Below are positions 1 through 64,000 of a stretch of 64,000 nt of DNA, in pieces. Origin of the DNA: Sphingobacteriales bacterium 16-39-50. Lineage in GTDB: Bacteria > Bacteroidota > Bacteroidia > Sphingobacteriales > Sphingobacteriaceae. Position 1 is the stretch's first letter. Each line of letters opens with the position of its first letter. The DNA lies in assembly GCA_002257025.1 (NCBI GenBank), contig NCHA01000012.1, positions 1-64,000 on the forward strand, in the 5' to 3' direction. The notes beneath the pieces are model-generated. The model worked only from the letters and a program-made list of their open reading frames with translations, was not told the origin of the DNA and made no database searches. The position numbers and the translations under genes were made by a program.

Positions 1-3
1 TGT

Positions 4-25
4 GGAGAAACTATGGAAAAACTAT
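4..25. repeat. Tandem 11-bp repeat at window edge
   Basis: Two adjacent 11-bp units, GGAGAAACTAT (4-14) and GGAAAAACTAT (15-25), differ at one base. No function can be assigned. The window starts here, so the array may extend to the left. Confidence 0.5.
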
Positions 26-45
26 TTTACTAAAAATATTAAAAT

Positions 46-124
46 TGTAAACTCAGTTCAGGACAATAAACAACATGTAAACCTAGGGTAGGATTAAATC
101 AAAACTGTAAACTTTTTTTAGGAC
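46..124 (+). repeat. Three direct repeats at exact 30-bp period
   Basis: TGTAAAC occurs at 46-52, 76-82 and 106-112. In every copy it is followed after exactly 7 bp by AGGA(C/T) (60-64, 90-94, 120-124). The bases between the two conserved blocks differ, so this is a pattern of two conserved half-sites and not a simple tandem duplication. The layout resembles the multiple direct repeats seen near the ends of IS21-family elements, but no istA/istB gene is in the window. A relict transposon end or an array of binding sites would both fit. Confidence 0.65.
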
Positions 125-153
125 GATACACCTGGAATATCCCCCTTTGTATA

Positions 154-171
154 CCCCGCTTAAAAGCGGGG
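154..171. repeat. GC-rich hairpin in AT-rich spacer
   Basis: CCCCGCTT (154-161) and AAGCGGGG (164-171) form a perfect inverted repeat. A further AGCGGGG-like stretch follows near 190, then a short T run. It could be a weak terminator for a gene left of the window. The rest of the 1-437 spacer shows no gene apart from the repeats and the promoter listed separately. Confidence 0.4.
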
Positions 172-373
172 CCTATTGAGTGCGCTAACAGCGGGGCTTG
201 CTTTTTGAAATCAGGAAATAAAATCGTTCACGATACTTTTTAAAGGGATATTTTTAAACTTTTTATTTTTACCGGACAACAGTGATTGTGAAATTGAAAA
301 ATAATTCTTCACTGTTTACATTAAGGACACTTCTCAGGCCAGAAGCAAAATATCAAATCAATTTTTAAAATAA

Positions 374-406
374 TTTGGGAAACTGAACTTTGCATACATA
401 TATTTG
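374..406 (+). promoter_or_regulatory. Predicted promoter of the arsR-type gene
   Basis: TTTG (374-377), 21 bp, then TATATTTG (399-406) matches the Bacteroidota primary sigma pattern TTTG-N19/21-TAnnTTTG. It would start transcription about 30 bp before the ATG at 438. Confidence 0.55.
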
Positions 407-437
407 CAACTGATTGGTTTCATAAATAAATTAAATA

Positions 438-764
438 ATGAGAAGAGATGTTTTTCAGGCTATTTCCGACCCCACCCGGCGAGCCATAATTTCACTTATC
501 GCGCTTCATGCAATGACCCCAAACGCGCTTGCCGCGCATTTCGACACCAGCAGGCAGGCTGTTTCAAAACATTTAAGAATACTGACTGAGTGCCAGCTTG
601 TAAAACAGCATTTCCAGGGCAGAGAAATTTACTATCAGCTTGAAGTCAGCAAAATGAAAGAAATTGATAAATGGCTTGAGCAGTTCAGAAAAATCTGGGA
701 ACAAAGGTTCAATGAACTTGATAGTGTATTACTAACATTAAAAAATAAAGAAAATGAATCCTAA
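438..764 (+). CDS. ArsR-family winged-helix transcriptional regulator
   Basis: This 108-residue protein is the size of a single winged-helix domain. It opens with the family signature [18 protein letters not shown] and carries a recognition-helix segment [12 protein letters not shown] near residues 36-47. No cysteine metal site typical of ArsR/SmtB sensors is visible, so it belongs to the metal-independent group usually paired with AHSA1/SRPBCC genes. Its last 11 bp overlap the start of the following AHSA1-VOC gene, which implies translational coupling and control of that gene, probably with autorepression. The family call is firm; the ligand is unknown. Confidence 0.92.
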
Positions 765-1740
765 TTTACTTTTCGACTTTTCCGTAAATAGGGAAAGCAA
801 AACCATTAATGTAAAGAGAGAATTTGCAGCTAATATTAAGTTGGTTTGGGATTGCTGGACAAAACCTGAACTGCTTGACCTCTGGTGGGCTCCAAAACCA
901 TATCAGACAAAAACAAAATCGATGGATTTCAGGGAAGGTGGATCCTGGTTTTATGCTATGATCGGACCAGATGGTGCTACACATTGGTGCAGGGCTGATT
1001 ATAAAAAAATAGAACCTCAGAAGAACTTTTCAGGTCTGGATGCTTTCTGTGATGAGGAAGGAAATATAAACACAGATTTCCCGCGATCCTTCTGGACCAA
1101 CTCATTCAGCGCAAATACAGATAGAACCACAGTTGATATTGTCATAAAATATGAGGAGTTAGAAGATCTCGAAAAGATCATTCAGTTGGGATTCAAAGAA
1201 GGCTTCACCACAGCAATGGGTAATCTTGACCAATATCTTGAAACACAGTTTAAACTCAGAAATGAACTGCGGACTGATAACAAAGCAAGAGTTTGCACCT
1301 ATCTCAACTTTCCGGGAAATACAGAAGAAGCATTTTTATTCTACAAATCAGTATTCCAAACGGAGTTCAGCGGAAATGGGATACAGCGATTTGGTGATTT
1401 GCCAGCCGATTCAGACCATCCGCCTATAGCTGAGGCGGTAAAAAACATGGTGATCCACATTGAATTACCCATAACAGGAAATCATATCCTTATGGGAACT
1501 GATGCTCCAAGAGAAATGGGCTTTACTGTAACTCAGGGCAATAATATGCACATATCATTAGAGCCTGAAACTAAGGATGAAGCGAAGCGGATTTTTGAAG
1601 AACTATCAGCTGGTGGAAATATTACTATGCCATTGCAGGACATGTTCTGGGGGGCTTACTTTGGCAGCTTCTCAGATAAATATGGCATTAACTGGATGGT
1701 AAATTATAACACAAAAAACGAAAATTCAAATCAGGTTTAA
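754..1740 (+). CDS. AHSA1/SRPBCC domain fused to a VOC (PhnB-like) domain
   Basis: This 328-residue protein holds two families that are normally separate. Residues about 15-165 are an AHSA1-type SRPBCC hydrophobic-ligand fold ([20 protein letters not shown], then LWWAPK and FREGGSWFY). Residues about 177-320 are a vicinal oxygen chelate domain of the PhnB/glyoxalase-like type ([20 protein letters not shown], then NHILMGTD and GINWMVNY). The reading frame is continuous across the joint near residues 165-177. It overlaps the upstream ArsR gene by 11 bp. Neither domain allows a substrate to be named. The fusion could reflect loss of a stop codon between two adjacent genes. Confidence 0.85.
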
Positions 1741-1799
1741 AATGGACCTTTACATAGGTAAGGATTAGTTTATCAGATAAATTTTATAAATTATCCAGA

Positions 1800-2900
1800 A
1801 TGAATTCGTTTAGACTTCAAGCCAGAAAAAAACCAATCCAATTAAAAATAATCCTGTTGATTGTTTTTACCCTTCAGTCTACCAGCATTTTTGCACAGAA
1901 TGACTCACTAAAAAATCTGACTTTTAATGCTTATGCAGAATTATATTACAGCTATGATTTTGCAAAACCTGCAAATCACGAAAAACCGGATTTTATCTAT
2001 AATCACAAAAGACATAATGAGGTCAATGCAAATCTCATTCTGCTAAAAACTAATTATTCTGCCACAAATCTCAGGGCGAATTTGGGTTTAATGGCTGGGA
2101 ATTATTCAAGATATAACCTCAGTGCAGAACCTAAATGGGCCCGGCATCTGTATGAAGCCAATATTGGGATTAAATTATCAAAAGAGCAAAACATCTGGCT
2201 GGATGCAGGAGTCATGCCTTCCCATATTGGATTTGAAAGTGCAATCAGTGCCGATTGCTGGACTTTAACAAGAAGTATTCTGGCTGAAAATTCTCCTTAT
2301 TACGAAACAGGAATCAAACTCGGTTATTCAACTAAAAAAGGAAATCTCAATCTGGCATTTTTGGTTTTAAACGGCTGGCAAAGAATTAAAAAACTAAATT
2401 TAATTCAAAAGCCTTCCTTTGGGATTCAGGTAAATTACAAGCCTTCCGAAAAATTACTTCTGAATTACAGCAACTTCACCGGTACTGACATTCAAAGTAA
2501 TTTTAATGCTTTACGAACCTTTCATAATCTGTATGCACAATTTGAGCCCGGTGAAAAACTAGGCATAATTGCTGGGTTCGATTTAGGCAGTGACAAATAC
2601 AACAGTACCGATTACGGAATCTGGTATTCGCCCGTAGTTATTTTGAGATATTTAATGACTGAGCAAGTCAAACTTGCAGTAAGAGGAGAATACTATAACG
2701 ATAAAAACCGGATAATCGTTGCAACAAATAATCTTAATGGTTTAAGAGTATCGGGTATTTCAGGCAATTTCGATTATCAGTTAAGTAAAAAGCTTCAATT
2801 CAGAATAGAAGGCAAGCTTTACCAGGCCGGTGATAGGGAGTTTAGTAATAATTCAGGTAAAAACTATTCTATAACTTCAAATATAACAATTAGACTCTGA
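1800..2900 (+). CDS. Outer-membrane beta-barrel porin-like protein
   Basis: This 366-residue protein begins with a basic region and a hydrophobic segment ending in SIFAQ at about residue 33, which is a Sec signal peptide. The mature part alternates polar and hydrophobic residues, is rich in Tyr, Asn and Gly, and ends in the strand-like SNITIRL with a terminal hydrophobic residue, as expected for an outer-membrane barrel. It resembles the small Bacteroidota porin group (BBP2-like/OmpL-like). It starts 59 bp after the fusion gene and may be co-transcribed. The substrate is unknown. Confidence 0.75.
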   Translation: MNSFRLQARKKPIQLKIILLIVFTLQSTSIFAQNDSLKNLTFNAYAELYYSYDFAKPANHEKPDFIYNHKRHNEVNANLILLKTNYSATNLRANLGLMAGNYSRYNLSAEPKWARHLYEANIGIKLSKEQNIWLDAGVMPSHIGFESAISADCWTLTRSILAENSPYYETGIKLGYSTKKGNLNLAFLVLNGWQRIKKLNLIQKPSFGIQVNYKPSEKLLLNYSNFTGTDIQSNFNALRTFHNLYAQFEPGEKLGIIAGFDLGSDKYNSTDYGIWYSPVVILRYLMTEQVKLAVRGEYYNDKNRIIVATNNLNGLRVSGISGNFDYQLSKKLQFRIEGKLYQAGDREFSNNSGKNYSITSNITIRL

Positions 2901-3062
2901 GGCTTTAAATAAGTGCCTATTCAATAAACCTAAGGAAATAGTTTAAACCTGGTTCCTGTCGAAATTTATACTGCAGATAATTATATTCACTTATAATTAT
3001 CTGATTATCAATTATTTTATACTTACCTTCTATAATATTTTTTTAACCTAAACGAAAGTATT

Positions 3063-3557
3063 ATGAAAACCAAAACACAATTTGTGGCATTTTTTTTAAT
3101 GGCAGCCTTCTTTTTGGCATCCTGCAATACGACCACACAAGCTCCTGAAGCTGCTTTAAATATGGACTCAGTGAAAGCTGAAATTCAGACCTTAGAGGAT
3201 GCTTATGCTGCAGGGGATAAAGCCAAAGATGCAGATGCAATCGCCGCCTATTATAGTGATGACGCAATAAGCTATAATTCTAATGAAGAGCCAACTGTTG
3301 GAAAAGCAGCAATCAAGGAAAGAATTGCCGCGCGTATTGCAAAAGAAACTAGCGGACAGTCGAGTGCTTATAAAGTTGTTGACGTTTTTGCAGCGGGGAA
3401 TGGGGCTGTTGAAGTTGGCACATGGACAACCACTGATTCAACAGGTAAAGAAGTTGATAAAGGACACTATATGTCGGTTTTTGAAAAGCGAGATGGGAAA
3501 TATATTTGTATCCGTGACATGAGTGTAAGTTCCATGCCTGCAAAACCAGGTATGTAA
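3063..3557 (+). CDS. DUF4440/SnoaL-like (NTF2 fold) lipoprotein
   Basis: This 164-residue protein has a lipoprotein signal with lipobox FLASC, so Cys21 should be acylated. The mature domain matches the DUF4440/SnoaL pattern of the NTF2-like superfamily: AYAAGDKAKDADAIAAYYSDDA, the conserved YNSNEEPTVGKAAI segment, and a C-terminal GHYMSVFEKRDGKY strand. Such proteins may bind small molecules or act as enzymes, but the sequence gives no substrate. The gene following the 3609 terminator encodes a related exported DUF4440 protein. Confidence 0.8.
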   Translation: MKTKTQFVAFFLMAAFFLASCNTTTQAPEAALNMDSVKAEIQTLEDAYAAGDKAKDADAIAAYYSDDAISYNSNEEPTVGKAAIKERIAARIAKETSGQSSAYKVVDVFAAGNGAVEVGTWTTTDSTGKEVDKGHYMSVFEKRDGKYICIRDMSVSSMPAKPGM

Positions 3558-3608
3558 TTCTGATATTGCATAATTTGTCCAACTCCTTCCAATATGAAGA
3601 ATATATCT

Positions 3609-3638
3609 GGAGTCAGTTTACGCTGACTCCATTTTTTT
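3609..3638 (+). terminator. Intrinsic terminator after the DUF4440 lipoprotein
   Basis: GGAGTCAG (3609-3616), loop TTTACG, CTGACTCC (3623-3630), then ATTTTTTT. An 8-bp perfect stem followed by a T run. It ends the transcription unit of the lipoprotein gene. Confidence 0.85.
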
Positions 3639-3773
3639 GCCCGGCCAACATGCTTATAATTTTCAAGTTGAGTCTTCATGACTACCTCAAAGACCGGTTT
3701 ATTGACACTGAGACCATAAAAGGTATCCAAGTAACAAATACCTGCTTCTGCAGTCCTAACAAAAACAATTCTG

Positions 3774-4247
3774 ATGAAATCAAAAGTCATATTCAATACT
3801 CTCATATTAATATCCTTAATGACCGGGACTTTATCCGCACAGGAAAAAAAAGTCGCTCGCACATCTCTGGAACTATACAAAGAAATTGAGCAGGCAGATA
3901 GTATATTGTTTCAAGCATTCAACAAGCAGGATATGCTTACTTTCAAAGCTATGTTTACAGAAGATCTGGAATGGTTTCAGGATAATGGGGGACTCATACC
4001 ATATAAAAAAGTGTTTGAAAATTTTGGGAACACTTTCAAAAATGAAAACAAGTTAAGCAGGGAGCTGGTTAAAGGCAGCTTAGAAGTCTATCCTATTAAG
4101 GATTATGGCGCTATTCAGATTGGCAGACATCAATTCAAGCATATTGAGAATGGGAAATTAGAGACCGGAACTTTTAAATTTCTAATGATCTGGCAGAAAA
4201 AAGACAAAAAATGGCGAATTTCAAGGGTCATAAGTTATGATCATTAA
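3774..4247 (+). CDS. Exported DUF4440 (NTF2-like) protein
   Basis: This 157-residue protein has a Sec signal ending LSAQ at about residue 23, with no lipobox. The mature domain has the DUF4440 layout: an N-terminal helix with ADSILFQAFNKQD, LTFKAMFTEDLEWFQDNGG, and a final strand FLMIWQKKDKKWRISRVISY. It shares fold and probable origin with the lipoprotein ending at 3557 but is not a close copy. A terminator separates the two, so it is transcribed independently. Function unknown. Confidence 0.78.
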   Translation: MKSKVIFNTLILISLMTGTLSAQEKKVARTSLELYKEIEQADSILFQAFNKQDMLTFKAMFTEDLEWFQDNGGLIPYKKVFENFGNTFKNENKLSRELVKGSLEVYPIKDYGAIQIGRHQFKHIENGKLETGTFKFLMIWQKKDKKWRISRVISYDH

Positions 4248-4337
4248 AATCAAATTAATTAAACCGGTTGCAAAGACATAAATATGCCTTAGATTATCAT
4301 TATTTTTCCAAAAGATAAAACCCAAAATTGACTAAGT

Positions 4338-5627
4338 ATGAAACGCCTGCTCACCCTGATTCTTGTGCTTATATTCCTGGCAACTGCAATTTTCGCACAA
4401 AAACCGGCGCAAAAGCCTATTAAACCGCTTAATGAGAACGAATTGCCCCGGGGAACAGGAATCATAGCTATAGTAGATGTCAATCTGATAGATGGGAATG
4501 GTGGAAAAGCCATTCCGAATGCATCGGTAATAGTTAAGGGGGATAAAATTATAGCTGCCGGGCCCTCAAAAAGTATCCAGATTCCCCAGGGAGCTGAAAT
4601 TGTTCAGGGTAAAGGTATGTCGCTTTTGCCGGGCCTCATTGATTCCCATTTCCATATCGATGGATCTGATGAGCTTCCATCAGCCTTCCTGCAAAATGGT
4701 GTTACATCACTTCGCGACCCGGGACTATGGATTGAGATGTACGACAATGTACGGAAATCAGGCAAATACAACCCAAGGCTCTTTTTAAGCGGTCCGCATC
4801 TGGATGGTTCACCCCCAGCATATCCTAACGATGCCTATGTAGTTCGTGATGATGCAGAAGCAGTAAGACAAGTGAACGAAGTAGCAGATCAGGGTTCTAC
4901 AGTTATCAAGATCTATTTCAGAACTCCACCGGGAATGATAAAAGCAATCAGTGATGCAGCACATAAACGTGGGATACCCGTAACGGGACATCTGGAAATT
5001 ACTGAAGCTAAACATGCCATTGAATCAGGCCTGGATGGGATTGAACACATTACTTCTTTCGGGTTATCACTTACACCGAAACGGGAGGCCGAAAAATATC
5101 GTCAAAGTATGCTGGCAGATAATAATTACCGGAAACAAGGGCGCTATGAATCCTGGGGAGCAATTGATTTAAACTCTCCGGCGGCAGACAGTCTGACCCG
5201 TTTTCTGGTCAGAAAAGGCACTTTTGTTAGTCCGACCTTAGCAATTTTTGAATACCAGCCCGGATCGGGAACTGTAGACAGCATTAAGCTAAAAGGATTC
5301 GATCAGATGATGAAACTGACAGCAAAACTTCAGAAAGGTGGAGCAAAAGTTGTGGTTGGTTCACATGGCATGGTACCATATGCCAAAAAAGGCTGGGCTT
5401 ATCAGCGAGAGATGGAACTCTTCGTCGAAAGCGGAATGTCAAACGCTGCAGTCATTCATGCCGCGACTATGGAAAATGCTCGTTTCTTCAGGATTGATAA
5501 TTACTTAGGCAGTATCGAAAAAGGGAAGCTTGCTGATCTGATTTTAGTAAGAGGTAATCCGTTGGAAGACATCAAAGTGATGAGAAATGTAGAGAAAGTG
5601 ATGATTAATGGGTTGTTTGTCAAATAA
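4338..5627 (+). CDS. Exported amidohydrolase-family protein (imidazolonepropionase-like)
   Basis: This 429-residue protein has a Sec signal (cleavage near IFAQ, residue 21) and the amidohydrolase layout: an N-terminal beta-sandwich (IIAIVDVNLIDGNGG), the metal-binding HxH motif in LLPGLIDSHFHIDG near residue 103, a barrel with TVIKIYFRTPP (candidate carbamylated/metal-bridging Lys), VTGHLEI and GIEHIT histidines, and a C-terminal sandwich (GSIEKGKLADLILVRGNPL). At the position where relatives usually have GTD the sequence reads VVVGSHGMVP, so the expected metal or catalytic Asp is not evident. It is a periplasmic hydrolase of peptide- or cyclic-amide-like substrates at most by family inference. 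Confidence 0.82.
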   Translation: MKRLLTLILVLIFLATAIFAQKPAQKPIKPLNENELPRGTGIIAIVDVNLIDGNGGKAIPNASVIVKGDKIIAAGPSKSIQIPQGAEIVQGKGMSLLPGLIDSHFHIDGSDELPSAFLQNGVTSLRDPGLWIEMYDNVRKSGKYNPRLFLSGPHLDGSPPAYPNDAYVVRDDAEAVRQVNEVADQGSTVIKIYFRTPPGMIKAISDAAHKRGIPVTGHLEITEAKHAIESGLDGIEHITSFGLSLTPKREAEKYRQSMLADNNYRKQGRYESWGAIDLNSPAADSLTRFLVRKGTFVSPTLAIFEYQPGSGTVDSIKLKGFDQMMKLTAKLQKGGAKVVVGSHGMVPYAKKGWAYQREMELFVESGMSNAAVIHAATMENARFFRIDNYLGSIEKGKLADLILVRGNPLEDIKVMRNVEKVMINGLFVK

Positions 5628-5758
5628 TTCTATAAAGTATTATTACTATCTTCCTTGAATATATCGATTCTCATAAATCATAAAACCTTGTATTAACTTC
5701 TAAGACAGATGGGCGTTACAGGAAAGCCGGAAGACCTGCAAACATTAAACACATAAAC

Positions 5759-6109
5759 ATGGAAAATTTAGTAATAATTGCCCAACTAGTGCTAGCTTTA
5801 TCAGTGGCTTATGTATGGATCTTCCGGTTCGATAACATTGTTCTGGAATTTAAGCAATATGGTCTGCCAGATCTGATCAGAAACCTTGTTGGTGCTTCCA
5901 AAATAGCTTTGGCTACCATATTAATCCTTGGGATCTGGTACCCTGATCCGGTACTTTATGCCGCTCTATCAATGGCTTTTTTAATGATATGTGCACAGCT
6001 GGCACATTTCAAGGTTAAAAATCCGATTTCAAAACATATCCCTTCATTGATTCTTCTGATTATCGCTCTGTTTATTGCCGGAGTTTATGCCGGGATTATC
6101 CCTTTATGA
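5759..6109 (+). CDS. DoxX-like four-helix membrane protein
   Basis: This 116-residue inner-membrane protein has four predicted hydrophobic helices, about residues 4-22, 43-61, 65-84 and 93-114. The FKQYGLPDLIRNLVGASKIALA segment matches the DoxX-like family, in which a polar loop follows helix 1. Its stop codon overlaps the start of the next, related gene in an ATGA arrangement, so the pair is translationally coupled. Members include quinone-linked subunits and many proteins of unknown role; no function is assigned here. Confidence 0.72.
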   Translation: MENLVIIAQLVLALSVAYVWIFRFDNIVLEFKQYGLPDLIRNLVGASKIALATILILGIWYPDPVLYAALSMAFLMICAQLAHFKVKNPISKHIPSLILLIIALFIAGVYAGIIPL

Positions 6110-6453
6110 GTTTGATAAATCTGGGCCTTACCTGGTTCTCTGCGCTCTCTTTTCTATTTTATGGCTTAAGCTTTTACAGATCCAGCCATATGAAAGACGA
6201 ATTCAAACGATATGGACTGGCAAAATTCACCCTCTTGGTCAGCATTTTGCAGATCCTGGGAGGAATTGGATTAATCGCTGGAATTCAGATTCAGCCAATA
6301 TTTGTAATTTCATCTGCTGGATTATCCATCTTAATGCTGTTTGGCTTTGCTGTCAGGCTGAAAATCAAAGATGGTTTCTGGCAATCATTACCTGCCTTGT
6401 CCTATTTTATACTTAACAGCTACCTGTTCTATGTTGCTATCAAATCAGACTAA
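6106..6453 (+). CDS. Second DoxX-like membrane protein
   Basis: This 115-residue protein with four hydrophobic helices parallels its upstream neighbour: FKRYGLAKFTLLVSILQILGG lines up with the same segment of the preceding protein. Similar size, topology and the 4-bp overlap suggest an ancient tandem duplication whose products may form a heterodimer. Its TAA stop is also the first three bases of the repeat element that follows. Function unknown. Confidence 0.7.
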   Translation: MSLINLGLTWFSALSFLFYGLSFYRSSHMKDEFKRYGLAKFTLLVSILQILGGIGLIAGIQIQPIFVISSAGLSILMLFGFAVRLKIKDGFWQSLPALSYFILNSYLFYVAIKSD

Positions 6454-6648
6454 TTTAACGTCAACTCGACATAATATTTTAAAAACCACATAGAAACATA
6501 GCATTTTATAGATTCTACCCTACATTTTAGACACAGATAGCCTTGAAGCTTCGCTTCAATCTATGATTCCTTTAAAGCATAATAAATTCAATCTATGTGG
6601 TTAAATCTTAATCTTTAGATAGTTTAATATCGAACTCACGTTAATTAA
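6451..6648. repeat. MITE-like repeat, copy 1
   Basis: This roughly 198-bp element fills most of the 6454-6810 spacer and recurs in the same orientation at 7714-7949. Its ends are imperfect inverted repeats: TTTAACGTCAACTCGA at left against the reverse complement of TCGAACTCACGTTAATT at right. Inside are ACCACATAG/CTATGTGGT arms and a central hairpin (GAAGC TTC GCTTC near 6545-6558). It has no coding capacity. The left edge coincides with the upstream gene's TAA stop. The 6649-6810 remainder of the spacer shows nothing recognisable. Confidence 0.7.
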
Positions 6649-6810
6649 CCTTGTTTTTGATGAGCTGCAAGTGCAATGAAAGATTGTTATTTTGAAATGC
6701 ATTTTTTTGTCTTCATAGAGTAATTTTCTTAGCGCTGATGTCCCATCTTAGATTAATATTCCCTCATAACAAATGTTTTATATTAACTTTATTTAAAAAA
6801 ACAAGCAATC

Positions 6811-7716
6811 ATGTTTTTAATAATCATTGGAATTTTTGCCATTATTGCCAGTTTTTTTATGGCCTCACAGGATGGACCTGCAGCAAGATTTAGCACCATC
6901 ACCCGCATTGTAGCAGTTGTATTAGTAATCATTGGTGCATCCCTGTCAATGTTCAAAGTAGTTGAATCGGGGGAAGTTGGCGTGAAAACTCTTTTCGGAA
7001 AAGTTAATAATGATGTTTTGTACAGTGGATTAAACATCGTTAACCCTATGATGAAGGTAACTACGTTTGATGTAAAAACTCAAAATTATACCATGTCCGG
7101 TGTGAATGATGAAGGTGGAAAAGTTGGCGACGATGCCATCAGGGTACTTTCAGCAGATGGCCTGGAAGTAATTATCGATCTCTCTGTTCTATTTAAGGTT
7201 AAACCTTCTGCTGCACCAGAAATTTTACGAACCATTGGAACAGACTATCTGGATAAAATAGTCAGACCAATTGCACGTACTGCTATAAGAGATAATGCTG
7301 TATCCTATGATGCTGTAGCACTTTATTCAAGTAAACGAGATGAATTCCAGAATAAAATATTTAATACGATCAATAAAAGTTTTATTAAACGCGGACTTGA
7401 ATTGGAGCAACTGCTAGTTAGAAATATTACTCTTCCTGCATCAGTAAAAACGACCATTGAGTCAAAAATCAATGCAGAACAGGATGCCCAGAAAATGACA
7501 TTTGTACTCCAAAAAGAAAGACAGGAAGCAGAACGAAAACGGGTTGAAGCTCAGGGTATTGCAGATTACCAACGGATCTTATCGACAGGTTTAAGCGATA
7601 AACAGCTGCAGTATGAAACGATAAAGGCTCAGAAGGAGATTGCACTTTCCCCAAACACCAAAGTAATCATCATGGGAAACAGCAAAAATGCTCCAATCAT
7701 TCTTGGAGGAAATTAA
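6811..7716 (+). CDS. SPFH/prohibitin-family membrane protein
   Basis: This 301-residue protein has hydrophobic N-terminal segments (residues about 1-20 and 28-48), then an SPFH/band 7 domain: VESGEVGVKTLFGKV, a central beta core (DGLEVIIDLSVLFKV), and a long charged helix (KINAEQDAQKMTFVLQKERQ followed by EAERKRVEAQGIADYQ) typical of prohibitins. Such proteins form ring assemblies in the inner membrane that scaffold proteases such as FtsH or organise lipids. The gene stands alone between two direct copies of a MITE-like repeat, which is unusual for this family. The family call is firm; the partner is unknown. Confidence 0.9.
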   Translation: MFLIIIGIFAIIASFFMASQDGPAARFSTITRIVAVVLVIIGASLSMFKVVESGEVGVKTLFGKVNNDVLYSGLNIVNPMMKVTTFDVKTQNYTMSGVNDEGGKVGDDAIRVLSADGLEVIIDLSVLFKVKPSAAPEILRTIGTDYLDKIVRPIARTAIRDNAVSYDAVALYSSKRDEFQNKIFNTINKSFIKRGLELEQLLVRNITLPASVKTTIESKINAEQDAQKMTFVLQKERQEAERKRVEAQGIADYQRILSTGLSDKQLQYETIKAQKEIALSPNTKVIIMGNSKNAPIILGGN

Positions 7717-7949
7717 TTTAACGTGAACTCGAAATAATATTTTAAAAACCACATACTTGCCTGCCGGCTGGCAGGGAAACATAGCAATTTATAGCTTTTA
7801 ACCTATATTTTAGACGCAGATAGCCTTGAAGCTTCGCTTCAATCTATGTGATTTAGAATCTATGTTTCCTTTAAAGAATTATAAATTCAATCTATGTGGT
7901 TAAATATTAATCTTTAGATAGTTTAATATCGAACTCACGTCAATTTAAT
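7714..7949. repeat. MITE-like repeat, copy 2
   Basis: This is the second copy of the element at 6451-6648, same orientation, again starting at the TAA stop of the upstream gene. Its left end TTTAACGTGAACTCGA and right end TCGAACTCACGTCAATT form a better inverted repeat than in copy 1. It is longer by a 20-bp palindromic insertion (7756-7775) and by a 16-17-bp duplication around 7847-7864 containing AATCTATG. The internal hairpin around GAAGCTTCGCTTC is conserved. Confidence 0.72.
7756..7775. repeat. 20-bp palindrome inserted in repeat copy 2
   Basis: Relative to copy 1, which reads ACATA-GAAACATAG, copy 2 has 20 extra bases between those two blocks. They contain CCTGCC (7760-7765), GGCT, GGCAGG (7770-7775), a GC-rich hairpin of REP type, unlike the AT-rich host repeat. 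Confidence 0.6.
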
Positions 7950-7987
7950 AAGTTTTTTTAAGCCACATTATCAAAAAAAATTGTTTT

Positions 7988-8518
7988 ATGAAAATCAAGT
8001 ACAGCGTTTTAACTATACTTTGTTTACTGTTCCTAAATTCCAGTGTCAAGGCGCAGTCAAGTGCGAACATCAGCTTACAATCCGCAACAGATGATCGTCA
8101 GTTTTTGCTAAGCAAAGAAAAAGGCAAATTTGTCGCCCTCCATTTCCTGCTTAAAACTGAATGCCCATATTGTATCCGCCATACTCAGGAATATTTCAGC
8201 AAAGCAAAAACTCTGAAAAATGTAGTACAGATATTTATCAAGCCTGATACCGAACTTGAAATCAGATCATGGTCAGGAAAATTAGCCGCTGAGGATCTGA
8301 AAAATTTTCCGATCTATCGGGATCCTGATGCGAAACTAGCAAAACAGCTTGGTATTCCAGATGGTTATAAATTTCACAACCAGATTGTACATTATCCTGC
8401 AACTGTCCTGTTCGGACCGGATGGAAAGGAATTATATCGCTATGTGGGAAAGAATAATTCAGATCGATTATCTTTTGATCAGCTTGTTTTAAAAGTAAAT
8501 GAGTTAAGTAAAAAATAA
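7988..8518 (+). CDS. Exported thioredoxin-fold protein with CPYC motif
   Basis: This 176-residue protein has a Sec signal ending VKAQ near residue 23. The mature domain has a thioredoxin/peroxiredoxin-like fold with a redox pair in TECPYCIRH near residues 58-63 and a cis-proline segment HYPATVLFGPDGKELYRYVG. The CPYC spacing resembles glutaredoxin or DsbA-like reductants more than a one-Cys peroxiredoxin. It is expected in the periplasm as a thiol-disulfide oxidoreductase. Substrate unknown. It starts 38 bp after repeat copy 2. Confidence 0.75.
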   Translation: MKIKYSVLTILCLLFLNSSVKAQSSANISLQSATDDRQFLLSKEKGKFVALHFLLKTECPYCIRHTQEYFSKAKTLKNVVQIFIKPDTELEIRSWSGKLAAEDLKNFPIYRDPDAKLAKQLGIPDGYKFHNQIVHYPATVLFGPDGKELYRYVGKNNSDRLSFDQLVLKVNELSKK

Positions 8519-8558
8519 GTCGATATTTGCTGCGAAGTTTCATTAATCCATCTAAAAC

Positions 8559-9398
8559 TTGTTTAATTCGTGCAGCAAATGCAGGAATATACATTTAATA
8601 ATCTCAGAAATAGCTACTCCAGACCCCTTTTTTACCTTATTTAAGGAACCGCCAACCGCCGGGTCTTTGCCTGAGCAATTCACTTTTCTTGAAAATAACA
8701 AACCTCATCCTTTATGCCAGTTTGCAGCAGAGCAATTACAGGGCTATCTTCTTGATCAGGATGACTGGATCCATAACTTTGGCTTAAAGCCTGATCAGGA
8801 AGGAAGCATAATTGGGAAGATGTTCGGTGTTTTAGTTGTTCAGACTTCAGAAAATGAACTGGGATATCTGGCAGCATTTTCGGGTAAACTGGCCGGAGGA
8901 AACCATCATTCCAAATTTGTACCGCCGGTTTTTGACAGTCTTCACCAAAACAGCTTCCTGAATAATGGAATGACAGAACTCACCCGAATGAATGAAGAGA
9001 TCAAAAAAGCAGAAGCATCAAAGGAAGAGAATCAAAAAGAAAGGATCAGCACTCTGAAAATAGCCCGAAGAATCCATTCAAAAGCCCTGCAAAATGAACT
9101 TTTCAATCACTATAATTTCCTAAATCAAAAAGGAGAAGAAAAGAGTCTGAATCAAATTTTCAAGGCTGCATCCTATAAAAATCCACCCGCAGGGGCGGGC
9201 GAATGTGCAGGGCCAAAACTTTTACAGTATGCTTTTCAAAATCAAATGAAACCATTGGCCATTGCCGAATTCTGGTGGGGGCAATCGCCAAAGTCAGCTC
9301 AATGGAAACACAATAATTACTATCCCTGCTGTAAAGAAAAATGTGAGCCCATTCTGGCACATATGCTGGATGGATTAGACTATGAAATTCAAATTTGA
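8559..9398 (+). CDS. N-terminal region of a group 1 RluA-type pseudouridine synthase, catalytic domain missing
   Basis: The protein (up to 279 residues) matches the N-terminal half of the large RluA-related pseudouridine synthases: PHPLC, a YLAAFSGKLAGGNHHSKFVP segment, a charged coiled coil (about residues 143-172), then PPAGAGECAGPKLLQYAF and the cysteine-rich NNYYPCCKEKCEPILAHML. In relatives the catalytic RluA domain follows; here translation stops at once and a Crp/Fnr gene begins 19 bp later. The only start in frame near the 5' end is TTG (8559), which lies in the loop of an inverted repeat (ATTTGCTGC 8525-8533, GCAGCAAAT 8572-8580), so the start is uncertain. It may be a standalone RNA-binding module or a decayed gene. 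Confidence 0.7.
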   Translation: MFNSCSKCRNIHLIISEIATPDPFFTLFKEPPTAGSLPEQFTFLENNKPHPLCQFAAEQLQGYLLDQDDWIHNFGLKPDQEGSIIGKMFGVLVVQTSENELGYLAAFSGKLAGGNHHSKFVPPVFDSLHQNSFLNNGMTELTRMNEEIKKAEASKEENQKERISTLKIARRIHSKALQNELFNHYNFLNQKGEEKSLNQIFKAASYKNPPAGAGECAGPKLLQYAFQNQMKPLAIAEFWWGQSPKSAQWKHNNYYPCCKEKCEPILAHMLDGLDYEIQI

Positions 9399-9417
9399 TT
9401 TGCTAATTTGATATGAA

Positions 9418-10005
9418 ATGGAGGATCTGCTCAGGCAAAATATTCAACGAACTATCGGGCATTCGATAAGCGATCCGGAATTTGAACAATTCTCCAAATT
9501 CCTGTTTCCAAAATCATTTGATAAGAAAGCCATTCTCTCTGATGAAGGAGAGCATTGTAAATATGTTTATTTTATTCTTAAAGGATCAGCTTACTCCTAT
9601 TTTGTCAATGAACATGGCGACAAACATGCCATACAGTTCGCGCTTGAAGGATACTGGATCACGGATCATTACAGTTTTTTCTCTGGTAAACCCGGTATTT
9701 ATACCATAGAAACTCTTGAGCCCAGTCAGATCCTGGTTTTGAATCAGGACAATTACGAGAAGATCTGCAGGAGCAATCACATGTTCGAACATTTTTTCAG
9801 GATTCTCATCCAAAATGCATTCATTGGCCTTCAATATCGTCTTGCAAAAACTAATAGCGAAGATGCCGAACACCGCTATAATGAGTTTTCAAACTTACAC
9901 CCCGCATTTGTGCAACGCATCCCGCAATACCTCATCGCCTCCTATCTGGGTATTAAACCTCAGTCGCTCAGCCGAATACGCAAAGAAAATTTCGGTAAAA
10001 AATAA
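9418..10005 (+). CDS. Crp/Fnr-family transcriptional regulator
   Basis: This 195-residue cytoplasmic protein has an N-terminal cyclic-nucleotide-binding-like beta roll (residues about 25-120, with GEHCKYVYFILKGSAYSYFV) and a C-terminal helix-turn-helix (RIPQYLIASYLGIKPQSLSR, residues about 163-183). The family arginine/glutamate cAMP pocket is not obvious, as is usual in Bacteroidota members, so the signal is unknown. It is immediately followed by the YceI-pirin-pirin-OsmC genes in the same direction and probably controls them. Confidence 0.9.
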   Translation: MEDLLRQNIQRTIGHSISDPEFEQFSKFLFPKSFDKKAILSDEGEHCKYVYFILKGSAYSYFVNEHGDKHAIQFALEGYWITDHYSFFSGKPGIYTIETLEPSQILVLNQDNYEKICRSNHMFEHFFRILIQNAFIGLQYRLAKTNSEDAEHRYNEFSNLHPAFVQRIPQYLIASYLGIKPQSLSRIRKENFGKK

Positions 10006-10116
10006 TAGGGAGAGAATTTTCATTTATTAACCTATGTGAACGAATGTCCTTTGGATTAGCCGGAACTTTGTTTCGTCAAACAAGACATAAACTTAAAATC
10101 ACATAAGAAATAAAAA

Positions 10117-10653
10117 ATGGGAAATCTAACAAACTGGGTATTAGACCCTACACACAGTGAGATCGTATTCAAGGTAAAACACTTGATGATTACTAATGTT
10201 AAAGGTGAGTTCAGAAACTTCAGCGCAAGCATCACTTCAGAAGGAACCGATTTCAGCAAAGCTAAAGTTCAGGTGAACATTGATGCAGCTTCAATCTTTA
10301 CTAACAATACCGACCGTGATGGCCACCTTCAAAGTGCTGATTTCTTTGATGTAGAAAATCACAAGGAACTGACTTTTGAAGGTACTTCATTCAATAAACT
10401 GGATGATGAGAACTATCAGTTGAAAGGCATCCTAACTATGAAAGGTGTTTCGAAGGAAACAACATTTGATGTTGAATTTGGTGGATTAGTGACAGACCCT
10501 TATGGAAATGAAAAAGCAGGTTTCTCACTGAGCGGAAAGATTAACCGTAAAGATTGGGGACTAAACTGGAATGCGGCTCTGGAAGCCGGTGGTGTAATGG
10601 TCAGCGAAGAAGTAAGGATCAACGCTGAAGTGCAATTTGTAAAACAAGCTTAA
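10117..10653 (+). CDS. YceI-family lipid-binding-like protein
   Basis: This 178-residue protein matches the YceI lipocalin-like family along its length: WVLDPTHSEIVFKVKHLMI at the N-terminus, DGHLQSADFFDVENHKELTF in the middle, and FSLSGKINRKDWGLNWN near the end. The fold binds long isoprenoid or fatty ligands in relatives. No signal peptide is visible, so this form is cytoplasmic, as is common for the variant next to pirin genes. It is the first gene after the Crp/Fnr regulator. Confidence 0.9.
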   Translation: MGNLTNWVLDPTHSEIVFKVKHLMITNVKGEFRNFSASITSEGTDFSKAKVQVNIDAASIFTNNTDRDGHLQSADFFDVENHKELTFEGTSFNKLDDENYQLKGILTMKGVSKETTFDVEFGGLVTDPYGNEKAGFSLSGKINRKDWGLNWNAALEAGGVMVSEEVRINAEVQFVKQA

Positions 10654-10736
10654 GGCTCATTTATTTCAAGTTGGGACTTTAAGAGACCATTTGAATCACT
10701 TTCAATACTCAATACTAACTACTAAATACTCATAAA

Positions 10737-11447
10737 ATGAAAACAATACTTCACAAAGCAGACACCCGCGGTGATGCAAATCATGGCTGGTTGCACAGTA
10801 AACATACTTTCAGTTTTGCCAATTATTTTGATCCGGCAAGGATGAATTTTGGGGTACTAAGGGTATTAAATGATGATACCGTTGATGCCGGAATGGGTTT
10901 CGGCACTCACAGGCATGATAATATGGAAATTATCTCCATCCCACTTGAAGGTGATCTGGAGCACAAGGACAGTATGGGTAATAAAACCGTGATCAAAAAT
11001 GGTGATGTGCAGATAATATGTGCAGGTACCGGAATATCACATAGTGAATACAATGCAAACACTGATAAACCAGTGAAATTTTTACAGATCTGGGTTGTTC
11101 CAAACAAGAGAAATGTAACACCACGATACGATCAAATCAGCCTGAATATGGAAGATCGGCATAATAAATTGCAACAGATCCTTTCCCCAAATCCCGAGGA
11201 TGCAGGTGTTTGGATCCATCAGAATGCCTGGTTTCATCTCGGAAAATTCGACAAAGGTTTTCAAACTGAATATAGAGTCAAAGAAAAAGGCAATGGTGTT
11301 TATGCATTTATTCTGAGCGGAGAGCTTAGTATCAATGATCAAAAATTGAATACAAGGGATGGCTTTGGTATCACGGAAATTGATAACTTTAAGATAATAG
11401 CCGATACTGATTCCGAAATTCTTCTGATGGAAGTTCCAATGACCTGA
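10737..11447 (+). CDS. Pirin family protein (YhhW-like)
   Basis: This 236-residue bicupin has the pirin N-terminal signature: HSKHTFSFANYFDPARMNFG, FGTHRHDNMEIISIPLEG (metal-binding His-x-His plus Glu), and the later GTGISHSEYN. Relatives are iron-dependent quercetin 2,3-dioxygenases or redox-sensing proteins. It follows yceI and precedes a second pirin of a different subtype, and the set is probably one transcription unit under the Crp/Fnr gene. Assignment to the family is secure; the physiological substrate is not known. Confidence 0.9.
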   Translation: MKTILHKADTRGDANHGWLHSKHTFSFANYFDPARMNFGVLRVLNDDTVDAGMGFGTHRHDNMEIISIPLEGDLEHKDSMGNKTVIKNGDVQIICAGTGISHSEYNANTDKPVKFLQIWVVPNKRNVTPRYDQISLNMEDRHNKLQQILSPNPEDAGVWIHQNAWFHLGKFDKGFQTEYRVKEKGNGVYAFILSGELSINDQKLNTRDGFGITEIDNFKIIADTDSEILLMEVPMT

Positions 11448-11487
11448 TCGTACTTCCTGAAAATTAAGATTATATAAATCTTTCACA

Positions 11488-12372
11488 ATGTCAAATATTG
11501 AACTGATCATAGAAGAACGCGCAGCCAGTCTAGGAAAATTCTTGGTTGGGCGTTTACTTCCATTCCGTCAAAAAAGAATGGTAGGGCCATTTATTTTTAT
11601 CGACCATATGGGTCCGGTAAGAATGTCTGAACGTGAAAACTTCGATGTGCTTCCACACCCGCACATCGGGCTTTCTACCCTCACCTTCCTTTTCGAGGGC
11701 AGTATTATGCACCGCGACAGTCTTGGAAATGAATTGGAGATCAGACCCGGTGCAGTCAACTGGATGACCGCAGGTAAAGGAATTGTACACTCTGAGAGAA
11801 CACCTGAATATTTAAGATACTCTGAAAAAGAGATGCATGGCCTGCAGATCTGGGTAGCATTACCTAAAGAACTCGAACAGATGGAACCTGAATTTTTCCA
11901 TCTGGATAGTTCCCAAATCCCTTCATGGACAGATGCTTATACACAGTTTAAACTCATCGCCGGGGAAGCATTTGGCCGAAAATCGCCTGTACCTGTATTC
12001 AGTAAACTTTATATGCTTGAAATTAAAAGTGAGATTCGACAGCATATTAAAATCGGGCATGAACTATACGGGGAATCCGGATTATACATACTCGAAGGAA
12101 GTATCGAAAGTGAGGGGAATACCTATCTTCCAAAACAAATCCTGATTGCGAAGGATAGCACTTTGTGCGAATTTGTTATGGCAGCCAATACAAGTATTTA
12201 TATATTCGGTGGAGAACCGTTCCCGGAAGAACGATTCATAGACTGGAACTTTGTTGGAAGCAGTAAGGAAATTATTTCAGATGCAAGAGAAAAATGGATT
12301 GCACAGGATTTCCCTAAAATTAAAGGAGATGAAAATGAGTTTGTTCCCTACCCTTCTTCATTAAGAAAGTAA
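11488..12372 (+). CDS. Pirin family protein, longer subtype
   Basis: This 294-residue protein is a pirin with both cupin domains. The N-terminal metal site is PHPHIGLSTLTFLFEG with a later GKGIVHSERTP, and the pirin C-terminal domain includes ILEGSIESEG and FGGEPFPEERFIDWNFVGSS. It differs from the preceding protein, which is of the shorter YhhW type, so the two are not recent duplicates. An OsmC gene follows after 5 bp. Confidence 0.92.
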   Translation: MSNIELIIEERAASLGKFLVGRLLPFRQKRMVGPFIFIDHMGPVRMSERENFDVLPHPHIGLSTLTFLFEGSIMHRDSLGNELEIRPGAVNWMTAGKGIVHSERTPEYLRYSEKEMHGLQIWVALPKELEQMEPEFFHLDSSQIPSWTDAYTQFKLIAGEAFGRKSPVPVFSKLYMLEIKSEIRQHIKIGHELYGESGLYILEGSIESEGNTYLPKQILIAKDSTLCEFVMAANTSIYIFGGEPFPEERFIDWNFVGSSKEIISDAREKWIAQDFPKIKGDENEFVPYPSSLRK

Positions 12373-12377
12373 TTGCC

Positions 12378-12779
12378 ATGATTAAGATAAAAGCAGGTAT
12401 CGCAAAAGAACCTTATAGAATTGAAATTAAATCATCCTCAGGAAATACCCTCATTGCTGATGAGCCTCTTAATGCCGGAGGCAAAGATTTGGGCTTTTCT
12501 CCAAAAGAACTGCTGGCTTCTGCCCTGGCCGCCTGTACAGCAGCTACCCTTCGCATGTATGCCGATCATAAAAATTGGGATCTTCAGGAAGTAAAACTGG
12601 AAATTGAACTGGAACAGAATGATACTAGGACCAAAACAAGTATCAATCGTAAACTCGAATTTATCGGCAACCTAACAGAGGAACAAAGAACAAGGCTGCT
12701 TGCGGTTGCAAATGCCTGTCCTGTTCATAAAATACTGACTAACCCGGTTGAAATTAGCACTGCAGAGTTAAAATCCTGA
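12378..12779 (+). CDS. OsmC-family peroxide reductase-like protein
   Basis: This 133-residue protein has the OsmC/Ohr two-cysteine layout: LLASALAACTAATLRMYA with the first Cys near residue 52, and ANACPVHKIL with the second near residue 114. These form the peroxidatic/resolving pair of thiol-dependent organic hydroperoxide reductases. It begins 5 bp after the second pirin gene, so it is co-translated with it and is probably part of the Crp/Fnr-controlled oxidative-stress group. Confidence 0.92.
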   Translation: MIKIKAGIAKEPYRIEIKSSSGNTLIADEPLNAGGKDLGFSPKELLASALAACTAATLRMYADHKNWDLQEVKLEIELEQNDTRTKTSINRKLEFIGNLTEEQRTRLLAVANACPVHKILTNPVEISTAELKS

Positions 12780-12936
12780 ATAAATTAAGCAATTTATCTT
12801 CGTTTTTGCCCGATTAAAAGATTTTTATCATTTTATTGTAAAAATCTATATATTTGTCATTGTAATATTTTCGTTATGATTAAACCTTTTAAGTTTGACA
12901 ATAACGGCCATAGAATAAATTAGCACTTTATCCTTT

Positions 12937-14115
12937 GTGGAGTCAGACCAGAAAAGCAAATTTTACAATATTGTACTAAGTAGGAGGTTTGTATTCTCTC
13001 TGTTCATACTTATTGCACTCATTACAGGAGTGAAACAATACACCAGGGGATCCTACAATAATTACAAGATTTTCAAACACACATTTCTTCACAGTCTGAG
13101 TGAAAAACAGTTGTTTGCAGAATATCCTCATGAATACGGAGATTCCAATCATTACGGACCTGTATTCGCTCTGATTATTGCTCCATTTGCATTATTACCA
13201 GATGCATTAGGTACCTCATTTTGGAACATTGCCAATGCGCTGGTCTTATGCATGGGCTTTTACAGTCTTCCGCTTCCTCTAAGAACCAGATCAATTATTG
13301 CATTATTATGCGCTCATGAAGCTTTGGTAGCAATGCTCAGCTTCCAGTTTAATGTTGGTCTTACAGGCCTGATTATGTTTAGTTTCTCATATCTGCATAG
13401 TGGAAAGGAAGTAAAATCAGCTTTTGCAATTGCTTTGGGAACTTTGATCAAATTATATGGCATTGTCGGATTAGCATTCTTCTTTTTCAGTAGGAATAAA
13501 CTAAAATTAATCGTTTCGAGCCTGATTGCGCTGGCAGTATTAGTCATACTTCCCGCTATTATATCTTCTCCAGAATTTATTGTCAGGTCTTATACAGACT
13601 GGTTCATATCACTCAAGGAAAAAAATATGCAAAATGTCTCGCTGACCTCTATGCAGGATATTTCATTAATGGGGATGGTTCGAAGGCTAATGCAGGATGC
13701 CAGTATCCCAAATCTGCCCTTTCTGATAGGCGGATTATTCCTGTTCTTCTTACCCTATGCCCGAATAAACCAATATCAGTATACAGCTTACAGGCTGATG
13801 CTTTTAGCTTCGGTATTAATCTTTACTGTTATATTCAGTTCAGGCTCAGAATCGCCCACCTATATTATTGCATTTGCTGGAGTAAGCATCTGGTTTATGG
13901 TACAAGCATCTCCAAAAAGTAAAGGAATCCTGTTTCTATTTGTATTTGCATTTGTACTGACAAGTATGTCACCATCAGATTTATTCCCAAAAATCATAAG
14001 GGATACCTACATCAAACCATATTCACTAAAAGCACTTCCCTGTGTATTGGTCTGGTTCGTAATTATTTACCAAATGCTAACTATAGATTTTAAAAAAATT
14101 AATACCCATGCATGA
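12937..14115 (+). CDS. GT87-like polytopic membrane glycosyltransferase (DUF2029)
   Basis: This 392-residue protein starts with GTG and has about ten hydrophobic helices. The first loop after helix 1 carries LFAEYPHEYGDSNHYGPVFALI, which matches the GT87/DUF2029 polyprenyl-phosphate-sugar-dependent transferases, with acidic residues in the first extracytoplasmic loop. It overlaps the following GT2 gene by 8 bp. In this setting it likely transfers a sugar from a lipid-phosphate donor made by that GT2. The acceptor is unknown. Confidence 0.78.
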   Translation: MESDQKSKFYNIVLSRRFVFSLFILIALITGVKQYTRGSYNNYKIFKHTFLHSLSEKQLFAEYPHEYGDSNHYGPVFALIIAPFALLPDALGTSFWNIANALVLCMGFYSLPLPLRTRSIIALLCAHEALVAMLSFQFNVGLTGLIMFSFSYLHSGKEVKSAFAIALGTLIKLYGIVGLAFFFFSRNKLKLIVSSLIALAVLVILPAIISSPEFIVRSYTDWFISLKEKNMQNVSLTSMQDISLMGMVRRLMQDASIPNLPFLIGGLFLFFLPYARINQYQYTAYRLMLLASVLIFTVIFSSGSESPTYIIAFAGVSIWFMVQASPKSKGILFLFVFAFVLTSMSPSDLFPKIIRDTYIKPYSLKALPCVLVWFVIIYQMLTIDFKKINTHA

Positions 14116-15049
14116 TAAATTAATCTCTGTCGTAATTCCAGCATTTAATGAATCCGAGAACATTCCAAAGATTACTGCTGCCATCGAAAATCTGTTCGAA
14201 CCACTTCCATACAGATATGAAATTATTATGGTTGCCGATGGCTGCACCGATGATACAATGGAAAAAATTCAAGAACTTCTTACAACGAATAAACATCTTT
14301 TCTACATCGAATTTTCCAGAAATTTTGGTCACCAGAATGCATTAAAAGCAGGGTTGGATCATTCAAATGGTGATTGTGTGATCAGTCTTGATTGTGATTT
14401 GCAGCATCCGCCTGAGATAATTCCTGAAATGCTGGCTAAATGGGAAGAAGGTTATGAAGTGGTGTATACGATACGAAAAGAGGATAAAAAGCTTCCTGTA
14501 ACTAAGCGCTTTACCTCAAAACTATTTTATAATACCATCAACGGTCTTTCTGATGTAGAAATTGAATCAGGATCTGCTGATTTCAGGTTACTCGATAGAA
14601 AGGTAGTCCGGGTGATGAGAAACTTTCATGAGAATGAACCCTTTCTAAGGGGTTTGATCAAATGGATCGGGTTCAGACAATTTTCAATGGAGTATTACCC
14701 GAATCAGAGAACTCTGGGCAAAAGCAAGTACAATTTTAAAAGAATGATTAGTTTCGCACTACAGGGAGTTACCTCATTTTCTGTCAGGCCCTTATATGCT
14801 GCAATTTATCTTGGTTTTACATTCACTATGTGTTCAATCCTGTATTTACCCTATATTTTACATGCAATCTATACCGGCAAAGAAGTTTCAGGCTGGGCAT
14901 CAATCTTAATGACCATTGTATTTTTTGGGGGCTTAAAACTCACGATACTCGGAATCATAGGAATTTATGTTGGGAAGATGTTTATGCAGGTTAAAGAACG
15001 TCCTAATTATATTATACGATCCACAAATCTCAACCCACAAACAAATTGA
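14108..15049 (+). CDS. Membrane-anchored GT2 glycosyltransferase (DPM1/GtrB-like)
   Basis: This 313-residue protein has a GT-A domain (SVVIPAFNESENIP, ADGCTDDT, and the DxD-type SLDCDLQHPPE) followed by two C-terminal hydrophobic helices (about residues 230-255 and 265-290). The layout matches polyprenyl-phosphate hexose synthases such as GtrB/DPM1-like enzymes. It overlaps the GT87 gene upstream by 8 bp and the deacetylase downstream by 4 bp, which indicates tight coupling. It probably supplies the lipid-linked sugar used by the GT87 protein. Confidence 0.88.
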   Translation: MHDKLISVVIPAFNESENIPKITAAIENLFEPLPYRYEIIMVADGCTDDTMEKIQELLTTNKHLFYIEFSRNFGHQNALKAGLDHSNGDCVISLDCDLQHPPEIIPEMLAKWEEGYEVVYTIRKEDKKLPVTKRFTSKLFYNTINGLSDVEIESGSADFRLLDRKVVRVMRNFHENEPFLRGLIKWIGFRQFSMEYYPNQRTLGKSKYNFKRMISFALQGVTSFSVRPLYAAIYLGFTFTMCSILYLPYILHAIYTGKEVSGWASILMTIVFFGGLKLTILGIIGIYVGKMFMQVKERPNYIIRSTNLNPQTN

Positions 15050-15825
15050 TTTTACTCAGTTTTGATATTGAGGAGTTCGATATGCCGTTTGAATATGGAA
15101 AGGATATATCTTTTGAAGATCAGATAGCCATTTCTATTGCAGGCACGAACCTTATTCTGGATATTCTGGATACTCATGAGGTAAAAGCTACCTTTTTCAG
15201 CACAGTGGTTTTCGCACAAAATGCACCGGAGGTAATCCAACGGATTATTAATAGCGGACATGAGCTGGCCTCCCACGGTTATTATCATTCCAGTTTTGAA
15301 ACCGCACACCTGGCTTCATCTAAGCTAGCTCTTCAGGAACTTTCGGGACAGGAAATAAGAGGTTACCGTATGGCAAGGATGAAACCTGTCGATGAAAATG
15401 AAATTACCAAAGCTGGATACTCCTACAACAGCTCCATTAACCCAACCTGGTTACCGGGGAGATATAATAATTTATCAAAACCAAGAAAATTCTATAAAGA
15501 AGCCGGAACATGGCAGATACCAGCCTCTGTCAGTCCGGTTTTACGATTCCCTCTTTTCTGGTTATCCTTTCATAATCTTCCAATAAGTATTTATCATTGG
15601 CTGGCTGAAAGAACCCATAAAAAGGACGGTTATCTCAACATCTATTTCCATCCCTGGGAGTTTACAGAACTTGGGGATCGGGAAAGATTTGGTTTTCCCG
15701 GATATGTAAGTCGCAATTCAGGCAGGAAAATGATTGAACGGATGGATTTATTCATAGGAGAACTTAAACGAAAGAAATATAGCTTTCATACAATAACTGA
15801 CTTCCTGGGAATTATAAAAGCATAA
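15046..15825 (+). CDS. Polysaccharide deacetylase (NodB-like, CE4)
   Basis: This 259-residue protein has the NodB-homology motifs: catalytic/metal DIEEFD at residues about 6-11, TFFSTVV, the metal-binding histidines in GHELASHGYYHSSFE, RMARM and a final NIYFHPWEF. It resembles the DUF3473-associated deacetylases of exopolysaccharide loci. The start is TTG within a TTGA overlap with the GT2 stop. It has no signal peptide, so it would act on a cytoplasmic or membrane-facing lipid-linked sugar. Confidence 0.85.
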   Translation: MILLSFDIEEFDMPFEYGKDISFEDQIAISIAGTNLILDILDTHEVKATFFSTVVFAQNAPEVIQRIINSGHELASHGYYHSSFETAHLASSKLALQELSGQEIRGYRMARMKPVDENEITKAGYSYNSSINPTWLPGRYNNLSKPRKFYKEAGTWQIPASVSPVLRFPLFWLSFHNLPISIYHWLAERTHKKDGYLNIYFHPWEFTELGDRERFGFPGYVSRNSGRKMIERMDLFIGELKRKKYSFHTITDFLGIIKA

Positions 15826-15954
15826 GCCCTTCAAAGACCAAATCCGGCTTAATAGAAAATAAAAAAATATTTGATCCTATAGATTTCTTAATACTACTGA
15901 CACACTGTTGTCATTCATGCTCCATAGTTTTGATTTAAACTAAAAAACAATACA

Positions 15955-16449
15955 ATGGAAAGCTTAAATACAAAAGAAAAAATCGTAACTGTAATTAACC
16001 CATCTGAATTACTCGATCATTGGCAAGGACACCGCGGACTCACTCGCAGGGTGATTGAAGCCTTCCCTGAAAAAGAGTTTTTCGAATACTCTATTGGTGG
16101 TATGCGGCCCGCAGCACAGCTTATCCAGGAAATAATGGATGTAAGCACGGGTGGAATCCGTGAGATGGCAGGCGGAGAAGCAGGTGAAATTGCAGGCCAT
16201 ACCGTTAAAGCAACAAGTATTGCTGATACTCTGGCTATATGGGATGAAAATACGGCCGAGCTCTTTGAGAATCTTGCAAAAATTCCGGCTGACAAATTCC
16301 ACGACAGAATCCTGTCTTTCGGACAATATGAAGGCACTATTTGGGAAAATATCTTCTACTTTTTAGATAATGAGATCCATCACCGTGCACAGGCTTATGT
16401 TTACCTGCGTTCTCTTGGTATTGAACCCCCGGCTTTTTGGGACAGATAA
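15955..16449 (+). CDS. DinB-family four-helix protein
   Basis: This 164-residue protein has the DinB fold pattern: an N-terminal LLDHWQGHRGLTRRVIEAFP and a C-terminal EIHHRAQAYVYLRSLGIEPP, which supply the three-histidine metal triad typical of the family. Relatives include thiol-dependent transferases (BshC-pathway-linked and mycothiol-like S-transferases) and many of unknown role. A TAGTTTTG box lies at 15925-15932, but no matching -33 element is found. Confidence 0.88.
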   Translation: MESLNTKEKIVTVINPSELLDHWQGHRGLTRRVIEAFPEKEFFEYSIGGMRPAAQLIQEIMDVSTGGIREMAGGEAGEIAGHTVKATSIADTLAIWDENTAELFENLAKIPADKFHDRILSFGQYEGTIWENIFYFLDNEIHHRAQAYVYLRSLGIEPPAFWDR

Positions 16450-16462
16450 ATTATTAGAGCCA

Positions 16463-16492
16463 TTGAAAGTACACGCCAGCGTGTGCTTTCAA
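16463..16492. repeat. 14-bp hairpin after the DinB gene
   Basis: TTGAAAGTACACGC (16463-16476) and GCGTGTGCTTTCAA (16479-16492) pair over 14 bp with one G-T wobble. No T run follows, so it is a terminator only by structure, or else an mRNA 3' end stabiliser. Confidence 0.6.
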
Positions 16493-16540
16493 ATCTCATG
16501 TATATGATGTCTAACTCTGAAAGAATTAACAATTGTTAAA

Positions 16541-16774
16541 ATGAAAAACGTACTGGTATTCAAAACATCGGTTGAAAATTATCAGGATTTAAAGTCGACT
16601 GAGCCCTTGATGAACAGTTTAATGAGTGAAACCGAAAGATGGAGTTTCGATCTTGAAGATTGCGATCATATCCTCCGGGTTGAAGCTGTTTCGATTGAAG
16701 CGGGAATCATAATTAAAAGTTTAGCCAGAGTTGGTTTTAGCTGTGCAGAGCTTGAAGATGCACTATCTGCTTGA
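16541..16774 (+). CDS. Small HMA-like-fold protein without metal cysteines
   Basis: This 77-residue protein reads like the small Bacteroidota family related to heavy-metal-associated domains: MKNVLVFKTSV, a central ERWSFDLEDCDHILRVEA and a last helix HGF-like segment (here RVGFSCAELED). It lacks the CxxC metal site, so metal transfer is not implied. It is separated from DinB by a hairpin. Function unknown. Confidence 0.6.
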   Translation: MKNVLVFKTSVENYQDLKSTEPLMNSLMSETERWSFDLEDCDHILRVEAVSIEAGIIIKSLARVGFSCAELEDALSA

Positions 16775-16886
16775 AGAGTGCCATTGAACATGCTGATAGA
16801 AGCCCAATCCTCTCAAATCTAAACCTGATGGCAGCGTAAAGCCCGCAGCCGAAAACAAAAGTTCTGGTTAACCTCCCCAAATAACG

Positions 16887-16942
16887 GCGAGGACTTGCAG
16901 CGAACAGCAGGACTGCTGGTAACTATGAAATACAGACCTCGC
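16887..16942. ncRNA. Possible structured RNA or repeat
   Basis: GCGAGG (16887-16892) pairs with CCTCGC (16937-16942), and inside it CAGCAG-GA-CTGCTG forms a second stem. The region is GC-rich in an AT-rich spacer, but no promoter was found, so an intergenic repeat is as likely as an RNA. Confidence 0.3.
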
Positions 16943-17030
16943 TTTCCAAATAAAAAAACTTCAGCTTTCATCAATTAATTCCATCTTATCCACACCAAAA
17001 TCAATCATCCTACTTAGAACGGATAGCCAC

Positions 17031-17053
17031 ACATACGACACCCTTCGGGGTCG
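17031..17053. repeat. Palindromic 23-bp repeat, copy 1
   Basis: ACATACGACACCCTTCGGGG plus TCG, identical to the copy at 17081-17103. It folds as CGAC-CCC against GGGGTCG around a TTC loop with one bulged A. REP-like. Confidence 0.75.
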
Positions 17054-17080
17054 GGATTGAAGAAATATCAATGACTATAA

Positions 17081-17103
17081 ACATACGACACCCTTCGGGG
17101 TCG
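17081..17103. repeat. Palindromic 23-bp repeat, copy 2
   Basis: Exact second copy of the 17031-17053 repeat in the same orientation, start-to-start distance 50 bp. Confidence 0.75.
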
Positions 17104-17235
17104 ACGGAATTCCTTTTATAACATAATTGGCACAGTCAATTGTCAACACCCACTAATGATCGCTGTGCAACACTTTCAACTCTCACCTTTCAATTCTCAA
17201 CTTCTTCCCAATGGGTTAAATATTCTTCAATTCAG

Positions 17236-17266
17236 TTTGTATCTTCATTGGAAAGTTCTATCTTTG
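17236..17266 (+). promoter_or_regulatory. Promoter of the rplM-rpsI-rpsB-tsf operon
   Basis: TTTG (17236-17239), 19 bp, TATCTTTG (17259-17266): a full match to the Bacteroidota consensus. The expected transcript starts close to a small hairpin, CCCTAA-TT-TTAGGG (17271-17284), 37 bp before the rplM start codon. Confidence 0.8.
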
Positions 17267-17320
17267 CAGTCCCTAATTTTAGGGTAAATAATAATTAATA
17301 CATAATTTAAATTCAAGCAA

Positions 17321-17764
17321 GTGAATACGTTAAGTTACAAAACTGTCTCTGCCAACAAAGCGACCGTCAGCAAAGAATGGGTAGTTGTTGACGCTCAAGG
17401 AGAGATTTTGGGGCGCTTGTCTTCTAAGATCGCAATGATCATCAGAGGGAAAAACAAGCCATCGTACACCCCACACGTAGACTGCGGAGATAATGTTATC
17501 GTTATCAATGCAGACAAAGTAAAACTCACAGGGAACAAGTTTGCTGAAAAGCAGTATGTTTCCTACACCGGTTATCCTGGTGGGCAGAAATTCATTTCTC
17601 CGAAAGAGTTAATGGCGAAGCATCCTACCCGTGTGGTAGAGAAAGCTGTACGTGGTATGTTACCTAAAAACAGTTTGGGCCGTGCATTGTACAAAAACCT
17701 GTTCGTTTATGCAGGTTCAGAACATCCGCATGCAGCGCAAAATCCTACAACCATTAAACCGTAA
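17321..17764 (+). CDS. rplM: 50S ribosomal protein L13
   Basis: This 147-residue protein has L13 signatures EWVVVDAQGEILGRLSSKIA, GDNVIVINADKVKLTGNK, and YTGYPGG followed by MLPKNSLGRALYKNL. Length is normal. It binds 23S rRNA early in large-subunit assembly. It starts with GTG, supported by homology from the first residues. It is the first gene of the operon and is 9 bp from rpsI. Confidence 0.97.
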   Translation: MNTLSYKTVSANKATVSKEWVVVDAQGEILGRLSSKIAMIIRGKNKPSYTPHVDCGDNVIVINADKVKLTGNKFAEKQYVSYTGYPGGQKFISPKELMAKHPTRVVEKAVRGMLPKNSLGRALYKNLFVYAGSEHPHAAQNPTTIKP

Positions 17765-17773
17765 TTAAGAGAA

Positions 17774-18160
17774 ATGTCAACTACAAACACTTCAGGAAGA
17801 AGAAAAACCGCAGTTGCACGCATTTATCTAACAGATGGAAGCGGCAACATTACCGTAAACGGTAAAGATTACAAGGAGTATTTTCCAACATTGCCATTAC
17901 AATATATCGTAATGCAGTCAACCGAAGTTTCTGAATCAACAGGAAAATTCGATGTAACTGTAAACGTTGCCGGCGGTGGTGTTAAAGGACAGGCAGAAGC
18001 CGTTCGTTTAGCAATTGCCAAGGCTATTGTAGAGCTGGATCCAGAGAAAAAACCTGCATTGAGAGCAAAAGGCATTATGACCCGCGATGACCGTATGGTT
18101 GAGCGTAAGAAACCAGGTCGTAAGAAAGCCCGTAAGAAATTTCAATTTAGTAAACGTTAA
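17774..18160 (+). CDS. rpsI: 30S ribosomal protein S9
   Basis: This 128-residue protein has the S9 motifs SGRRKTAVARIYL, GGGVKGQAEAVRLAIAKAI and the basic tail ending KKFQFSKR, whose terminal Arg contacts P-site tRNA in S9 proteins. Length is normal. It sits between rplM and rpsB in the conserved Bacteroidota order. Confidence 0.97.
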   Translation: MSTTNTSGRRKTAVARIYLTDGSGNITVNGKDYKEYFPTLPLQYIVMQSTEVSESTGKFDVTVNVAGGGVKGQAEAVRLAIAKAIVELDPEKKPALRAKGIMTRDDRMVERKKPGRKKARKKFQFSKR

Positions 18161-18178
18161 TCTCAGGAGGATCAGACA

Positions 18179-19036
18179 ATGGCAAGAACAACATATCAGG
18201 ATTTATTGGATGCAGGTGTACATTTTGGTCACCTTACCCGCAAATGGGATCCGAAAATGGCACCGTACATTTTCATGGAGCGTAATGGCATCCACATTAT
18301 AGATTTAAATAAAACTTTAACAAAATTAGAAGAAGCTGCTGCTGCGATCAAACAGATCGTGAAATCAGGACGTAAGATCTTATTTGTTTCTACAAAGAAA
18401 CAAGCTAAAGATATCGTTGCTGAGCAGGCTCGTTCTGTAAACATGCCTTACGTAACCGAGCGTTGGTTAGGTGGTATGTTAACTAACTTTGCTACAGTTC
18501 GTAAATCAATCAAAAAGATGTCTAACATCGACAAGATGACCAAAGACGGAACTTTTGATGTATTATCGAAGAAAGAAAAATTAATGATTCAGCGTGAGCG
18601 TATCAAATTAGAGGCACTTCTTGGAGGTATCGCTGATCTGAACCGTCTGCCTGCTGCATTATTTATTATTGACGTTAAGAAAGAGCATATCTCTGTTGCT
18701 GAAGCGATGAAATTAAACATCCCAACATTTGCAATGGTTGATACTAACTCTGACCCTTCAAACATCGACTTCCCTATCCCTGCAAATGATGATGCAACTA
18801 AATCAATTACATTGATTACTGACGTTATCATGAAAGCTATCCACGAAGGATTGGATGAGCGTAAGCGTGAGAAAGAAGAAGAAGCCGACAAAGAAGCTGC
18901 AGCTGCAAAAGCTAAAGTTGATACAGAAGGTGAAGCTAAAGATGAAGCAGCAACTCCAGGCAAACGTACCCGCAAGGCTACAAGCCCTGAAGGTGTAGCA
19001 GTTGAAGCTGAGCCTGAAGCTAAGAGCGAAGAGTAA
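18179..19036 (+). CDS. rpsB: 30S ribosomal protein S2
   Basis: This 285-residue protein is a complete S2 core ([55 protein letters not shown]) with an extra Ala/Glu/Lys-rich tail of about 45 residues after residue 240. Such acidic, low-complexity tails occur in Bacteroidota S2. An AGGAGG-type Shine-Dalgarno (CAGGAGGATC, 18164-18173) precedes the ATG, which is unusually strong for this genome. It is co-transcribed with rpsI and, through hairpins, with tsf. Confidence 0.97.
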
Positions 19037-19050
19037 GGGCCTCACCCCAG

Positions 19051-19069
19051 CCCTCTCCAGAGGAGAGGG
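19051..19069. repeat. Intercistronic hairpin 1 (rpsB-tsf)
   Basis: CCCTCTCC (19051-19058), loop AGA, GGAGAGGG (19062-19069): an 8-bp perfect stem without a T run. REP-like. Confidence 0.75.
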
Positions 19070-19103
19070 AGCAAATAATTACATTTTAAAACATTTCTCT
19101 TTC

Positions 19104-19128
19104 ATCCCTCCGCCCAAGGCGGAGGGAT
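19104..19128. repeat. Intercistronic hairpin 2 (rpsB-tsf)
   Basis: ATCCCTCCGCC (19104-19114), loop CAA, GGCGGAGGGAT (19118-19128): an 11-bp perfect stem, no T run, 23 bp before the tsf ATG. Confidence 0.8.
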
Positions 19129-19151
19129 TCAGGGGGACTAAAGGAAATAAC

Positions 19152-19991
19152 ATGTCTACAGTACAAATTACTGCCGCAGATGTAAATAAATTACGCCAGC
19201 AAACCGGAGCCGGTATGATGGATTGCAAAAAAGCCTTAACCGAAGCTAACGGAGATTTCGAAGCCGCTATTGACTACCTTCGTAAAAAAGGTGCAAAAGT
19301 TGCAGCTAGCCGTCAGGATCGTGAATCTAATGAAGGAGTGGTTATTGCAAAAACAACAGCCGACGGTAAACGCGGTGTTATTGTTGAATTCAATTGTGAA
19401 ACCGATTTCGTAGCTAAAAACGCTGATTTCGTAGCCTTTGCAAATAGCATTGCTGATTTGGCAATCGATAAAAACCCTTCTTCATTAGAAGAATTGGTTG
19501 AGCTTGAACTTAATGGTGAAAAATTAGCTGATACTATCATTTCACAAATCGGAAAGATTGGTGAAAAAGTAGGTGTTTCTAAATTTGAGTCAGTATCAGG
19601 TGAAAAAGTGATCGCTTATATCCATGGAAATTATCGTCTTGGAGTATTAGTTGCATTAAACTCTAATCCTGCAAGTGCTGATGAAGTAGGTAAAGATGTT
19701 GCTATGCAAATTGCTGCCATGAACCCGGTTGCAATTGATAAAGGTGATGTTGATTCAAAAACTATCGAAAGAGAACTTGAAATTGCTAAAGATGTGATCC
19801 GTGCAGAAGGTAAACCTGAAGAAATGGTTGAAAAGATCGCTGCAGGAAAGCTTAATAAATTCTATAAAGACTCTACCTTACTAAATCAGGAGTTTGTTAA
19901 AGACTCTTCTAAAACTGTCGCACAGTTTTTAAATGATGTAGAAAAAGGCCTCACCGTTACCGCATTTAAGCGGGTTCAGTTAGGAGCTTAA
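19152..19991 (+). CDS. tsf: Elongation factor Ts
   Basis: This 279-residue protein begins at the ATG at 19152 with an N-terminal UBA-like domain (ITAADVNKLRQQTGAGMMDC then KKALTEANGDFEAAIDYLRKKG), followed by the core with VEFNCETDFVAKNADF. EF-Ts exchanges GDP on EF-Tu. A longer frame open from 19002 runs through the rpsB tail and the hairpins and lacks homology, so it is not used. It follows rpsB and ends just before an intrinsic terminator. Confidence 0.97.
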   Translation: MSTVQITAADVNKLRQQTGAGMMDCKKALTEANGDFEAAIDYLRKKGAKVAASRQDRESNEGVVIAKTTADGKRGVIVEFNCETDFVAKNADFVAFANSIADLAIDKNPSSLEELVELELNGEKLADTIISQIGKIGEKVGVSKFESVSGEKVIAYIHGNYRLGVLVALNSNPASADEVGKDVAMQIAAMNPVAIDKGDVDSKTIERELEIAKDVIRAEGKPEEMVEKIAAGKLNKFYKDSTLLNQEFVKDSSKTVAQFLNDVEKGLTVTAFKRVQLGA

Positions 19992-19996
19992 TTCTT

Positions 19997-20027
19997 AATC
20001 CTCTCCAAATTGGAGGGGATTTTTTTT
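19997..20027 (+). terminator. Intrinsic terminator after tsf
   Basis: AATCCTCTCCAA (19997-20008) pairs with TTGGAGGGGATT (20010-20021) with one wobble, followed by an eight-T tract. It closes the rplM-rpsI-rpsB-tsf unit. Confidence 0.88.
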
Positions 20028-20046
20028 GCCTTTATTTTTTTACGCT

Positions 20047-21156
20047 ATGGATCAAGCACTTATTAATGCCAGCATTTTTACCGGAGAAGAAAGACTGGAA
20101 AATAAAGCCCTTTTAATAAGTAATGGACAAATCCATTCGATCGCTGATCCTGAACAGATTCCTGCTGATTTCAAAATAACAGACCTTAAGGGTTTAACTA
20201 TTGCTCCCGGACTTATTGATCTTCAAATTTATGGCAGCGGCGGTAAACTATTCGGCGCATTGCCGGATGAAGAAGGTCTGGAACAAATGGAAAAAGATCT
20301 TCTTGCCCAGGGCACAACCGGATTTTTCGCCACAGCAGCAACCAATAGTGATGAGGTAGTACTTAAAGCTATTGATGCAGCTAAAGCTTATCGCAAAAGA
20401 GCAACAGGTAATTTTCTGGGCCTGCATCTTGAAGGACCTTACCTGAACGTAAAACGTAAAGGTGCCCATCCTGAAAAATATATCAAAAAAGGAACCCTAA
20501 AAGAGATCAAAAGCTGGGTGGAACGTGCAGAAGGTGAATTAAAAATGATGACTATCGCACCTGAGCTCCAGGATCAGGAATTGATAGATTTCCTCCATTC
20601 AAACAATATCATTATTTCTGCCGGACATAGCGATGCGACTTATGAGGAAGCATTATCCTTTTTAAATAATCCGGTACAGGCTGCTACCCATCTTTACAAC
20701 GCCATGCCGCCAATTCACCATCGGGTTGCCGGACTTGTACCAGCAATTTTCAAACTAAAACCTTATACCAGCATAGTGGCTGACGGTGTTCATGTGAGTT
20801 TCCCAATGATCGAACTGGCTAAACGTGAACTGGGTGATCGATTATTTCTGATCACTGACGCAGTTACCGAAACCACTGAAGGTATTTATCAGCATGTATT
20901 TAAAGGCGACAGATATACCATGCCCGACGGAACTCTATCAGGTTCATGCCTAAGTATGCTCAAAGCAGTTGAAAACTGTGTACTAAACGTTGGTATTCCG
21001 CTGGATGAAGCATTAAGGATGGCCTCAACCTACCCTGCCCGCTTAATGGGAGACAATAATAAAGGTCTGATTAAAAAGGGATACAGAGCCGATATTATCG
21101 TGATAAACAAAGAACTAAAACATCATAGCACCTACTTTTCAGGTAAGCTCAACTAA
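20047..21156 (+). CDS. nagA: N-acetylglucosamine-6-phosphate deacetylase
   Basis: This 369-residue enzyme converts GlcNAc-6-P to GlcN-6-P and acetate in amino-sugar and cell-wall recycling. It has the barrel signatures LKGLTIAPGLIDLQIYGSGG, HLEGPYLNVKRKGAHP (metal Glu), ISAGHSDATYEEA and AATHLYNAMPP (metal His residues), and LITDAVTETT (catalytic Asp). The first metal motif is Q-x-Y and not H-x-H, as in the single-metal NagA group. The ATG at 20047 is preferred over an in-frame TTG at 20026, which lies inside the preceding terminator. It interrupts the usual tsf-pyrH adjacency. Confidence 0.93.
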   Translation: MDQALINASIFTGEERLENKALLISNGQIHSIADPEQIPADFKITDLKGLTIAPGLIDLQIYGSGGKLFGALPDEEGLEQMEKDLLAQGTTGFFATAATNSDEVVLKAIDAAKAYRKRATGNFLGLHLEGPYLNVKRKGAHPEKYIKKGTLKEIKSWVERAEGELKMMTIAPELQDQELIDFLHSNNIIISAGHSDATYEEALSFLNNPVQAATHLYNAMPPIHHRVAGLVPAIFKLKPYTSIVADGVHVSFPMIELAKRELGDRLFLITDAVTETTEGIYQHVFKGDRYTMPDGTLSGSCLSMLKAVENCVLNVGIPLDEALRMASTYPARLMGDNNKGLIKKGYRADIIVINKELKHHSTYFSGKLN

Positions 21157-21187
21157 AATATTTTAATAACTTTAAAAAAATATCTCC

Positions 21188-21895
21188 ATGAAGTACAAAC
21201 GTATCCTTTTAAAATTAAGCGGTGAAGCATTGATGGGCGAGAAACAATACGGTATAGACATTGACCGTGTTGCTCAATATGCAAAAGATATTCACGCTGT
21301 GCATGCTAAAGGGATAGAGATTGCATTGGTAATTGGGGGCGGCAATATTTATCGTGGCCTGAGTGCTGAAAAAGCAGGTATGGATCGTGTACAGGCAGAT
21401 TACATGGGTATGCTCGCTACCGTGATTAATAGCATGGCTTTGCAGGATGCACTTGAAAAAACCGGTGTAAAAACACGTTTGCTAACTGCTATTAAAATGG
21501 AGCAGATCTGTGAACCCTTTATTCGCCGCCGTGCAGTCCGTCACCTTGAAAAAGGCAGGATCGTAATCTTTGGTGCCGGCACAGGTAATCCATATTTTAC
21601 AACTGATACCGCAGCTTCTCTGCGAGCTGTAGAGATCAATGCAGATGTTGTAATGAAGGGTACGCGCGTTGATGGAATTTACACTGCCGACCCACTCAAG
21701 GAACCTGATGCTACCAGATACGATGAAATAACGTTCGATGAGGTTTACAAAAAGAATCTGAACGTTATGGACATGACCGCGTTCACCCTTTGTCAGGAAA
21801 ATAACCTGCCAATCATTGTTTTTGATATGAATAAACCGGGTAATTTAATGCGTCTGGTGGATGGTGAACCTATAGGTACATTAGTGAAAGGCTAA
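21188..21895 (+). CDS. pyrH: UMP kinase
   Basis: This 235-residue enzyme phosphorylates UMP to UDP in pyrimidine nucleotide synthesis. Motifs of the amino-acid-kinase fold are clear: [20 protein letters not shown] at the start, [11 protein letters not shown], and [18 protein letters not shown]. Length and order before frr are typical. Confidence 0.97.
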
Positions 21896-21974
21896 GAAAT
21901 CAAAGATCGGGTAAAGCTTAAATACCTGAGAATAACAGGAATTTAATTAATTTTACAGATCGAACAGATATATT

Positions 21975-22538
21975 ATGAACGAGCTAATTAAGAAACAACT
22001 GGATGATGCCAAAGCTCATATGGAAAAAGCCATTGAGTTTTGTGATAATGAATTGGTAAAAATTCGTGCTGGTAAAGCAATGCCTTCCATGCTTGACGGG
22101 ATATTTGTGGACTATTATGGAACTCCAACTGCTTTGAACCAGATCGGTACTGTCAATACTCCTGATGCACGTACCTTAGTAGTACAACCATGGGAAAAAA
22201 CGATGCTGATTCCGATAGAAAGAGCTATTATGGAGGCAAATATCGGACTAAACCCGCAAAATGACGGTGTTGTAATCCGCCTAAACGTTCCACCATTAAC
22301 TGAAGAGCGCCGCAGAGACCTTGTGAAAAAAGTGAAAGAAGAGGCTGAAAAAGGTCGTATTGCCGTCAGAAATATCCGCAAAGATGCGAATGAAAAAATC
22401 AAACGCTCTAAATCCGAGGGGGTATCAGATGATGAAATTAAAACAGGTGAAGGTGATGTACAAAAATTAACAGACTCATGTATTGTAAGAATTGACCGCC
22501 TGATGGAGGCCAAGGAAAAAGATATCATGACTGTCTGA
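21975..22538 (+). CDS. frr: Ribosome recycling factor
   Basis: This 187-residue protein, with EF-G, splits post-termination ribosomes. It shows the RRF signatures LVKIRAGKAMPSMLDGI, QIGTVNTPDARTLVVQPWEK, GVVIRLNVPPLTEERRRDLV and the C-terminal helical domain. It follows pyrH and is closed by an intrinsic terminator. Confidence 0.97.
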   Translation: MNELIKKQLDDAKAHMEKAIEFCDNELVKIRAGKAMPSMLDGIFVDYYGTPTALNQIGTVNTPDARTLVVQPWEKTMLIPIERAIMEANIGLNPQNDGVVIRLNVPPLTEERRRDLVKKVKEEAEKGRIAVRNIRKDANEKIKRSKSEGVSDDEIKTGEGDVQKLTDSCIVRIDRLMEAKEKDIMTV

Positions 22539-22562
22539 TCTTAATATGATTGTAAAAAGAAG

Positions 22563-22594
22563 GGGAATATGGCAAAAGCACTATTCCCTTTTTT
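22563..22594 (+). terminator. Intrinsic terminator after frr
   Basis: GGGAATA (22563-22569), 12-base loop, TATTCCC (22582-22588), then six T residues. Confidence 0.8.
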
Positions 22595-22608
22595 AATTTT
22601 GATGCCAT

Positions 22609-24363
22609 ATGAAACTATTAGCAGACTATTTAAAAAATTATAAGGGACTTATTGCCCTGGCTCTGCTTCTGGCAGCAATTAACCAAATTTTTTCTCTGCT
22701 TGATCCCTGGATCTTCAGGAAGATCATTGATACCTATGTAACCAGATATCAGGAATATACCACCGAAGAATTCTTTCAGGGTGCAGGTTTACTCATCCTT
22801 GCGGCAATGGGTGTGGCGATGGTTTCCAGAATTGCAAAAAACTTTCAGGACTATTATGTGAATGTGATCACCCAGCGTCTGGGAGCAAAGATCTATTCAG
22901 ATGGATTGGCTCATTCCCTTGAATTGCCTTACTCGGTATTCGAAGACCAGCGCAGCGGTGAAACACTGGGAATTCTTCAAAAAGTAAGAACTGATACCGA
23001 AAAGCTAATCACAGCCCTCATCAATATTGTCTTTACTTCAATTGTAGGAGTAACCTTTGTCTTTGTTTATGCCATCAATATCCATTGGTCTATTGCTGTG
23101 GTTTACGTTTCTGTAATCCCGGTTCTTGGTGTGATCAGCTCTGTATTGAGTAAAAAAATTAAAATTGTTCAGAAAACCATTGTCAGCGAAACCACGGCTC
23201 TTGCCGGATCTACGACCGAATCACTTCGTAATATTGAGTTGGTAAAAAGCCTTGGGCTATCCAGTCAGGAGATTAAACGCCTGAGCAATACCACTGATAA
23301 AATCTTAAAACTTGAACTGAAGAAAGTAAAGTATGTCCGTAGCCTAAGTTTTATTCAGGGAACTCTCGTAAACCTATTGAGAAACATGATTCTCCTGCTG
23401 ATGCTTTACCTGATATTCGCAGGCAGAATCAGTGTAGGCGAGTTTTTCTCACTCTTCATCTATTCCTTCTTCATTTTCGGGCCATTACAGGAACTCGGAA
23501 ACATTATCAATATCTATCGGGAAACCGAAGTTTCTTTGGATAATTTTAGAGGGATACTAAGTACCCCAAAAGAGAAGAAACCATTAAAACCGACAGTTCT
23601 GGGCCGTATCACCAGTCTTAAATTTAATTCTGTGAGCTTTAAACATCGGTCTGCAAACCGCTATGCGCTTGAAAATATCTCATTTGGAACTGTAAAAGGA
23701 CAAACGATCGCTTTTGTTGGACCCTCGGGTTCAGGAAAAACTACTTTAGTAAAACTTCTGGTTGGTTTATACCATCCGGAGGCCGGGCAGGTTCTCTACA
23801 ATGATATTCCCGGAACTGATATTGATCTTGATGAACTTCGTGAAAAAATAGGTTTCGTTACACAGGATACACAATTATTCTCGGGTACAATCCGGGAAAA
23901 CCTGCTCTTTGTTCGCCCGGATGCCAGTGACGAAGATTGCCTGCGTGTATTGCAAAAAGCTGCCTGTCAGAATTTACTTGCGCGTGCAGATAAAGGTTTG
24001 GATACGGTAATTGGTGAGGGTGGTGTGAAAGTATCGGGAGGCGAAAAACAGCGTCTTTCTATTGCCAGGGCTCTGTTGCGCGAACCAAATATCCTTGTAT
24101 TTGATGAGGCTACTTCTTCACTCGATTCAATTACTGAAGAGGAAATTACCGAAACTATTCGTGATGTCTCTGTTATTCAGGATCATATTACAATACTGAT
24201 CGCGCATCGGCTTTCAACCATTATGCATGCTGATAAGATCTTTGTCCTTGAGAAGGGACATATCATTGAATCAGGTAAACACGATGAACTTATTGCAGAA
24301 AAAGGCCTCTATTATGCTATGTGGCGTCAGCAGATCGGCGAGAAATACAGTACAGAAGTTTAA
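22609..24363 (+). CDS. ABC exporter half-transporter (MsbA/MDR-like)
   Basis: This 584-residue protein fuses six transmembrane helices (residues about 1-320) to a nucleotide-binding domain. Walker A is GPSGSGKTT, the Q loop VTQDTQ, signature VSGGEKQRLS, Walker B NILVFDEATSSLDS and switch His IAHRLST. The coupling helix sequence RSGETLGILQKVRTDTEKLI is typical of lipid or drug exporters. It works as a homodimer in the inner membrane, probably exporting lipid or amphiphile; the substrate cannot be named. A second such gene lies at 35929. Confidence 0.92.
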   Translation: MKLLADYLKNYKGLIALALLLAAINQIFSLLDPWIFRKIIDTYVTRYQEYTTEEFFQGAGLLILAAMGVAMVSRIAKNFQDYYVNVITQRLGAKIYSDGLAHSLELPYSVFEDQRSGETLGILQKVRTDTEKLITALINIVFTSIVGVTFVFVYAINIHWSIAVVYVSVIPVLGVISSVLSKKIKIVQKTIVSETTALAGSTTESLRNIELVKSLGLSSQEIKRLSNTTDKILKLELKKVKYVRSLSFIQGTLVNLLRNMILLLMLYLIFAGRISVGEFFSLFIYSFFIFGPLQELGNIINIYRETEVSLDNFRGILSTPKEKKPLKPTVLGRITSLKFNSVSFKHRSANRYALENISFGTVKGQTIAFVGPSGSGKTTLVKLLVGLYHPEAGQVLYNDIPGTDIDLDELREKIGFVTQDTQLFSGTIRENLLFVRPDASDEDCLRVLQKAACQNLLARADKGLDTVIGEGGVKVSGGEKQRLSIARALLREPNILVFDEATSSLDSITEEEITETIRDVSVIQDHITILIAHRLSTIMHADKIFVLEKGHIIESGKHDELIAEKGLYYAMWRQQIGEKYSTEV

Positions 24364-24381
24364 ATATTTTTGTATATTCAA

Positions 24382-24421
24382 TAATGATTGATGTACCCTT
24401 TATAAGCACATCAATCATTAT
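24382..24421. terminator. Terminator-like hairpin after the ABC gene
   Basis: TAATGATTGATGT (24382-24394) pairs perfectly with ACATCAATCATTA (24408-24420) around a 13-base loop, followed by TTTAG only, so termination may be weak. Confidence 0.6.
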
Positions 24422-24435
24422 TTAGCCCATCTATA

Positions 24436-24657
24436 ATGACAGAATTCACTGCAGGCTTTGGTATCTGGGAATGGATTATGGTAATTATTGCCATTCTATC
24501 ACTTCTTCTCATTATTCCATTTGCAATTTTCGATACTCTCAAGTCAAAAAGTTTAAGTACAGGTCAAAAATTTCTCTGGATCATTTTTATATTGATAGCA
24601 CCATACCTGGGAGCAGTAGTTTATCTTTTCTGGGGTAGAAAACAAAAAGCATTATGA
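24436..24657 (+). CDS. PLDc_N-domain small membrane protein 1
   Basis: This 73-residue protein has two hydrophobic helices (residues about 11-30 and 46-64) and ends LGAVVYLFWGRKQKAL, matching the phospholipase D-nuclease N-terminal (PLDc_N) module found at the start of cardiolipin synthases. Here it stands alone. Its stop overlaps the start of a second copy (ATGA). Function unknown; probably inner membrane. Confidence 0.8.
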   Translation: MTEFTAGFGIWEWIMVIIAILSLLLIIPFAIFDTLKSKSLSTGQKFLWIIFILIAPYLGAVVYLFWGRKQKAL

Positions 24658-24866
24658 TCACACTTACAAGTCTACTTTTTATCGGAAATATCTTCCGATT
24701 CCTGTTTGGGATCCTATGGGCAATTTTGATCGTGTATACCCTGCTTGACCTGTTCAGAAGCAATAAGCCCACAAATACAAAATTACTCTGGCTCATCGTA
24801 ATCTTGATTGCGCCAATACTAGGTTCTATTATCTATTTTGTGGTTGGAAGAACGAACAGAATTTAA
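24654..24866 (+). CDS. PLDc_N-domain small membrane protein 2
   Basis: This 70-residue protein has two helices and the family ending LIAPILGSIIYFVVGRTNRI. It is related to the preceding protein and overlaps it by 4 bp, so the two are co-translated and may pair. Its TAA stop lies on the palindrome TTAA, shared in opposite sense with the stop of the convergent MFS gene. Confidence 0.78.
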   Translation: MITLTSLLFIGNIFRFLFGILWAILIVYTLLDLFRSNKPTNTKLLWLIVILIAPILGSIIYFVVGRTNRI

Positions 24867-26137
24867 TCCCTGTTAATTTGTTTCAATCCCAGGTGGACAA
24901 GCTTCCTGGTTTTCAGATAAGTAAAAAACACGATGATCAGGGTCATTGTGCCTCCAAAAAGCACTGAAGGTATTGTCCCCATAAGTTTTGCGGTTGCTCC
25001 CGACTCAAATGCACCAATCTCATTCGATGAATTAATAAACATGCCGTTAACTGCCGAAACTCTTCCACGCATTTCCTGAGGGGTTAGCAATTGCAATATT
25101 GTGGATCGGATAATTACGCTGACACTATCAAATGCACCCTCGAAAAAAAGACAGACTAAAGACAAATAAAAATTACGTGAAAGTCCAAAGCAAATAATAG
25201 ACAGCCCGAAACCGGCAACAGCTAAAAGCAGGTTTCTCCAGGGCTTGTTCATTGGAGGATATCTGGCCATAATAAACATCGTAATCACTGCACCTGCAGC
25301 CGGTGCAGCACGCAGAAATCCAAGGCCTTCGGACCCTACCTTCAGAATGTCATGAGCAAAAATAGGCATCAATGCAACTGCACCCCCAAAAAATACAGAG
25401 AACATATCCAGACTTAATGCACCCAGAATCATTTTGTTATTAAAGACAAATTTAATACCCTCCGAAAGACTTTTGAATATATTTTCCCTCGGAACAAACT
25501 GAGGGGGATAATTTTTAACAAAAAAAACGATACATCCCAATGCCATAGCCATAAAACTGACGATCACTACAAAACAGGCGGTAATACCACTGAATGCATA
25601 GAGCAATCCACCAACAGCCGGCCCCATGATCGAAGCAACCTGCCAAATTCCACTGTTCCAGGTTGATGAATTCGCATAATGATCCCTGGGGATGATCTGA
25701 GCCAATAGGGTAAACGCTGTAGGTGAATAAAAACCTCTGGCAATTCCGACAAAAAATATCATCAGATACATGATCAAAATGACCGATTTTTGTCCCAGAT
25801 ACTCAAGTCGCTCAGAACTGGAAACAAGCATCAATACAAGGCTTGATAGCAGCATCGCAAGGATGATCCAGATCATTAGTTTCTTTTTATCCGATTTATC
25901 AGCAATATATCCACCGTAAAGGGTCACTGTTATTGAAGGAATGGCTTCTGCGAGGCCTATAAGCCCCAGAGAGAGCGGATCTTTGGTTAGCTGATAAATA
26001 TGCCAGCCGACTACAACAGCCTGTACCTGATAGGCAAAAGTGAATAAAAACCGCATGGCCAGATAGGAGCGGAACTCCGGAAAACGCATTGCGATATAAG
26101 GATCATTGACAGCCTCTGAAGACTTGTTAGCAGTCAT
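24863..26137 (-). CDS. MFS efflux transporter (EntS/MFS_3-like)
   Basis: This 424-residue inner-membrane protein has about twelve helices and MFS signatures: AMRFPEFRSYLAMRFLFTFA at the N-terminus, LYGGYIADKSDKKKLM in loop 2-3 and TPQEMRGRVSAVNGMF in the second half. It matches the MFS_3/enterobactin-exporter-like group common downstream of core genes; the substrate is unknown. It is 38 bp after recG in the leftward run recG-MFS. Confidence 0.87.
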   Translation of the reverse strand: MTANKSSEAVNDPYIAMRFPEFRSYLAMRFLFTFAYQVQAVVVGWHIYQLTKDPLSLGLIGLAEAIPSITVTLYGGYIADKSDKKKLMIWIILAMLLSSLVLMLVSSSERLEYLGQKSVILIMYLMIFFVGIARGFYSPTAFTLLAQIIPRDHYANSSTWNSGIWQVASIMGPAVGGLLYAFSGITACFVVIVSFMAMALGCIVFFVKNYPPQFVPRENIFKSLSEGIKFVFNNKMILGALSLDMFSVFFGGAVALMPIFAHDILKVGSEGLGFLRAAPAAGAVITMFIMARYPPMNKPWRNLLLAVAGFGLSIICFGLSRNFYLSLVCLFFEGAFDSVSVIIRSTILQLLTPQEMRGRVSAVNGMFINSSNEIGAFESGATAKLMGTIPSVLFGGTMTLIIVFFTYLKTRKLVHLGLKQINRD

Positions 26138-26175
26138 TATGATTAAATCCTTTCATTTATACTAAAATTATTTCA

Positions 26176-28281
26176 TTAAGATATTTTATCCCAACTGATT
26201 CCAGGCGATTTCTGTTCAAAATATTGCTTTAAGAGCAGGTTTGATTCAGACTTTAATTCCGGATCATCCTCAAGTACCTGTATAACAGTTTGCCTGGCAT
26301 CAGCTAAAAGTTTCTGATCTATTGAAATATCAGCCAGCTTCAGATCCAGTACTCCGCTCTGCTGTGTTCCTTCAATATTTCCGGGTCCTCTGAGCTGAAG
26401 ATCAATTTCTGCGATCTCAAATCCATCATTGGTTCGAACCATTGTATCCAAACGGGTTCTAGCGTCGCTGCTTAACTTGTTTCCCGACATTAATATACAA
26501 AAAGATTGCTCCGCCCCTCTTCCAACCCTTCCGCGCAACTGATGCAATTGAGATAAACCAAAGCGTTCAGCGTTTTCAATAATCATCACACTTGCATTCG
26601 GAACATTAACTCCAACCTCTATCACAGTTGTAGCTACCATGATTTGTGTTTCTCCCTTAACAAAACGCTGCATTTCGGAAGCCTTTTCTTTAGCCGCCAG
26701 TTTACCATGAACTATACTATGCTGATATTCGGGCATTGGAAACTCATCAATAATTGATTGTATTCCTGCCTCAAGATACAATAGATCAAGCTTCTCGCTC
26801 TCTTTGATTAAAGGATAAACAATATAAATCTGCCTGCCTTTGGCAATTTCCTCCCGCATAAAACCAAACATCCTTAAACGCTGGCTATGATATAAATGGA
26901 CTGTTTTAATAGGCTTTCTCCCTGCAGGAAGCTCATTGATTACTGAAATATCCAGATCACCGTAGAGGGTCATTGCCAAAGTCCGGGGTATAGGTGTAGC
27001 CGTCATAACCAGAACATGCGGAGGGATGATATTTTTGCGCCATAATTTAGCACGCTGTTCAACTCCAAAACGATGCTGCTCATCAATCACAACAAGTCCA
27101 AGGTTTTTAAACTTAACAGCGTCTTCTATCAGAGCATGTGTACCAACAAGAATATCGAGCTCTCCACTCTCCAGGCGCTGATGAAGACTTGTTCTCGCCT
27201 TTTTCAAAGTAGAACCAGTCAATATTTCTATACTGACAAAGCCATCGCCTAACAGACTCTTAATAGACAAATAATGTTGTTGAGCCAAAATCTCAGTAGG
27301 GGCCATTATGCAAGCCTGATAACCATTATCTATCGCAAGAAGCATAATCATCAGGGCTACGACTGTCTTCCCACTACCAACATCACCCTGGAGCAAGCGG
27401 TTCATTTGTACTCCACGCTGGGTATCTTGCCTGATCTCTTTAATTACGCGCTTTTGGGCAGCTGTGAGTTCAAAAGGCAATTTCTCTGAATAAAAAGTAT
27501 TAAAATTATTCCCAACAGTATTAAAAAGAGCTCCTTTAAATTTCTGAGTCCGAACCAATTTCGTCCGTAAAAGTTTCAACTGAATAAAGAACAACTCGTC
27601 AAATTTCAGGCGGGTCTCTGCGGCCTTAAGAATTTCGGTATTTTCAGGAAAATGAATATTATAAAGTGCTTTCTGCAGGCCAATGAGTTTATGTCTATTT
27701 AATATATAATCAGGCAGAGTTTCTTTAATTTGCCTGATTACCTGATCAATAAGAGCTGCCTGTGCTCTTTGAAGTCCTTTACTGTCAAGGTTGAACTGTT
27801 TTAACTTCTCAGTAGAACTGTAAACCGGCTGCAAAGTAAGATTACCTCTGTTCTCTGCATTAGCTTGATAAGGCTCGAGTTCAGGATGAGAGATCGAGAA
27901 ATGTCCATTAAAAATTACAGGCTTCCCAAAAACAATAAAAACTGAACCCGGCTGGATGATCTTGTCAATCCAGCGAATACTCTGAAACCAAACAAGTTCA
28001 ATACTGCCTGTATCATCCTTGAATTTTGCTACAAGCCTTTTGGTGTGCTTATCACCCAATATCTCCTTTGAAATGATCCGTCCAAGTATTTGAACCGAAG
28101 GCAGATCGGGATCTAGTTCCCGAATCTTATAAAAACGGGTTCTGTCAATATAACGGAAAGGATAATGGTGGAGAAGATCATCATAAGTAAATATACGCAG
28201 GTCCTTCTTAAGTATCTCAGCACGCTGAGATCCTATACCTTTTAAGTACTCAACAGGAGTTTTTAAGATTTGTTCTGCCAA
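26176..28281 (-). CDS. recG: ATP-dependent DNA helicase RecG
   Basis: This 701-residue helicase remodels stalled forks and Holliday junctions. It has the N-terminal wedge/OB region (VEYLKGIGSQRAEILKKDLR), then RecG helicase motifs: LLQGDVGSGKTVVALMIM, DEQHRFGVEQR (DEQH box), VMTATPIPRTLAMT, and QLRGRVGRGAEQSFC. The start is TTG with no nearby ATG in frame. It lies 5 bp after the EamA gene, so it is part of the leftward operon RidA-EamA-recG-MFS. Confidence 0.97.
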   Translation of the reverse strand: MAEQILKTPVEYLKGIGSQRAEILKKDLRIFTYDDLLHHYPFRYIDRTRFYKIRELDPDLPSVQILGRIISKEILGDKHTKRLVAKFKDDTGSIELVWFQSIRWIDKIIQPGSVFIVFGKPVIFNGHFSISHPELEPYQANAENRGNLTLQPVYSSTEKLKQFNLDSKGLQRAQAALIDQVIRQIKETLPDYILNRHKLIGLQKALYNIHFPENTEILKAAETRLKFDELFFIQLKLLRTKLVRTQKFKGALFNTVGNNFNTFYSEKLPFELTAAQKRVIKEIRQDTQRGVQMNRLLQGDVGSGKTVVALMIMLLAIDNGYQACIMAPTEILAQQHYLSIKSLLGDGFVSIEILTGSTLKKARTSLHQRLESGELDILVGTHALIEDAVKFKNLGLVVIDEQHRFGVEQRAKLWRKNIIPPHVLVMTATPIPRTLAMTLYGDLDISVINELPAGRKPIKTVHLYHSQRLRMFGFMREEIAKGRQIYIVYPLIKESEKLDLLYLEAGIQSIIDEFPMPEYQHSIVHGKLAAKEKASEMQRFVKGETQIMVATTVIEVGVNVPNASVMIIENAERFGLSQLHQLRGRVGRGAEQSFCILMSGNKLSSDARTRLDTMVRTNDGFEIAEIDLQLRGPGNIEGTQQSGVLDLKLADISIDQKLLADARQTVIQVLEDDPELKSESNLLLKQYFEQKSPGISWDKIS

Positions 28282-28286
28282 TCCTT

Positions 28287-29216
28287 TTAGTGAGTAATTT
28301 CCGGAAACTCAGGGGCCGGAATTTTAAAAAATATTTCTTTGATCGTAGTCCAGTTAAAAACAATGACAGCGGCTAATAGCAGGGAGTATGCGTATAACTG
28401 ATGCACACTAATTCCCTCGTGAAAGTAGAAAAATGCAACCGCAAAAGCAACAATGGGATTGAGATAAATAATAATCCCCAATGTGGACGAAGGCATGCCG
28501 ATCAGGGCATAAAGGCTTAAAAATAAAGGTATTATTGTAAAGAAAATTGCAATTATGACAATATCAATCCAGAAATAGGTATCAAGAGGAAAACTCCGGA
28601 AGCTGTATATAAAAAAAGGAAACATTAAAACTGCGGCAATAAATAGTTGTAAACCCAGCATATTAAACTTATCTATCCTGCTCATTACCTTCTGAACAAT
28701 CAGAAAAAAACTGTAGAGTGCTGCAACAAATACTGACCACAATACATCTCTCAGGGATCCTTGCGCCAAAATTAAAATACTGACAGAAGCAATTCCCAGC
28801 GCAATGAGCTTCAGTATGCTTAGTCTTTCTTTTAGAATCAAAAAACCGGCGAAAGCGGTAATCAAAGGGCATACCATATAGGCAAAGGCCGCTGATTTCA
28901 AATTAACATTATTTACAGCATAGATATAGGTGAACCAGTTCCCGCTTATCAATACCCCCGAAAGCAGGCAAAGAATGATAATTCTCTTGCGTCCATTTTT
29001 ATCCAGAGAATAAAAAAAATCCAGATCAGATTTTACCTGTTTAACACGAAATAGTGCAATAAAAGACCAGGTGAATATCAGTGATGTAAATATCCTGTAA
29101 TATAATATCTCATCGGAAGGGTAATGCTGGATTTTACGAAGTGGAATAGAGAAGAAGCCCCAGGTTACCACAGATATAATTGCAGCTAAAAAATATTTCA
29201 GTTGACCCGCTTTCAA
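28287..29216 (-). CDS. EamA/RarD-like permease
   Basis: This 309-residue protein has ten predicted helices in two EamA repeats. The opening KYFLAAIISVVTWGFFSIPL and the RFxS-type segment YYRIFTSLIFTWSF resemble the RarD subgroup, and repeat 2 has PSSTLGIIIYLNPIVAFAVA. Drug/metabolite exporter superfamily; substrate unknown. The start is TTG, 2 bp after the RidA stop, so it is translationally coupled. Confidence 0.87.
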   Translation of the reverse strand: MKAGQLKYFLAAIISVVTWGFFSIPLRKIQHYPSDEILYYRIFTSLIFTWSFIALFRVKQVKSDLDFFYSLDKNGRKRIIILCLLSGVLISGNWFTYIYAVNNVNLKSAAFAYMVCPLITAFAGFLILKERLSILKLIALGIASVSILILAQGSLRDVLWSVFVAALYSFFLIVQKVMSRIDKFNMLGLQLFIAAVLMFPFFIYSFRSFPLDTYFWIDIVIIAIFFTIIPLFLSLYALIGMPSSTLGIIIYLNPIVAFAVAFFYFHEGISVHQLYAYSLLLAAVIVFNWTTIKEIFFKIPAPEFPEITH

Positions 29217-29218
29217 TA

Positions 29219-29602
29219 TCAGGACTTAACAGCGACAAGGGAGATCTCTACATTCACATTTTTGGGTAATCCAAGAACAGCAACGGTTTCTCTTGCCGGA
29301 AAATCTGACCGAAAGTATGAGCCATAAATCTCATTAACCACTGCAAAATGATTCATATCACTTAAAAAAATGGTGCTCTTTACCACATTTTCAAATGAAA
29401 AGCCGGCAGCCTGGAGCAGCGCTTCCAAATTTTTCATTACCTGTCTGGCTTCATCCTCAATACCGCCCTGGATTAAATGATTTGTTGCGGGGTCTATTGG
29501 GATCTGGCCGGATATGAACAACATATTTCCTGCCTGCACTGCCTGACTATAAGGTCCGATGGGTGCAGGTGCTTCTTCAGTATAAATTATTGATTTCATC
29601 AT
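29219..29602 (-). CDS. RidA-family imine/enamine deaminase
   Basis: This 127-residue protein matches RidA along its length: APAPIGPYSQAVQAGNMLFI, SGQIPIDPATNHLI, and YFRSDFPARETVAVLGLPKN with the catalytic Arg in the last block. RidA hydrolyses reactive enamines such as 2-aminoacrylate. Two adjacent ATG codons are possible starts. It heads the leftward operon with EamA and recG. Confidence 0.94.
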   Translation of the reverse strand: MMKSIIYTEEAPAPIGPYSQAVQAGNMLFISGQIPIDPATNHLIQGGIEDEARQVMKNLEALLQAAGFSFENVVKSTIFLSDMNHFAVVNEIYGSYFRSDFPARETVAVLGLPKNVNVEISLVAVKS

Positions 29603-29658
29603 TTTTATTTAATTCGGACAGAATAAGTTTGGCCCAAAGAAAAGCCGTCTGTTTATTC

Positions 29659-29796
29659 TTAGAATACATACCATTCAAGAACCTTATAAATAATACCACC
29701 AAGAAATAACAAAATAGCTATGGTATTAATTATATGCATTACCTTCAGGTTGAAACTTGAAGGTCTGTTAGGATCGTGTTTTCTAAAAAAATACAT
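29659..29796 (-). CDS. 45-residue single-helix membrane protein (DUF6728-like)
   Basis: A short open frame not longer than typical ORF cut-offs reads MYFFRKHDPNRPSSFNLKVM, then a hydrophobic helix (residues about 21-39) and a KVLEWYVF tail. The soluble KxDPNRPSSFN head plus one helix matches a small Bacteroidota family that I recall as DUF6728; that name should be confirmed. It sits between the terminator of ompA and the RidA gene, read leftward. Probable inner-membrane protein, function unknown. Confidence 0.6.
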   Translation of the reverse strand: MYFFRKHDPNRPSSFNLKVMHIINTIAILLFLGGIIYKVLEWYVF

Positions 29797-29814
29797 AGCA
29801 CAAAAATATTAAAT

Positions 29815-29862
29815 AAAAAAAAGAATCCCGTCCCGAATATTTCGGGACGGGATTCTTTTTTT
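29815..29862 (-). terminator. Strong bidirectional terminator after ompA
   Basis: AGAATCCCGTCCCGAA and TTCGGGACGGGATTCT flank a TAT loop (29838-29840), extended by A and T tracts on both sides to about 22 bp. Functions for leftward ompA and potentially both ways. Confidence 0.9.
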
Positions 29863-29887
29863 ACAATCTGCTTATATACAGTATTGT

Positions 29888-31270
29888 TTATTGTTGTTTG
29901 ATCTCAACACGACGATTTTGGGAACGTCCTGCTTCAGTTGCATTAGATGCAACCGGACGGCTTTCGCCATAAGCAGTTGTTGCGATTCTGTTAGAAGCGA
30001 TACCAGCGTTAACCAGGTAAGTTTTAACTGAATTAGCTCTGTCTCTTGATAAAGTCATGTTGTATTCTTCAGTACCTTCAGCAGAAGCGTGACCGTCTAA
30101 TTGAACAACAGCTGAAGTATTAGCTTTCAATGAAGAAGCTAAGCCATCAAGAACTGAATAAGCTGAAGTTCTTAAAACTGAAGAGTTAAACTCAAACTGA
30201 ATTGGAACAACCGGACCAGCATTAAACTCAGGGCATCCGTTCAATCTTGCGATACCTTTAACAGTAGGGCAAGCATCTTTTGAATCAGGAATACCATCAG
30301 CATCAACATCTAAAGGACATCCGGAACCGTCAACTTTAATTCCAGCTTCAGTGTTAGGACATTTGTCTAATTTATCAGCAACACCGTCACCGTCAGAATC
30401 TTTTAACAGATCAGCAGCTTCAAGAGCACTTACACGACCTTTTAATGCCTCAACTTCCTGACGCAATGTAGGATCTTTTAATTCATCATACATCAAGGCA
30501 AGTGGATTAACCCAGTCTAAATTCGGCTTAGCAGAAGAACCCAAAGAGAATTCGATACCAGCAGAGGTATAAGACCATTTATCTTTTGTGAAACCTTTTC
30601 CTTTTGTACCATCAAGATCGTCAGCATCAAGGAAGTTCATGGTGTAACCAAGATCGAAGTTAACACGCTCAGAAACTTTGAATTTGATACCAGCACCAAC
30701 CGGAACATACATGTTACGGATGTTGTTACGATCTCTGTCTGGACCATAAGTTCCTTTTGCAGGAGTTGAGTTAGGGTTAATTTCTTTCCAGTGATAAGCA
30801 GCATAACCAAAACCAGCTTTTAGGTTGAAGTTAACAGCGTTTTCTCTTTTAAGGAAATCAATTGAACCTACGTTAGCAATACCTGTAAGGTCTAATGCAG
30901 TGCTGATTTGTGTAACTCCATCAGTACGTGGGCCTAATCCCAAATTAACTGTGGCGCCATCATTGTCATAGCTAAGCTCTCCACCGTGGTAAGCAAGCTG
31001 AATTCCGAAGATATGATCTACTTGCTTTCTCAAAGTAAGACCGTATCCTAAAGATGGGCTCCAGTTAGTAAAGTCATTAGATCCGCCAATAGCAACAACA
31101 GGTGCTAATACTCCGGCATTGACACCAAAACTCCAGGTTCTATACTGGCCTCTCCCACCAAATACCTTGGCAGAGGAGCTAGTAGCATCTTGCGCAAAAG
31201 AAACCTCACTGAGGCCTAAGGCTGCTACTAATGAAAACACAAGTGCTTTCTTTAATGTAGAATAATTCAT
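29888..31270 (-). CDS. OmpA-family outer-membrane protein with TSP3 repeats
   Basis: This 460-residue protein has a Sec signal cleaved near SFA-QDA (residue 26), an N-terminal eight-strand-type barrel (residues about 35-265), a linker with calcium-binding thrombospondin type 3 repeats (DSDGDGVADKLDKCPNTEAG, DVDADGIPDSKDACP), and a C-terminal OmpA domain (residues about 345-460) with LSRDRANSVKTYL and NRRVEI, which binds peptidoglycan. It links the outer membrane to the wall. The ATG at 31270 gives the proper signal peptide; the longer TTG start at 31294 is not needed. It has its own strong promoter and terminator, consistent with abundant expression. Confidence 0.95.
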   Translation of the reverse strand: MNYSTLKKALVFSLVAALGLSEVSFAQDATSSSAKVFGGRGQYRTWSFGVNAGVLAPVVAIGGSNDFTNWSPSLGYGLTLRKQVDHIFGIQLAYHGGELSYDNDGATVNLGLGPRTDGVTQISTALDLTGIANVGSIDFLKRENAVNFNLKAGFGYAAYHWKEINPNSTPAKGTYGPDRDRNNIRNMYVPVGAGIKFKVSERVNFDLGYTMNFLDADDLDGTKGKGFTKDKWSYTSAGIEFSLGSSAKPNLDWVNPLALMYDELKDPTLRQEVEALKGRVSALEAADLLKDSDGDGVADKLDKCPNTEAGIKVDGSGCPLDVDADGIPDSKDACPTVKGIARLNGCPEFNAGPVVPIQFEFNSSVLRTSAYSVLDGLASSLKANTSAVVQLDGHASAEGTEEYNMTLSRDRANSVKTYLVNAGIASNRIATTAYGESRPVASNATEAGRSQNRRVEIKQQ

Positions 31271-31315
31271 AATCGTTTTTTTAAAGGTTAACAAATTTCA
31301 TTAGTGTAATTTACA

Positions 31316-31346
31316 CAAAAATAGTCATAAGTTTGACTTGTGCAAA
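31316..31346 (-). promoter_or_regulatory. Promoter of ompA
   Basis: On the minus strand TTTG (31346-31343), 19 bp, TATTTTTG (31323-31316). This fits the Bacteroidota consensus and leaves a leader of about 40 bases to the ATG at 31270. Confidence 0.78.
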
Positions 31347-31431
31347 TAATCAAATACTGTTCCAATCATTTTCTTTGACAAAAATTACATCCTAAATCGT
31401 TTTATTGCACACAAAATTATATACTCTTAGC

Positions 31432-32721
31432 ATGAAATACCCTCACGTTGACAGGCAACTCTTCGAAAAAAATCGTCAAAATTTTACAAAAAGACTCTCT
31501 GCGAACTCTATAGCCATATTTCAATCTAATGATGAATTTCCAAGAAGCGGCGATCAAACCCATTTATTCAAACAAAATGCAGATCTCTTTTACCTGAGTG
31601 GAATAGACCAGGAAGAAACAATTTTATTTTTATTCCCCGACTGTCCTAATCCGCTATACAGAGAAGTCCTGTTTTTAAGACAGACAAATGAACACATTGC
31701 TGTCTGGGAAGGTCATAAATTGACGATTCAGGAAGCAAAAAATGTTTCAGGTATCAACAATGTGTACTGGATTGAGGAATTTTGGAATATACTGCCATCT
31801 GTAATCAGTTATGCTGAAAGTATATATCTCAATACAAATGAGAATGATCGCTATGCCCATAAGGTTCCATATCGGGATATCCGGTTTATCGAAAAAATAA
31901 AAGACCTTTATCCATTACATAATTATAAACGGGCTGCCTTGATTATGCGTGAACTACGCCCTGTAAAGTCCGAAATTGAGATTGAACTGACGAAAAAGGC
32001 CTGTGAAATTACACGGGATGCCTTTGTCAGAATCCTGAAATTTATAAAACCAGGAGTAGCTGAATATGAGATTGAAGCTGAAATTATCCATGAATTTATT
32101 CGGCAAAGAGCTACTGGTCATGCATATAATCCAATTATAGCTTCTGGTAAAAATGCCAATATCCTTCACTACAATGATAACAACCAGATCTGCAAAGATG
32201 GTGATGTGATTCTGTTTGACTTTGGGGCAGAATATGCTAATTATAATGCCGATATGAGCCGTTCAGTGCCTGTCAATGGACGTTTCACAAAACGCCAGAA
32301 GGATGTATATAATGCCGTTTTACGGATCATGAAAGAGGCCAGAAAAATGCTTCTTCCGGGAACGATCTGGAATGACTATCATGCAGAGGTTGGTAAAATA
32401 GTTGAATTTGAACTAATTGGGCTTGGTTTACTCGATAAACAGGATATTGCTAAACAGGATCCTAAAGCCCCGCTTTATAAAAAGTATTTTATGCATGGCA
32501 CTTCCCACCACCTTGGTTTGGATGTACATGATTTTGCAAGCAGGTATAAACCTTTTGAAGCCGGGAATCTTCTGACATGTGAGCCAGGAATTTATATTCC
32601 AAAGGAAGGTCTCGGAATACGGATTGAAAATAATATTCTGATAACGAAAAATGGAAATATCGACCTTATGGATGATATCCCTGTTGAGGCTGAAGAAATA
32701 GAAGCAATTATGAATTCTTAG
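31432..32721 (+). CDS. Xaa-Pro aminopeptidase (aminopeptidase P family, M24B)
   Basis: This 429-residue metallopeptidase removes N-terminal residues before proline. It has the AMP_N domain (QLFEKNRQNFTKRLSANSIA) and the M24 pita-bread fold with metal ligands in DGDVILFDFGAEYANYNADM (two Asp), FMHGTSHHLGLDVHD (His), CEPGIYIP and GIRIENN (Glu). The ATG at 31432 is chosen over an in-frame TTG at 31405 because the AMP_N homology begins there. Its 3' end overlaps convergent meaB by 14 bp. Confidence 0.93.
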   Translation: MKYPHVDRQLFEKNRQNFTKRLSANSIAIFQSNDEFPRSGDQTHLFKQNADLFYLSGIDQEETILFLFPDCPNPLYREVLFLRQTNEHIAVWEGHKLTIQEAKNVSGINNVYWIEEFWNILPSVISYAESIYLNTNENDRYAHKVPYRDIRFIEKIKDLYPLHNYKRAALIMRELRPVKSEIEIELTKKACEITRDAFVRILKFIKPGVAEYEIEAEIIHEFIRQRATGHAYNPIIASGKNANILHYNDNNQICKDGDVILFDFGAEYANYNADMSRSVPVNGRFTKRQKDVYNAVLRIMKEARKMLLPGTIWNDYHAEVGKIVEFELIGLGLLDKQDIAKQDPKAPLYKKYFMHGTSHHLGLDVHDFASRYKPFEAGNLLTCEPGIYIPKEGLGIRIENNILITKNGNIDLMDDIPVEAEEIEAIMNS

Positions 32722-33610
32722 GTTCTATCAGAAGGGTATCTATAAACCTATAGAGATTGAAGTCAGGATTGGCTGAAGCTTTTACAATATCCTGTTGGAG
32801 CTGCTTTTTATCGAAATTCTTCATTTTCTGATGCTGAAGCAACTTCCAGGCCTTTTCCGCTAGTAAAAATATACGTTTTTTATTTTCTTTTATCGACTGA
32901 TTCTCAATAGCTTCTATCAGTTCTGAAATTCCAATAGATTTATCAGCAACAGTATTGATAACCGGAATAGGCTGGACTCTTTGATGGACAAGCTTCTTGA
33001 GATTATTGGCAAAAGTATCAGCTCCTTCCCTGTCAGATTTGTTCACAACGAAAATATCGGCAATCTCCATTAATCCGGATTTCATATTCTGAATCTCATC
33101 ACCCGACTCAGGAACCAGTACCACCACACTGATATCTGCAAGTCCGGCAATTTCCACTTCCGACTGACCAACTCCTACTGTTTCAACCAGAATATAATCA
33201 AAACCGGCAGCCTTAAGAACATCACACATTTCAATTGTTTTGCCCGATAAGCCCCCTAATGAGCCCCTGGTTGCCAGCGAACGTATATAAACATTCGGCT
33301 TATTGAATTGTTCTGCCATTCTGACACGATCTCCCAGAAGAGATCCCATATTAAATGGAGATGTAGGGTCAATGGCAAGAACTGCAATTTGCTTAGCCTG
33401 AGCACTCAGCTGATTAATCATCGCATTAACCAGGGTGCTTTTCCCTGCACCGGGCGGGCCGGTAATTCCAATTACCGGAGTATTATTTGATTTGAGCCCC
33501 CTTAATAAGTCCTCTGAACCAGGCAAATCATTTTCTACAATGGTTAACTCCCTGGCTAATTTTCTAAAGTCTTTGAGCAGTTTGGAATTATTAAGCTTGT
33601 TTGGCAGCAT
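32708..33610 (-). CDS. meaB: MeaB/ArgK-type GTPase (methylmalonyl-CoA mutase chaperone)
   Basis: This 300-residue G3E GTPase has Walker A GPPGAGKSTL (residues about 52-61), GLSGKTIEM, DYILVETVGVGQSEVEI and NKSD for guanine. It loads and protects adenosylcobalamin in methylmalonyl-CoA mutase; no mutase gene lies in the window. The ATG at 33610 is preferred to the TTG at 33616. It overlaps convergently with the aminopeptidase P gene. Confidence 0.92.
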   Translation of the reverse strand: MLPNKLNNSKLLKDFRKLARELTIVENDLPGSEDLLRGLKSNNTPVIGITGPPGAGKSTLVNAMINQLSAQAKQIAVLAIDPTSPFNMGSLLGDRVRMAEQFNKPNVYIRSLATRGSLGGLSGKTIEMCDVLKAAGFDYILVETVGVGQSEVEIAGLADISVVVLVPESGDEIQNMKSGLMEIADIFVVNKSDREGADTFANNLKKLVHQRVQPIPVINTVADKSIGISELIEAIENQSIKENKKRIFLLAEKAWKLLQHQKMKNFDKKQLQQDIVKASANPDFNLYRFIDTLLIEPKNS

Positions 33611-33687
33611 ATACAAAGTAAACTGTTTTTAATTTCATTTTACAATTAGTTGAGACAGCTGGCAGACAGGGATGAGATTAGTTCCAT

Positions 33688-33801
33688 ATAAACACGTAGC
33701 AAACAGAGACTAAACGCGGACTAAACGCGGAGAAAACACTAATATATCCGTGTTTTCTCCGCGTTTACTACAGCTTTAATTTATGTTTAATTAGTGTTTA
33801 T
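33688..33801. repeat. 114-bp imperfect palindrome
   Basis: The core is perfect: TAAACGCGGAGAAAACAC (33722-33739), 10-base loop, GTGTTTTCTCCGCGTTTA (33750-33767). ATAAACAC (33688-33695) and GTGTTTAT (33794-33801) form matching outer ends at equal distance, with about 17 of 28 intermediate pairs matching. A second TAAACGCGGA is repeated in tandem at 33711. It is non-coding and looks like a MITE or REP-type element. Confidence 0.7.
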
Positions 33802-34004
33802 TCTAAAGCAGATAATAAGCTTTACCGAAGCAGTCAGGAAGGTGATGAATTGTAATCCTTTTTTATGGATGATTTCAGATCACAACACTGAAAAAAAACA
33901 GGAATTTCGAATGTGCCGATAGCAGGATAAATTTTAGGGGCTATTTCCCGGCACATTAATCAAAAGAGGCTAATTTATTTACCTTTGCCCAATATGCTAC
34001 CAAC
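33802..34004. other. Spacer upstream of the glycan block
   Basis: It contains a hairpin (TGTGCCGATAGC 33912-33923 with GCTAT 33940-33944 and CGGCACA 33949-33955) and a TACCTTTG -7-like box at 33980-33987 without a clear -33 element. Otherwise I see nothing in it. Confidence 0.45.
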
Positions 34005-34883
34005 ATGAAAGTCACAGGTTTTTCATTTATACGTAATGCTGTTAATAATGACTACCCTGTGGTGCAGGCAATTCTCTCTATTTTGCCTGTTTGCGATGAA
34101 TTTGTAATTGCAGTTGGCGATTGTACTGACAATACCCTGGAACTTATTGAAGGCATCGCTTCTCCAAAAATAAAAATCATACATACGGTATGGGATGAAA
34201 GTATCCGCGAAGGCGGGAGAACATTCGCACAGGAAACTGATAAAGCCTATGCTGCGATTTCAAAAGATACCGATTGGGCATTTTATATCCAGGGGGATGA
34301 ATGCGTGCATGAAAACTATCTTCCGGTGATAAAAAAGGCTATGGAGGAAAACCTGAACAATAAAAATGTCGAGGGCCTTTTGTTTAAATACCTGCATTTT
34401 TATGGCTCTTATGATTTCATAGCTTCCTCCAGGCGATGGTATAGAAATGAGGTCAGAATTTTAAAATTTGATCCTGGAGTTCATTCCTACCGGGATGCTC
34501 AGGGTTTTAGAAAAAATGGCAGGAAAATAAAAGTGAAACCAATAGAGGCCTATATTTATCACTACGGCTGGGTTCAGCCGCCTGCAGGTCTTGGAAATAA
34601 AGTTCGTAATTTTAATAAATTTTACCATGAAGATTCCTGGATCCAGGAGCATCTTCCTGAAAATATTGAATTTGATTATGGCAATGCCGACCGTCTGATC
34701 AGATTCGAAGGTACACACCCCCAGGTTATGCAGAAACGGATTGAAGTCAGTAACTGGAAGTTTCAGGTTGATCCAACGCTAATGAAAAAGAAAATGAGCC
34801 TGAGGCGTCGTATTTTACAAAAAATAGAAGACCTGTGGCAATGGCGAATCGGAGAATATAAAAACTACAAAACTGTTCAATGA
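34005..34883 (+). CDS. Glycosyltransferase, GT2-like
   Basis: This 292-residue cytoplasmic protein starts KVTGFSFIRNAVNNDYPVVQ and has the acidic motifs GDCTDNTLELI and FYIQGDECVHENY, a GT-A fold of the family often annotated as glycosyltransferase family 2 in LPS regions. The C-terminus is basic and amphipathic, suggesting membrane association. Its stop overlaps the next GT gene start (ATGA), so the two are coupled in a surface-glycan operon. Confidence 0.78.
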   Translation: MKVTGFSFIRNAVNNDYPVVQAILSILPVCDEFVIAVGDCTDNTLELIEGIASPKIKIIHTVWDESIREGGRTFAQETDKAYAAISKDTDWAFYIQGDECVHENYLPVIKKAMEENLNNKNVEGLLFKYLHFYGSYDFIASSRRWYRNEVRILKFDPGVHSYRDAQGFRKNGRKIKVKPIEAYIYHYGWVQPPAGLGNKVRNFNKFYHEDSWIQEHLPENIEFDYGNADRLIRFEGTHPQVMQKRIEVSNWKFQVDPTLMKKKMSLRRRILQKIEDLWQWRIGEYKNYKTVQ

Positions 34884-35887
34884 CCACCGTGTCGAATCGC
34901 CGAAAAAGTATCTCTGTAGTTATACCAAATTATAACGGCAGACATTTGCTGGAGCAAAACCTGCCTTCTGTCTATGCAGCCTTAAACAATGCCAAAACAG
35001 ATTTTGAAATCATCATTACAGATGATTGTTCAAAAGATAGTTCCGTAGCATTTATCAGACAAAACTATCCTCTGGTACGTTTGATTATTAATGACCAAAA
35101 TCAGGGATTTTCTGCAAGTTGTAACCGAGGGATTGAAATAGCTGAGAAAGATCTGGTTCTATTACTAAACACTGATATAGAGTTAAATAAGGACTTTTTC
35201 GAAAGCCAGTTTAAATATTTTGAGCATCCTGACACTTTTGGTGTAATGAGTAAAATTATTGGAGCTAAAAATGGTGAAACACAGGATACCGCAAGATTTT
35301 TAAAATATTCCGGATTTAAAATTAAAGCCAATATCTTTTACCACCTGGAAAACGAGGATTTTCTTACCCCAACGGCTTATTTATCAGGTGCAAATGCCTT
35401 AATTGACACCAAAAAATTAAAGGATATTGGTGGATTTGATGAAATTTTCTCGCCATTTTATTGTGAAGACTTTGAATTAGGGCTAAGAGCATGGCGCCTG
35501 GGCTGGAAATGCTATTATGATCCAAAATCTTATTGTATCCACGATCATTCATCCACAACCAAAAATTACCGTACCCGAAATTGGGTTAAGGCCATTTTCT
35601 TTCGAAACAGGCTTTTTGTTCATGCCATACATTTAAGCAAAATCCGATTAGTTTTTTGGTTCCTGCAAGTCGCTTTCATTGATATGCTCTTTATGTGGAT
35701 TGGTTTAAAATTCTACTACTATAAAAGTTTTGGAATGTTTTTGAACAATCTAAAACATGCCCGCCATTCGCGCAAAAAAATGAAGGAATTAATGGCCAGA
35801 CATAATAGTATGATAAGCATTGATGACATCATTAATAAAATGACTAAGATGCTTGAGGGGCAAACAATCATTTTCAGAAGAAATTAG
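34880..35887 (+). CDS. GT2-family glycosyltransferase
   Basis: This 335-residue protein has a clear GT-A domain: SVVIPNYNGRHLLEQNLPSV, ITDDCSKDSS and LLLNTDIELNKDFFE, then GGFDEIFSPFYCEDFELGLR (catalytic ED motif). The C-terminal part has a hydrophobic segment (about residues 255-285). It matches rhamnosyl- or galactofuranosyl-type transferases of O-antigen and exopolysaccharide synthesis; the sugar cannot be named. It overlaps the preceding gene by 4 bp. Confidence 0.88.
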   Translation: MTTVSNRRKSISVVIPNYNGRHLLEQNLPSVYAALNNAKTDFEIIITDDCSKDSSVAFIRQNYPLVRLIINDQNQGFSASCNRGIEIAEKDLVLLLNTDIELNKDFFESQFKYFEHPDTFGVMSKIIGAKNGETQDTARFLKYSGFKIKANIFYHLENEDFLTPTAYLSGANALIDTKKLKDIGGFDEIFSPFYCEDFELGLRAWRLGWKCYYDPKSYCIHDHSSTTKNYRTRNWVKAIFFRNRLFVHAIHLSKIRLVFWFLQVAFIDMLFMWIGLKFYYYKSFGMFLNNLKHARHSRKKMKELMARHNSMISIDDIINKMTKMLEGQTIIFRRN

Positions 35888-35928
35888 ACATCTTTCAAAA
35901 TGATTAACTTTGTTTTAGAAATCTTTTT

Positions 35929-37764
35929 ATGAAGACCTTTTTTCGACTATTTGCTTTTGCTGCCCCTGTACAGAAATTTGCGGTTCCATTCTTTATCACG
36001 TCTGTATTAGGTGTCATTTTCGGACTTCTGAATTTCACTCTGCTGATTCCGGTTTTTGAACTCCTGTTCGATCAGTCAGGTAAAACCGGAGCCAAGACAT
36101 TCACTACTTTGCCCTCCTTCGATTTTAGCCTGAGCTATTTCAAGGACTTGTTTTATTATTATTTCCAAAACATCATCAACACTTCAGGTAAGGTAGGAGC
36201 TTTAAAAATGGTCAGTATTGCCATTGTCGTCTCTGTAATACTAAGTAATCTGTTTAAATATTTGTCGGCAAGGGTAATTGAAAATTTCAGGTTAATGATT
36301 GTAACCCGCATCAGGAGCAGTATTTTCAGAAAACTCACTAATATTGATATCCAATACTTCAGCAGTCAGCGGAAAGGTGACCTCATTTCGAGATTCATGA
36401 CGGATGTGGTGACCATTCAGGATTCTATTATTCGTTCCCTGCAAGTTATTCTGCGTGAGCCAATTGCAATAATTCTGAACTTTGCAGTACTTTTTACAAT
36501 ATCTGCCAAACTGACATTTTTTGCACTCATCCTTATTCCAGTTTCAGGCCTGCTTATCTCATTCATTGTCAAACGATTAAAGAAACATGCAACAGCAGCC
36601 CAGGAATCATTAGGCGTATTAGTATCAAGTATAGATGAGGGACTCAATGGGGTTAAAATCATTAAATCCTTCAATGCTGAGCATTATATTCAGGAGAAAT
36701 TCAATGCGATTAACATGTGGACGAGTAAAATCCACAGGAGGCTGGCCAGAAGGGTATTACTTGCCGCACCGGTTTCAGAAATGATGGGTGTGATTACAGT
36801 GGCTGCGCTCCTCTTCTATGGCGGTACCCTGATTCTACAGGAGGGATCAGATCTTCAGGGAGCTGAATTTATTGGCTATATCATTATATTTTCACAAATA
36901 ATCAATCCGGCTAAAGCCATTTCCGAAGCCTTTGGTAATATTTCCCAGGGGATTTCTGCAGGAGAGCGTGTATTTCAATTACTGGATGCACCTGAAAACA
37001 TTACTGATAAACAAAATCCGGTTTCAAAAACCTCATTCAATGATTGTATCGAATTGAAAAATGTCTCATTTGCCTATGGTGAAAAAGAGGTATTGAAAAA
37101 CATCAATTTTAAAATATTAAAAGGCAGTACTGTTGCTTTGGTGGGTCCTTCGGGAGGAGGAAAAACCACTCTTATGGATCTATTACCAAGATTTATGGAT
37201 CCTTTACATGGTGAAATCTGTCTTGATAGTTTGAATATCAAGGATATCAGCATGCGTGATGTCAGGGCACTGATGGGAATTGTTAATCAGGAGTCTATTC
37301 TCTTTAATGATACCATTTTTAATAATATCGCCTTTGGCAGATCCTTTACAGCAGAAGATGTAATCGAAGCTGCTAAGATTGCGAATGCACATGAGTTCAT
37401 TGTCAATACTTCTGAGGGCTATCAAACTAATATTGGTGACAGGGGCATGAAACTTTCGGGAGGACAAAAACAAAGGATCTGCATCGCAAGAGCTGTACTT
37501 GCTAATCCACCCATCCTTCTTCTGGATGAAGCTACATCCGCTTTGGATACTGAATCAGAAAAGGTAGTTCAAAATGCGCTCAAAAATTTAATGAAAAACC
37601 GTACTTCCATTGTCATTGCCCACCGACTGAGCACCATACAGGAAGCTGATCTAATTGTTGTCCTTGAGAATGGTAAAATTGAAGAACAGGGTACCCATAA
37701 TGAGCTGATCAGGGCTGATGGCCTCTACAGGAAGCTGATCGATATGCAAACATTCAACGAATAG
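35929..37764 (+). CDS. ABC exporter half-transporter (MsbA-like)
   Basis: This 611-residue protein has six helices in residues about 15-330, coupling segment SQRKGDLISRFMTDVVTIQD, and a nucleotide-binding domain with Walker A GPSGGGKTT, Q loop VNQES, signature LSGGQKQRI, Walker B PILLLDEATSALDT and switch IAHRLST. Lying between glycosyltransferases, it probably flips lipid-linked glycan or lipid A across the inner membrane. A TAACTTTG box sits at 35905-35912. It may have its own promoter. Confidence 0.93.
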   Translation: MKTFFRLFAFAAPVQKFAVPFFITSVLGVIFGLLNFTLLIPVFELLFDQSGKTGAKTFTTLPSFDFSLSYFKDLFYYYFQNIINTSGKVGALKMVSIAIVVSVILSNLFKYLSARVIENFRLMIVTRIRSSIFRKLTNIDIQYFSSQRKGDLISRFMTDVVTIQDSIIRSLQVILREPIAIILNFAVLFTISAKLTFFALILIPVSGLLISFIVKRLKKHATAAQESLGVLVSSIDEGLNGVKIIKSFNAEHYIQEKFNAINMWTSKIHRRLARRVLLAAPVSEMMGVITVAALLFYGGTLILQEGSDLQGAEFIGYIIIFSQIINPAKAISEAFGNISQGISAGERVFQLLDAPENITDKQNPVSKTSFNDCIELKNVSFAYGEKEVLKNINFKILKGSTVALVGPSGGGKTTLMDLLPRFMDPLHGEICLDSLNIKDISMRDVRALMGIVNQESILFNDTIFNNIAFGRSFTAEDVIEAAKIANAHEFIVNTSEGYQTNIGDRGMKLSGGQKQRICIARAVLANPPILLLDEATSALDTESEKVVQNALKNLMKNRTSIVIAHRLSTIQEADLIVVLENGKIEEQGTHNELIRADGLYRKLIDMQTFNE

Positions 37765-37766
37765 AA

Positions 37767-38705
37767 ATGAATGATAAAGCACTGGTTTCTATAGCTTTAT
37801 GTACCTATAATGGAGAAGCTTATTTAAGAGAACAGCTTGATTCTATTGTAAATCAAAGCTACCCGGCAATTGAACTGATAGCAGTTGACGATTGTTCCTC
37901 AGATAATACCTTAAAAATTCTGGAAGAATATGCTGCTAAATACCCATATATTCAAGTTTTTGTGAATCGACAAAACCTGGGTTATATCAGAAATTTTGAA
38001 AAAGCACTCAGGCTATGCAATGGCGATTTTATTGCTTTATCAGATCAGGACGATATCTGGGATCTAAGAAAGATAGAAAAGCAGGTCAAAGCCATTGGAA
38101 ACCATTTACTAATTTATCATGATTCCGAATTTGTAGACCAGAATGGTCAATCTTTGCACAGGAAAATGTCGGATATTATGAATTTGTATCGGGGCAATCA
38201 ACCCGAAGCTTTTTTGTTCTTCAATTGCATTTCGGGACATTCAGTATTAATGAAAAAAGAGCTTAGAGATGAGCTCTTACCTTTCCCCAATGCCTATTTT
38301 CATGATTGGTGGATGGGATATGTTGCTACAAATCTGGGCAGCATAGATTTCATTAATGAAAGCCTTGTGAAATACCGGCAGCATCAGAAAGCTGATACGA
38401 ATATTTTAAAACGAAAGAGGGATAATACGCTTAGAAATCCACTTAGTGCGGCAATGAAATATGAGCGGAAAATGCTCTGGATTAAGTCATGTGTCGATTA
38501 TCCAAAGAATAAAAACCCTGAATTTATACAAAATCTGTATGCTGAATTTCAAAAGAATAAAGAGGAATATATTTCATTCGGCCTCGCAAAACTAATCTAT
38601 AAGAATCGCAGGATACTTTTCAGCATTAATAAAAAAAGCTCTTTCAGTAAGCTGAATTTCACTCTGAAAGAACTGTGGGGAGGAAAAATCAGAAGAATCT
38701 TTTAA
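37767..38705 (+). CDS. GT2-family glycosyltransferase
   Basis: This 312-residue protein starts 2 bp after the ABC gene. It has GT-A motifs SIALCTYNGEAYLREQLDSI, VDDCSSDNT and the DQDD motif FIALSDQDDIWD, characteristic of the rhamnosyltransferase-like GT2 subgroup, and FHDWWMGYVAT. It is the last gene of the rightward glycan operon, converging with the FkbM methyltransferase gene. Sugar and acceptor are unknown. Confidence 0.9.
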   Translation: MNDKALVSIALCTYNGEAYLREQLDSIVNQSYPAIELIAVDDCSSDNTLKILEEYAAKYPYIQVFVNRQNLGYIRNFEKALRLCNGDFIALSDQDDIWDLRKIEKQVKAIGNHLLIYHDSEFVDQNGQSLHRKMSDIMNLYRGNQPEAFLFFNCISGHSVLMKKELRDELLPFPNAYFHDWWMGYVATNLGSIDFINESLVKYRQHQKADTNILKRKRDNTLRNPLSAAMKYERKMLWIKSCVDYPKNKNPEFIQNLYAEFQKNKEEYISFGLAKLIYKNRRILFSINKKSSFSKLNFTLKELWGGKIRRIF

Positions 38706-38712
38706 GATTAAT

Positions 38713-39528
38713 TCAGGCTTGCTTTTCATTATAGCAGAACACATTAATAGCCATATCGAAGCTCTCGCAAATGAGTCTGGTATCAACAAACGGCCGTTTT
38801 CTAGTCGCTGATTCTTTTATATAATAATGGAAACCTAAACTTTCAACCAGTGCAAGAAGCTCATGCAGGGTTTGTTTTGAATTCACATTATTATGGTATT
38901 CGAAGAAGATATGCTTCGCATTCCGTAAACTTGTTCCGCAATATTTCAAAACCGTATCCTCAGCTCCTTCAATATCAATTTTTAGAAAATCGACGTCCTC
39001 TGTCAGGTAATCGAGTAAAGGAACAGCTTCAATAAATTTGGGCTCCTGCCTGGAATATTCATTATTTACTCTGCCACCCATGCCACCATCAGTAAAGAAC
39101 TTTAAGGTTTCTGTTTGAGTCCAGACCGCCTTTTGATGTAGAGTTACATTTTTCAAGCCAAAGGTTTCGACATTCTCTCTCAAAATCGCGAAAATGTCAG
39201 CATCAGGTTCGAATGCAATGATATGATGATCAGGATAGTTAAGTGAAAAATATAAGACACTCAAGCCCATATTTGCGCCGCAGTCGAGAATAATCTTTGA
39301 ACCAGTACTGGGTTCGAACCGATAAATTTCCGTCTCGAAAAGTTCAATATAGGATTCTGCAAAACTTGGTCCGTGATGAAATTTAAAGGGTTTATCGAAT
39401 ACATGAGCATATCCAACAGTGAAGTGTTTATAATCGGCAATCCGACCTAATTCCAGCTTAATATCGCCCGAATTAAGCCTCATTTGTATGCGTCTTTTAA
39501 GTCTTCTGAATTCTTTTCTTAAACCCAC
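38713..39528 (-). CDS. FkbM-family SAM-dependent methyltransferase
   Basis: This 271-residue protein has FkbM hallmarks: IILDCGANMGLSVLYFSLNY (SAM motif I), HIIAFEPDADIFAILRENV and DFLKIDIEGAE. FkbM enzymes O-methylate sugars or polyketides, and the adjoining glycosyltransferases suggest a surface-glycan substrate. The 5' end is GTG at 39528; an in-frame ATG at 39483 would shorten the basic N-terminus (RKEFRRLKRRIQ) by 15 residues. Confidence 0.9.
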   Translation of the reverse strand: MGLRKEFRRLKRRIQMRLNSGDIKLELGRIADYKHFTVGYAHVFDKPFKFHHGPSFAESYIELFETEIYRFEPSTGSKIILDCGANMGLSVLYFSLNYPDHHIIAFEPDADIFAILRENVETFGLKNVTLHQKAVWTQTETLKFFTDGGMGGRVNNEYSRQEPKFIEAVPLLDYLTEDVDFLKIDIEGAEDTVLKYCGTSLRNAKHIFFEYHNNVNSKQTLHELLALVESLGFHYYIKESATRKRPFVDTRLICESFDMAINVFCYNEKQA

Positions 39529-39573
39529 ACCTGTCAGATTTATAGGTATTAAACATCAATCAGCCAAAACAAA

Positions 39574-39598
39574 AAAAGCGACCAAATAGATCGCTTTT
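39574..39598 (-). terminator. Terminator after infB
   Basis: AAAAGCGA (39574-39581) and TCGCTTTT (39591-39598) with a 9-base loop. On the minus strand a T run follows. Closes the rimP-nusA-infB operon. Confidence 0.75.
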
Positions 39599-39615
39599 AA
39601 TATTATTTGTTCAGA

Positions 39616-42600
39616 TTATAATTTCCTTTTCACTTCTACCTGCTCGTATGATTCAACGATATCACCTACTTCAATATTATTGAAGTTCTGAATATTTAAA
39701 CCACACTCATAACCGGTAGCAACTTCTTTCACATCATCTTTGAAACGTTTCAATGAGGCCAGCTCACCAGTATAAACAACCACACCATCACGTATGATAC
39801 GGATCTTGCTGTTTCTGGTAATCTTTCCGTCGAGTACCATACAACCTGCAATCGTACCCACTTTGCTGATCTTAAACACCTCACGAATTTCAACGTTTGA
39901 AGTAATTTTCTCTTCAAATTCTGGATCAAGCATACCTTCCATAGCGGCTTTCACCTCATTTATGGCATCGTAGATGATCGAATACAGACGGATATCAATC
40001 TGCTCTGCTTCAGCCAGTTTACGTGCACTTGCAGATGGACGAACCTGGAAACCAATGATGATTGCATCAGAAGCTGAAGCTAATAATACATCAGATTCAG
40101 AGATCTGACCTACAGATTTATGTATGATATTCACCTGGATCTGTTCTGTAGACAGTTTCAGTAAGGAATCGGATAATGCTTCTATTGAACCATCCACATC
40201 ACCTTTAACAATCACATTCAACTCCTTGAAGTTTCCTATCGCCAAACGACGTCCGATCTCATCAAGGGTAATATGTTTCTGCGTACGTAAGCCTTGCTCA
40301 CGTTGCAACTGTAGTCTCTTATTTGCAACCTGGCGCGCTTCAACTTCACTTTCCATTACATTGAACTTATCACCTGAGGTTGGTGCTCCCTGCATACCAA
40401 GTACCTGAACAGGTGTTGATGGCCCGGCATGATCTAACTTAACTCCGCGCTCATTATGTAGTGCTTTTACCTTTCCACTGTATCCACCGGCAAGTATTGC
40501 ATCACCAACCCGCAATGTTCCGGCCTGGATCAGAACAGTAGTAACAATACCACGGCCTTTATCCAAAGCAGCTTCTATAACTGTACCTATGGCGCGTTTG
40601 TTCGGATTAGCTGTCAGTTCAAGCATATCTGCTTCAAGCAATACTTTTTCGAGCAGTAAATCAATCCCTGCACCGGTTTTACCTGAAATTTCCTGACTCT
40701 GATATTTTCCACCCCAGTCTTCAACCAGAATGTTCATTGCAGAAAGTTGTTCACGAATCTTATCAGCATTTGCACCCGGCTTATCAACCTTACTAAAGGC
40801 AAATACAATAGGCACATTTGCAGCTTGCGCATGATTAATTGCTTCACGCGTTTGAGGCATCACACTATCATCAGCAGCAATTACAATAATTGCAATATCA
40901 GTAACATTGGCACCCCTCGCACGCATTGCCGTAAAGGCTTCGTGACCCGGAGTATCCAGGAAAGTTATTTTACGATCATTTTCAAGGGTTACCTCATAAG
41001 CACCAATATGCTGGGTTATTCCCCCGGCTTCTCCGGCAATAACATTGGTCTTACGAACAAAGTCAAGCAATGAGGTCTTACCATGATCCACGTGACCCAT
41101 TACGGTTACAATCGGAGCTCTTGGTAATTGATCTTCAGGACTGTCAGATTCTTCAAGCAAACCAATTTCTTCATCCTCAGGCTTCACAAACTCAACTTCA
41201 TATCCGAATTCATCCGCTACGATTGTAAGAGTTTCTGCATCAAGTCTTTGATTGATAGAAACGAACATTCCCAGACTCATACAGGTTGAAATAACCTGAG
41301 TAACAGGAACATCAAGCATTAGAGCCAGCTCATTTGCCGTAACAAACTCAGTAACCTTAATGGTTTTAGACTGCATTTCTGCTTCTAATGCCGCATCTTC
41401 TGCAGTCTGAGCAACGTCATCACGCTTCTGACGGCGTAATTTTGCACGCTGTGCAAACTTTCCTGATTTACCTGCACCACTTAAACGTGCAAGTGTTGCT
41501 TTAATCTGATCCTGAATTTCTTTATCTGTTGGTTCAGCTTTAGGGGTATCCGGGGTACGTGGCTTATTCCTGAAATCAGGACGGGCAGCACCACCTGCAG
41601 TACCTCCCTGGCCGGGTCTTGCATTTCTGAAATCAGGACGATTACCCTGATATCCTGCACCGGGTGCAGGACGCGGTGATCCACCGGTTTGCTGACCCTG
41701 CTGACCCTGCTGTGTCGGCTGACCGGGTTGTCCCGGAGCATTATCTTTACGCTTACGCTTACGCTTATGATCAGCACCTGCCGCACTCGATGAAGAGGCA
41801 ACCGGCTGCCCGCGACGCGCTGGTGAAACAGGTAACTCAATTCTGCCAATAACATTCGGGCCTGAAAGACGTTCTGCTTTGGCACGAATAACAACAGCAT
41901 CAGGATTACTTTCCTGCGTATTTGGTTTATTTTCTTGTTTTTCTTCGGCAACTGGTTTAGCAGCCGGAGATTGAGGCTGTTCCTCAATAGTTTCTTTCGG
42001 ACTTTCGACAGATTCTTTAACTTCTGCTACAGGTGCGGCTTCTGCTATAGGTTCTGCTTTTTCGGGAGCAGGCTGCGGAATTACTTCCGGTTCTTTAACT
42101 TTTACAGGCTCCTCAACTTTAGCAACCGGAACTGGTACAGCAACAGGCTTTTCCGGTTCAGGAATTTTCTTATCAGGGCGGGTTTTGGTATTCAGGTCGT
42201 CTAAATTGATTCTTCCGACCACTTTAACGCCCGGCAAAGCACCTTCTTCTGATTTAGGCTCAGTAGCCACAGGCTCCTGAGGTTCAGCTTTTGGCTTCTC
42301 AACTGCAGGAGGGGTAAAAGGATTGACATTCTTGATCAGAATCTCTTCCTGTTCAAAATCCTTTGAACGCTGTGGCTCAGTCTTTTCGTTAGTTACAGGA
42401 ATATCATCGCGACGAATCTTGCCAATAACAATTTGCTTAGCTTCTTCTTTTACGATCTTATCACCCTGAAACTCCTTAAGAAGAACATCGTACATCTCAT
42501 CGGTGAGTTTGGTATTGGGCCTGGCCTCAACTTTGTGACCTTTTTTCCCTAAAAACTCCACCGCAGTGTTCAGGCCGATATTCAGCTCTTTCGCAGCTTT

Positions 42601-42630
42601 AAGTAAATTTGTGCTTTTACCTTCTGACAT
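39616..42630 (-). CDS. infB: Translation initiation factor IF-2
   Basis: This 1004-residue GTPase delivers initiator tRNA. The IF-2 N-terminal domain is followed by a long Pro/Glu/Lys-rich, then Gly/Gln/Arg-rich linker (residues about 80-400), and then the G domain with GHVDHGKTSLLDFV, DTPGHEAF and the G4 motif SKVD in place of the usual NKxD (40783-40794). Domains 2-4 follow (VNIIHKSVGQISESDVLLAS). The linker accounts for the extra length. Its position in rimP-nusA-infB is typical. Confidence 0.96.
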   Translation of the reverse strand: MSEGKSTNLLKAAKELNIGLNTAVEFLGKKGHKVEARPNTKLTDEMYDVLLKEFQGDKIVKEEAKQIVIGKIRRDDIPVTNEKTEPQRSKDFEQEEILIKNVNPFTPPAVEKPKAEPQEPVATEPKSEEGALPGVKVVGRINLDDLNTKTRPDKKIPEPEKPVAVPVPVAKVEEPVKVKEPEVIPQPAPEKAEPIAEAAPVAEVKESVESPKETIEEQPQSPAAKPVAEEKQENKPNTQESNPDAVVIRAKAERLSGPNVIGRIELPVSPARRGQPVASSSSAAGADHKRKRKRKDNAPGQPGQPTQQGQQGQQTGGSPRPAPGAGYQGNRPDFRNARPGQGGTAGGAARPDFRNKPRTPDTPKAEPTDKEIQDQIKATLARLSGAGKSGKFAQRAKLRRQKRDDVAQTAEDAALEAEMQSKTIKVTEFVTANELALMLDVPVTQVISTCMSLGMFVSINQRLDAETLTIVADEFGYEVEFVKPEDEEIGLLEESDSPEDQLPRAPIVTVMGHVDHGKTSLLDFVRKTNVIAGEAGGITQHIGAYEVTLENDRKITFLDTPGHEAFTAMRARGANVTDIAIIVIAADDSVMPQTREAINHAQAANVPIVFAFSKVDKPGANADKIREQLSAMNILVEDWGGKYQSQEISGKTGAGIDLLLEKVLLEADMLELTANPNKRAIGTVIEAALDKGRGIVTTVLIQAGTLRVGDAILAGGYSGKVKALHNERGVKLDHAGPSTPVQVLGMQGAPTSGDKFNVMESEVEARQVANKRLQLQREQGLRTQKHITLDEIGRRLAIGNFKELNVIVKGDVDGSIEALSDSLLKLSTEQIQVNIIHKSVGQISESDVLLASASDAIIIGFQVRPSASARKLAEAEQIDIRLYSIIYDAINEVKAAMEGMLDPEFEEKITSNVEIREVFKISKVGTIAGCMVLDGKITRNSKIRIIRDGVVVYTGELASLKRFKDDVKEVATGYECGLNIQNFNNIEVGDIVESYEQVEVKRKL

Positions 42631-42746
42631 TTATTATTTTAACCTCGCTATTTTTGTACAAAAGTACGTTTTTTATATGTTATATGCTTTGAGGATCCGG
42701 CTTTTTCTTAAGTCCGCTATTTCTCAATGAGCAGCAATCGAATAAA

Positions 42747-43982
42747 TTATTCAAATTCTGACTTCAGGATCTCAATCACATCTTTCACTGTGGTGTCTTC
42801 CAGGTCAGTACGCTTAACTAATTCGTCTACAGATAAGCTCAAAATAGATTTCGCTGTATCTAAACCCACACGCTTGAATTCGTCAATTATCCAGCCCTCA
42901 ATTTCATCTGAGAATTCCTCAATATCAACATCCTCATCATCTTCATGTGCTTCACGGTATACGTCTATTTCGTATCCTGTAAGCTTTCCGGCCAACTTAA
43001 TATTGTGACCACCACGGCCAATTGCCAATGAAACCTGATCAGGTTTTAGATAAACCGCTGCTCTCTTTTCTTCGTCATCAAGTTTGATGCTTGTAATTTT
43101 CGCCGGACTTAATGCTCTTTGAATATACAATGAAATATTATTTGTAAAGTTAATTACATCAATATTTTCATTTTTCAATTCGCGAACAATACCATGAATA
43201 CGTGATCCTTTCATACCCACACAAGCTCCAACCGGATCAATTCTGTCGTCATAAGACTCAACCGCAACTTTAGCCCTTTCTCCCGGTTCACGAACGATTT
43301 TCTTGATTGTAATCAGTCCGTCGAATATCTCAGGAACTTCCATCTCAAACAAACGTTGCAGGAACTCTGGTGCAGTACGTGAAATAATGATCTTAGGGTT
43401 GCCATTCAGCATTTCTACTTTCTCAATGATTGCGCGTACAGAATCGCCCTTTTTGAAGTAATCGGCAGGGATTTGCTCTGTTTTAGGCAATAAAAGTTCA
43501 TTCCCTTCGTCGTCAAGTACTAAAGTCTCCTTTTTCCAAACCTGATATACTTCTCCGGTTACAATCTCACCCACACGGTCTTTGTATTTCTTAAAAATTT
43601 CGTCCTTTTCAAGTTCCAGAATCTTTGAAACCAGAGTTTGACGTGCAGCCAGGATGGCTCTCCGGCCAAAACTTTCGAGGGTAATCTGTTCAATAAAATC
43701 ATCCCCAACCTCCAGATCAGGATCAATTGCTTTTGCTTCAGCAAGTTCGATCTCAAGATCATCATCTTCCGAAAAACCATCTTCCATAACCGTTCTTGTA
43801 CGCCAGATCTCCAAATCCCCGTTATCAGGGTTTACGATCACATCACAATTTTCGTCTGTGCCATACCTCTTCCGCAACATGCTACGGAAAACCTCTTCCA
43901 ACACACTGATAACTGTTGGCCGGTCAATATTCTTGAAGTCCTTAAACTCCTGGAATGAATCGATTAAATTAATATTGCTCAT
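42747..43982 (-). CDS. nusA: Transcription termination/antitermination protein NusA
   Basis: This 411-residue protein has the NusA N-terminal RNAP-binding domain (ISVLEEVFRSMLRKRYG), an S1 domain (GEIVTGEVYQVWKKETLVLD) and KH1/KH2 with VGACVGMKGSRIHGIVREL and VSLAIGRGGHNIKLA. It binds RNAP and controls pausing, termination and antitermination. The C-terminal acidic repeats of E. coli NusA are reduced to a short tail. It lies between rimP and infB. Confidence 0.96.
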   Translation of the reverse strand: MSNINLIDSFQEFKDFKNIDRPTVISVLEEVFRSMLRKRYGTDENCDVIVNPDNGDLEIWRTRTVMEDGFSEDDDLEIELAEAKAIDPDLEVGDDFIEQITLESFGRRAILAARQTLVSKILELEKDEIFKKYKDRVGEIVTGEVYQVWKKETLVLDDEGNELLLPKTEQIPADYFKKGDSVRAIIEKVEMLNGNPKIIISRTAPEFLQRLFEMEVPEIFDGLITIKKIVREPGERAKVAVESYDDRIDPVGACVGMKGSRIHGIVRELKNENIDVINFTNNISLYIQRALSPAKITSIKLDDEEKRAAVYLKPDQVSLAIGRGGHNIKLAGKLTGYEIDVYREAHEDDEDVDIEEFSDEIEGWIIDEFKRVGLDTAKSILSLSVDELVKRTDLEDTTVKDVIEILKSEFE

Positions 43983-43996
43983 TTTTTATTGAATTT

Positions 43997-44014
43997 GTCC
44001 CGTAGCTACGGGAC
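43997..44014. repeat. Perfect 18-bp palindrome between rimP and nusA
   Basis: GTCCCGTAGCTACGGGAC, 1 bp from the rimP stop. It shares the CCCGTCCCG-like core with the ompA terminator but has no T run; REP-like. Confidence 0.7.
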
Positions 44015-44015
44015 G

Positions 44016-44480
44016 TTATTTAAAACTCACTAAAACTATCGTTTCTGATATGTCTTCAAACTTTATAAAATTCTCCAGCAAAACTGCTTTCTTACCCTTT
44101 TCTTTAACACTCTCCTGTATTATTATACCTGAATCATCTGCACTCATCAATTTACCTTCCCTGATATTGCCGTCTTTAAGCTTAACCTTTAATGAACGAC
44201 TAATATTTTTCTGGAACTGACGTAATGATTTTAGAGGGGTATCAATTCCCGGTGAGGAAACTTCCAGTCTGTATGCTTGTTCAATAGCATTTTCCTCTTC
44301 AAGATGGAAACCCACATGCCGGCTTATTGCAACGCAATCACTAATTGCAACACCATTATCTCCATCAACTAAAATAGACAAAATTCCGCTACCATGCATT
44401 TGAACGTCCACCAGAAACAAATCCGGACGGTCAGCAATCTTTTCTTCAACTAACTCAATTACGCGTTTCTCTATATTCAT
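44016..44480 (-). CDS. rimP: Ribosome maturation factor RimP
   Basis: This 154-residue protein assists 30S assembly. It matches RimP: LFLVDVQMHGSGILSILVDG, GVAISDCVAISRHVG and the SSPGIDTPLKSLRQFQ motif, followed by the SH3-like C-terminal domain. It is the first gene of the rimP-nusA-infB operon. A terminator-like hairpin lies in its leader. Confidence 0.94.
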   Translation of the reverse strand: MNIEKRVIELVEEKIADRPDLFLVDVQMHGSGILSILVDGDNGVAISDCVAISRHVGFHLEEENAIEQAYRLEVSSPGIDTPLKSLRQFQKNISRSLKVKLKDGNIREGKLMSADDSGIIIQESVKEKGKKAVLLENFIKFEDISETIVLVSFK

Positions 44481-44518
44481 GATTGACCTTTTTTTAATTC
44501 CCTTGAAAAACAGGTTGG

Positions 44519-44551
44519 TAAAAAAAGAGCCCCGAAATTGTCGGGGCTCTT
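44519..44551 (-). terminator. Intrinsic terminator in the rimP leader
   Basis: AAGAGCCCCGA (44525-44535), loop AATTG, TCGGGGCTCTT (44541-44551); on the minus strand seven T follow (44526-44520). It lies between the predicted rimP promoter (44564-44594) and rimP, but could also end the upstream lipoprotein gene. Confidence 0.88.
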
Positions 44552-44563
44552 CTCAGATCGATG

Positions 44564-44594
44564 CAAATATAAAAAAACTATCCGTCATTACAAA
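44564..44594 (-). promoter_or_regulatory. Predicted promoter of rimP-nusA-infB
   Basis: On the minus strand TTTG (44594-44591), 19 bp, TATATTTG (44571-44564). A consensus-quality match located between the lipoprotein gene stop and rimP. Confidence 0.65.
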
Positions 44595-44621
44595 TACCTG
44601 ATTTCAATACATTTATAATAC

Positions 44622-45083
44622 TTATTTTTTTGAGAGATTGAATTTATATTCTGTAAACCCGTCTGAAATAAACAGTTCTCTTGTTTCAATCAGATCCTCT
44701 GCATCCTGAAGCAATAGTTTTGTATAACACCGGGCAAAATATAATTGGTTCTCTTTGAAATTATCCTTTGGTTTAAACCGAACTCTTTCCCCCTCAATGC
44801 TATAGATACCTTCCAAAGCCGGCTGAAAATCTCTCATTTCGGAATCTAATGGTTCCTCATAAACCGCAAAGAAATTAGTCCACAGCGAATCAGGAAGAGA
44901 ATCAGTCCTTAATTCCTCTAAAACAGGATTTGCTAAACCAATTAATACTATCGAACTGCTGTCAGGACTAAGCCTGATAATTAATTTATTGTGAGCACTT
45001 TCCTGAACTAATTCCTGTTTACAGGAATTAAATAAAATCAAAAAAATTACCGAAATATGGAATAGATTCTTCAATTTCATCAT
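44622..45083 (-). CDS. Hypothetical lipoprotein, Ig-like fold possible
   Basis: This 153-residue protein has a lipoprotein signal with FNSC near residue 21 (two adjacent ATG starts). The mature part resembles SbsA-type Ig-like domains in the pattern of IEGERVRFKPKDNFKENQLY. No catalytic motif is seen. It diverges from a holin-like gene with 23 bp between start codons, so the two share a control region. Function unknown. Confidence 0.6.
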   Translation of the reverse strand: MMKLKNLFHISVIFLILFNSCKQELVQESAHNKLIIRLSPDSSSIVLIGLANPVLEELRTDSLPDSLWTNFFAVYEEPLDSEMRDFQPALEGIYSIEGERVRFKPKDNFKENQLYFARCYTKLLLQDAEDLIETRELFISDGFTEYKFNLSKK

Positions 45084-45106
45084 TATTAAATTTAAAACTA
45101 AAAAAT

Positions 45107-45454
45107 ATGAGGCTGATCATTGAAATTCTATTAATGGGTGCAGCTGTCGCCATTGCTGCTTACCTGCTCCCGGGAGTTGATGTTGAAAATTTCTGGAGTG
45201 CCGTTATTGCCGGGATACTTATTGCTCTTGCAAACGCAACCATCGGCACAATTCTTCGTATTCTAACCTTTCCGATCAATTTTCTGACTCTGGGTTTGGT
45301 TTCTTTCATTATTACCGTTCTTATGGTACTATTAGTCGACAACCTGATGGAAACCTTTAATACCATTGGGTTTTTCTCTGCCTTGCTTTTTGCAATCGTA
45401 CTTGCTCTGATCAATATGATATTTTCGGCATTTCAATCAGAAAAGTCAGCTTAG
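45107..45454 (+). CDS. Phage holin family IV-like membrane protein (YvlD-like)
   Basis: This 115-residue protein has four helices and family motifs: AAYLLPGVDVENFWSAVIAG, LRILTFPINFLTLGLVSFII and LFAIVLALINMIF. It matches the Phage_holin_4_2 family, most members of which, including this one, lie outside prophages. Function is uncertain; probably an inner-membrane protein linked to envelope stress. No phage genes are nearby. Confidence 0.85.
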   Translation: MRLIIEILLMGAAVAIAAYLLPGVDVENFWSAVIAGILIALANATIGTILRILTFPINFLTLGLVSFIITVLMVLLVDNLMETFNTIGFFSALLFAIVLALINMIFSAFQSEKSA

Positions 45455-45493
45455 ATATAATCCCGGTTTTCCATATTATGGGATCGTACACTA

Positions 45494-47611
45494 TTATTCT
45501 TTAAAAGCCTCAGTTACCCTGATTACCAGAGGAGACTTGTCTTTCACTGCCTGAGCAAATACCTCTTTGTTATCTGCCATCCGGTAATGTTTCCCGAGTT
45601 TTTCGATAGCCGAAGCCCTTACTTGTGAAACCTGATCATTAAGAGCCATTTCTTTCAATGTTTCATGTACGGCTTTACGCTCATCATCCGACAGATTTTC
45701 AATAACAGATAATGCTGTATGACGAACAAGCCAGCTCTTATCTTTGAGCGCTGAAACCACTGTATTTCTTGCTGCAGCTTCCTCCTTCATATCCTTCAGT
45801 TTCATTATTGCTTCAATCCTGTCCATAAATAATGGTGCATGCTGATATTGAAAAATATATTCCTGAATATTTTTTATTTCATTTTTTTCAGCAAGGACAT
45901 ATTTTTCAGCATCCACATTCACAAGATCAGGAGGATTTGCTGAGGGGAAAATGAACGATTGATTTTGCCTTTCAAGGATAATTTCCTTTCGCTCAACCTT
46001 CGATCCGGCGTAAATATCTATAGCCATTGGAATTCGATATAATGGTGTTTCTGAGAGATTCTGATCCTGGGTAATATTAACACTAATCTCTCTTTTCACA
46101 GGATCATAAGAATTCTGAATACTTAAAACCGGATGTCCTGAAGCAAGGAACCATTGATTGAAAAACCAATTTAAGTCCATGCCGGTAATTTCTTCAAAGG
46201 CAAGCCTGAGGTCATGAATTTCAGCTGTTTTATAGGAATGCTTCTTAAGGTAAAGCTTTAAAGATTCAAAGAATGCCTCATCTCCGACCGTCTTTCTAAG
46301 CATATGTAAAATCCGTCCACCTTTATGATAACTGATCTCATCAAACATTTGCTCTCTATCGGCATAATCAAAACGGATCACATCCGGTTCTGATTTTCGT
46401 TTATTTCCGATGTAAACCGACATATCTTCCAGGCCTTTCAAATCAGCCTGATCCCTGCCGTATTTATATTCTTCCCATAGATATTCGCCATAGGTGGCAA
46501 ATGATTCATTCAGAGGCAGATTAGCCCATGATTCGGCTGTAACCAGGTTCCCAAACCAATGATGGAATAGCTCATGAGCTATGATATCTTCGTGATTTTC
46601 ATCCAGATACTGACCAGCTGACATATTCATACCCTCGAAAAATACTGATGCTGTAGTATTTTCCATAGCCCCGCTTACAAAATCCCGAACAACAATCTGT
46701 GAGTATTTATCCCAGGGATATTCGATTCCAAATTTATTTGAGAAAAACTCCATCATCTCAGGGGTCTTCCCAAAAACCAGTTTTGCAGTAGATGCGTAAG
46801 CGGGTTCGGTATAATAACTTACCTCCTTACCCCGCCATGTATCCTTAGTAATTGCAAAATCTCCGACTGCAAGCATGGTCAAATAAGTTGAGTGTGGCTG
46901 CTCTTGTCTCCAGCTGTCTGTTCGGGTACCATCCCCGTTCATACTCGAAAATTCCAGCGTCCCGTTCGAAAGGCTGACAAACTCATTTGGCACTGTAATA
47001 TTAAGTTCCTGAGTCATTTTCTCCTGAGTGCCATTTATGGTTGGAAACCAGTTCGAATTACATTCTGTTTCACCCTGAGTCCAGATCTGTTTGGGTTTCC
47101 CTTTATCCTTTCCGTCTCTATTTATAAAATAAATACCACGATCACCTGCCGAAGCAATATCCTCACCGATCTTTAACTTATTAGGCATTGCTACATAGTC
47201 AATAAATACCGTATATTTTTGATCTCTGGTGTATGTCTTATCGAGACTGATCCTTAGTAGTTTTCCATCGTAAGTATATCGCAGTGGTTTTTTATCATAG
47301 CTGTCAACCAATGAAACGGAGTTAAAACGAAAGCCATTGGCATTCAATACCAGTTGATCAGAAGGGTAGAAGTAAGGTTTTGCAAGAATTGTAGCTTTTC
47401 CTATCACGTAGGCACTATCCCAATCAAAACTAAGATCAAGCCGGGTATTTAATATATCTGTATTCTTAGTATAGCTTCCTCTGTAAACTACTGAGCCCTT
47501 TGAATTTTCAAAAACCGTAACCGGATCGAGATTTACCATTCTTGGTGCAGAACAAGCTATTAGAAGTATTGAGGCTAGGGTAGTGTAGCAGAAAATATAC
47601 CTTATTTTCAT
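45494..47611 (-). CDS. M1-family zinc aminopeptidase lipoprotein with HEAT-like repeats
   Basis: This 705-residue protein has a lipoprotein signal (LIAC near residue 20), so it is anchored in the periplasmic or outer-membrane leaflet. The M1 fold shows the substrate motif GAMEN (SGAMENTTASVFFEG) and the zinc site HELFHHWFGNLVTAESWANL with NESFATY. The last 110 residues (about 595-705) form HEAT-like repeats (LKDKSWLVRHTALSVIENLS). It probably trims peptides in the periplasm. Confidence 0.92.
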   Translation of the reverse strand: MKIRYIFCYTTLASILLIACSAPRMVNLDPVTVFENSKGSVVYRGSYTKNTDILNTRLDLSFDWDSAYVIGKATILAKPYFYPSDQLVLNANGFRFNSVSLVDSYDKKPLRYTYDGKLLRISLDKTYTRDQKYTVFIDYVAMPNKLKIGEDIASAGDRGIYFINRDGKDKGKPKQIWTQGETECNSNWFPTINGTQEKMTQELNITVPNEFVSLSNGTLEFSSMNGDGTRTDSWRQEQPHSTYLTMLAVGDFAITKDTWRGKEVSYYTEPAYASTAKLVFGKTPEMMEFFSNKFGIEYPWDKYSQIVVRDFVSGAMENTTASVFFEGMNMSAGQYLDENHEDIIAHELFHHWFGNLVTAESWANLPLNESFATYGEYLWEEYKYGRDQADLKGLEDMSVYIGNKRKSEPDVIRFDYADREQMFDEISYHKGGRILHMLRKTVGDEAFFESLKLYLKKHSYKTAEIHDLRLAFEEITGMDLNWFFNQWFLASGHPVLSIQNSYDPVKREISVNITQDQNLSETPLYRIPMAIDIYAGSKVERKEIILERQNQSFIFPSANPPDLVNVDAEKYVLAEKNEIKNIQEYIFQYQHAPLFMDRIEAIMKLKDMKEEAAARNTVVSALKDKSWLVRHTALSVIENLSDDERKAVHETLKEMALNDQVSQVRASAIEKLGKHYRMADNKEVFAQAVKDKSPLVIRVTEAFKE

Positions 47612-47681
47612 GAGTATGAAATTTGTTTTTTAGTGGATATGAAGCATCCATGAGCTTAAATCCATGTCTATTGTTAACGGT

Positions 47682-47698
47682 AAGCTAATGCAGGTTTC
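47682..47698. repeat. Dispersed 17-bp repeat, copy A
   Basis: AAGCTAATGCAGGTTTC, upstream of the M1 gene start, matches 16 of 17 bases at 59213-59229. CATGAG-type palindromic half-sites surround both copies. Confidence 0.45.
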
Positions 47699-47784
47699 AT
47701 GAGATAAATTTGTCTTTTAAGCCCCGTCCAAGCGGGACTCCAAATGCTTTTTAGTCTGTACTTTCCTGCAAATGGAGCTTTATT

Positions 47785-49032
47785 TTATTGTTCAAGCAGT
47801 AGATTATCAATGGTTTCTTCGAATTCCTTTTTAAAATTCGCATAATGAATCCCGGTACCGGGTCCGCTGAAACCAGTATGGATCTTTCTAACCTTCCCTT
47901 TCTTATCAAGTATAATCAAAGTTGGAAAGGCTACAAAACTCTTTAACATTGGCAAACTTTGCGCCACTTCGGTTTTATCATTTGTATAGCCGGTTATTAG
48001 CATATCATATGGGACGTCAAACCTATCACGCAAACGTAAAATATTCCGTTTTGAAAGTTCGTAATCAGTAGTTCGTTCATAAGCCAAAGCAACTATCTCA
48101 AGCCCTTTATCCTGATATTTTTTATGAAACGGGACCAAATAGGCTGTTTCATCCATGCAATTTGGACACCAGGATCCAAAAAACTGTATCAGAACAACTT
48201 TATTTTTAAATTTTGAATCCGATAGGGACACTTTCTTGCCATTCAGGTCAGGAAAAGAAAAATCTATTTTATCAAATCCATCTTTCAAAGCTGTTATCGA
48301 ATAGGCATCGGGCAGAATTGCTATATCATCCTTTTTAGCAGTCCAGTTTTGAACCAATGAGAAGCCTGAATAAAACATTCCATCCACAATGGTGCTGTCA
48401 TTCAATAATTTACCTGTAAACAGGAAGGCGTTTGCGCCGTCAAAAGCTGATAGATAAATTTTCTTGTCTGATATTGTTCCCTCAAGGAAGCGATGGTCAC
48501 CAGTTGCTCTGATGAATGTTCCATACAATCTTCCATCTTTCTGTTCGAACTCGCCGATTCCGGCTTCCCTCAAATCATGGTCAGCCGTACTGAATGATAC
48601 AGACCAGCGTCCCGATAATTTAGCTTCTTGAGCTGAGTTTACCTTGAAAAAACGCCATGATTCACCGTGCCTGGCTTCAAAAGGCATAACCATATCAGAA
48701 TCAGACATATGCTTAATCCAGTTGCCACTGAGAGTTTTATCCTTAATTTTAGCGTGAATTTCTGTATCGAATAGAGGCATACGAATCAGCACTGAATCTG
48801 AGTGTTGTGAAATCTCATTTACCCTGAATTGATCCTCTCCGTTGATAAGGTCAATAACTTTTTGACCAGCAGAGTCAGTAACTTCAAAATTAAAAGGTAT
48901 TTCTGCCCCTGAGGACGTTTTAAGAGTAGCACGCCAGATTCCCTCTTCCAGTCGGTAATTTGTATTGCCCTTGCAAGCATACAAAGCACTTAGGAGAAAA
49001 AGTGAGGCTATAATTTTGAAGCAATATTTCAT
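47785..49032 (-). CDS. TlpA-like thiol-disulfide oxidoreductase lipoprotein
   Basis: This 415-residue protein has a lipoprotein signal (lipobox LYAC near residue 20), an N-terminal beta-rich region of about 240 residues seen in Bacteroidota TlpA-like proteins, and a C-terminal thioredoxin domain with active site GSWCPNCMDE near residue 290 and cis-Pro AFPTLIIL. It is a periplasmic reductant; its partner is unknown. It is transcribed leftward after the acyl-CoA dehydrogenase. Confidence 0.87.
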   Translation of the reverse strand: MKYCFKIIASLFLLSALYACKGNTNYRLEEGIWRATLKTSSGAEIPFNFEVTDSAGQKVIDLINGEDQFRVNEISQHSDSVLIRMPLFDTEIHAKIKDKTLSGNWIKHMSDSDMVMPFEARHGESWRFFKVNSAQEAKLSGRWSVSFSTADHDLREAGIGEFEQKDGRLYGTFIRATGDHRFLEGTISDKKIYLSAFDGANAFLFTGKLLNDSTIVDGMFYSGFSLVQNWTAKKDDIAILPDAYSITALKDGFDKIDFSFPDLNGKKVSLSDSKFKNKVVLIQFFGSWCPNCMDETAYLVPFHKKYQDKGLEIVALAYERTTDYELSKRNILRLRDRFDVPYDMLITGYTNDKTEVAQSLPMLKSFVAFPTLIILDKKGKVRKIHTGFSGPGTGIHYANFKKEFEETIDNLLLEQ

Positions 49033-49049
49033 AGCATAAGCCTGGCTTA

Positions 49050-50189
49050 TTATTTCAAAATCTCGCGTGCAATTACAATGCGTTGAATCTCAGATGTTCC
49101 TTCATAGATTTGCGTAATCTTTGCATCCCGCATCAAACGTTCGACGTGAAATTCTTTAACAAATCCATAACCCCCATGTATCTGAACTGCTTCAACTGTG
49201 GTTTTCATAGCCACCTGTGAGGCAAATAGTTTAGCCATAGAACTTGCCTGAGCATATGGAAGACCCTGATCTTTTAACCAGGCAGCTTTTAAGCAGAGCA
49301 TTCTGGCAGCTTCAATTTCGGTAGCCATGTCTGCGAGCTTAAACTGAATTGCCTGATGGCCGGAGATAGGTTTTCCAAATGCCCTGCGTTCTTTGGAGTA
49401 TTGAAGAGCAAGCTCATAAGCACCAGAAGCAATCCCCAATGCCTGAGAAGCAATCCCTATACGTCCTCCGTCCAGTGTTTTCATAGCAAATGAGAATCCA
49501 AAACCCTCCTCGCCAATACGATTCTCTTTGGGCACTTTTACGTCGGTAAACATCAATGAATGTGTATCCGATCCACGTATTCCAAGTTTATTTTCTTTAG
49601 GACCTATTGTGAAACCTTCCATGCCTTTCTCAACAATCAGCGCATTTATTCCTTTATGCCTTTGTGCAGGATTGGTTTGGGCTATGACAAGATAAGTAGA
49701 GGCGTTTCCACCATTAGTAATCCAGTTTTTAGTTCCATTGAGGAGGTAATGATCGCCCATATCGATCGCACTGGTTTGCTGTGAGGTGGCGTCAGAGCCG
49801 GCTTCAGGTTCAGAAAGACAAAAAGCACCCAATTTTTCGCCTGCTGCCAGTGGTTTAAGATATTTTTCCTTTTGAAACTCAGATCCGTATTTTTCAAGTC
49901 CGTAGCAAACCAGTGAATTATTTACCGAAACCACCACAGAAGCGGATGCATCAATTTTTGACAGCTCTTCCATAGCGAGTACATATGAAATGGTATCAAG
50001 CCCTGATCCATTATACTTTGGATCAACCATCATCCCAAGAAAACCAAGTTCTCCCAGTTTTTTGATCTGCTCATGCGGAAATTTTTGGTGTTCGTCCCGT
50101 TCTATTACTCCGGGCTTCAATTCACTATTAGCAAAATCTCTGGCTGCCTGCTGAATCATCAGCTGCTCCTCCGTAAATTCGAAAAACAT
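49050..50189 (-). CDS. Acyl-CoA dehydrogenase (short-chain type)
   Basis: This 379-residue flavoenzyme catalyses the alpha-beta oxidation step of acyl-CoA degradation. Motifs include AFCLSEPEAGSDA (FAD-binding), NGTKNWITNGG, and the catalytic Glu segment QIYEGTSEIQRIVIAREIL. The ATG at 50189 gives the usual length of about 380; the upstream TTG at 50210 adds seven residues outside the family. Substrate chain length cannot be fixed from sequence alone. Confidence 0.95.
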   Translation of the reverse strand: MFFEFTEEQLMIQQAARDFANSELKPGVIERDEHQKFPHEQIKKLGELGFLGMMVDPKYNGSGLDTISYVLAMEELSKIDASASVVVSVNNSLVCYGLEKYGSEFQKEKYLKPLAAGEKLGAFCLSEPEAGSDATSQQTSAIDMGDHYLLNGTKNWITNGGNASTYLVIAQTNPAQRHKGINALIVEKGMEGFTIGPKENKLGIRGSDTHSLMFTDVKVPKENRIGEEGFGFSFAMKTLDGGRIGIASQALGIASGAYELALQYSKERRAFGKPISGHQAIQFKLADMATEIEAARMLCLKAAWLKDQGLPYAQASSMAKLFASQVAMKTTVEAVQIHGGYGFVKEFHVERLMRDAKITQIYEGTSEIQRIVIAREILK

Positions 50190-50338
50190 AATAATTGGTT
50201 TATTGCCCAAAATTAATGTTTCGGGCTTGATTAGTATTTGCTCCTTTGCAAATATTAAGAAATATTTCCGTTAGTTATGCGGAGGATTGTGGAATCTGCT
50301 GTAAAAACTTATCTATGACAAATACTTGATTGATCATT

Positions 50339-50833
50339 TCAGGAATTGGATCTGATCTTTTTTTCAATAAGTGTGGTAGAATATCCGCTAAGATATTCGA
50401 TGGTCTTTACTTCTCCGCCGTATTGCAATACCAGATCAGCACCAACAATCTGCTCAATGGAATAATCAGCCCCCTTAACCAGAATGTCTGGCCTAACCAA
50501 TTCAATCAGATGCAGTGGAGTAGGCTCATCAAAGATTACAACTGCATCCACAAAGGAAAATGAAGCAAGCATTAGCGAACGGGAAAGCTGATCTGTAATT
50601 GGGCGGCCCGGACCTTTCAATGCTGATGCAGATGCATCAGAATTTAAGCCAATCACTAATTTATCACCCATGTCAGCAGCCTTCGACAGATAATCAATAT
50701 GCCCTAAATGAAGTAAATCAAAGCAACCATTAGTAAACACTACTCTTTTCCCGAGCAGACGCCATACATTCAGTACAGCCTTTATTTGCCCTGTTGTATA
50801 AATCTTACTTTTAATATTTTCCAGTCTGCTCAT
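50339..50833 (-). CDS. Heptose-1-phosphate adenylyltransferase-like (HldE C-domain / RfaE2)
   Basis: This 164-residue nucleotidyltransferase has the cytidylyl-transferase motifs VVFTNGCFDLLHLGHIDYL (HxGH) and a C-terminal YSTTLIEKK. It corresponds to the adenylyltransferase that makes ADP-glycero-manno-heptose for LPS core. It is separated from the kinase half usual in HldE. It follows the flippase-like gene by 1 bp and belongs to the panC-flippase operon. Confidence 0.88.
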   Translation of the reverse strand: MSRLENIKSKIYTTGQIKAVLNVWRLLGKRVVFTNGCFDLLHLGHIDYLSKAADMGDKLVIGLNSDASASALKGPGRPITDQLSRSLMLASFSFVDAVVIFDEPTPLHLIELVRPDILVKGADYSIEQIVGADLVLQYGGEVKTIEYLSGYSTTLIEKKIRSNS

Positions 50834-50834
50834 T

Positions 50835-51824
50835 TTACTTTTTACCAGTTGATTGCTTCAGGAACAAAATTAAACTTAATGAACCAATAATAAGAACAAT
50901 TAATGTTTGGGTTGTATGGGCTAATAATGCATAGGAAAGACCATCAATTTTGGATATTCCATATATGGTCAAACCCTCCGAAACCATCCAATGAAAGGCA
51001 CCTATCCCTCCCTGGACTGGCGCAATCATTGCAAGACTTCCAAAAACCAGGGTAGAAAGTGCTGCACCCGGGCCAAGAGAGGATGTAGCGCTCAGAGCAA
51101 AAAAACACAAGTAAGATGAAAGGCCGTAAAGCAACCAGATGAACACAGAACTAAGTACAAATGCAGTTTTATTGTCCAGATTTTTAACAGAAAGTATTCC
51201 GGTTTTCATTCCTAAAAAAAACTTTAAAATACGATTGGAAATGCCCCATTTTTTCTTTTTTATCAGGATAAGAAAGAATATAATAATCACTATCAATAGT
51301 AAAAATGCAAAGATCAGCAAAGTAATATCTCCAATCCTACCACTCAATTTAATGAGGACATGCTTGTACAAAAAGCCGGATAACAATTTGAATTCTAATA
51401 TTATTGCCATTGCAAATACGATTCCCAGCATCAGCAAATCAACCATACGCTCGGCTATTACAGTCCCCAATAGCTTAATTACAGGGATTTTGTCTGATTT
51501 ATTTATCACACTGCATCTAGCGAGCTCCCCCATGCGTGGGAATGCCAGATTAGCAAGATATCCCATGATTACTGCATGAAAAGTGTTTAGCATTGAAGGG
51601 GTGCCATGCCCAAGCGAGCCGATCATTAAATTCCATCTGTATGCTCTCAAGATATGTGCAAGCAGACTCGCGATAATTGAAAGGAAAACCCAGGCAAAAT
51701 CTGCCCCTTTCAGATCAGAGAGCATTTTATTCAGATCCTGCCCTTTGAAAGCTAAATACAAAAGCAATACACCGATGATCAGGAATACCAGGTATCTGAT
51801 AAATGTGGTGAGCGAAATTCTCAA
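50835..51824 (-). CDS. Flippase-like LPG-synthase-TM domain protein
   Basis: This 329-residue protein has about eight helices and the lysylphosphatidylglycerol_synthase_TM/UPF0104 motifs: YRWNLMIGSLG, FHAVIMGYLANLAFPRMGEL and MIAPVQGGIGAFHWMVSEG. It lacks the soluble catalytic domain of MprF, so it acts as a lipid flippase or transporter by inference. TTG start within a TTGA overlap with panC. Confidence 0.87.
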   Translation of the reverse strand: MRISLTTFIRYLVFLIIGVLLLYLAFKGQDLNKMLSDLKGADFAWVFLSIIASLLAHILRAYRWNLMIGSLGHGTPSMLNTFHAVIMGYLANLAFPRMGELARCSVINKSDKIPVIKLLGTVIAERMVDLLMLGIVFAMAIILEFKLLSGFLYKHVLIKLSGRIGDITLLIFAFLLLIVIIIFFLILIKKKKWGISNRILKFFLGMKTGILSVKNLDNKTAFVLSSVFIWLLYGLSSYLCFFALSATSSLGPGAALSTLVFGSLAMIAPVQGGIGAFHWMVSEGLTIYGISKIDGLSYALLAHTTQTLIVLIIGSLSLILFLKQSTGKK

Positions 51825-52675
51825 TATAAATTTTCTTTATTCAGGTACATATTATCTATAATCCTGATTTTACCTATTCTGGCAGCTACCAGAGCTATCA
51901 TTGTAGTCGCCCTTTTAGAAGTAATTGGCTCAAATGTGCGGGCATTAAAAATTTCAAAATATTCAGTTTCAATTCCGGGGCATGACCGAAGGAAAGCATT
52001 AACCTTTTCCTTAATCTGTTTAAGCGATTCGGTTTTGAATAATTCCTGTGCCAATGTGAGCGATTTGTATAAAGCAAGGGCCTGCTTTCTTTGTCCGGGT
52101 AAGAGGTAAACATTTCGGGAACTCATTGCAAGGCCATCATCTTCCCTGATAATCGGGCAAATAACCAGTTTCACTCTGATCTTTAATTTATTGACCATAT
52201 GTGCGATCACCATTATCTGCTGATAATCCTTCTGCCCAAAAAATGCATAATCAGGTTTTACGGTATCAAAAAGCTTCTTTACGATTTGAGTTACCCCCTG
52301 ATAATGACCCGGTCTGATCTTTCCTTCAAGAATCTTATCCAGATTACCCAGCTCAATTTTCCAGAATTCTGAACTATTATACATCTCATCCACTTCAGGA
52401 AGAAATAAAACATCGCAATTAAATGCTCTTAATTTTTGGAGATCTTCTTCTATTGGTCTCGGATAATTCTCGAGATCTTTTTTATCATTAAACTGTGTCG
52501 GATTTACAAAAATACTGCAAACCACAATGTCTGTCTTCCCGCGAGCCGCCTCTATTAAGGATAAGTGACCGGCATGCAAAGCACCCATGGTCGGGACAAA
52601 TCCGATGGACTTGCCTGCTGAACGTAAATCATCCAGATAGTGATGAATGGCTTCTCTGTTGTTGAAGATTTTCAA
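51821..52675 (-). CDS. panC: Pantothenate synthetase
   Basis: This enzyme joins pantoate and beta-alanine with ATP to make pantothenate. Motifs GFVPTMGALHAGHLSLIEAA (HxGH class), IFVNPTQFNDKKDLENYPRP, FGQKDYQQ and MSSRNVYL are complete. I use the TTG at 52675 because it opens the KIF start shared by family members; an in-frame TTG at 52702 would add nine residues. It heads the leftward operon with the flippase and heptose genes. panD lies 11 kb away. Confidence 0.94.
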   Translation of the reverse strand: MKIFNNREAIHHYLDDLRSAGKSIGFVPTMGALHAGHLSLIEAARGKTDIVVCSIFVNPTQFNDKKDLENYPRPIEEDLQKLRAFNCDVLFLPEVDEMYNSSEFWKIELGNLDKILEGKIRPGHYQGVTQIVKKLFDTVKPDYAFFGQKDYQQIMVIAHMVNKLKIRVKLVICPIIREDDGLAMSSRNVYLLPGQRKQALALYKSLTLAQELFKTESLKQIKEKVNAFLRSCPGIETEYFEIFNARTFEPITSKRATTMIALVAARIGKIRIIDNMYLNKENLY

Positions 52676-52748
52676 ATTGCAATTTGATTTTAATGGGCTC
52701 AAAAATGGTTAAATACTTAAACAGAACCAAAACAACTTGCGTAATTCG

Positions 52749-52779
52749 TTGATATTTCATAAGATAATGATTACCTTTG
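52749..52779 (+). promoter_or_regulatory. Promoter of the glycogen synthase-like gene
   Basis: TTG (52749-52751), 20 bp, TACCTTTG (52772-52779), in the panC/glgA-like divergent spacer. Confidence 0.6.
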
Positions 52780-52822
52780 CTCTTCGAAAACTTTTCTTAA
52801 ACTCAAATTAATCAAACCGGAG

Positions 52823-53647
52823 ATGGCAAAAACGAAGATTCTTTTTATTACGCATGAGATGTCGCCTTTCCTTGAACTTACCAAAATTTCTGAGATTACC
52901 CGTCACTTACCTCAGGCTATGCAGGACAAAGGATTTGAAATCCGAATTCTGATGCCACGTTTTGGAAATATTAATGAGCGCCGCAACAGACTACATGAAG
53001 TAATACGACTTTCGGGTATGAACATCATTATAAATGATAATGATAACCCGCTAATTATCAAGGTTGCTTCTATCCCTTCTGCAAGAATGCAGGTATATTT
53101 CCTGGATAATGAAGAATACTTTCAGAGAAAGCATGTATTTACTGATAACAACAATAAATTCTATGCTGATAATGACGAAAGAACCATATTCTTCTGTAAA
53201 GGAGCTCTTGAAACTGTTAAAAAACTAGGCTGGTCGCCGGATGTCGTACACTGTCATGGATGGATGAGTGCCCTTGTTCCTGCTTATTTGAAGACTTTGT
53301 ATAAAGACGATCCTACTTTTAAGAATTCAAAAGTGGTTTATTCTTTATATGAGGATAATTTTGACACCTCTCTTAGTGCAGAATTTGCTACAAAAGCAAT
53401 CATGAACGGAATGAATGCTGAGCATACTGAAATGTATTCTGATGCTACCAACACCGCCTTAAATCTGGGAGCAATCTCTTATTCTGATGCAGTGGTTTGT
53501 GCCTGCGAAAATATCAATGAAGAAGTGTTAAAGTTTGTTAAAAAATCTAATAAACCGCTTTTGGAATTCAATTCCACTTCAGATTACGAAAATTATTATA
53601 ACCTTTACGAAGAAATTGCTAGCGAAGAATTAGTGTCATTAGCCTAA
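52823..53647 (+). CDS. Glycogen/starch synthase N-terminal domain protein (GT5-like)
   Basis: This 274-residue protein matches the N-terminal GT5 domain of glycogen synthases (ILFITHEMSPFLELTKISEI, PDVVHCHGWMSALVPAYLK) but lacks the C-terminal Rossmann domain with the ADP-glucose-binding site. Short forms like this occur widely in Bacteroidota next to panC; a full glycogen synthase role is doubtful. It diverges from panC and precedes a DUF4270 lipoprotein. Confidence 0.82.
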   Translation: MAKTKILFITHEMSPFLELTKISEITRHLPQAMQDKGFEIRILMPRFGNINERRNRLHEVIRLSGMNIIINDNDNPLIIKVASIPSARMQVYFLDNEEYFQRKHVFTDNNNKFYADNDERTIFFCKGALETVKKLGWSPDVVHCHGWMSALVPAYLKTLYKDDPTFKNSKVVYSLYEDNFDTSLSAEFATKAIMNGMNAEHTEMYSDATNTALNLGAISYSDAVVCACENINEEVLKFVKKSNKPLLEFNSTSDYENYYNLYEEIASEELVSLA

Positions 53648-53737
53648 GCGTAAAAAGCAAAGCTCAGGGTACAAATTGGCATACCTTTATTAAGAGTATA
53701 AAGAGCCTGCAAGCTTTAAAAAATTAATGTAATACGG

Positions 53738-55117
53738 ATGAAATTATACAAACTGGACTTATTAACGCTGTTGATAAGTCTTTTTATTTTAAGCAGCTGT
53801 CAGAATACAGATTCTATTGGCCTTGATGTCGACCCGGCTACTGAAGTTACAGGTAGCTTTACAGATACAATTACTGTTATCTCATCCACAGTTAAGGAAG
53901 ACACCATGGTTACCAATACGCTTGAGAAATATCCACTTGGATATTTGGTGGATCCAATTTTTGGAAAAACTACAGCTAATATTGCGATGTCACTGACACT
54001 TGATCCTCCCGGGCTTACTTTCGGAACCACTCCAACACTTGATTCAGCAGTTTTGGTACTTTATTATGCCAAGGATTTTTATGGTGACAGTACATCAAAT
54101 TTTCAGGTTGATGTTCATCAGCTAAATAGTGCTTTAAGTACTTCAGTACAATACTACAATACGCAGCCTCAAAGCTATGGATCAACGGTACTCGGAAGTA
54201 AAAAACTTAGATTTACTGTCAAAGATAGTGTCAGAATTACAGAAATTGTAACAGGTAAACCCGATATACAGGTAACCAGAGCACCTCAGATGCGCATACC
54301 AATCAATCCGGGTTTTATTACAGCAAACTTTCTGAATGCAAGCAGCACTACTTTAAGCAGCAATGAATTGCTGAATAAGGCTGTCAAAGGATTTTATCTT
54401 ACTGTCAATAAGGCGCAAAGTACCGGGCCGGGAGGTATTGCCTTCTTTAACCTGACCGACTCAAGCAGGCTGGAAATCTATTATAAAAGTCAGAATGGTG
54501 CATTGATTGATACTACCTTGCACAAATTCCCTATTGTGAATAATTCAGTGCCAGTAATTGCCGATTTTAAACATGATTATACCGGAACAGCGATTCCTGC
54601 CAATTTGAACAGTACCACCCAGCAAGATTTTACTTATGTACAGGGTTTGGCTGGTCTGCGGACAAAAATTCGCTTTCCACATATCGAAAAGTTAAAAAAC
54701 CTTGGTAATATAACCATTAATAAGGCTGAACTGATTGTCTCGGTTGAAGGTGGTACAGATCCATTTCCTCCAGCATCAAGACTAATTATGTACCGCACGG
54801 ATATTGCCAATCAAAGACAATTTATTCCCGACTTCAGCACTGAGCCTGCATTCTCTTTAACTGATGCTGACTTTGGTGGATTTTATGACTCAACTAAAAA
54901 ACACTACAGGTTTCAAATCACAAGCTATATTCAGGATATCATAAAGGGTAAACTGAAGCAATACGACACCTTCATAGCACCAGTTAACTTAGAATTCAAT
55001 CGTTCAGCAGGACCAGTAGTATCTGGTAGCAACGCCGGTGGATCAGTAATCGGTAGCGGAAAGTCCGGTGTCAGCTATCAAATGAAGCTTAGAATAATTT
55101 ATAGTAAGATAAATTAA
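53738..55117 (+). CDS. DUF4270 lipoprotein
   Basis: This 459-residue protein has lipobox ILSSC near residue 21 followed by the DUF4270 pattern (STVKEDTMVTNTLEKYPLGY then LVDPIFGKTTANI), a long beta-rich lipoprotein found only in Bacteroidota. It follows the GT5-like gene and precedes glmS, an arrangement common in the phylum. Surface location is likely; function unknown. Confidence 0.85.
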   Translation: MKLYKLDLLTLLISLFILSSCQNTDSIGLDVDPATEVTGSFTDTITVISSTVKEDTMVTNTLEKYPLGYLVDPIFGKTTANIAMSLTLDPPGLTFGTTPTLDSAVLVLYYAKDFYGDSTSNFQVDVHQLNSALSTSVQYYNTQPQSYGSTVLGSKKLRFTVKDSVRITEIVTGKPDIQVTRAPQMRIPINPGFITANFLNASSTTLSSNELLNKAVKGFYLTVNKAQSTGPGGIAFFNLTDSSRLEIYYKSQNGALIDTTLHKFPIVNNSVPVIADFKHDYTGTAIPANLNSTTQQDFTYVQGLAGLRTKIRFPHIEKLKNLGNITINKAELIVSVEGGTDPFPPASRLIMYRTDIANQRQFIPDFSTEPAFSLTDADFGGFYDSTKKHYRFQITSYIQDIIKGKLKQYDTFIAPVNLEFNRSAGPVVSGSNAGGSVIGSGKSGVSYQMKLRIIYSKIN

Positions 55118-55181
55118 TTCCTTCCAGACCTTTACTTTATACAATCAAATCATTAGTTTCGACACTTTATAATTCATAATT

Positions 55182-57017
55182 ATGTGTGGAATAGTTGGTT
55201 ATATCGGGTATCGTGAAGCCTGGCCTATTATTATCAAGGGCTTGCAACGCCTTGAATACAGGGGATATGACAGTGCCGGAGTGGCACTCATGAACGGTCA
55301 TCTGAGCATTTATAAGAAGGCGGGAAAAGTAAGTGACCTAAAGCAATCCGTTGAAGGAGAAAACCTGAGTGGTACCCTTGGCATGGGACATACCCGCTGG
55401 GCAACACATGGTGAACCTTCAGACCGTAATTCACATCCCCATTCCTCAGGAGATGGCCGCCTGGCAATTATCCATAATGGTATTATAGAAAACTATTCAA
55501 GCCTGAAAGAGGCATTGCTATCCAGAGGCCATATTTTCAAAAGTGATACTGATACTGAAGTTCTGATTCACCTTATCGAAGATATCCAATTACAGACCGG
55601 TCTTGACATCAGGGAGGCAGTCAGAATTGCCCTTGATAAAGTGATTGGTGCATACGCCATTGTGATTATGGATAAGGATGAACCTGATGAACTAATCGCA
55701 GCCCGCAAGGGTAGTCCAATGGTACTGGGAGTTGGCGAGGGTGAATATTTTATTGCCTCTGATGCTTCCCCGATAATAGAATACACTAAAAATGTAATTT
55801 ACCTGAATGATAATGAAATTGCTTTTATCAAACGGGATGAAATACTGATTAAGAATATTGACAATACTATTCAAATCCCTTACGTACAGGAGCTGGAATT
55901 AAAACTTGAGATGCTTGAAAAGGGTGGATTTGATCATTTCATGCTAAAAGAGATCTTTGAACAGCCTAGGTCGATAAAAGATTGTATGAGAGGCCGTATC
56001 TATCCTGATGAGGGTTATGTTCAATTGGGAGGTATCAAAGAATACGCAGAAAAACTAAGAAACATTGACCGCATTGTGATCGTCGCCTGCGGAACCTCCT
56101 GGCATGCAGGCCTGGTTGGTGAATACCTGATAGAAGAATATTCACGTATCCCTGTTGAGGTTGAATACGCATCAGAATTCAGGTATCGCAATCCGATAAT
56201 CTCAGAAAAAGATATTGTAATTGCAATCTCCCAATCTGGAGAAACTGCCGATACTATGGCTGCAATTGAACTAGCGAAATCCAAAGGGGCTACTATTTTT
56301 GGAATTTGTAATGTTGTTGGAGCTTCAATACCCCGACTAAGCCATGCCGGTGTCTACACCCATGCCGGACCTGAAATAGGGGTTGCCTCAACCAAAGCAT
56401 TTACAGCGCAGGTAACTGTTCTTACGCTAATGGCCTTGTACATGGCACAGCAAAGAGGTAAGATCACACAAAGCAAAATGGTTCATCTGCTTACCGAACT
56501 TGACAATATTCCGGCACTCGTTGAAAAATGTCTTCTTTCGAATGATAGCATAAAAAACATTTCTGAAGCCTTCAAGGATGCAAGTAACTTTTTGTTTCTA
56601 GGCAGAGGAAGTGGTTTTCCGGTAGCACTTGAAGGTGCCCTTAAGTTGAAGGAGATTTCCTATATCCATGCAGAAGGTTATCCTGCCGCTGAAATGAAGC
56701 ATGGGCCTATCGCCCTGATAGATGAAGAAATGCCGGTGGTTTTCATTGCCACTAAAAACTCTTCTTACGAAAAAGTAATCAGTAACATACAAGAGGTTAA
56801 AGCCAGAAAGGGCAGGGTCATTGCCATTGTTACTGAAGGTGATACTGTAGTTAAAAATATGGCTGATTTCACTATAGAAATACCTGATGCAGACGAAATA
56901 TTCCTGCCGCTTCTTGCTACCATCCCATTACAGCTTTTATCATATCATATCGCTGTATTGAGAGGCTGTAACGTCGATCAGCCAAGAAATCTGGCAAAAT
57001 CAGTTACTGTAGAATAA
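55182..57017 (+). CDS. glmS: Glutamine-fructose-6-phosphate aminotransferase
   Basis: This 611-residue enzyme makes glucosamine-6-P from fructose-6-P and glutamine, the first step toward UDP-GlcNAc. The N-terminal glutaminase starts MCGIVGYIGYREAW (nucleophile Cys2) and the two SIS domains show CGTSWHAGLVGEYL, SQSGETADTMAA and the C-terminal DQPRNLAKSVTVE. Length is normal. No glmS ribozyme is seen in the 65-bp spacer. Confidence 0.97.
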   Translation: MCGIVGYIGYREAWPIIIKGLQRLEYRGYDSAGVALMNGHLSIYKKAGKVSDLKQSVEGENLSGTLGMGHTRWATHGEPSDRNSHPHSSGDGRLAIIHNGIIENYSSLKEALLSRGHIFKSDTDTEVLIHLIEDIQLQTGLDIREAVRIALDKVIGAYAIVIMDKDEPDELIAARKGSPMVLGVGEGEYFIASDASPIIEYTKNVIYLNDNEIAFIKRDEILIKNIDNTIQIPYVQELELKLEMLEKGGFDHFMLKEIFEQPRSIKDCMRGRIYPDEGYVQLGGIKEYAEKLRNIDRIVIVACGTSWHAGLVGEYLIEEYSRIPVEVEYASEFRYRNPIISEKDIVIAISQSGETADTMAAIELAKSKGATIFGICNVVGASIPRLSHAGVYTHAGPEIGVASTKAFTAQVTVLTLMALYMAQQRGKITQSKMVHLLTELDNIPALVEKCLLSNDSIKNISEAFKDASNFLFLGRGSGFPVALEGALKLKEISYIHAEGYPAAEMKHGPIALIDEEMPVVFIATKNSSYEKVISNIQEVKARKGRVIAIVTEGDTVVKNMADFTIEIPDADEIFLPLLATIPLQLLSYHIAVLRGCNVDQPRNLAKSVTVE

Positions 57018-57218
57018 TCCATTTTAAAAGGACCATTCTTGCTTGAACAGAAAATACGCTATTCAGCTAATGGATACCATATTTTCTATTCCCAAGAATA
57101 AAGTAATGGAACCCCATTCTCTATTTCCTATTCCCCATTTCCTATAACCTCTTTCCCATTCCATATTATTTTTATATTACGGTGATAAATTAATTACCTT
57201 GTATTAAAATCAGGCATT

Positions 57219-57722
57219 ATGACCAGCAGAATTCCATTTGTAATAGCAATACTCACACTGATCTGCGGAGTATTTATTTCAATTATTTTCGGAGCCAATG
57301 AAGATTTTTTTAAAGACAAAATAAAGGAAGGTTTAAGCAAAAATGAAAAGATCAATCTTATTCAGGATGCTGCAGAAAAGGATGCTGTTTTAAAGGCTGA
57401 GGCTGAGAAAAACTGGAGATATTATCAAAGATTTCACTTTCATGCAACAGGAATAGGAGCAATGGTAATGGGCGTGTTGCTTTTTATATCATTTTTATCT
57501 GCTCCTGAGGGAATAAAAAATATTACCTCCTATGCCACCGCGATTGGCGGATTTCTTTATCCATTTGTCTGGCTTTTCGCGGCAATATATGGCCCTGAGC
57601 TGGGCAGAGAGGTTGCCAAGGAAAAATATGCCATTTTCGGATACATGGGTGGCTTATTTTTACTGGGCTTATTTTTGAGTCTTTTTATGGCACTTAGATA
57701 TTCATTCAAAACGAGTAAATAA
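57219..57722 (+). CDS. Membrane protein of unknown function
   Basis: This 167-residue protein has one N-terminal helix, a charged stretch (residues about 28-65, DFFKDKIKEGLSKNEKINLI), then three helices (about 72-92, 105-125, 140-160). HFHATGIGA precedes helix 2. I do not recognise a family; the sequence does not show enzyme motifs. Upstream (57080-57175) is unusually pyrimidine-rich. Confidence 0.6.
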   Translation: MTSRIPFVIAILTLICGVFISIIFGANEDFFKDKIKEGLSKNEKINLIQDAAEKDAVLKAEAEKNWRYYQRFHFHATGIGAMVMGVLLFISFLSAPEGIKNITSYATAIGGFLYPFVWLFAAIYGPELGREVAKEKYAIFGYMGGLFLLGLFLSLFMALRYSFKTSK

Positions 57723-57790
57723 TTTCAGGAAGATAGTTCGGAATTAACTGATAATTCGATCTGAAAGTTTTTAATTCTCTACATTGGTAT

Positions 57791-59146
57791 TTATACTAGA
57801 GCAGCTTTCGCTACCCTCATGATATTTCCTGCAAGAATTTTTTGAATATAATCATCCGAATAACCCATTTGAACCATTCCTACTGTAAATAGTGGCCAAT
57901 TGGTCCAGGCCAAACTTTGAATCATTTCTGAGCTTTCCTTGAAATCATCTGGCGGCCAAAGTGCTTCCCAGCGTGTTCTCTCAGGATTTCGTGCAGAAAT
58001 CTTCTTGCTTTCCTCATTTGAAAATTGAGATCTGTAGGCTACATCAGTTCCAATAGCAACATGGTCAACGCCAAACTTTTTTACTACATAATCAATATGC
58101 TTCATCATCATTGCGATATCACCGCTACCCCCAAGAAACCTTGGTATGCAACAAATTCCAATATACCCACCGGTGTCGGCAATTGCACGAATCACATTAT
58201 CCGGTTTCGAACGAATATGCTTATTGATGGAAGCCACTGTGGTATGACTGGCTACCATGGGTTTCTCTGAAACCTGAGCTGCCTCCAAGCTTGTCTGCCA
58301 GCCGGAATGAGCAATATCCACAATCACACCAACACGATTCATTTCCTTGACCACGGCCCGTCCGAAATCACTCAATCCCCCATTAGCTTTTTCTGCACAA
58401 CCATCCCCAATTACATTTCTTCGATTATAGGTAAGGTGCATCATTCTAATTCCCAAATGGAAGAATACGCTGATATATCTTAATTCATCTTCTACAGAAA
58501 TCCAATCCTGTGGCAAAGGAACACCATTACCAGTGAAATATAGAGCATGTCGATTTTCTTTTTTAGCCCGTAGTATGTCTTCTGGCTTTACAGCTTTACT
58601 TACAAAATCACTCATCATATCAGTAGAATAAGTAAAGTTCGCTAAGCGCTTAAGCAGTCGACTAATCCCATTCCCTTCTTCACCGGTATTCTGTACCACA
58701 CAAGTTACCCCGGAAGCCTTCCAAGCATTTTCTAATTCCTCCCTTTCTCTTTTATCAATGACAAAACGAGTCATAGATTGACTTTCCATCATGTCCTGTA
58801 GTTCCAACTGAGATGCTTTGGAATCTATTGCCGAATTTATCAATGCAGCATCAGGTGCAGCCGATGGCATGAATCCATAACAATCAATGACAAGGGAATT
58901 CATGTGTAATTCAAGGCCCCGTTCAAGCTGTTTCTGACTGGGTTTAAGAATGTTTTTAGCTATCTCAAAATTCTGTTTTATTTGTTCATTTATGGCATAT
59001 CTTGAATGATCAAGGCTTAAAGATGATTGAAAATTAGGTTTAGGGAATTCATTGGCTTGAGCAAAACCTCCAAAAAAACCATCACCTGCTATAGCTAAAC
59101 CGGCCATGCCTGAAAGCTTTAGGAAATCTCTGCGCTTATTTTTCAT
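57791..59146 (-). CDS. Tat-leader peptidase M19-like (membrane dipeptidase-like) protein
   Basis: This 451-residue protein carries a twin-arginine leader (KNKRRDFLKLSGMAGLAIAG) and the M19 barrel: YNRRNVIGDGC, VIVDIAHSG and VASHTTVASINKHI, so two metal histidines are present. The first M19 motif, normally HxD in DGHND, reads VIDCYGF near residues 86-92, and metal ligands there are absent. It may be non-peptidase. It ends the leftward exported-carbohydrate group. Confidence 0.8.
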   Translation of the reverse strand: MKNKRRDFLKLSGMAGLAIAGDGFFGGFAQANEFPKPNFQSSLSLDHSRYAINEQIKQNFEIAKNILKPSQKQLERGLELHMNSLVIDCYGFMPSAAPDAALINSAIDSKASQLELQDMMESQSMTRFVIDKREREELENAWKASGVTCVVQNTGEEGNGISRLLKRLANFTYSTDMMSDFVSKAVKPEDILRAKKENRHALYFTGNGVPLPQDWISVEDELRYISVFFHLGIRMMHLTYNRRNVIGDGCAEKANGGLSDFGRAVVKEMNRVGVIVDIAHSGWQTSLEAAQVSEKPMVASHTTVASINKHIRSKPDNVIRAIADTGGYIGICCIPRFLGGSGDIAMMMKHIDYVVKKFGVDHVAIGTDVAYRSQFSNEESKKISARNPERTRWEALWPPDDFKESSEMIQSLAWTNWPLFTVGMVQMGYSDDYIQKILAGNIMRVAKAALV

Positions 59147-59204
59147 TAGAATATATTGTCTTTAAATGGCGATAAAGCTTTAATAAACCATTATTATTTT
59201 ATCT

Positions 59205-59229
59205 CATGAGCTAAGCTCATGCAGGTTTC
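59205..59229. repeat. Dispersed repeat, copy B, with palindrome
   Basis: AAGCTCATGCAGGTTTC (59213-59229) matches copy A at 47682 in 16 of 17 bases. CATGAGC-TAA-GCTCATG forms a palindrome at 59205-59221. Confidence 0.5.
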
Positions 59230-59332
59230 GTAAAAACTGTTTTTGATTTGAAAAAATTTTAAATAAATTCAAAATGGTATCCTAAAACAACTAATTCCTC
59301 ATAAGAGGGTTTATTGAATATAAAGCAAAATC

Positions 59333-60391
59333 TTAATATCTTGAAGCAAAATCTGCAGCATAGCCATTAATAACAGCATCACTTAAATGAGTACCTGAAC
59401 TAATGAGGATACGGTATCTCAATTTCAAGGTACCCCCTGCAGGAATACTATAATTTAACTCTTCTTTTTTATTCGTAAAATCTTTTACCCCAAATGGATT
59501 TGCTGCAAATAGGCCATAACCCCGTGCATGCCAATAGGTAGGATAACTCAGGTTTTTAGGATGATCACAAATAACCAATGACACTTTTTCATCTCCAATA
59601 TTTCCGTAAAGATCCATCCATTTAGCACGTTTCCCCCAAACGCCCTCTCCTTCATCCCCCTCACTGCTCCTGTAATTTCCTGTTGGGACATCATTCACCA
59701 TCTTCTTCACTGTAGTTGGATTACCTTGTGTATCCGTCAAGGTAAGGTCTTCTTTTGAGGGAAGTTCAAGCTGTCTGGCTACGCGGATTCCAAAACTGCC
59801 CTCTTTGGTATCTTTCATACTTACTGCTCGGGCACTTGCTGTTAAAGTAACAATACGGTCGATAATTCGAATAGAGCCTTTATCAATAAAATTGAATTCC
59901 GTGTTTTCTGCCAGTAATTCTTTCCCGTTAGGATCAATCCAACTGGCATTTACAATCAATACACCTTCACCTTTTCCACCTGCAATTTTTTGAATTCCTA
60001 AATGCTTAATCTGACCACCATTTACACTCCGTTTCCCTTCATGCCCATTACCCCAAAAATCAATTCCATTAACGTTCCCATAATTTAACCAGTTTCCGGC
60101 ATGATGGATATGATCACGGCGCTCACCTTCTCTTGGTTCGATTGGGAAGCCACGGGTAATAGGATTTCCAGAGGCCGTTAGTACCGGAAAAAGTATAGGT
60201 TTATATACGGTATCCAACCACTGATAAGAGGTGAACAGCTTCCCTCCAATCAAAACATCAACCCTTTTATCAGCCTCACGTTTAACAAATTTAACCATTG
60301 AAACCTGGCTGTTTGAAGTCTTAGTCTGAGCATATATTGCACAGGAACCTGCTAAAATAATTGCAATTAGCAGTTTAGAAGTTAATTTCAT
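59333..60391 (-). CDS. DUF6807 (PmoA-like annotated) exported protein
   Basis: This 352-residue protein has a Sec signal ending IYAQ (residue about 22) and the family pattern GFPIEPREGERRDHIHHAGNW plus GIDFWGNGH, a beta-rich protein often annotated as PmoA family/DUF6807. It is not a methane monooxygenase subunit. It commonly accompanies Gfo/Idh/MocA genes in carbohydrate loci, as here. Substrate unknown. Confidence 0.8.
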   Translation of the reverse strand: MKLTSKLLIAIILAGSCAIYAQTKTSNSQVSMVKFVKREADKRVDVLIGGKLFTSYQWLDTVYKPILFPVLTASGNPITRGFPIEPREGERRDHIHHAGNWLNYGNVNGIDFWGNGHEGKRSVNGGQIKHLGIQKIAGGKGEGVLIVNASWIDPNGKELLAENTEFNFIDKGSIRIIDRIVTLTASARAVSMKDTKEGSFGIRVARQLELPSKEDLTLTDTQGNPTTVKKMVNDVPTGNYRSSEGDEGEGVWGKRAKWMDLYGNIGDEKVSLVICDHPKNLSYPTYWHARGYGLFAANPFGVKDFTNKKEELNYSIPAGGTLKLRYRILISSGTHLSDAVINGYAADFASRY

Positions 60392-60433
60392 CTTTGTATT
60401 ATTTCTTAGGTTTTAATAAATAATCTTCGAAAA

Positions 60434-61798
60434 TTAAACTTTGGATGGAACTACATAGGGACTCCGATATTTACGGGTCAACATCGCGTCGGCCGCAGGA
60501 TCGTTAATACACTTTTCAGAATTACCCATAAACCTTATCTCGCGCCCAAGGCGATAAGATATATTTGCCAAAAAAGGTACGGCAGATGAATAATGCCCAT
60601 CTAATATATCGCAATGCAATGTTTCATTATTACCCGACTTAATTGCATCAAGAAAGTTTACAAAATGTTCCGTATTGCTAGAACCAGTTAGCGTTTCTGA
60701 AGCATTGGCTTGTATAACTTTTGATCCTGCAAAAGGGTCTGATTCTTTATTCCTGTATGCTCTCCAGGTACTCCCATCAATCTCAAGATACCCTTCGCTA
60801 CCATAAAAAATATTGCCAATTTTAATTCCAAGACCGGATTCACTATTAGAATAACGTCCCCTGGTTTCAAACTCCAGAATTTTACCATCATTATATTTGG
60901 CAATAGTAAGCTGAGTATTTGGAGTTTCCTGCTCACATTGAGTACGATCAATTCCATAAATTCCGCCGGAAGAGAATACTGATACAGGATGCTCATTTTT
61001 ATTTAGTCCCCAGCGAGCTATATCAAATTGGTGTGGACCCTGATTTCCGGTATCCCCATTCCCAGTATCCCAGAACCAATGCCAATTGTAATGACCACGT
61101 TTTTCATTATATGGCCGATAAGGAGCGGGACCTAACCATCGGTCATAGTGAAGGCTGGCGGGCGGGGTGCTGTCTTTGGCAATACCAAAAGAATCTCTGG
61201 GTTTAACGCAAAGACCTCGAGCCATATAAATCTCACCAATTCCACCACCATGAAGGAATTTCATCGCTTCCATTACATTAGGAATTGAGCGGTTCTGAAA
61301 ACCAACTTGAATACGCTTATTATACTTTCTTGAAGCTTCAATCATCTTTCTGCCTTCCCATATATTATGAGATGCTGGTTTTTCAACATATACATGCTTA
61401 CCGGCCTGACAGGCCCAGATAGTTCCGAGAGCATGCCAATGATTCGGAGTAGCAAAGGATACGATATCAATTTCTTTATCGTCCAGGACTTTGCGCATAT
61501 CCCATTCTGTTGTAGGTTTTATGCCTGTTTTATCTAAGACTGTTTTTGATCGAGGATCAAAAAATTGTTCATCTGTATCGCAAAGTGTTTTTAGGCGTAC
61601 ATTATGACTTTCCTTTAATTCACACCATGCATCAATATGAGATACTCCACGCCCTCTTATTCCAATTACTGCCACATTAATACGATCATTAGCCCCTAAA
61701 ATTGATCCATAGGATTTAGCACTGAAACCCATGCCTCCAATTGCTAGTCCGGCACCCCCAATAAGGCTTTTTTTAATAAAATCTCTTCTTTGAGTCAT
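60434..61798 (-). CDS. Tat-exported Gfo/Idh/MocA-family oxidoreductase
   Basis: This 454-residue protein has a Tat leader (TQRRDFIKKSLIGGAGLAIG), a Rossmann fold with VAVIGIRGRGVSHIDAW, the EKP catalytic segment VEKPASHNIWEGRKMIEAS, and a GFO_IDH_MocA C-terminal domain with GNQGPHQFDIARW (catalytic His). It probably oxidises a sugar or glycoside with a bound NAD cofactor, perhaps in the periplasm. Neighbours are a TIM-barrel protein and DUF6807. Confidence 0.9.
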   Translation of the reverse strand: MTQRRDFIKKSLIGGAGLAIGGMGFSAKSYGSILGANDRINVAVIGIRGRGVSHIDAWCELKESHNVRLKTLCDTDEQFFDPRSKTVLDKTGIKPTTEWDMRKVLDDKEIDIVSFATPNHWHALGTIWACQAGKHVYVEKPASHNIWEGRKMIEASRKYNKRIQVGFQNRSIPNVMEAMKFLHGGGIGEIYMARGLCVKPRDSFGIAKDSTPPASLHYDRWLGPAPYRPYNEKRGHYNWHWFWDTGNGDTGNQGPHQFDIARWGLNKNEHPVSVFSSGGIYGIDRTQCEQETPNTQLTIAKYNDGKILEFETRGRYSNSESGLGIKIGNIFYGSEGYLEIDGSTWRAYRNKESDPFAGSKVIQANASETLTGSSNTEHFVNFLDAIKSGNNETLHCDILDGHYSSAVPFLANISYRLGREIRFMGNSEKCINDPAADAMLTRKYRSPYVVPSKV

Positions 61799-61912
61799 TT
61801 TTATAAAAATTTAAATTGTTTTTAATTCCAATCCAGGAAATAACTACATGACCTGGTGCGGTATTTGAAATATCATGTAAAGCTAAGGCCAGACATTAAG
61901 TTCATTTAATCA

Positions 61913-62824
61913 TTATTTCGTTTTAATATTACCTACCAGATTTTTAAAAACAACCATTTGCTCCTTCATTGCTTTTATCTTATCAAGCGGATTAGAACTC
62001 GCTTCAAGAAGTATCCAACCATTAAAATCAATACCTGCAAATAGCTTAAAAAGCTGCTGATAGGGATAGTCGTTCTGGGTCAGTTCACGAACATGAACTG
62101 TATCCCCAATCCACTGCTTTACCAGGTTAAAATTGCTTTCAAGACCGGGTGAGTTTAGGTCAACATTATTGCTATTCCAGCAGATTTTAACATTCGGATT
62201 TGTTACCTCATCAAAAATGGCTTTCATATTAGGTAATTCCTGTGTAATTGGGCCATGTGCCTCAACCCTAATCAACATACCGTAATCATTGGCATATTTT
62301 CCAACTTCATTCAATGAATTAGCAATCTGAGTTATAGTTTGCTCTCTGGGAATATTGGCAGGAAGCGTATTTGGTTTTACTTTGATTCCGCTGGCCCCTA
62401 TATCTCTGCATAGCTTGATATAATCTTTTGTCTGCTCGATGTTATTACGCAAAATAGCCCTATCCGGACTATGAAATTCAAAGTTCGAACCGTATCCAAC
62501 ACAAGTTACCGGACTGTCGGCGAACCTACTCTTAACTTCGGCTCTTTGCCTAGAATTAAGGCTGATCTCAACCCCATGAGCATGTTGGGTACGAAGTTCA
62601 ACTGCTTCAAAACCGGTCTTTTCACAATTAGAAATAATAAGAGGTAAATCCCAGTCCTTTCCCCATTGATAGGTAACCAACCCGAACTTCATAGCTGACT
62701 TTTTGATGTTTATTGTTGCATCAAAAATCTGGTGCGTAATGGAGGCGTAAGAACTGGAACCAGCAATTGCAAGTCCGGCAGAGCATATCAGGCTCCTTTT
62801 TATAAAATCTCTACGAGCTGTCAT
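61913..62824 (-). CDS. Tat-exported sugar isomerase/epimerase-like TIM barrel (AP2Ec family)
   Basis: This 303-residue protein has a Tat leader (TARRDFIKRSLICSAGLAIA) nearly identical to that of the downstream oxidoreductase. The AP_endonuc_2-type TIM barrel follows: TGFEAVELRTQHAHGVEISL, IRVEAHGPI and NGWILLEASSNP, with candidate metal ligands Glu/His. Related TIM barrels act as sugar isomerases or 3-keto-glycoside lyases. First gene of the leftward group. Confidence 0.85.
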   Translation of the reverse strand: MTARRDFIKRSLICSAGLAIAGSSSYASITHQIFDATINIKKSAMKFGLVTYQWGKDWDLPLIISNCEKTGFEAVELRTQHAHGVEISLNSRQRAEVKSRFADSPVTCVGYGSNFEFHSPDRAILRNNIEQTKDYIKLCRDIGASGIKVKPNTLPANIPREQTITQIANSLNEVGKYANDYGMLIRVEAHGPITQELPNMKAIFDEVTNPNVKICWNSNNVDLNSPGLESNFNLVKQWIGDTVHVRELTQNDYPYQQLFKLFAGIDFNGWILLEASSNPLDKIKAMKEQMVVFKNLVGNIKTK

Positions 62825-63039
62825 TTAATTAGTATCTGAAAAAATATAGATTTTACATATTAAAATCAATATACTACAAAACTTTATTTAAAGTCAATTA
62901 ATTCATAATCATCTCAATTAAAATGAATTACAGCTATTTATATTGAAAGTAAACAGTAGAAATGGAATTTAGGCTTATCAAGGTTTTTGGAGAAACATTT
63001 CTATTTAAAACAATTGCCTTAAATAACTAAATTTGCAGG

Positions 63040-63390
63040 ATGCAAATTCACATATTAAAATCAAAAATTCACAGGGTTAAAGTAACAGATGCAGATCTTA
63101 ACTATGTAGGCAGTATTACAATAGATCAGGACTTAATGGATGCGGCGAATATCCTGGAGGGTGAAAAAGTACAGATCGTTAACAATAATAATGGTGAACG
63201 CTTTGAAACCTATACCATAACCGGAAGAAGGGGAAGTGGAGATATTATCCTGAATGGTGCAGCTGCACGAAGAGTAATGAAAGGTGATGTAATCATAATC
63301 ATAACCTATGCTATTATGGATGCAGAAGAAGCAAGGAATTATAAACCAGTTGTTGTATTCCCGGATGAGGAAACTAACTTATTGAAATAA
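63040..63390 (+). CDS. panD: Aspartate 1-decarboxylase
   Basis: This 116-residue pyruvoyl enzyme makes beta-alanine for pantothenate. The self-cleavage site Gly24-Ser25 (NYVGSITID) forms the pyruvoyl group; [18 protein letters not shown] and [13 protein letters not shown] are complete. A TAAATTTG box (63028-63035) lies almost at the ATG. panC is about 10 kb to the left. Convergent with rluF. Confidence 0.96.
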
Positions 63391-63399
63391 GCATAATAT

Positions 63400-64000
63400 T
63401 CAGCACTCATCAGAATGAGTTTTAGCTGAGCCGGAAATCAATCTTGTGATTTCATTCAGTTCATCATCTGTAAGATATCTCCATTTTCCTATGGGTATAT
63501 CCAGCCTGATATTCATTATTCTGACCCTTTTGAGTTTAACTACCTTATAATCAAGATATTCACACATTCTTCGGATTTGTCTGTTAAGTCCCTGGGTGAG
63601 TATTATTTTAAATCGATTCTTATCCAGTTGTTCCACTTCACATTTGCGGGTTATGGTATCCAGAATTGGGATTCCATTCCTCATCCTTTTTAGAAATTCA
63701 GGATTTATTGGCTTATTTACTGAAACCAGATATTCCTTTTCGTGGTTATTTCTGGCCCGCAAAATTTTGTTGACTATATCCCCGTCACTTGTCAGCAAAA
63801 TCAGTCCTTCACTTGCCTTATCAAGGCGACCGATTGGGAAAATACGCTTCGGATATTTGATATAATCAATGATATTATTTTTCTCAGCTTTTGTGTCGGT
63901 TGTACAGACTATTCCTACTGGCTTATTGAATGCAATATAAACCGGCTTTTCTTTTGGTGTTGAAACGAGTTTACCATCAACCCTAACCTCATCATCCGGG
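63400..64000 (-). CDS. rluF: 23S rRNA pseudouridine synthase RluF-like (5' partial)
   Basis: The gene runs off the right edge; 200 codons are visible. It has the RsuA/RluF-type motif [14 protein letters not shown], the catalytic Asp segment [15 protein letters not shown] and [13 protein letters not shown]. The N-terminal S4 domain is mostly outside the window ([11 protein letters not shown] remains). It modifies a uridine in 23S rRNA and resembles RluF. An internal ATG at 63798 is not its start. Confidence 0.9.

Follow-up and report, generated by a model that had tools for sequence, protein, structure and literature searches.

Four open reading frames (ORFs) on the minus strand make up the gene set considered here, and their place in the window, the whole 64,000-nucleotide stretch of DNA that was analyzed, was confirmed from the ORF list and by a Pfam profile search. 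The first gene of the unit (61913-62824) encodes a 303 aa AP2Ec/xylose-isomerase-like TIM barrel with a Tat-type leader (PF01261, 77.7 bits; hereafter AP2). The others encode a 454 aa Gfo/Idh/MocA oxidoreductase with a Tat-type leader (60434-61798; PF01408, 58.9 bits; PF19051, 72.4 bits; hereafter Gfo), a 352 aa DUF6807 protein whose leader is not of the Tat kind and was assigned to the Sec type by eye (59333-60391; PF14100, 246 bits for a cut-off of 27), and a 451 aa M19-like protein with a Tat-type leader (57791-59146; PF01244, 211 bits; hereafter M19). All four ORFs are intact and 90-98% identical to their counterparts in the relative G109. Outside the module, the divergent neighbor panD (63040-63390, plus strand; TIGR00223, 165.5 bits) is the landmark of a site common to relatives. 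The large flanking ORFs encode IF-2 and an M1 peptidase further to the left and a Met-zincin to the right. The ORF list and a Pfam check showed no SusC or SusD gene next to this gene set in the window, esterase genes were also absent from it, and a tRNA scan found no tRNA gene there.

Three of the proteins begin with a twin-arginine leader, MTARRDFIKR in AP2, MTQRRDFIKK in Gfo, and MKNKRRDFLK in M19, whose first 30 codons lie on the minus strand at 62735-62824, 61709-61798, and 59057-59146, respectively. The Gfo and M19 leaders scored above the cut-off of the NCBIfam Tat model TIGR01409 (18.4 and 17.9 bits, respectively, for a cut-off of 16.7). The AP2 leader, with its RRDFIK motif, matched no Tat model (NCBIfam at E ≤ 0.01; Pfam TAT_signal), and M19 was the sole match to Pfam TAT_signal, below the cut-off (18.4 vs. 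22.7). The twin-arginine motif was found in 32 of 32 AP2 relatives (as RRxF) and in 77 of 79 Gfo relatives, and a strict RRxF in none of 24 DUF6807 relatives. TatC is encoded in the genome. These conserved motifs support the earlier suggestion that carbohydrate-processing proteins are probably exported.

The initial annotation had also described the RRDF(I/L)K leaders as near-identical. The motif is indeed present, and a DNA pattern encoding RRDF(I/L/M/F)K occurred 17 times genome-wide, three of them in these genes, vs. four times for the reversed control; the likeness of the RRDF-type leaders thus exceeds chance. However, "near-identical" is slightly too strong, since AP2 and Gfo share 18 of 30 columns over the first 30 codons, Gfo and M19 16 of 32, and AP2 and M19 14 of 32. 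Gfo proteins of this genome often carry a twin-arginine leader (11 of the 20 Gfo-type loci examined; the 20 include L015, for which the ORF was wrongly picked), and a shared leader is thus weak evidence for joint function. The leaders of AP2 and Gfo share 24/30 residues and 68/90 bases in G086 and 21/30 residues and 71/90 bases in G104, but only 13/31 residues and 56/94 bases in G098, a pattern suggestive of leader copying between the two genes.

The Gfo protein scored 136.4 bits against the BT_2158 model NF058561, far below the curated cut-off of 750; the best match in the genome was another gene, also below this cut-off (489 bits). A 3-oxidation activity is therefore not inherited through family membership. 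Nevertheless, the 3-keto chemistry proposed earlier appears plausible from the alignment, as Lys140 and His256 are conserved in 81 of 81 sequences and are common to two BT_2158-family proteins. The solved structures nearest in sequence are the dehydrogenases 8tdf (E = 1.5e-29) and 8tdh (E = 1.1e-28). GH109 NAD-dependent exo-glycosidases are likewise of the Gfo type, but PF21252, the GH109 C-terminal domain, was not among the Pfam matches of the window Gfo at E ≤ 0.01, which carries PF19051 instead. Gfo also matches an inositol dehydrogenase model (72.8 bits, cut-off 355), AP2 weakly matches IolE/IolO models, and a tagaturonate reductase was found near two of the relatives scanned, as could be expected if Gfo and AP2 acted on another polyol or sugar acid, of the inositol or uronate type, with no glycosidic bond involved. 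We regard this as very unlikely: all such Gfo and AP2 scores fall far below the cut-offs, and export would fit extracytoplasmic glycans better than inositol.

The AlphaFold model of AP2 (pLDDT 88) matches epimerase, hydratase, and lyase folds at Z scores of 23-27, namely ketose epimerases (about 24-26), the 3-keto-glucoside 4-epimerase YcjR (6wn6, 24.9), the glucal hydratase AtHYD (23.8), and DgpB-DgpC (23.6; rmsd 2.9 over 238 residues), the last being no better than the epimerases, and scores within 1 of each other counting as ties. In this model, the fold thus resembles those of epimerases, the hydratase, and C-glycoside lyases about equally, and the scores cannot separate an epimerase from a lyase; lyase chemistry specifically, as first put forward, is unsupported. 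Alignment to D-tagatose 3-epimerase places a likely metal site at E188/N217/H244/E274. Positions 217, 244, and 274 are invariant and position 188 nearly so across 33 alignment rows, and Asn217 stands where the Glu-Asp-His-Glu set of ketose 3-epimerases and YcjR-type proteins, which we take to be metal ligands, has Asp. No ORF of at least 80 aa between or beside the four genes was a candidate for a small partner subunit of the DgpB-DgpC type.

Gfo and AP2 may accordingly interconvert stereochemistry via a 3-keto intermediate, as in the YcjS/YcjR/YcjQ system, with bond breakage left to other enzymes encoded in the genome. AP2 can be aligned to ketose 3-epimerases, its scores against these and YcjR are slightly above that for DgpB-DgpC (though partly tied), and YcjR is described as a 3-keto-D-glucoside isomerase in PMC11543891. 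We consider epimerisation instead of cleavage rather unlikely, as fold scores do not discriminate, one of the four putative metal ligands differs from those of the epimerases, and the esterase-like and SusCD genes of the G086 locus (see below) suggest breakdown.

The DUF6807 model (pLDDT 87) is a galactose-mutarotase-like supersandwich. Foldseek gave TMq values of 0.26-0.39 with large rmsd, and VIA-align was relied on instead; it aligned the model with rhamnogalacturonan lyases and galactose mutarotases at Z scores of 15-18. The list also included beta- and alpha-galactosidase and mannosidase domains, and such a mixed list means that the fold shows no function. A search against PDB sequences returned nothing at E ≤ 1, and PF14100 was not mentioned among the literature matches listed for PF14100/PmoA.

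In M19, the PF01244 profile matched solely from position 45 (45-318). The N-terminal metal motif (D-x-H-x-D type) and the bridging Glu, presumably metal ligands, are absent, unlike in seven genomic paralogues: M19 has VIDCYGF and FTGNGV where these have D-x-H and (V/L)EG. The later His280 and His301 are kept in the same alignment. A canonical dipeptidase role was rejected on the missing N-terminal metal motif residues.

The neighborhood of Gfo was then compared over 78 scored or named loci from other genomes; 40 of 52 DUF6807 places were taken in. The recurrence of Gfo-AP2 and Gfo-DUF6807 neighborhoods was borne out: one or the other partner lies directly beside Gfo in 46 of the 78 loci, and AP2 lies directly upstream in 26 (gaps of -4 to 113 bp). 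In 37 loci, neither AP2 directly upstream nor DUF6807 directly downstream was observed, and in 30 neither was found anywhere in the DNA covered, which amounted to less than 15 kb for 36 of the 80 loci. Within five genes of Gfo, AP2 was found in 32 loci, DUF6807 in 23, SusC in 11, LacI in 11, and three esterase-like groups in 14, 12, and 12. The idea of a four-family module did not hold, as all four families occur together in 2/78 loci and AP2 with DUF6807 in 7/78, the four genes are contiguous in 4 of the 19 genomes searched from the same genus (probably Daejeonella), and M19 is the only one of the four next to panD in five relatives (G098, G114, G124, G129, and G144). M19 is thus separable from the other genes. 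Given how rarely AP2 and DUF6807 occur in one locus, DUF6807 could take the place of AP2, as a novel enzyme with the keto sugar or glycal as its substrate. It is tentatively possible, although we would not count on it, that periplasmic redox-neutral glycan breakdown is widespread in Bacteroidota, with a Tat-exported Gfo, a Tat-exported AP2Ec protein or DUF6807, and esterase helpers replacing classical glycoside hydrolases in SusCD loci.

Other genes were noted in these surroundings: nagA and genes for tagaturonate reductase, an MFS transporter, and a NagB-like protein in the vicinity of relatives, xylose isomerase and tagaturonate reductase genes in one scanned Cyclobacterium locus, and a sulfatase gene and more than two SusCD pairs in G099. 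Neighbor genes point to differing substrates, and no substrate was assigned.

The panD neighbor is also present at this site in G086, G098, G109, G114, G124, G129, and G144. In G086, the order is SusC-SusD-two esterase-like-GH109-like-AP2-Gfo-DUF6807-M19. The same genes thus stand at the same site behind SusC-SusD, esterase-like, and GH109-like genes, indicating a polysaccharide-utilisation locus of which a part lies in the window. The lack of adjacent SusCD genes, correctly reported for the window, is consequently not a distinguishing trait. The part of the G086 locus ORFs that was scanned contained GH109-like oxidoreductases (PF21252) but no family of classical glycoside hydrolases or of polysaccharide lyases.

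Without SusCD and esterase genes, the window may be a decaying remnant. Four genes would then be left of a larger locus with no working pathway, M19 alone being kept for its own sake, a reading compatible with the others. The panD site is graded, G086 having at least nine such genes, G000 and G109 four, and five relatives M19 alone, and a second locus of the same genome, on contig 28, has AP2, Gfo, and amidohydrolase genes as well as esterase-like and GH109-like ones (the last by 88% likeness). We nevertheless find decay improbable, since the four ORFs are intact and close to those of G109, and the leaders and residues of AP2 and Gfo are conserved. As a test of loss vs. gain, the upstream regions of the window AP2 and M19 were compared with those of the five lone-M19 relatives and of G086 SusC, and gave no score above shuffles. 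Only the G109 regions matched, the M19 region of G086 being too short for this comparison.

We slightly favor, overall, a partial polysaccharide-utilisation locus for periplasmic, cofactor-bound 3-keto glycoside processing. Gfo would fold in the cytoplasm around NAD(P) and then be exported by the Tat pathway, presumably retaining its cofactor, and would oxidise a sugar hydroxyl, most likely at C3, in its glycoside or oligosaccharide substrate. The AP2Ec protein, probably exported folded with its metal, would act beside the new ketone, either eliminating the C1 group (the resulting glycal may then be hydrated) or epimerising a neighboring carbon. The same bound cofactor may afterwards reduce the keto sugar, so that no soluble cofactor would be needed outside the cytoplasm. 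DUF6807, on its modeled mutarotase-like fold, would be a carbohydrate-handling protein, and M19 a loosely attached accessory other than a canonical dipeptidase. Against this reading stand the low BT_2158 score of Gfo, the Asn in the likely AP2 metal site, the loci in which Gfo has neither partner next to it, and the rarity of AP2 and DUF6807 in one locus.

The principle of oxidative sugar breakdown is known; the set with DUF6807 is a variant of it and has the look of a cut-down cluster. GFOR of Zymomonas and AAOR of Caulobacter are likewise Tat-signalled Gfo enzymes (sequence matches at E = 1e-10 and 5e-12, respectively); their substrates are free aldoses, and we know of no AP2 or DUF6807 partner for them. 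In the gluco/guloside interconversion by YcjS/YcjR/YcjQ of E. coli, dehydrogenases likewise act with an AP2Ec-fold 3-keto epimerase, and to our knowledge this system has no Tat leader. PMC11543891 ties it to an ABC importer. The DgpA/DgpB-DgpC and O-glycoside eliminase/hydratase systems also combine a Gfo protein (DgpA 7xr9, E = 2e-19) with an AP2Ec-fold partner, but DgpB-DgpC is a two-subunit lyase whose second subunit is not seen beside the window AP2. The initial annotation regards the C-glycoside systems as cytoplasmic. The words "periplasm" and "signal peptide" are absent from the available part of PMC10628242. The BT2158-type system of Bacteroides, with its 3-keto-disaccharide hydrolase, shares with the window the Gfo fold, the twin-arginine leader, and the Lys and His residues, but differs in score (136 vs. 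750 bits) and in its partner, PF06439 in both over-cut-off loci instead of AP2Ec and DUF6807.

Export had been put forward as the new element of this gene set. However, PMC11300592 refers to BT2158 as a "periplasmic glycoside 3-dehydrogenase", both over-cut-off BT_2158-family proteins found here have twin-arginine leaders, and GFOR and AAOR are described with Tat signals in PMC4628093. Export of such dehydrogenases is thus already known and not novel here, and the idea of its novelty is hereby corrected. The analysis places DUF6807, an uncharacterized family, together with a Tat-led AP2Ec family in a testable oxidative glycan pathway, for which loci within a single genus form a natural series ranging from full to reduced.

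The four genes, defined by their ORFs and profile matches, lie on the minus strand in the order AP2Ec TIM barrel (61913-62824), Gfo/Idh/MocA oxidoreductase (60434-61798), DUF6807 protein (59333-60391) and M19-like protein (57791-59146), with intergenic gaps of 114, 42, and 186 bp. They are flanked by two plus-strand genes, one (57219-57722) without a Pfam match over the cut-off and, on the other side, panD (63040-63390). A single TatC is encoded by the 4.1-Mb genome (74 contigs), in which there are also 35 Gfo Rossmann domain matches, eight M19 matches, and two DUF6807 proteins.

AP2Ec, Gfo, and M19-like proteins of the window carry twin-arginine leaders and DUF6807 does not. The RRDF(I/L/M/F)K pattern was found 17 times in the DNA of this genome versus 4 times for a reversed control, and leaders were present at 11 of the 20 Gfo loci examined (at one of these loci, L015, the ORF had been picked incorrectly). 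These leaders are thus real, yet common in this protein class in the genome. The named genomes were also scanned by Gfo alignment, and among the best 80 of 528 confirmed places, the strict twin-arginine motif was found in AP2 (32/32), Gfo (77/79), M19 (3/3), and the esterase-like group CEd (12/12), but in none of 24 DUF6807 proteins, one of which matched a looser pattern.

Within the family, DUF6807 relatives were detected in 50 of 151 genomes, and M19 and AP2 relatives in 12 each (E ≤ 1e-30); the 19 own or same-genus genomes contained DUF6807 in 7, AP2 in 6, and M19 in 11. The contiguous run of all four genes was found in the genome under study and in three relatives (G109, G086, and G104), and the copies in G149 and G134 end at contig boundaries. 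M19 adjoins panD without the three other genes in G114, G124, G129, and G144, and adjoins GH109-like and NagB-like genes in G119. In G098, AP2-Gfo-DUF6807 (only 71-84% identical to the window genes) are on one contig, and on another the M19 gene (L214:1299-2654), 98% identical to that of the window, lies 216 bp from panD with the other three absent. DUF6807 surroundings were compared at 40 of the 52 places found in family genomes. At the 32 loci remaining when our genus and the G099 locus with its orthologous Gfo are left out, a different Gfo (24-30% identical) was directly adjacent in 23 and one gene away in four, with no labelled Gfo near in five.

Among the best 80 of 528 Gfo loci, AP2 was present in 32, DUF6807 in 23, and M19 in three; 36 of the 80 span less than 15 kb of DNA. 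Among the taxa in their titles are Cyclobacterium, Dyadobacter, Mariniphaga, Draconibacterium, Chitinophagaceae, Phycisphaerae, and Opitutaceae. The loci are not independent, since they were chosen by likeness to the query and several Cyclobacterium species share one arrangement; L099, L100, and L101 repeat the G109, G149, and G104 contigs, which leaves L116 as the only new M19 locus. With a Gfo identity of at least 60% (L176 and L178 left out), 78 loci were counted: 26 had AP2 immediately upstream of Gfo and 19 had DUF6807 immediately downstream, while four showed both arrangements and 37 neither. The four-family module proposed in the initial annotation was not supported: AP2 or DUF6807 flanked Gfo on either side in 46 of the 78 loci, but all four families occurred in only two, both Daejeonella-type. 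As AP2 and DUF6807 shared only seven loci, they look more like alternative Gfo partners than a fixed set. At L126:11604-13913 and three similar loci, the gene after the AP2-Gfo pair encodes a DUF7133 protein that has a cytochrome c domain, perhaps another route for electron disposal.

The absence of adjacent SusCD genes, as initially noted, is a local state of the window, since SusCD genes are present in the G086 and G099 loci. In G086, panD is followed by SusC, SusD, two esterase-like hydrolases, GH109-like, AP2, Gfo, DUF6807, and M19 genes, with Pfam matches to TonB plug, SusD_RagB, AXE1-type hydrolase, and PF21252. Farther along, the locus has a further Gfo, a transposase of the IS200 type, additional esterase-like hydrolases (one scoring just below Pfam cut-offs), an MFS transporter, a NIPSNAP protein, an FG-GAP protein, a second GH109-like protein, a protein resembling NagB but scoring under the NagB cut-off, NagA, and LacI; a tagaturonate reductase was identified on the G098 copy. 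In G099, from another genus, Gfo and DUF6807 accompany sulfatase, SusC, and SusD genes (several Pfam-confirmed), together with genes assigned by eye as ECF sigma and FecR-like. The distance there between M19 and DUF6807 is about 7.5 kb. A second locus of our genome (contig 28, L194:3032-12181) contains AP2 and Gfo paralogues (63-64% identity), amidohydrolase, esterase-like, and GH109-like genes, between purD and a gene resembling secA by eye. The full G104 locus sits between genes similar to these flanks.

Lys140 (EKP) and His256 of Gfo are conserved in 81/81 sequences and are likewise Lys and His in two proteins of the BT_2158 glycoside 3-dehydrogenase family. Among solved structures, 8tdf and 8tdh are the closest to Gfo, followed by DgpA. 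The window Gfo scored 136 bits against the BT_2158 model (cut-off 750 bits), which argues against membership. This cut-off was passed by proteins in 2 of 295 genomes of the class, both with a twin-arginine leader and a PF06439 neighbor, whereas the window Gfo neighbors AP2Ec and DUF6807. Published work describes BT2158 as a periplasmic glycoside 3-dehydrogenase (PMC11300592) and GFOR and AAOR with Tat signals (PMC4628093); PMC9007349 proposes that a 3'-ketolactose hydrolase belonging to DUF1080 acts in the periplasm, and cites BT2157 as a 3-ketotrehalose hydrolase. Export of a Gfo-type dehydrogenase is therefore already known. A second oxidative cluster of our genome (contig 30, L197:1327-15572) encodes a GMC oxidoreductase, a gluconate 2-dehydrogenase subunit 3 type protein, and a BT_2158-like Gfo (489 bits, twin-arginine leader), with a PF06439 3-keto-disaccharide hydrolase at a distance of 12 kb.

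The predicted AP2 model (pLDDT 88) matched 4ovx (Z 26.9), ketose 3-epimerases (about 24-26), YcjR (24.9), AtHYD (23.8), and DgpB-DgpC (23.6); such modelled matches do not decide the reaction type. Alignment to D-tagatose 3-epimerase and its metal-binding residues places a putative metal site at E188, N217, H244, and E274, with Asn where the epimerase has Asp.

The DUF6807 model (pLDDT 87) adopts a galactose-mutarotase-like supersandwich matching the PL26 rhamnogalacturonan lyase 5xqg (Z 18.0, rmsd 3.2, 240 residues) and GalM 4bze (Z 16.9). As galactosidase and mannosidase domains score almost as well, the predicted fold suggests carbohydrate kinship at most. Five residues (Asp93, His94, His96, Glu197, and His288) do not vary across the 24 aligned rows. 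Literature searched by both family names, as far as accessible, yielded no functional test of DUF6807/PF14100, which appears just as a Pfam number in PMC10971088; in PMC5342196, a PF14100 ORF may share an operon with a pair of new beta-galactosidases. PMC10291797 uses PF14100 as a marker of PmoA (methane oxygenase); given the predicted mutarotase-like fold, such counts may be misleading.

In the M19-like protein, VIDCYGF and FTGNGV align where seven paralogues of the genome have D-x-H and (V/L)EG, respectively, and both later histidines are kept. The altered motifs are common to its orthologues, and the EG motif is likewise absent, as aligned, from the nearest solved relative, 2i5g. A canonical dipeptidase role is probably to be rejected, judging from these motif changes.

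What may be new is that Gfo is paired with DUF6807 and with an AP2Ec protein bearing a Tat leader: a search by family name, covering few subscription journals and other sources in part, found no description of this pairing. Our verdict, inferred as to chemistry, substrate, and localisation, is that the window cluster, a reduced locus, would carry out a variant of 3-keto glycoside processing in the periplasm.
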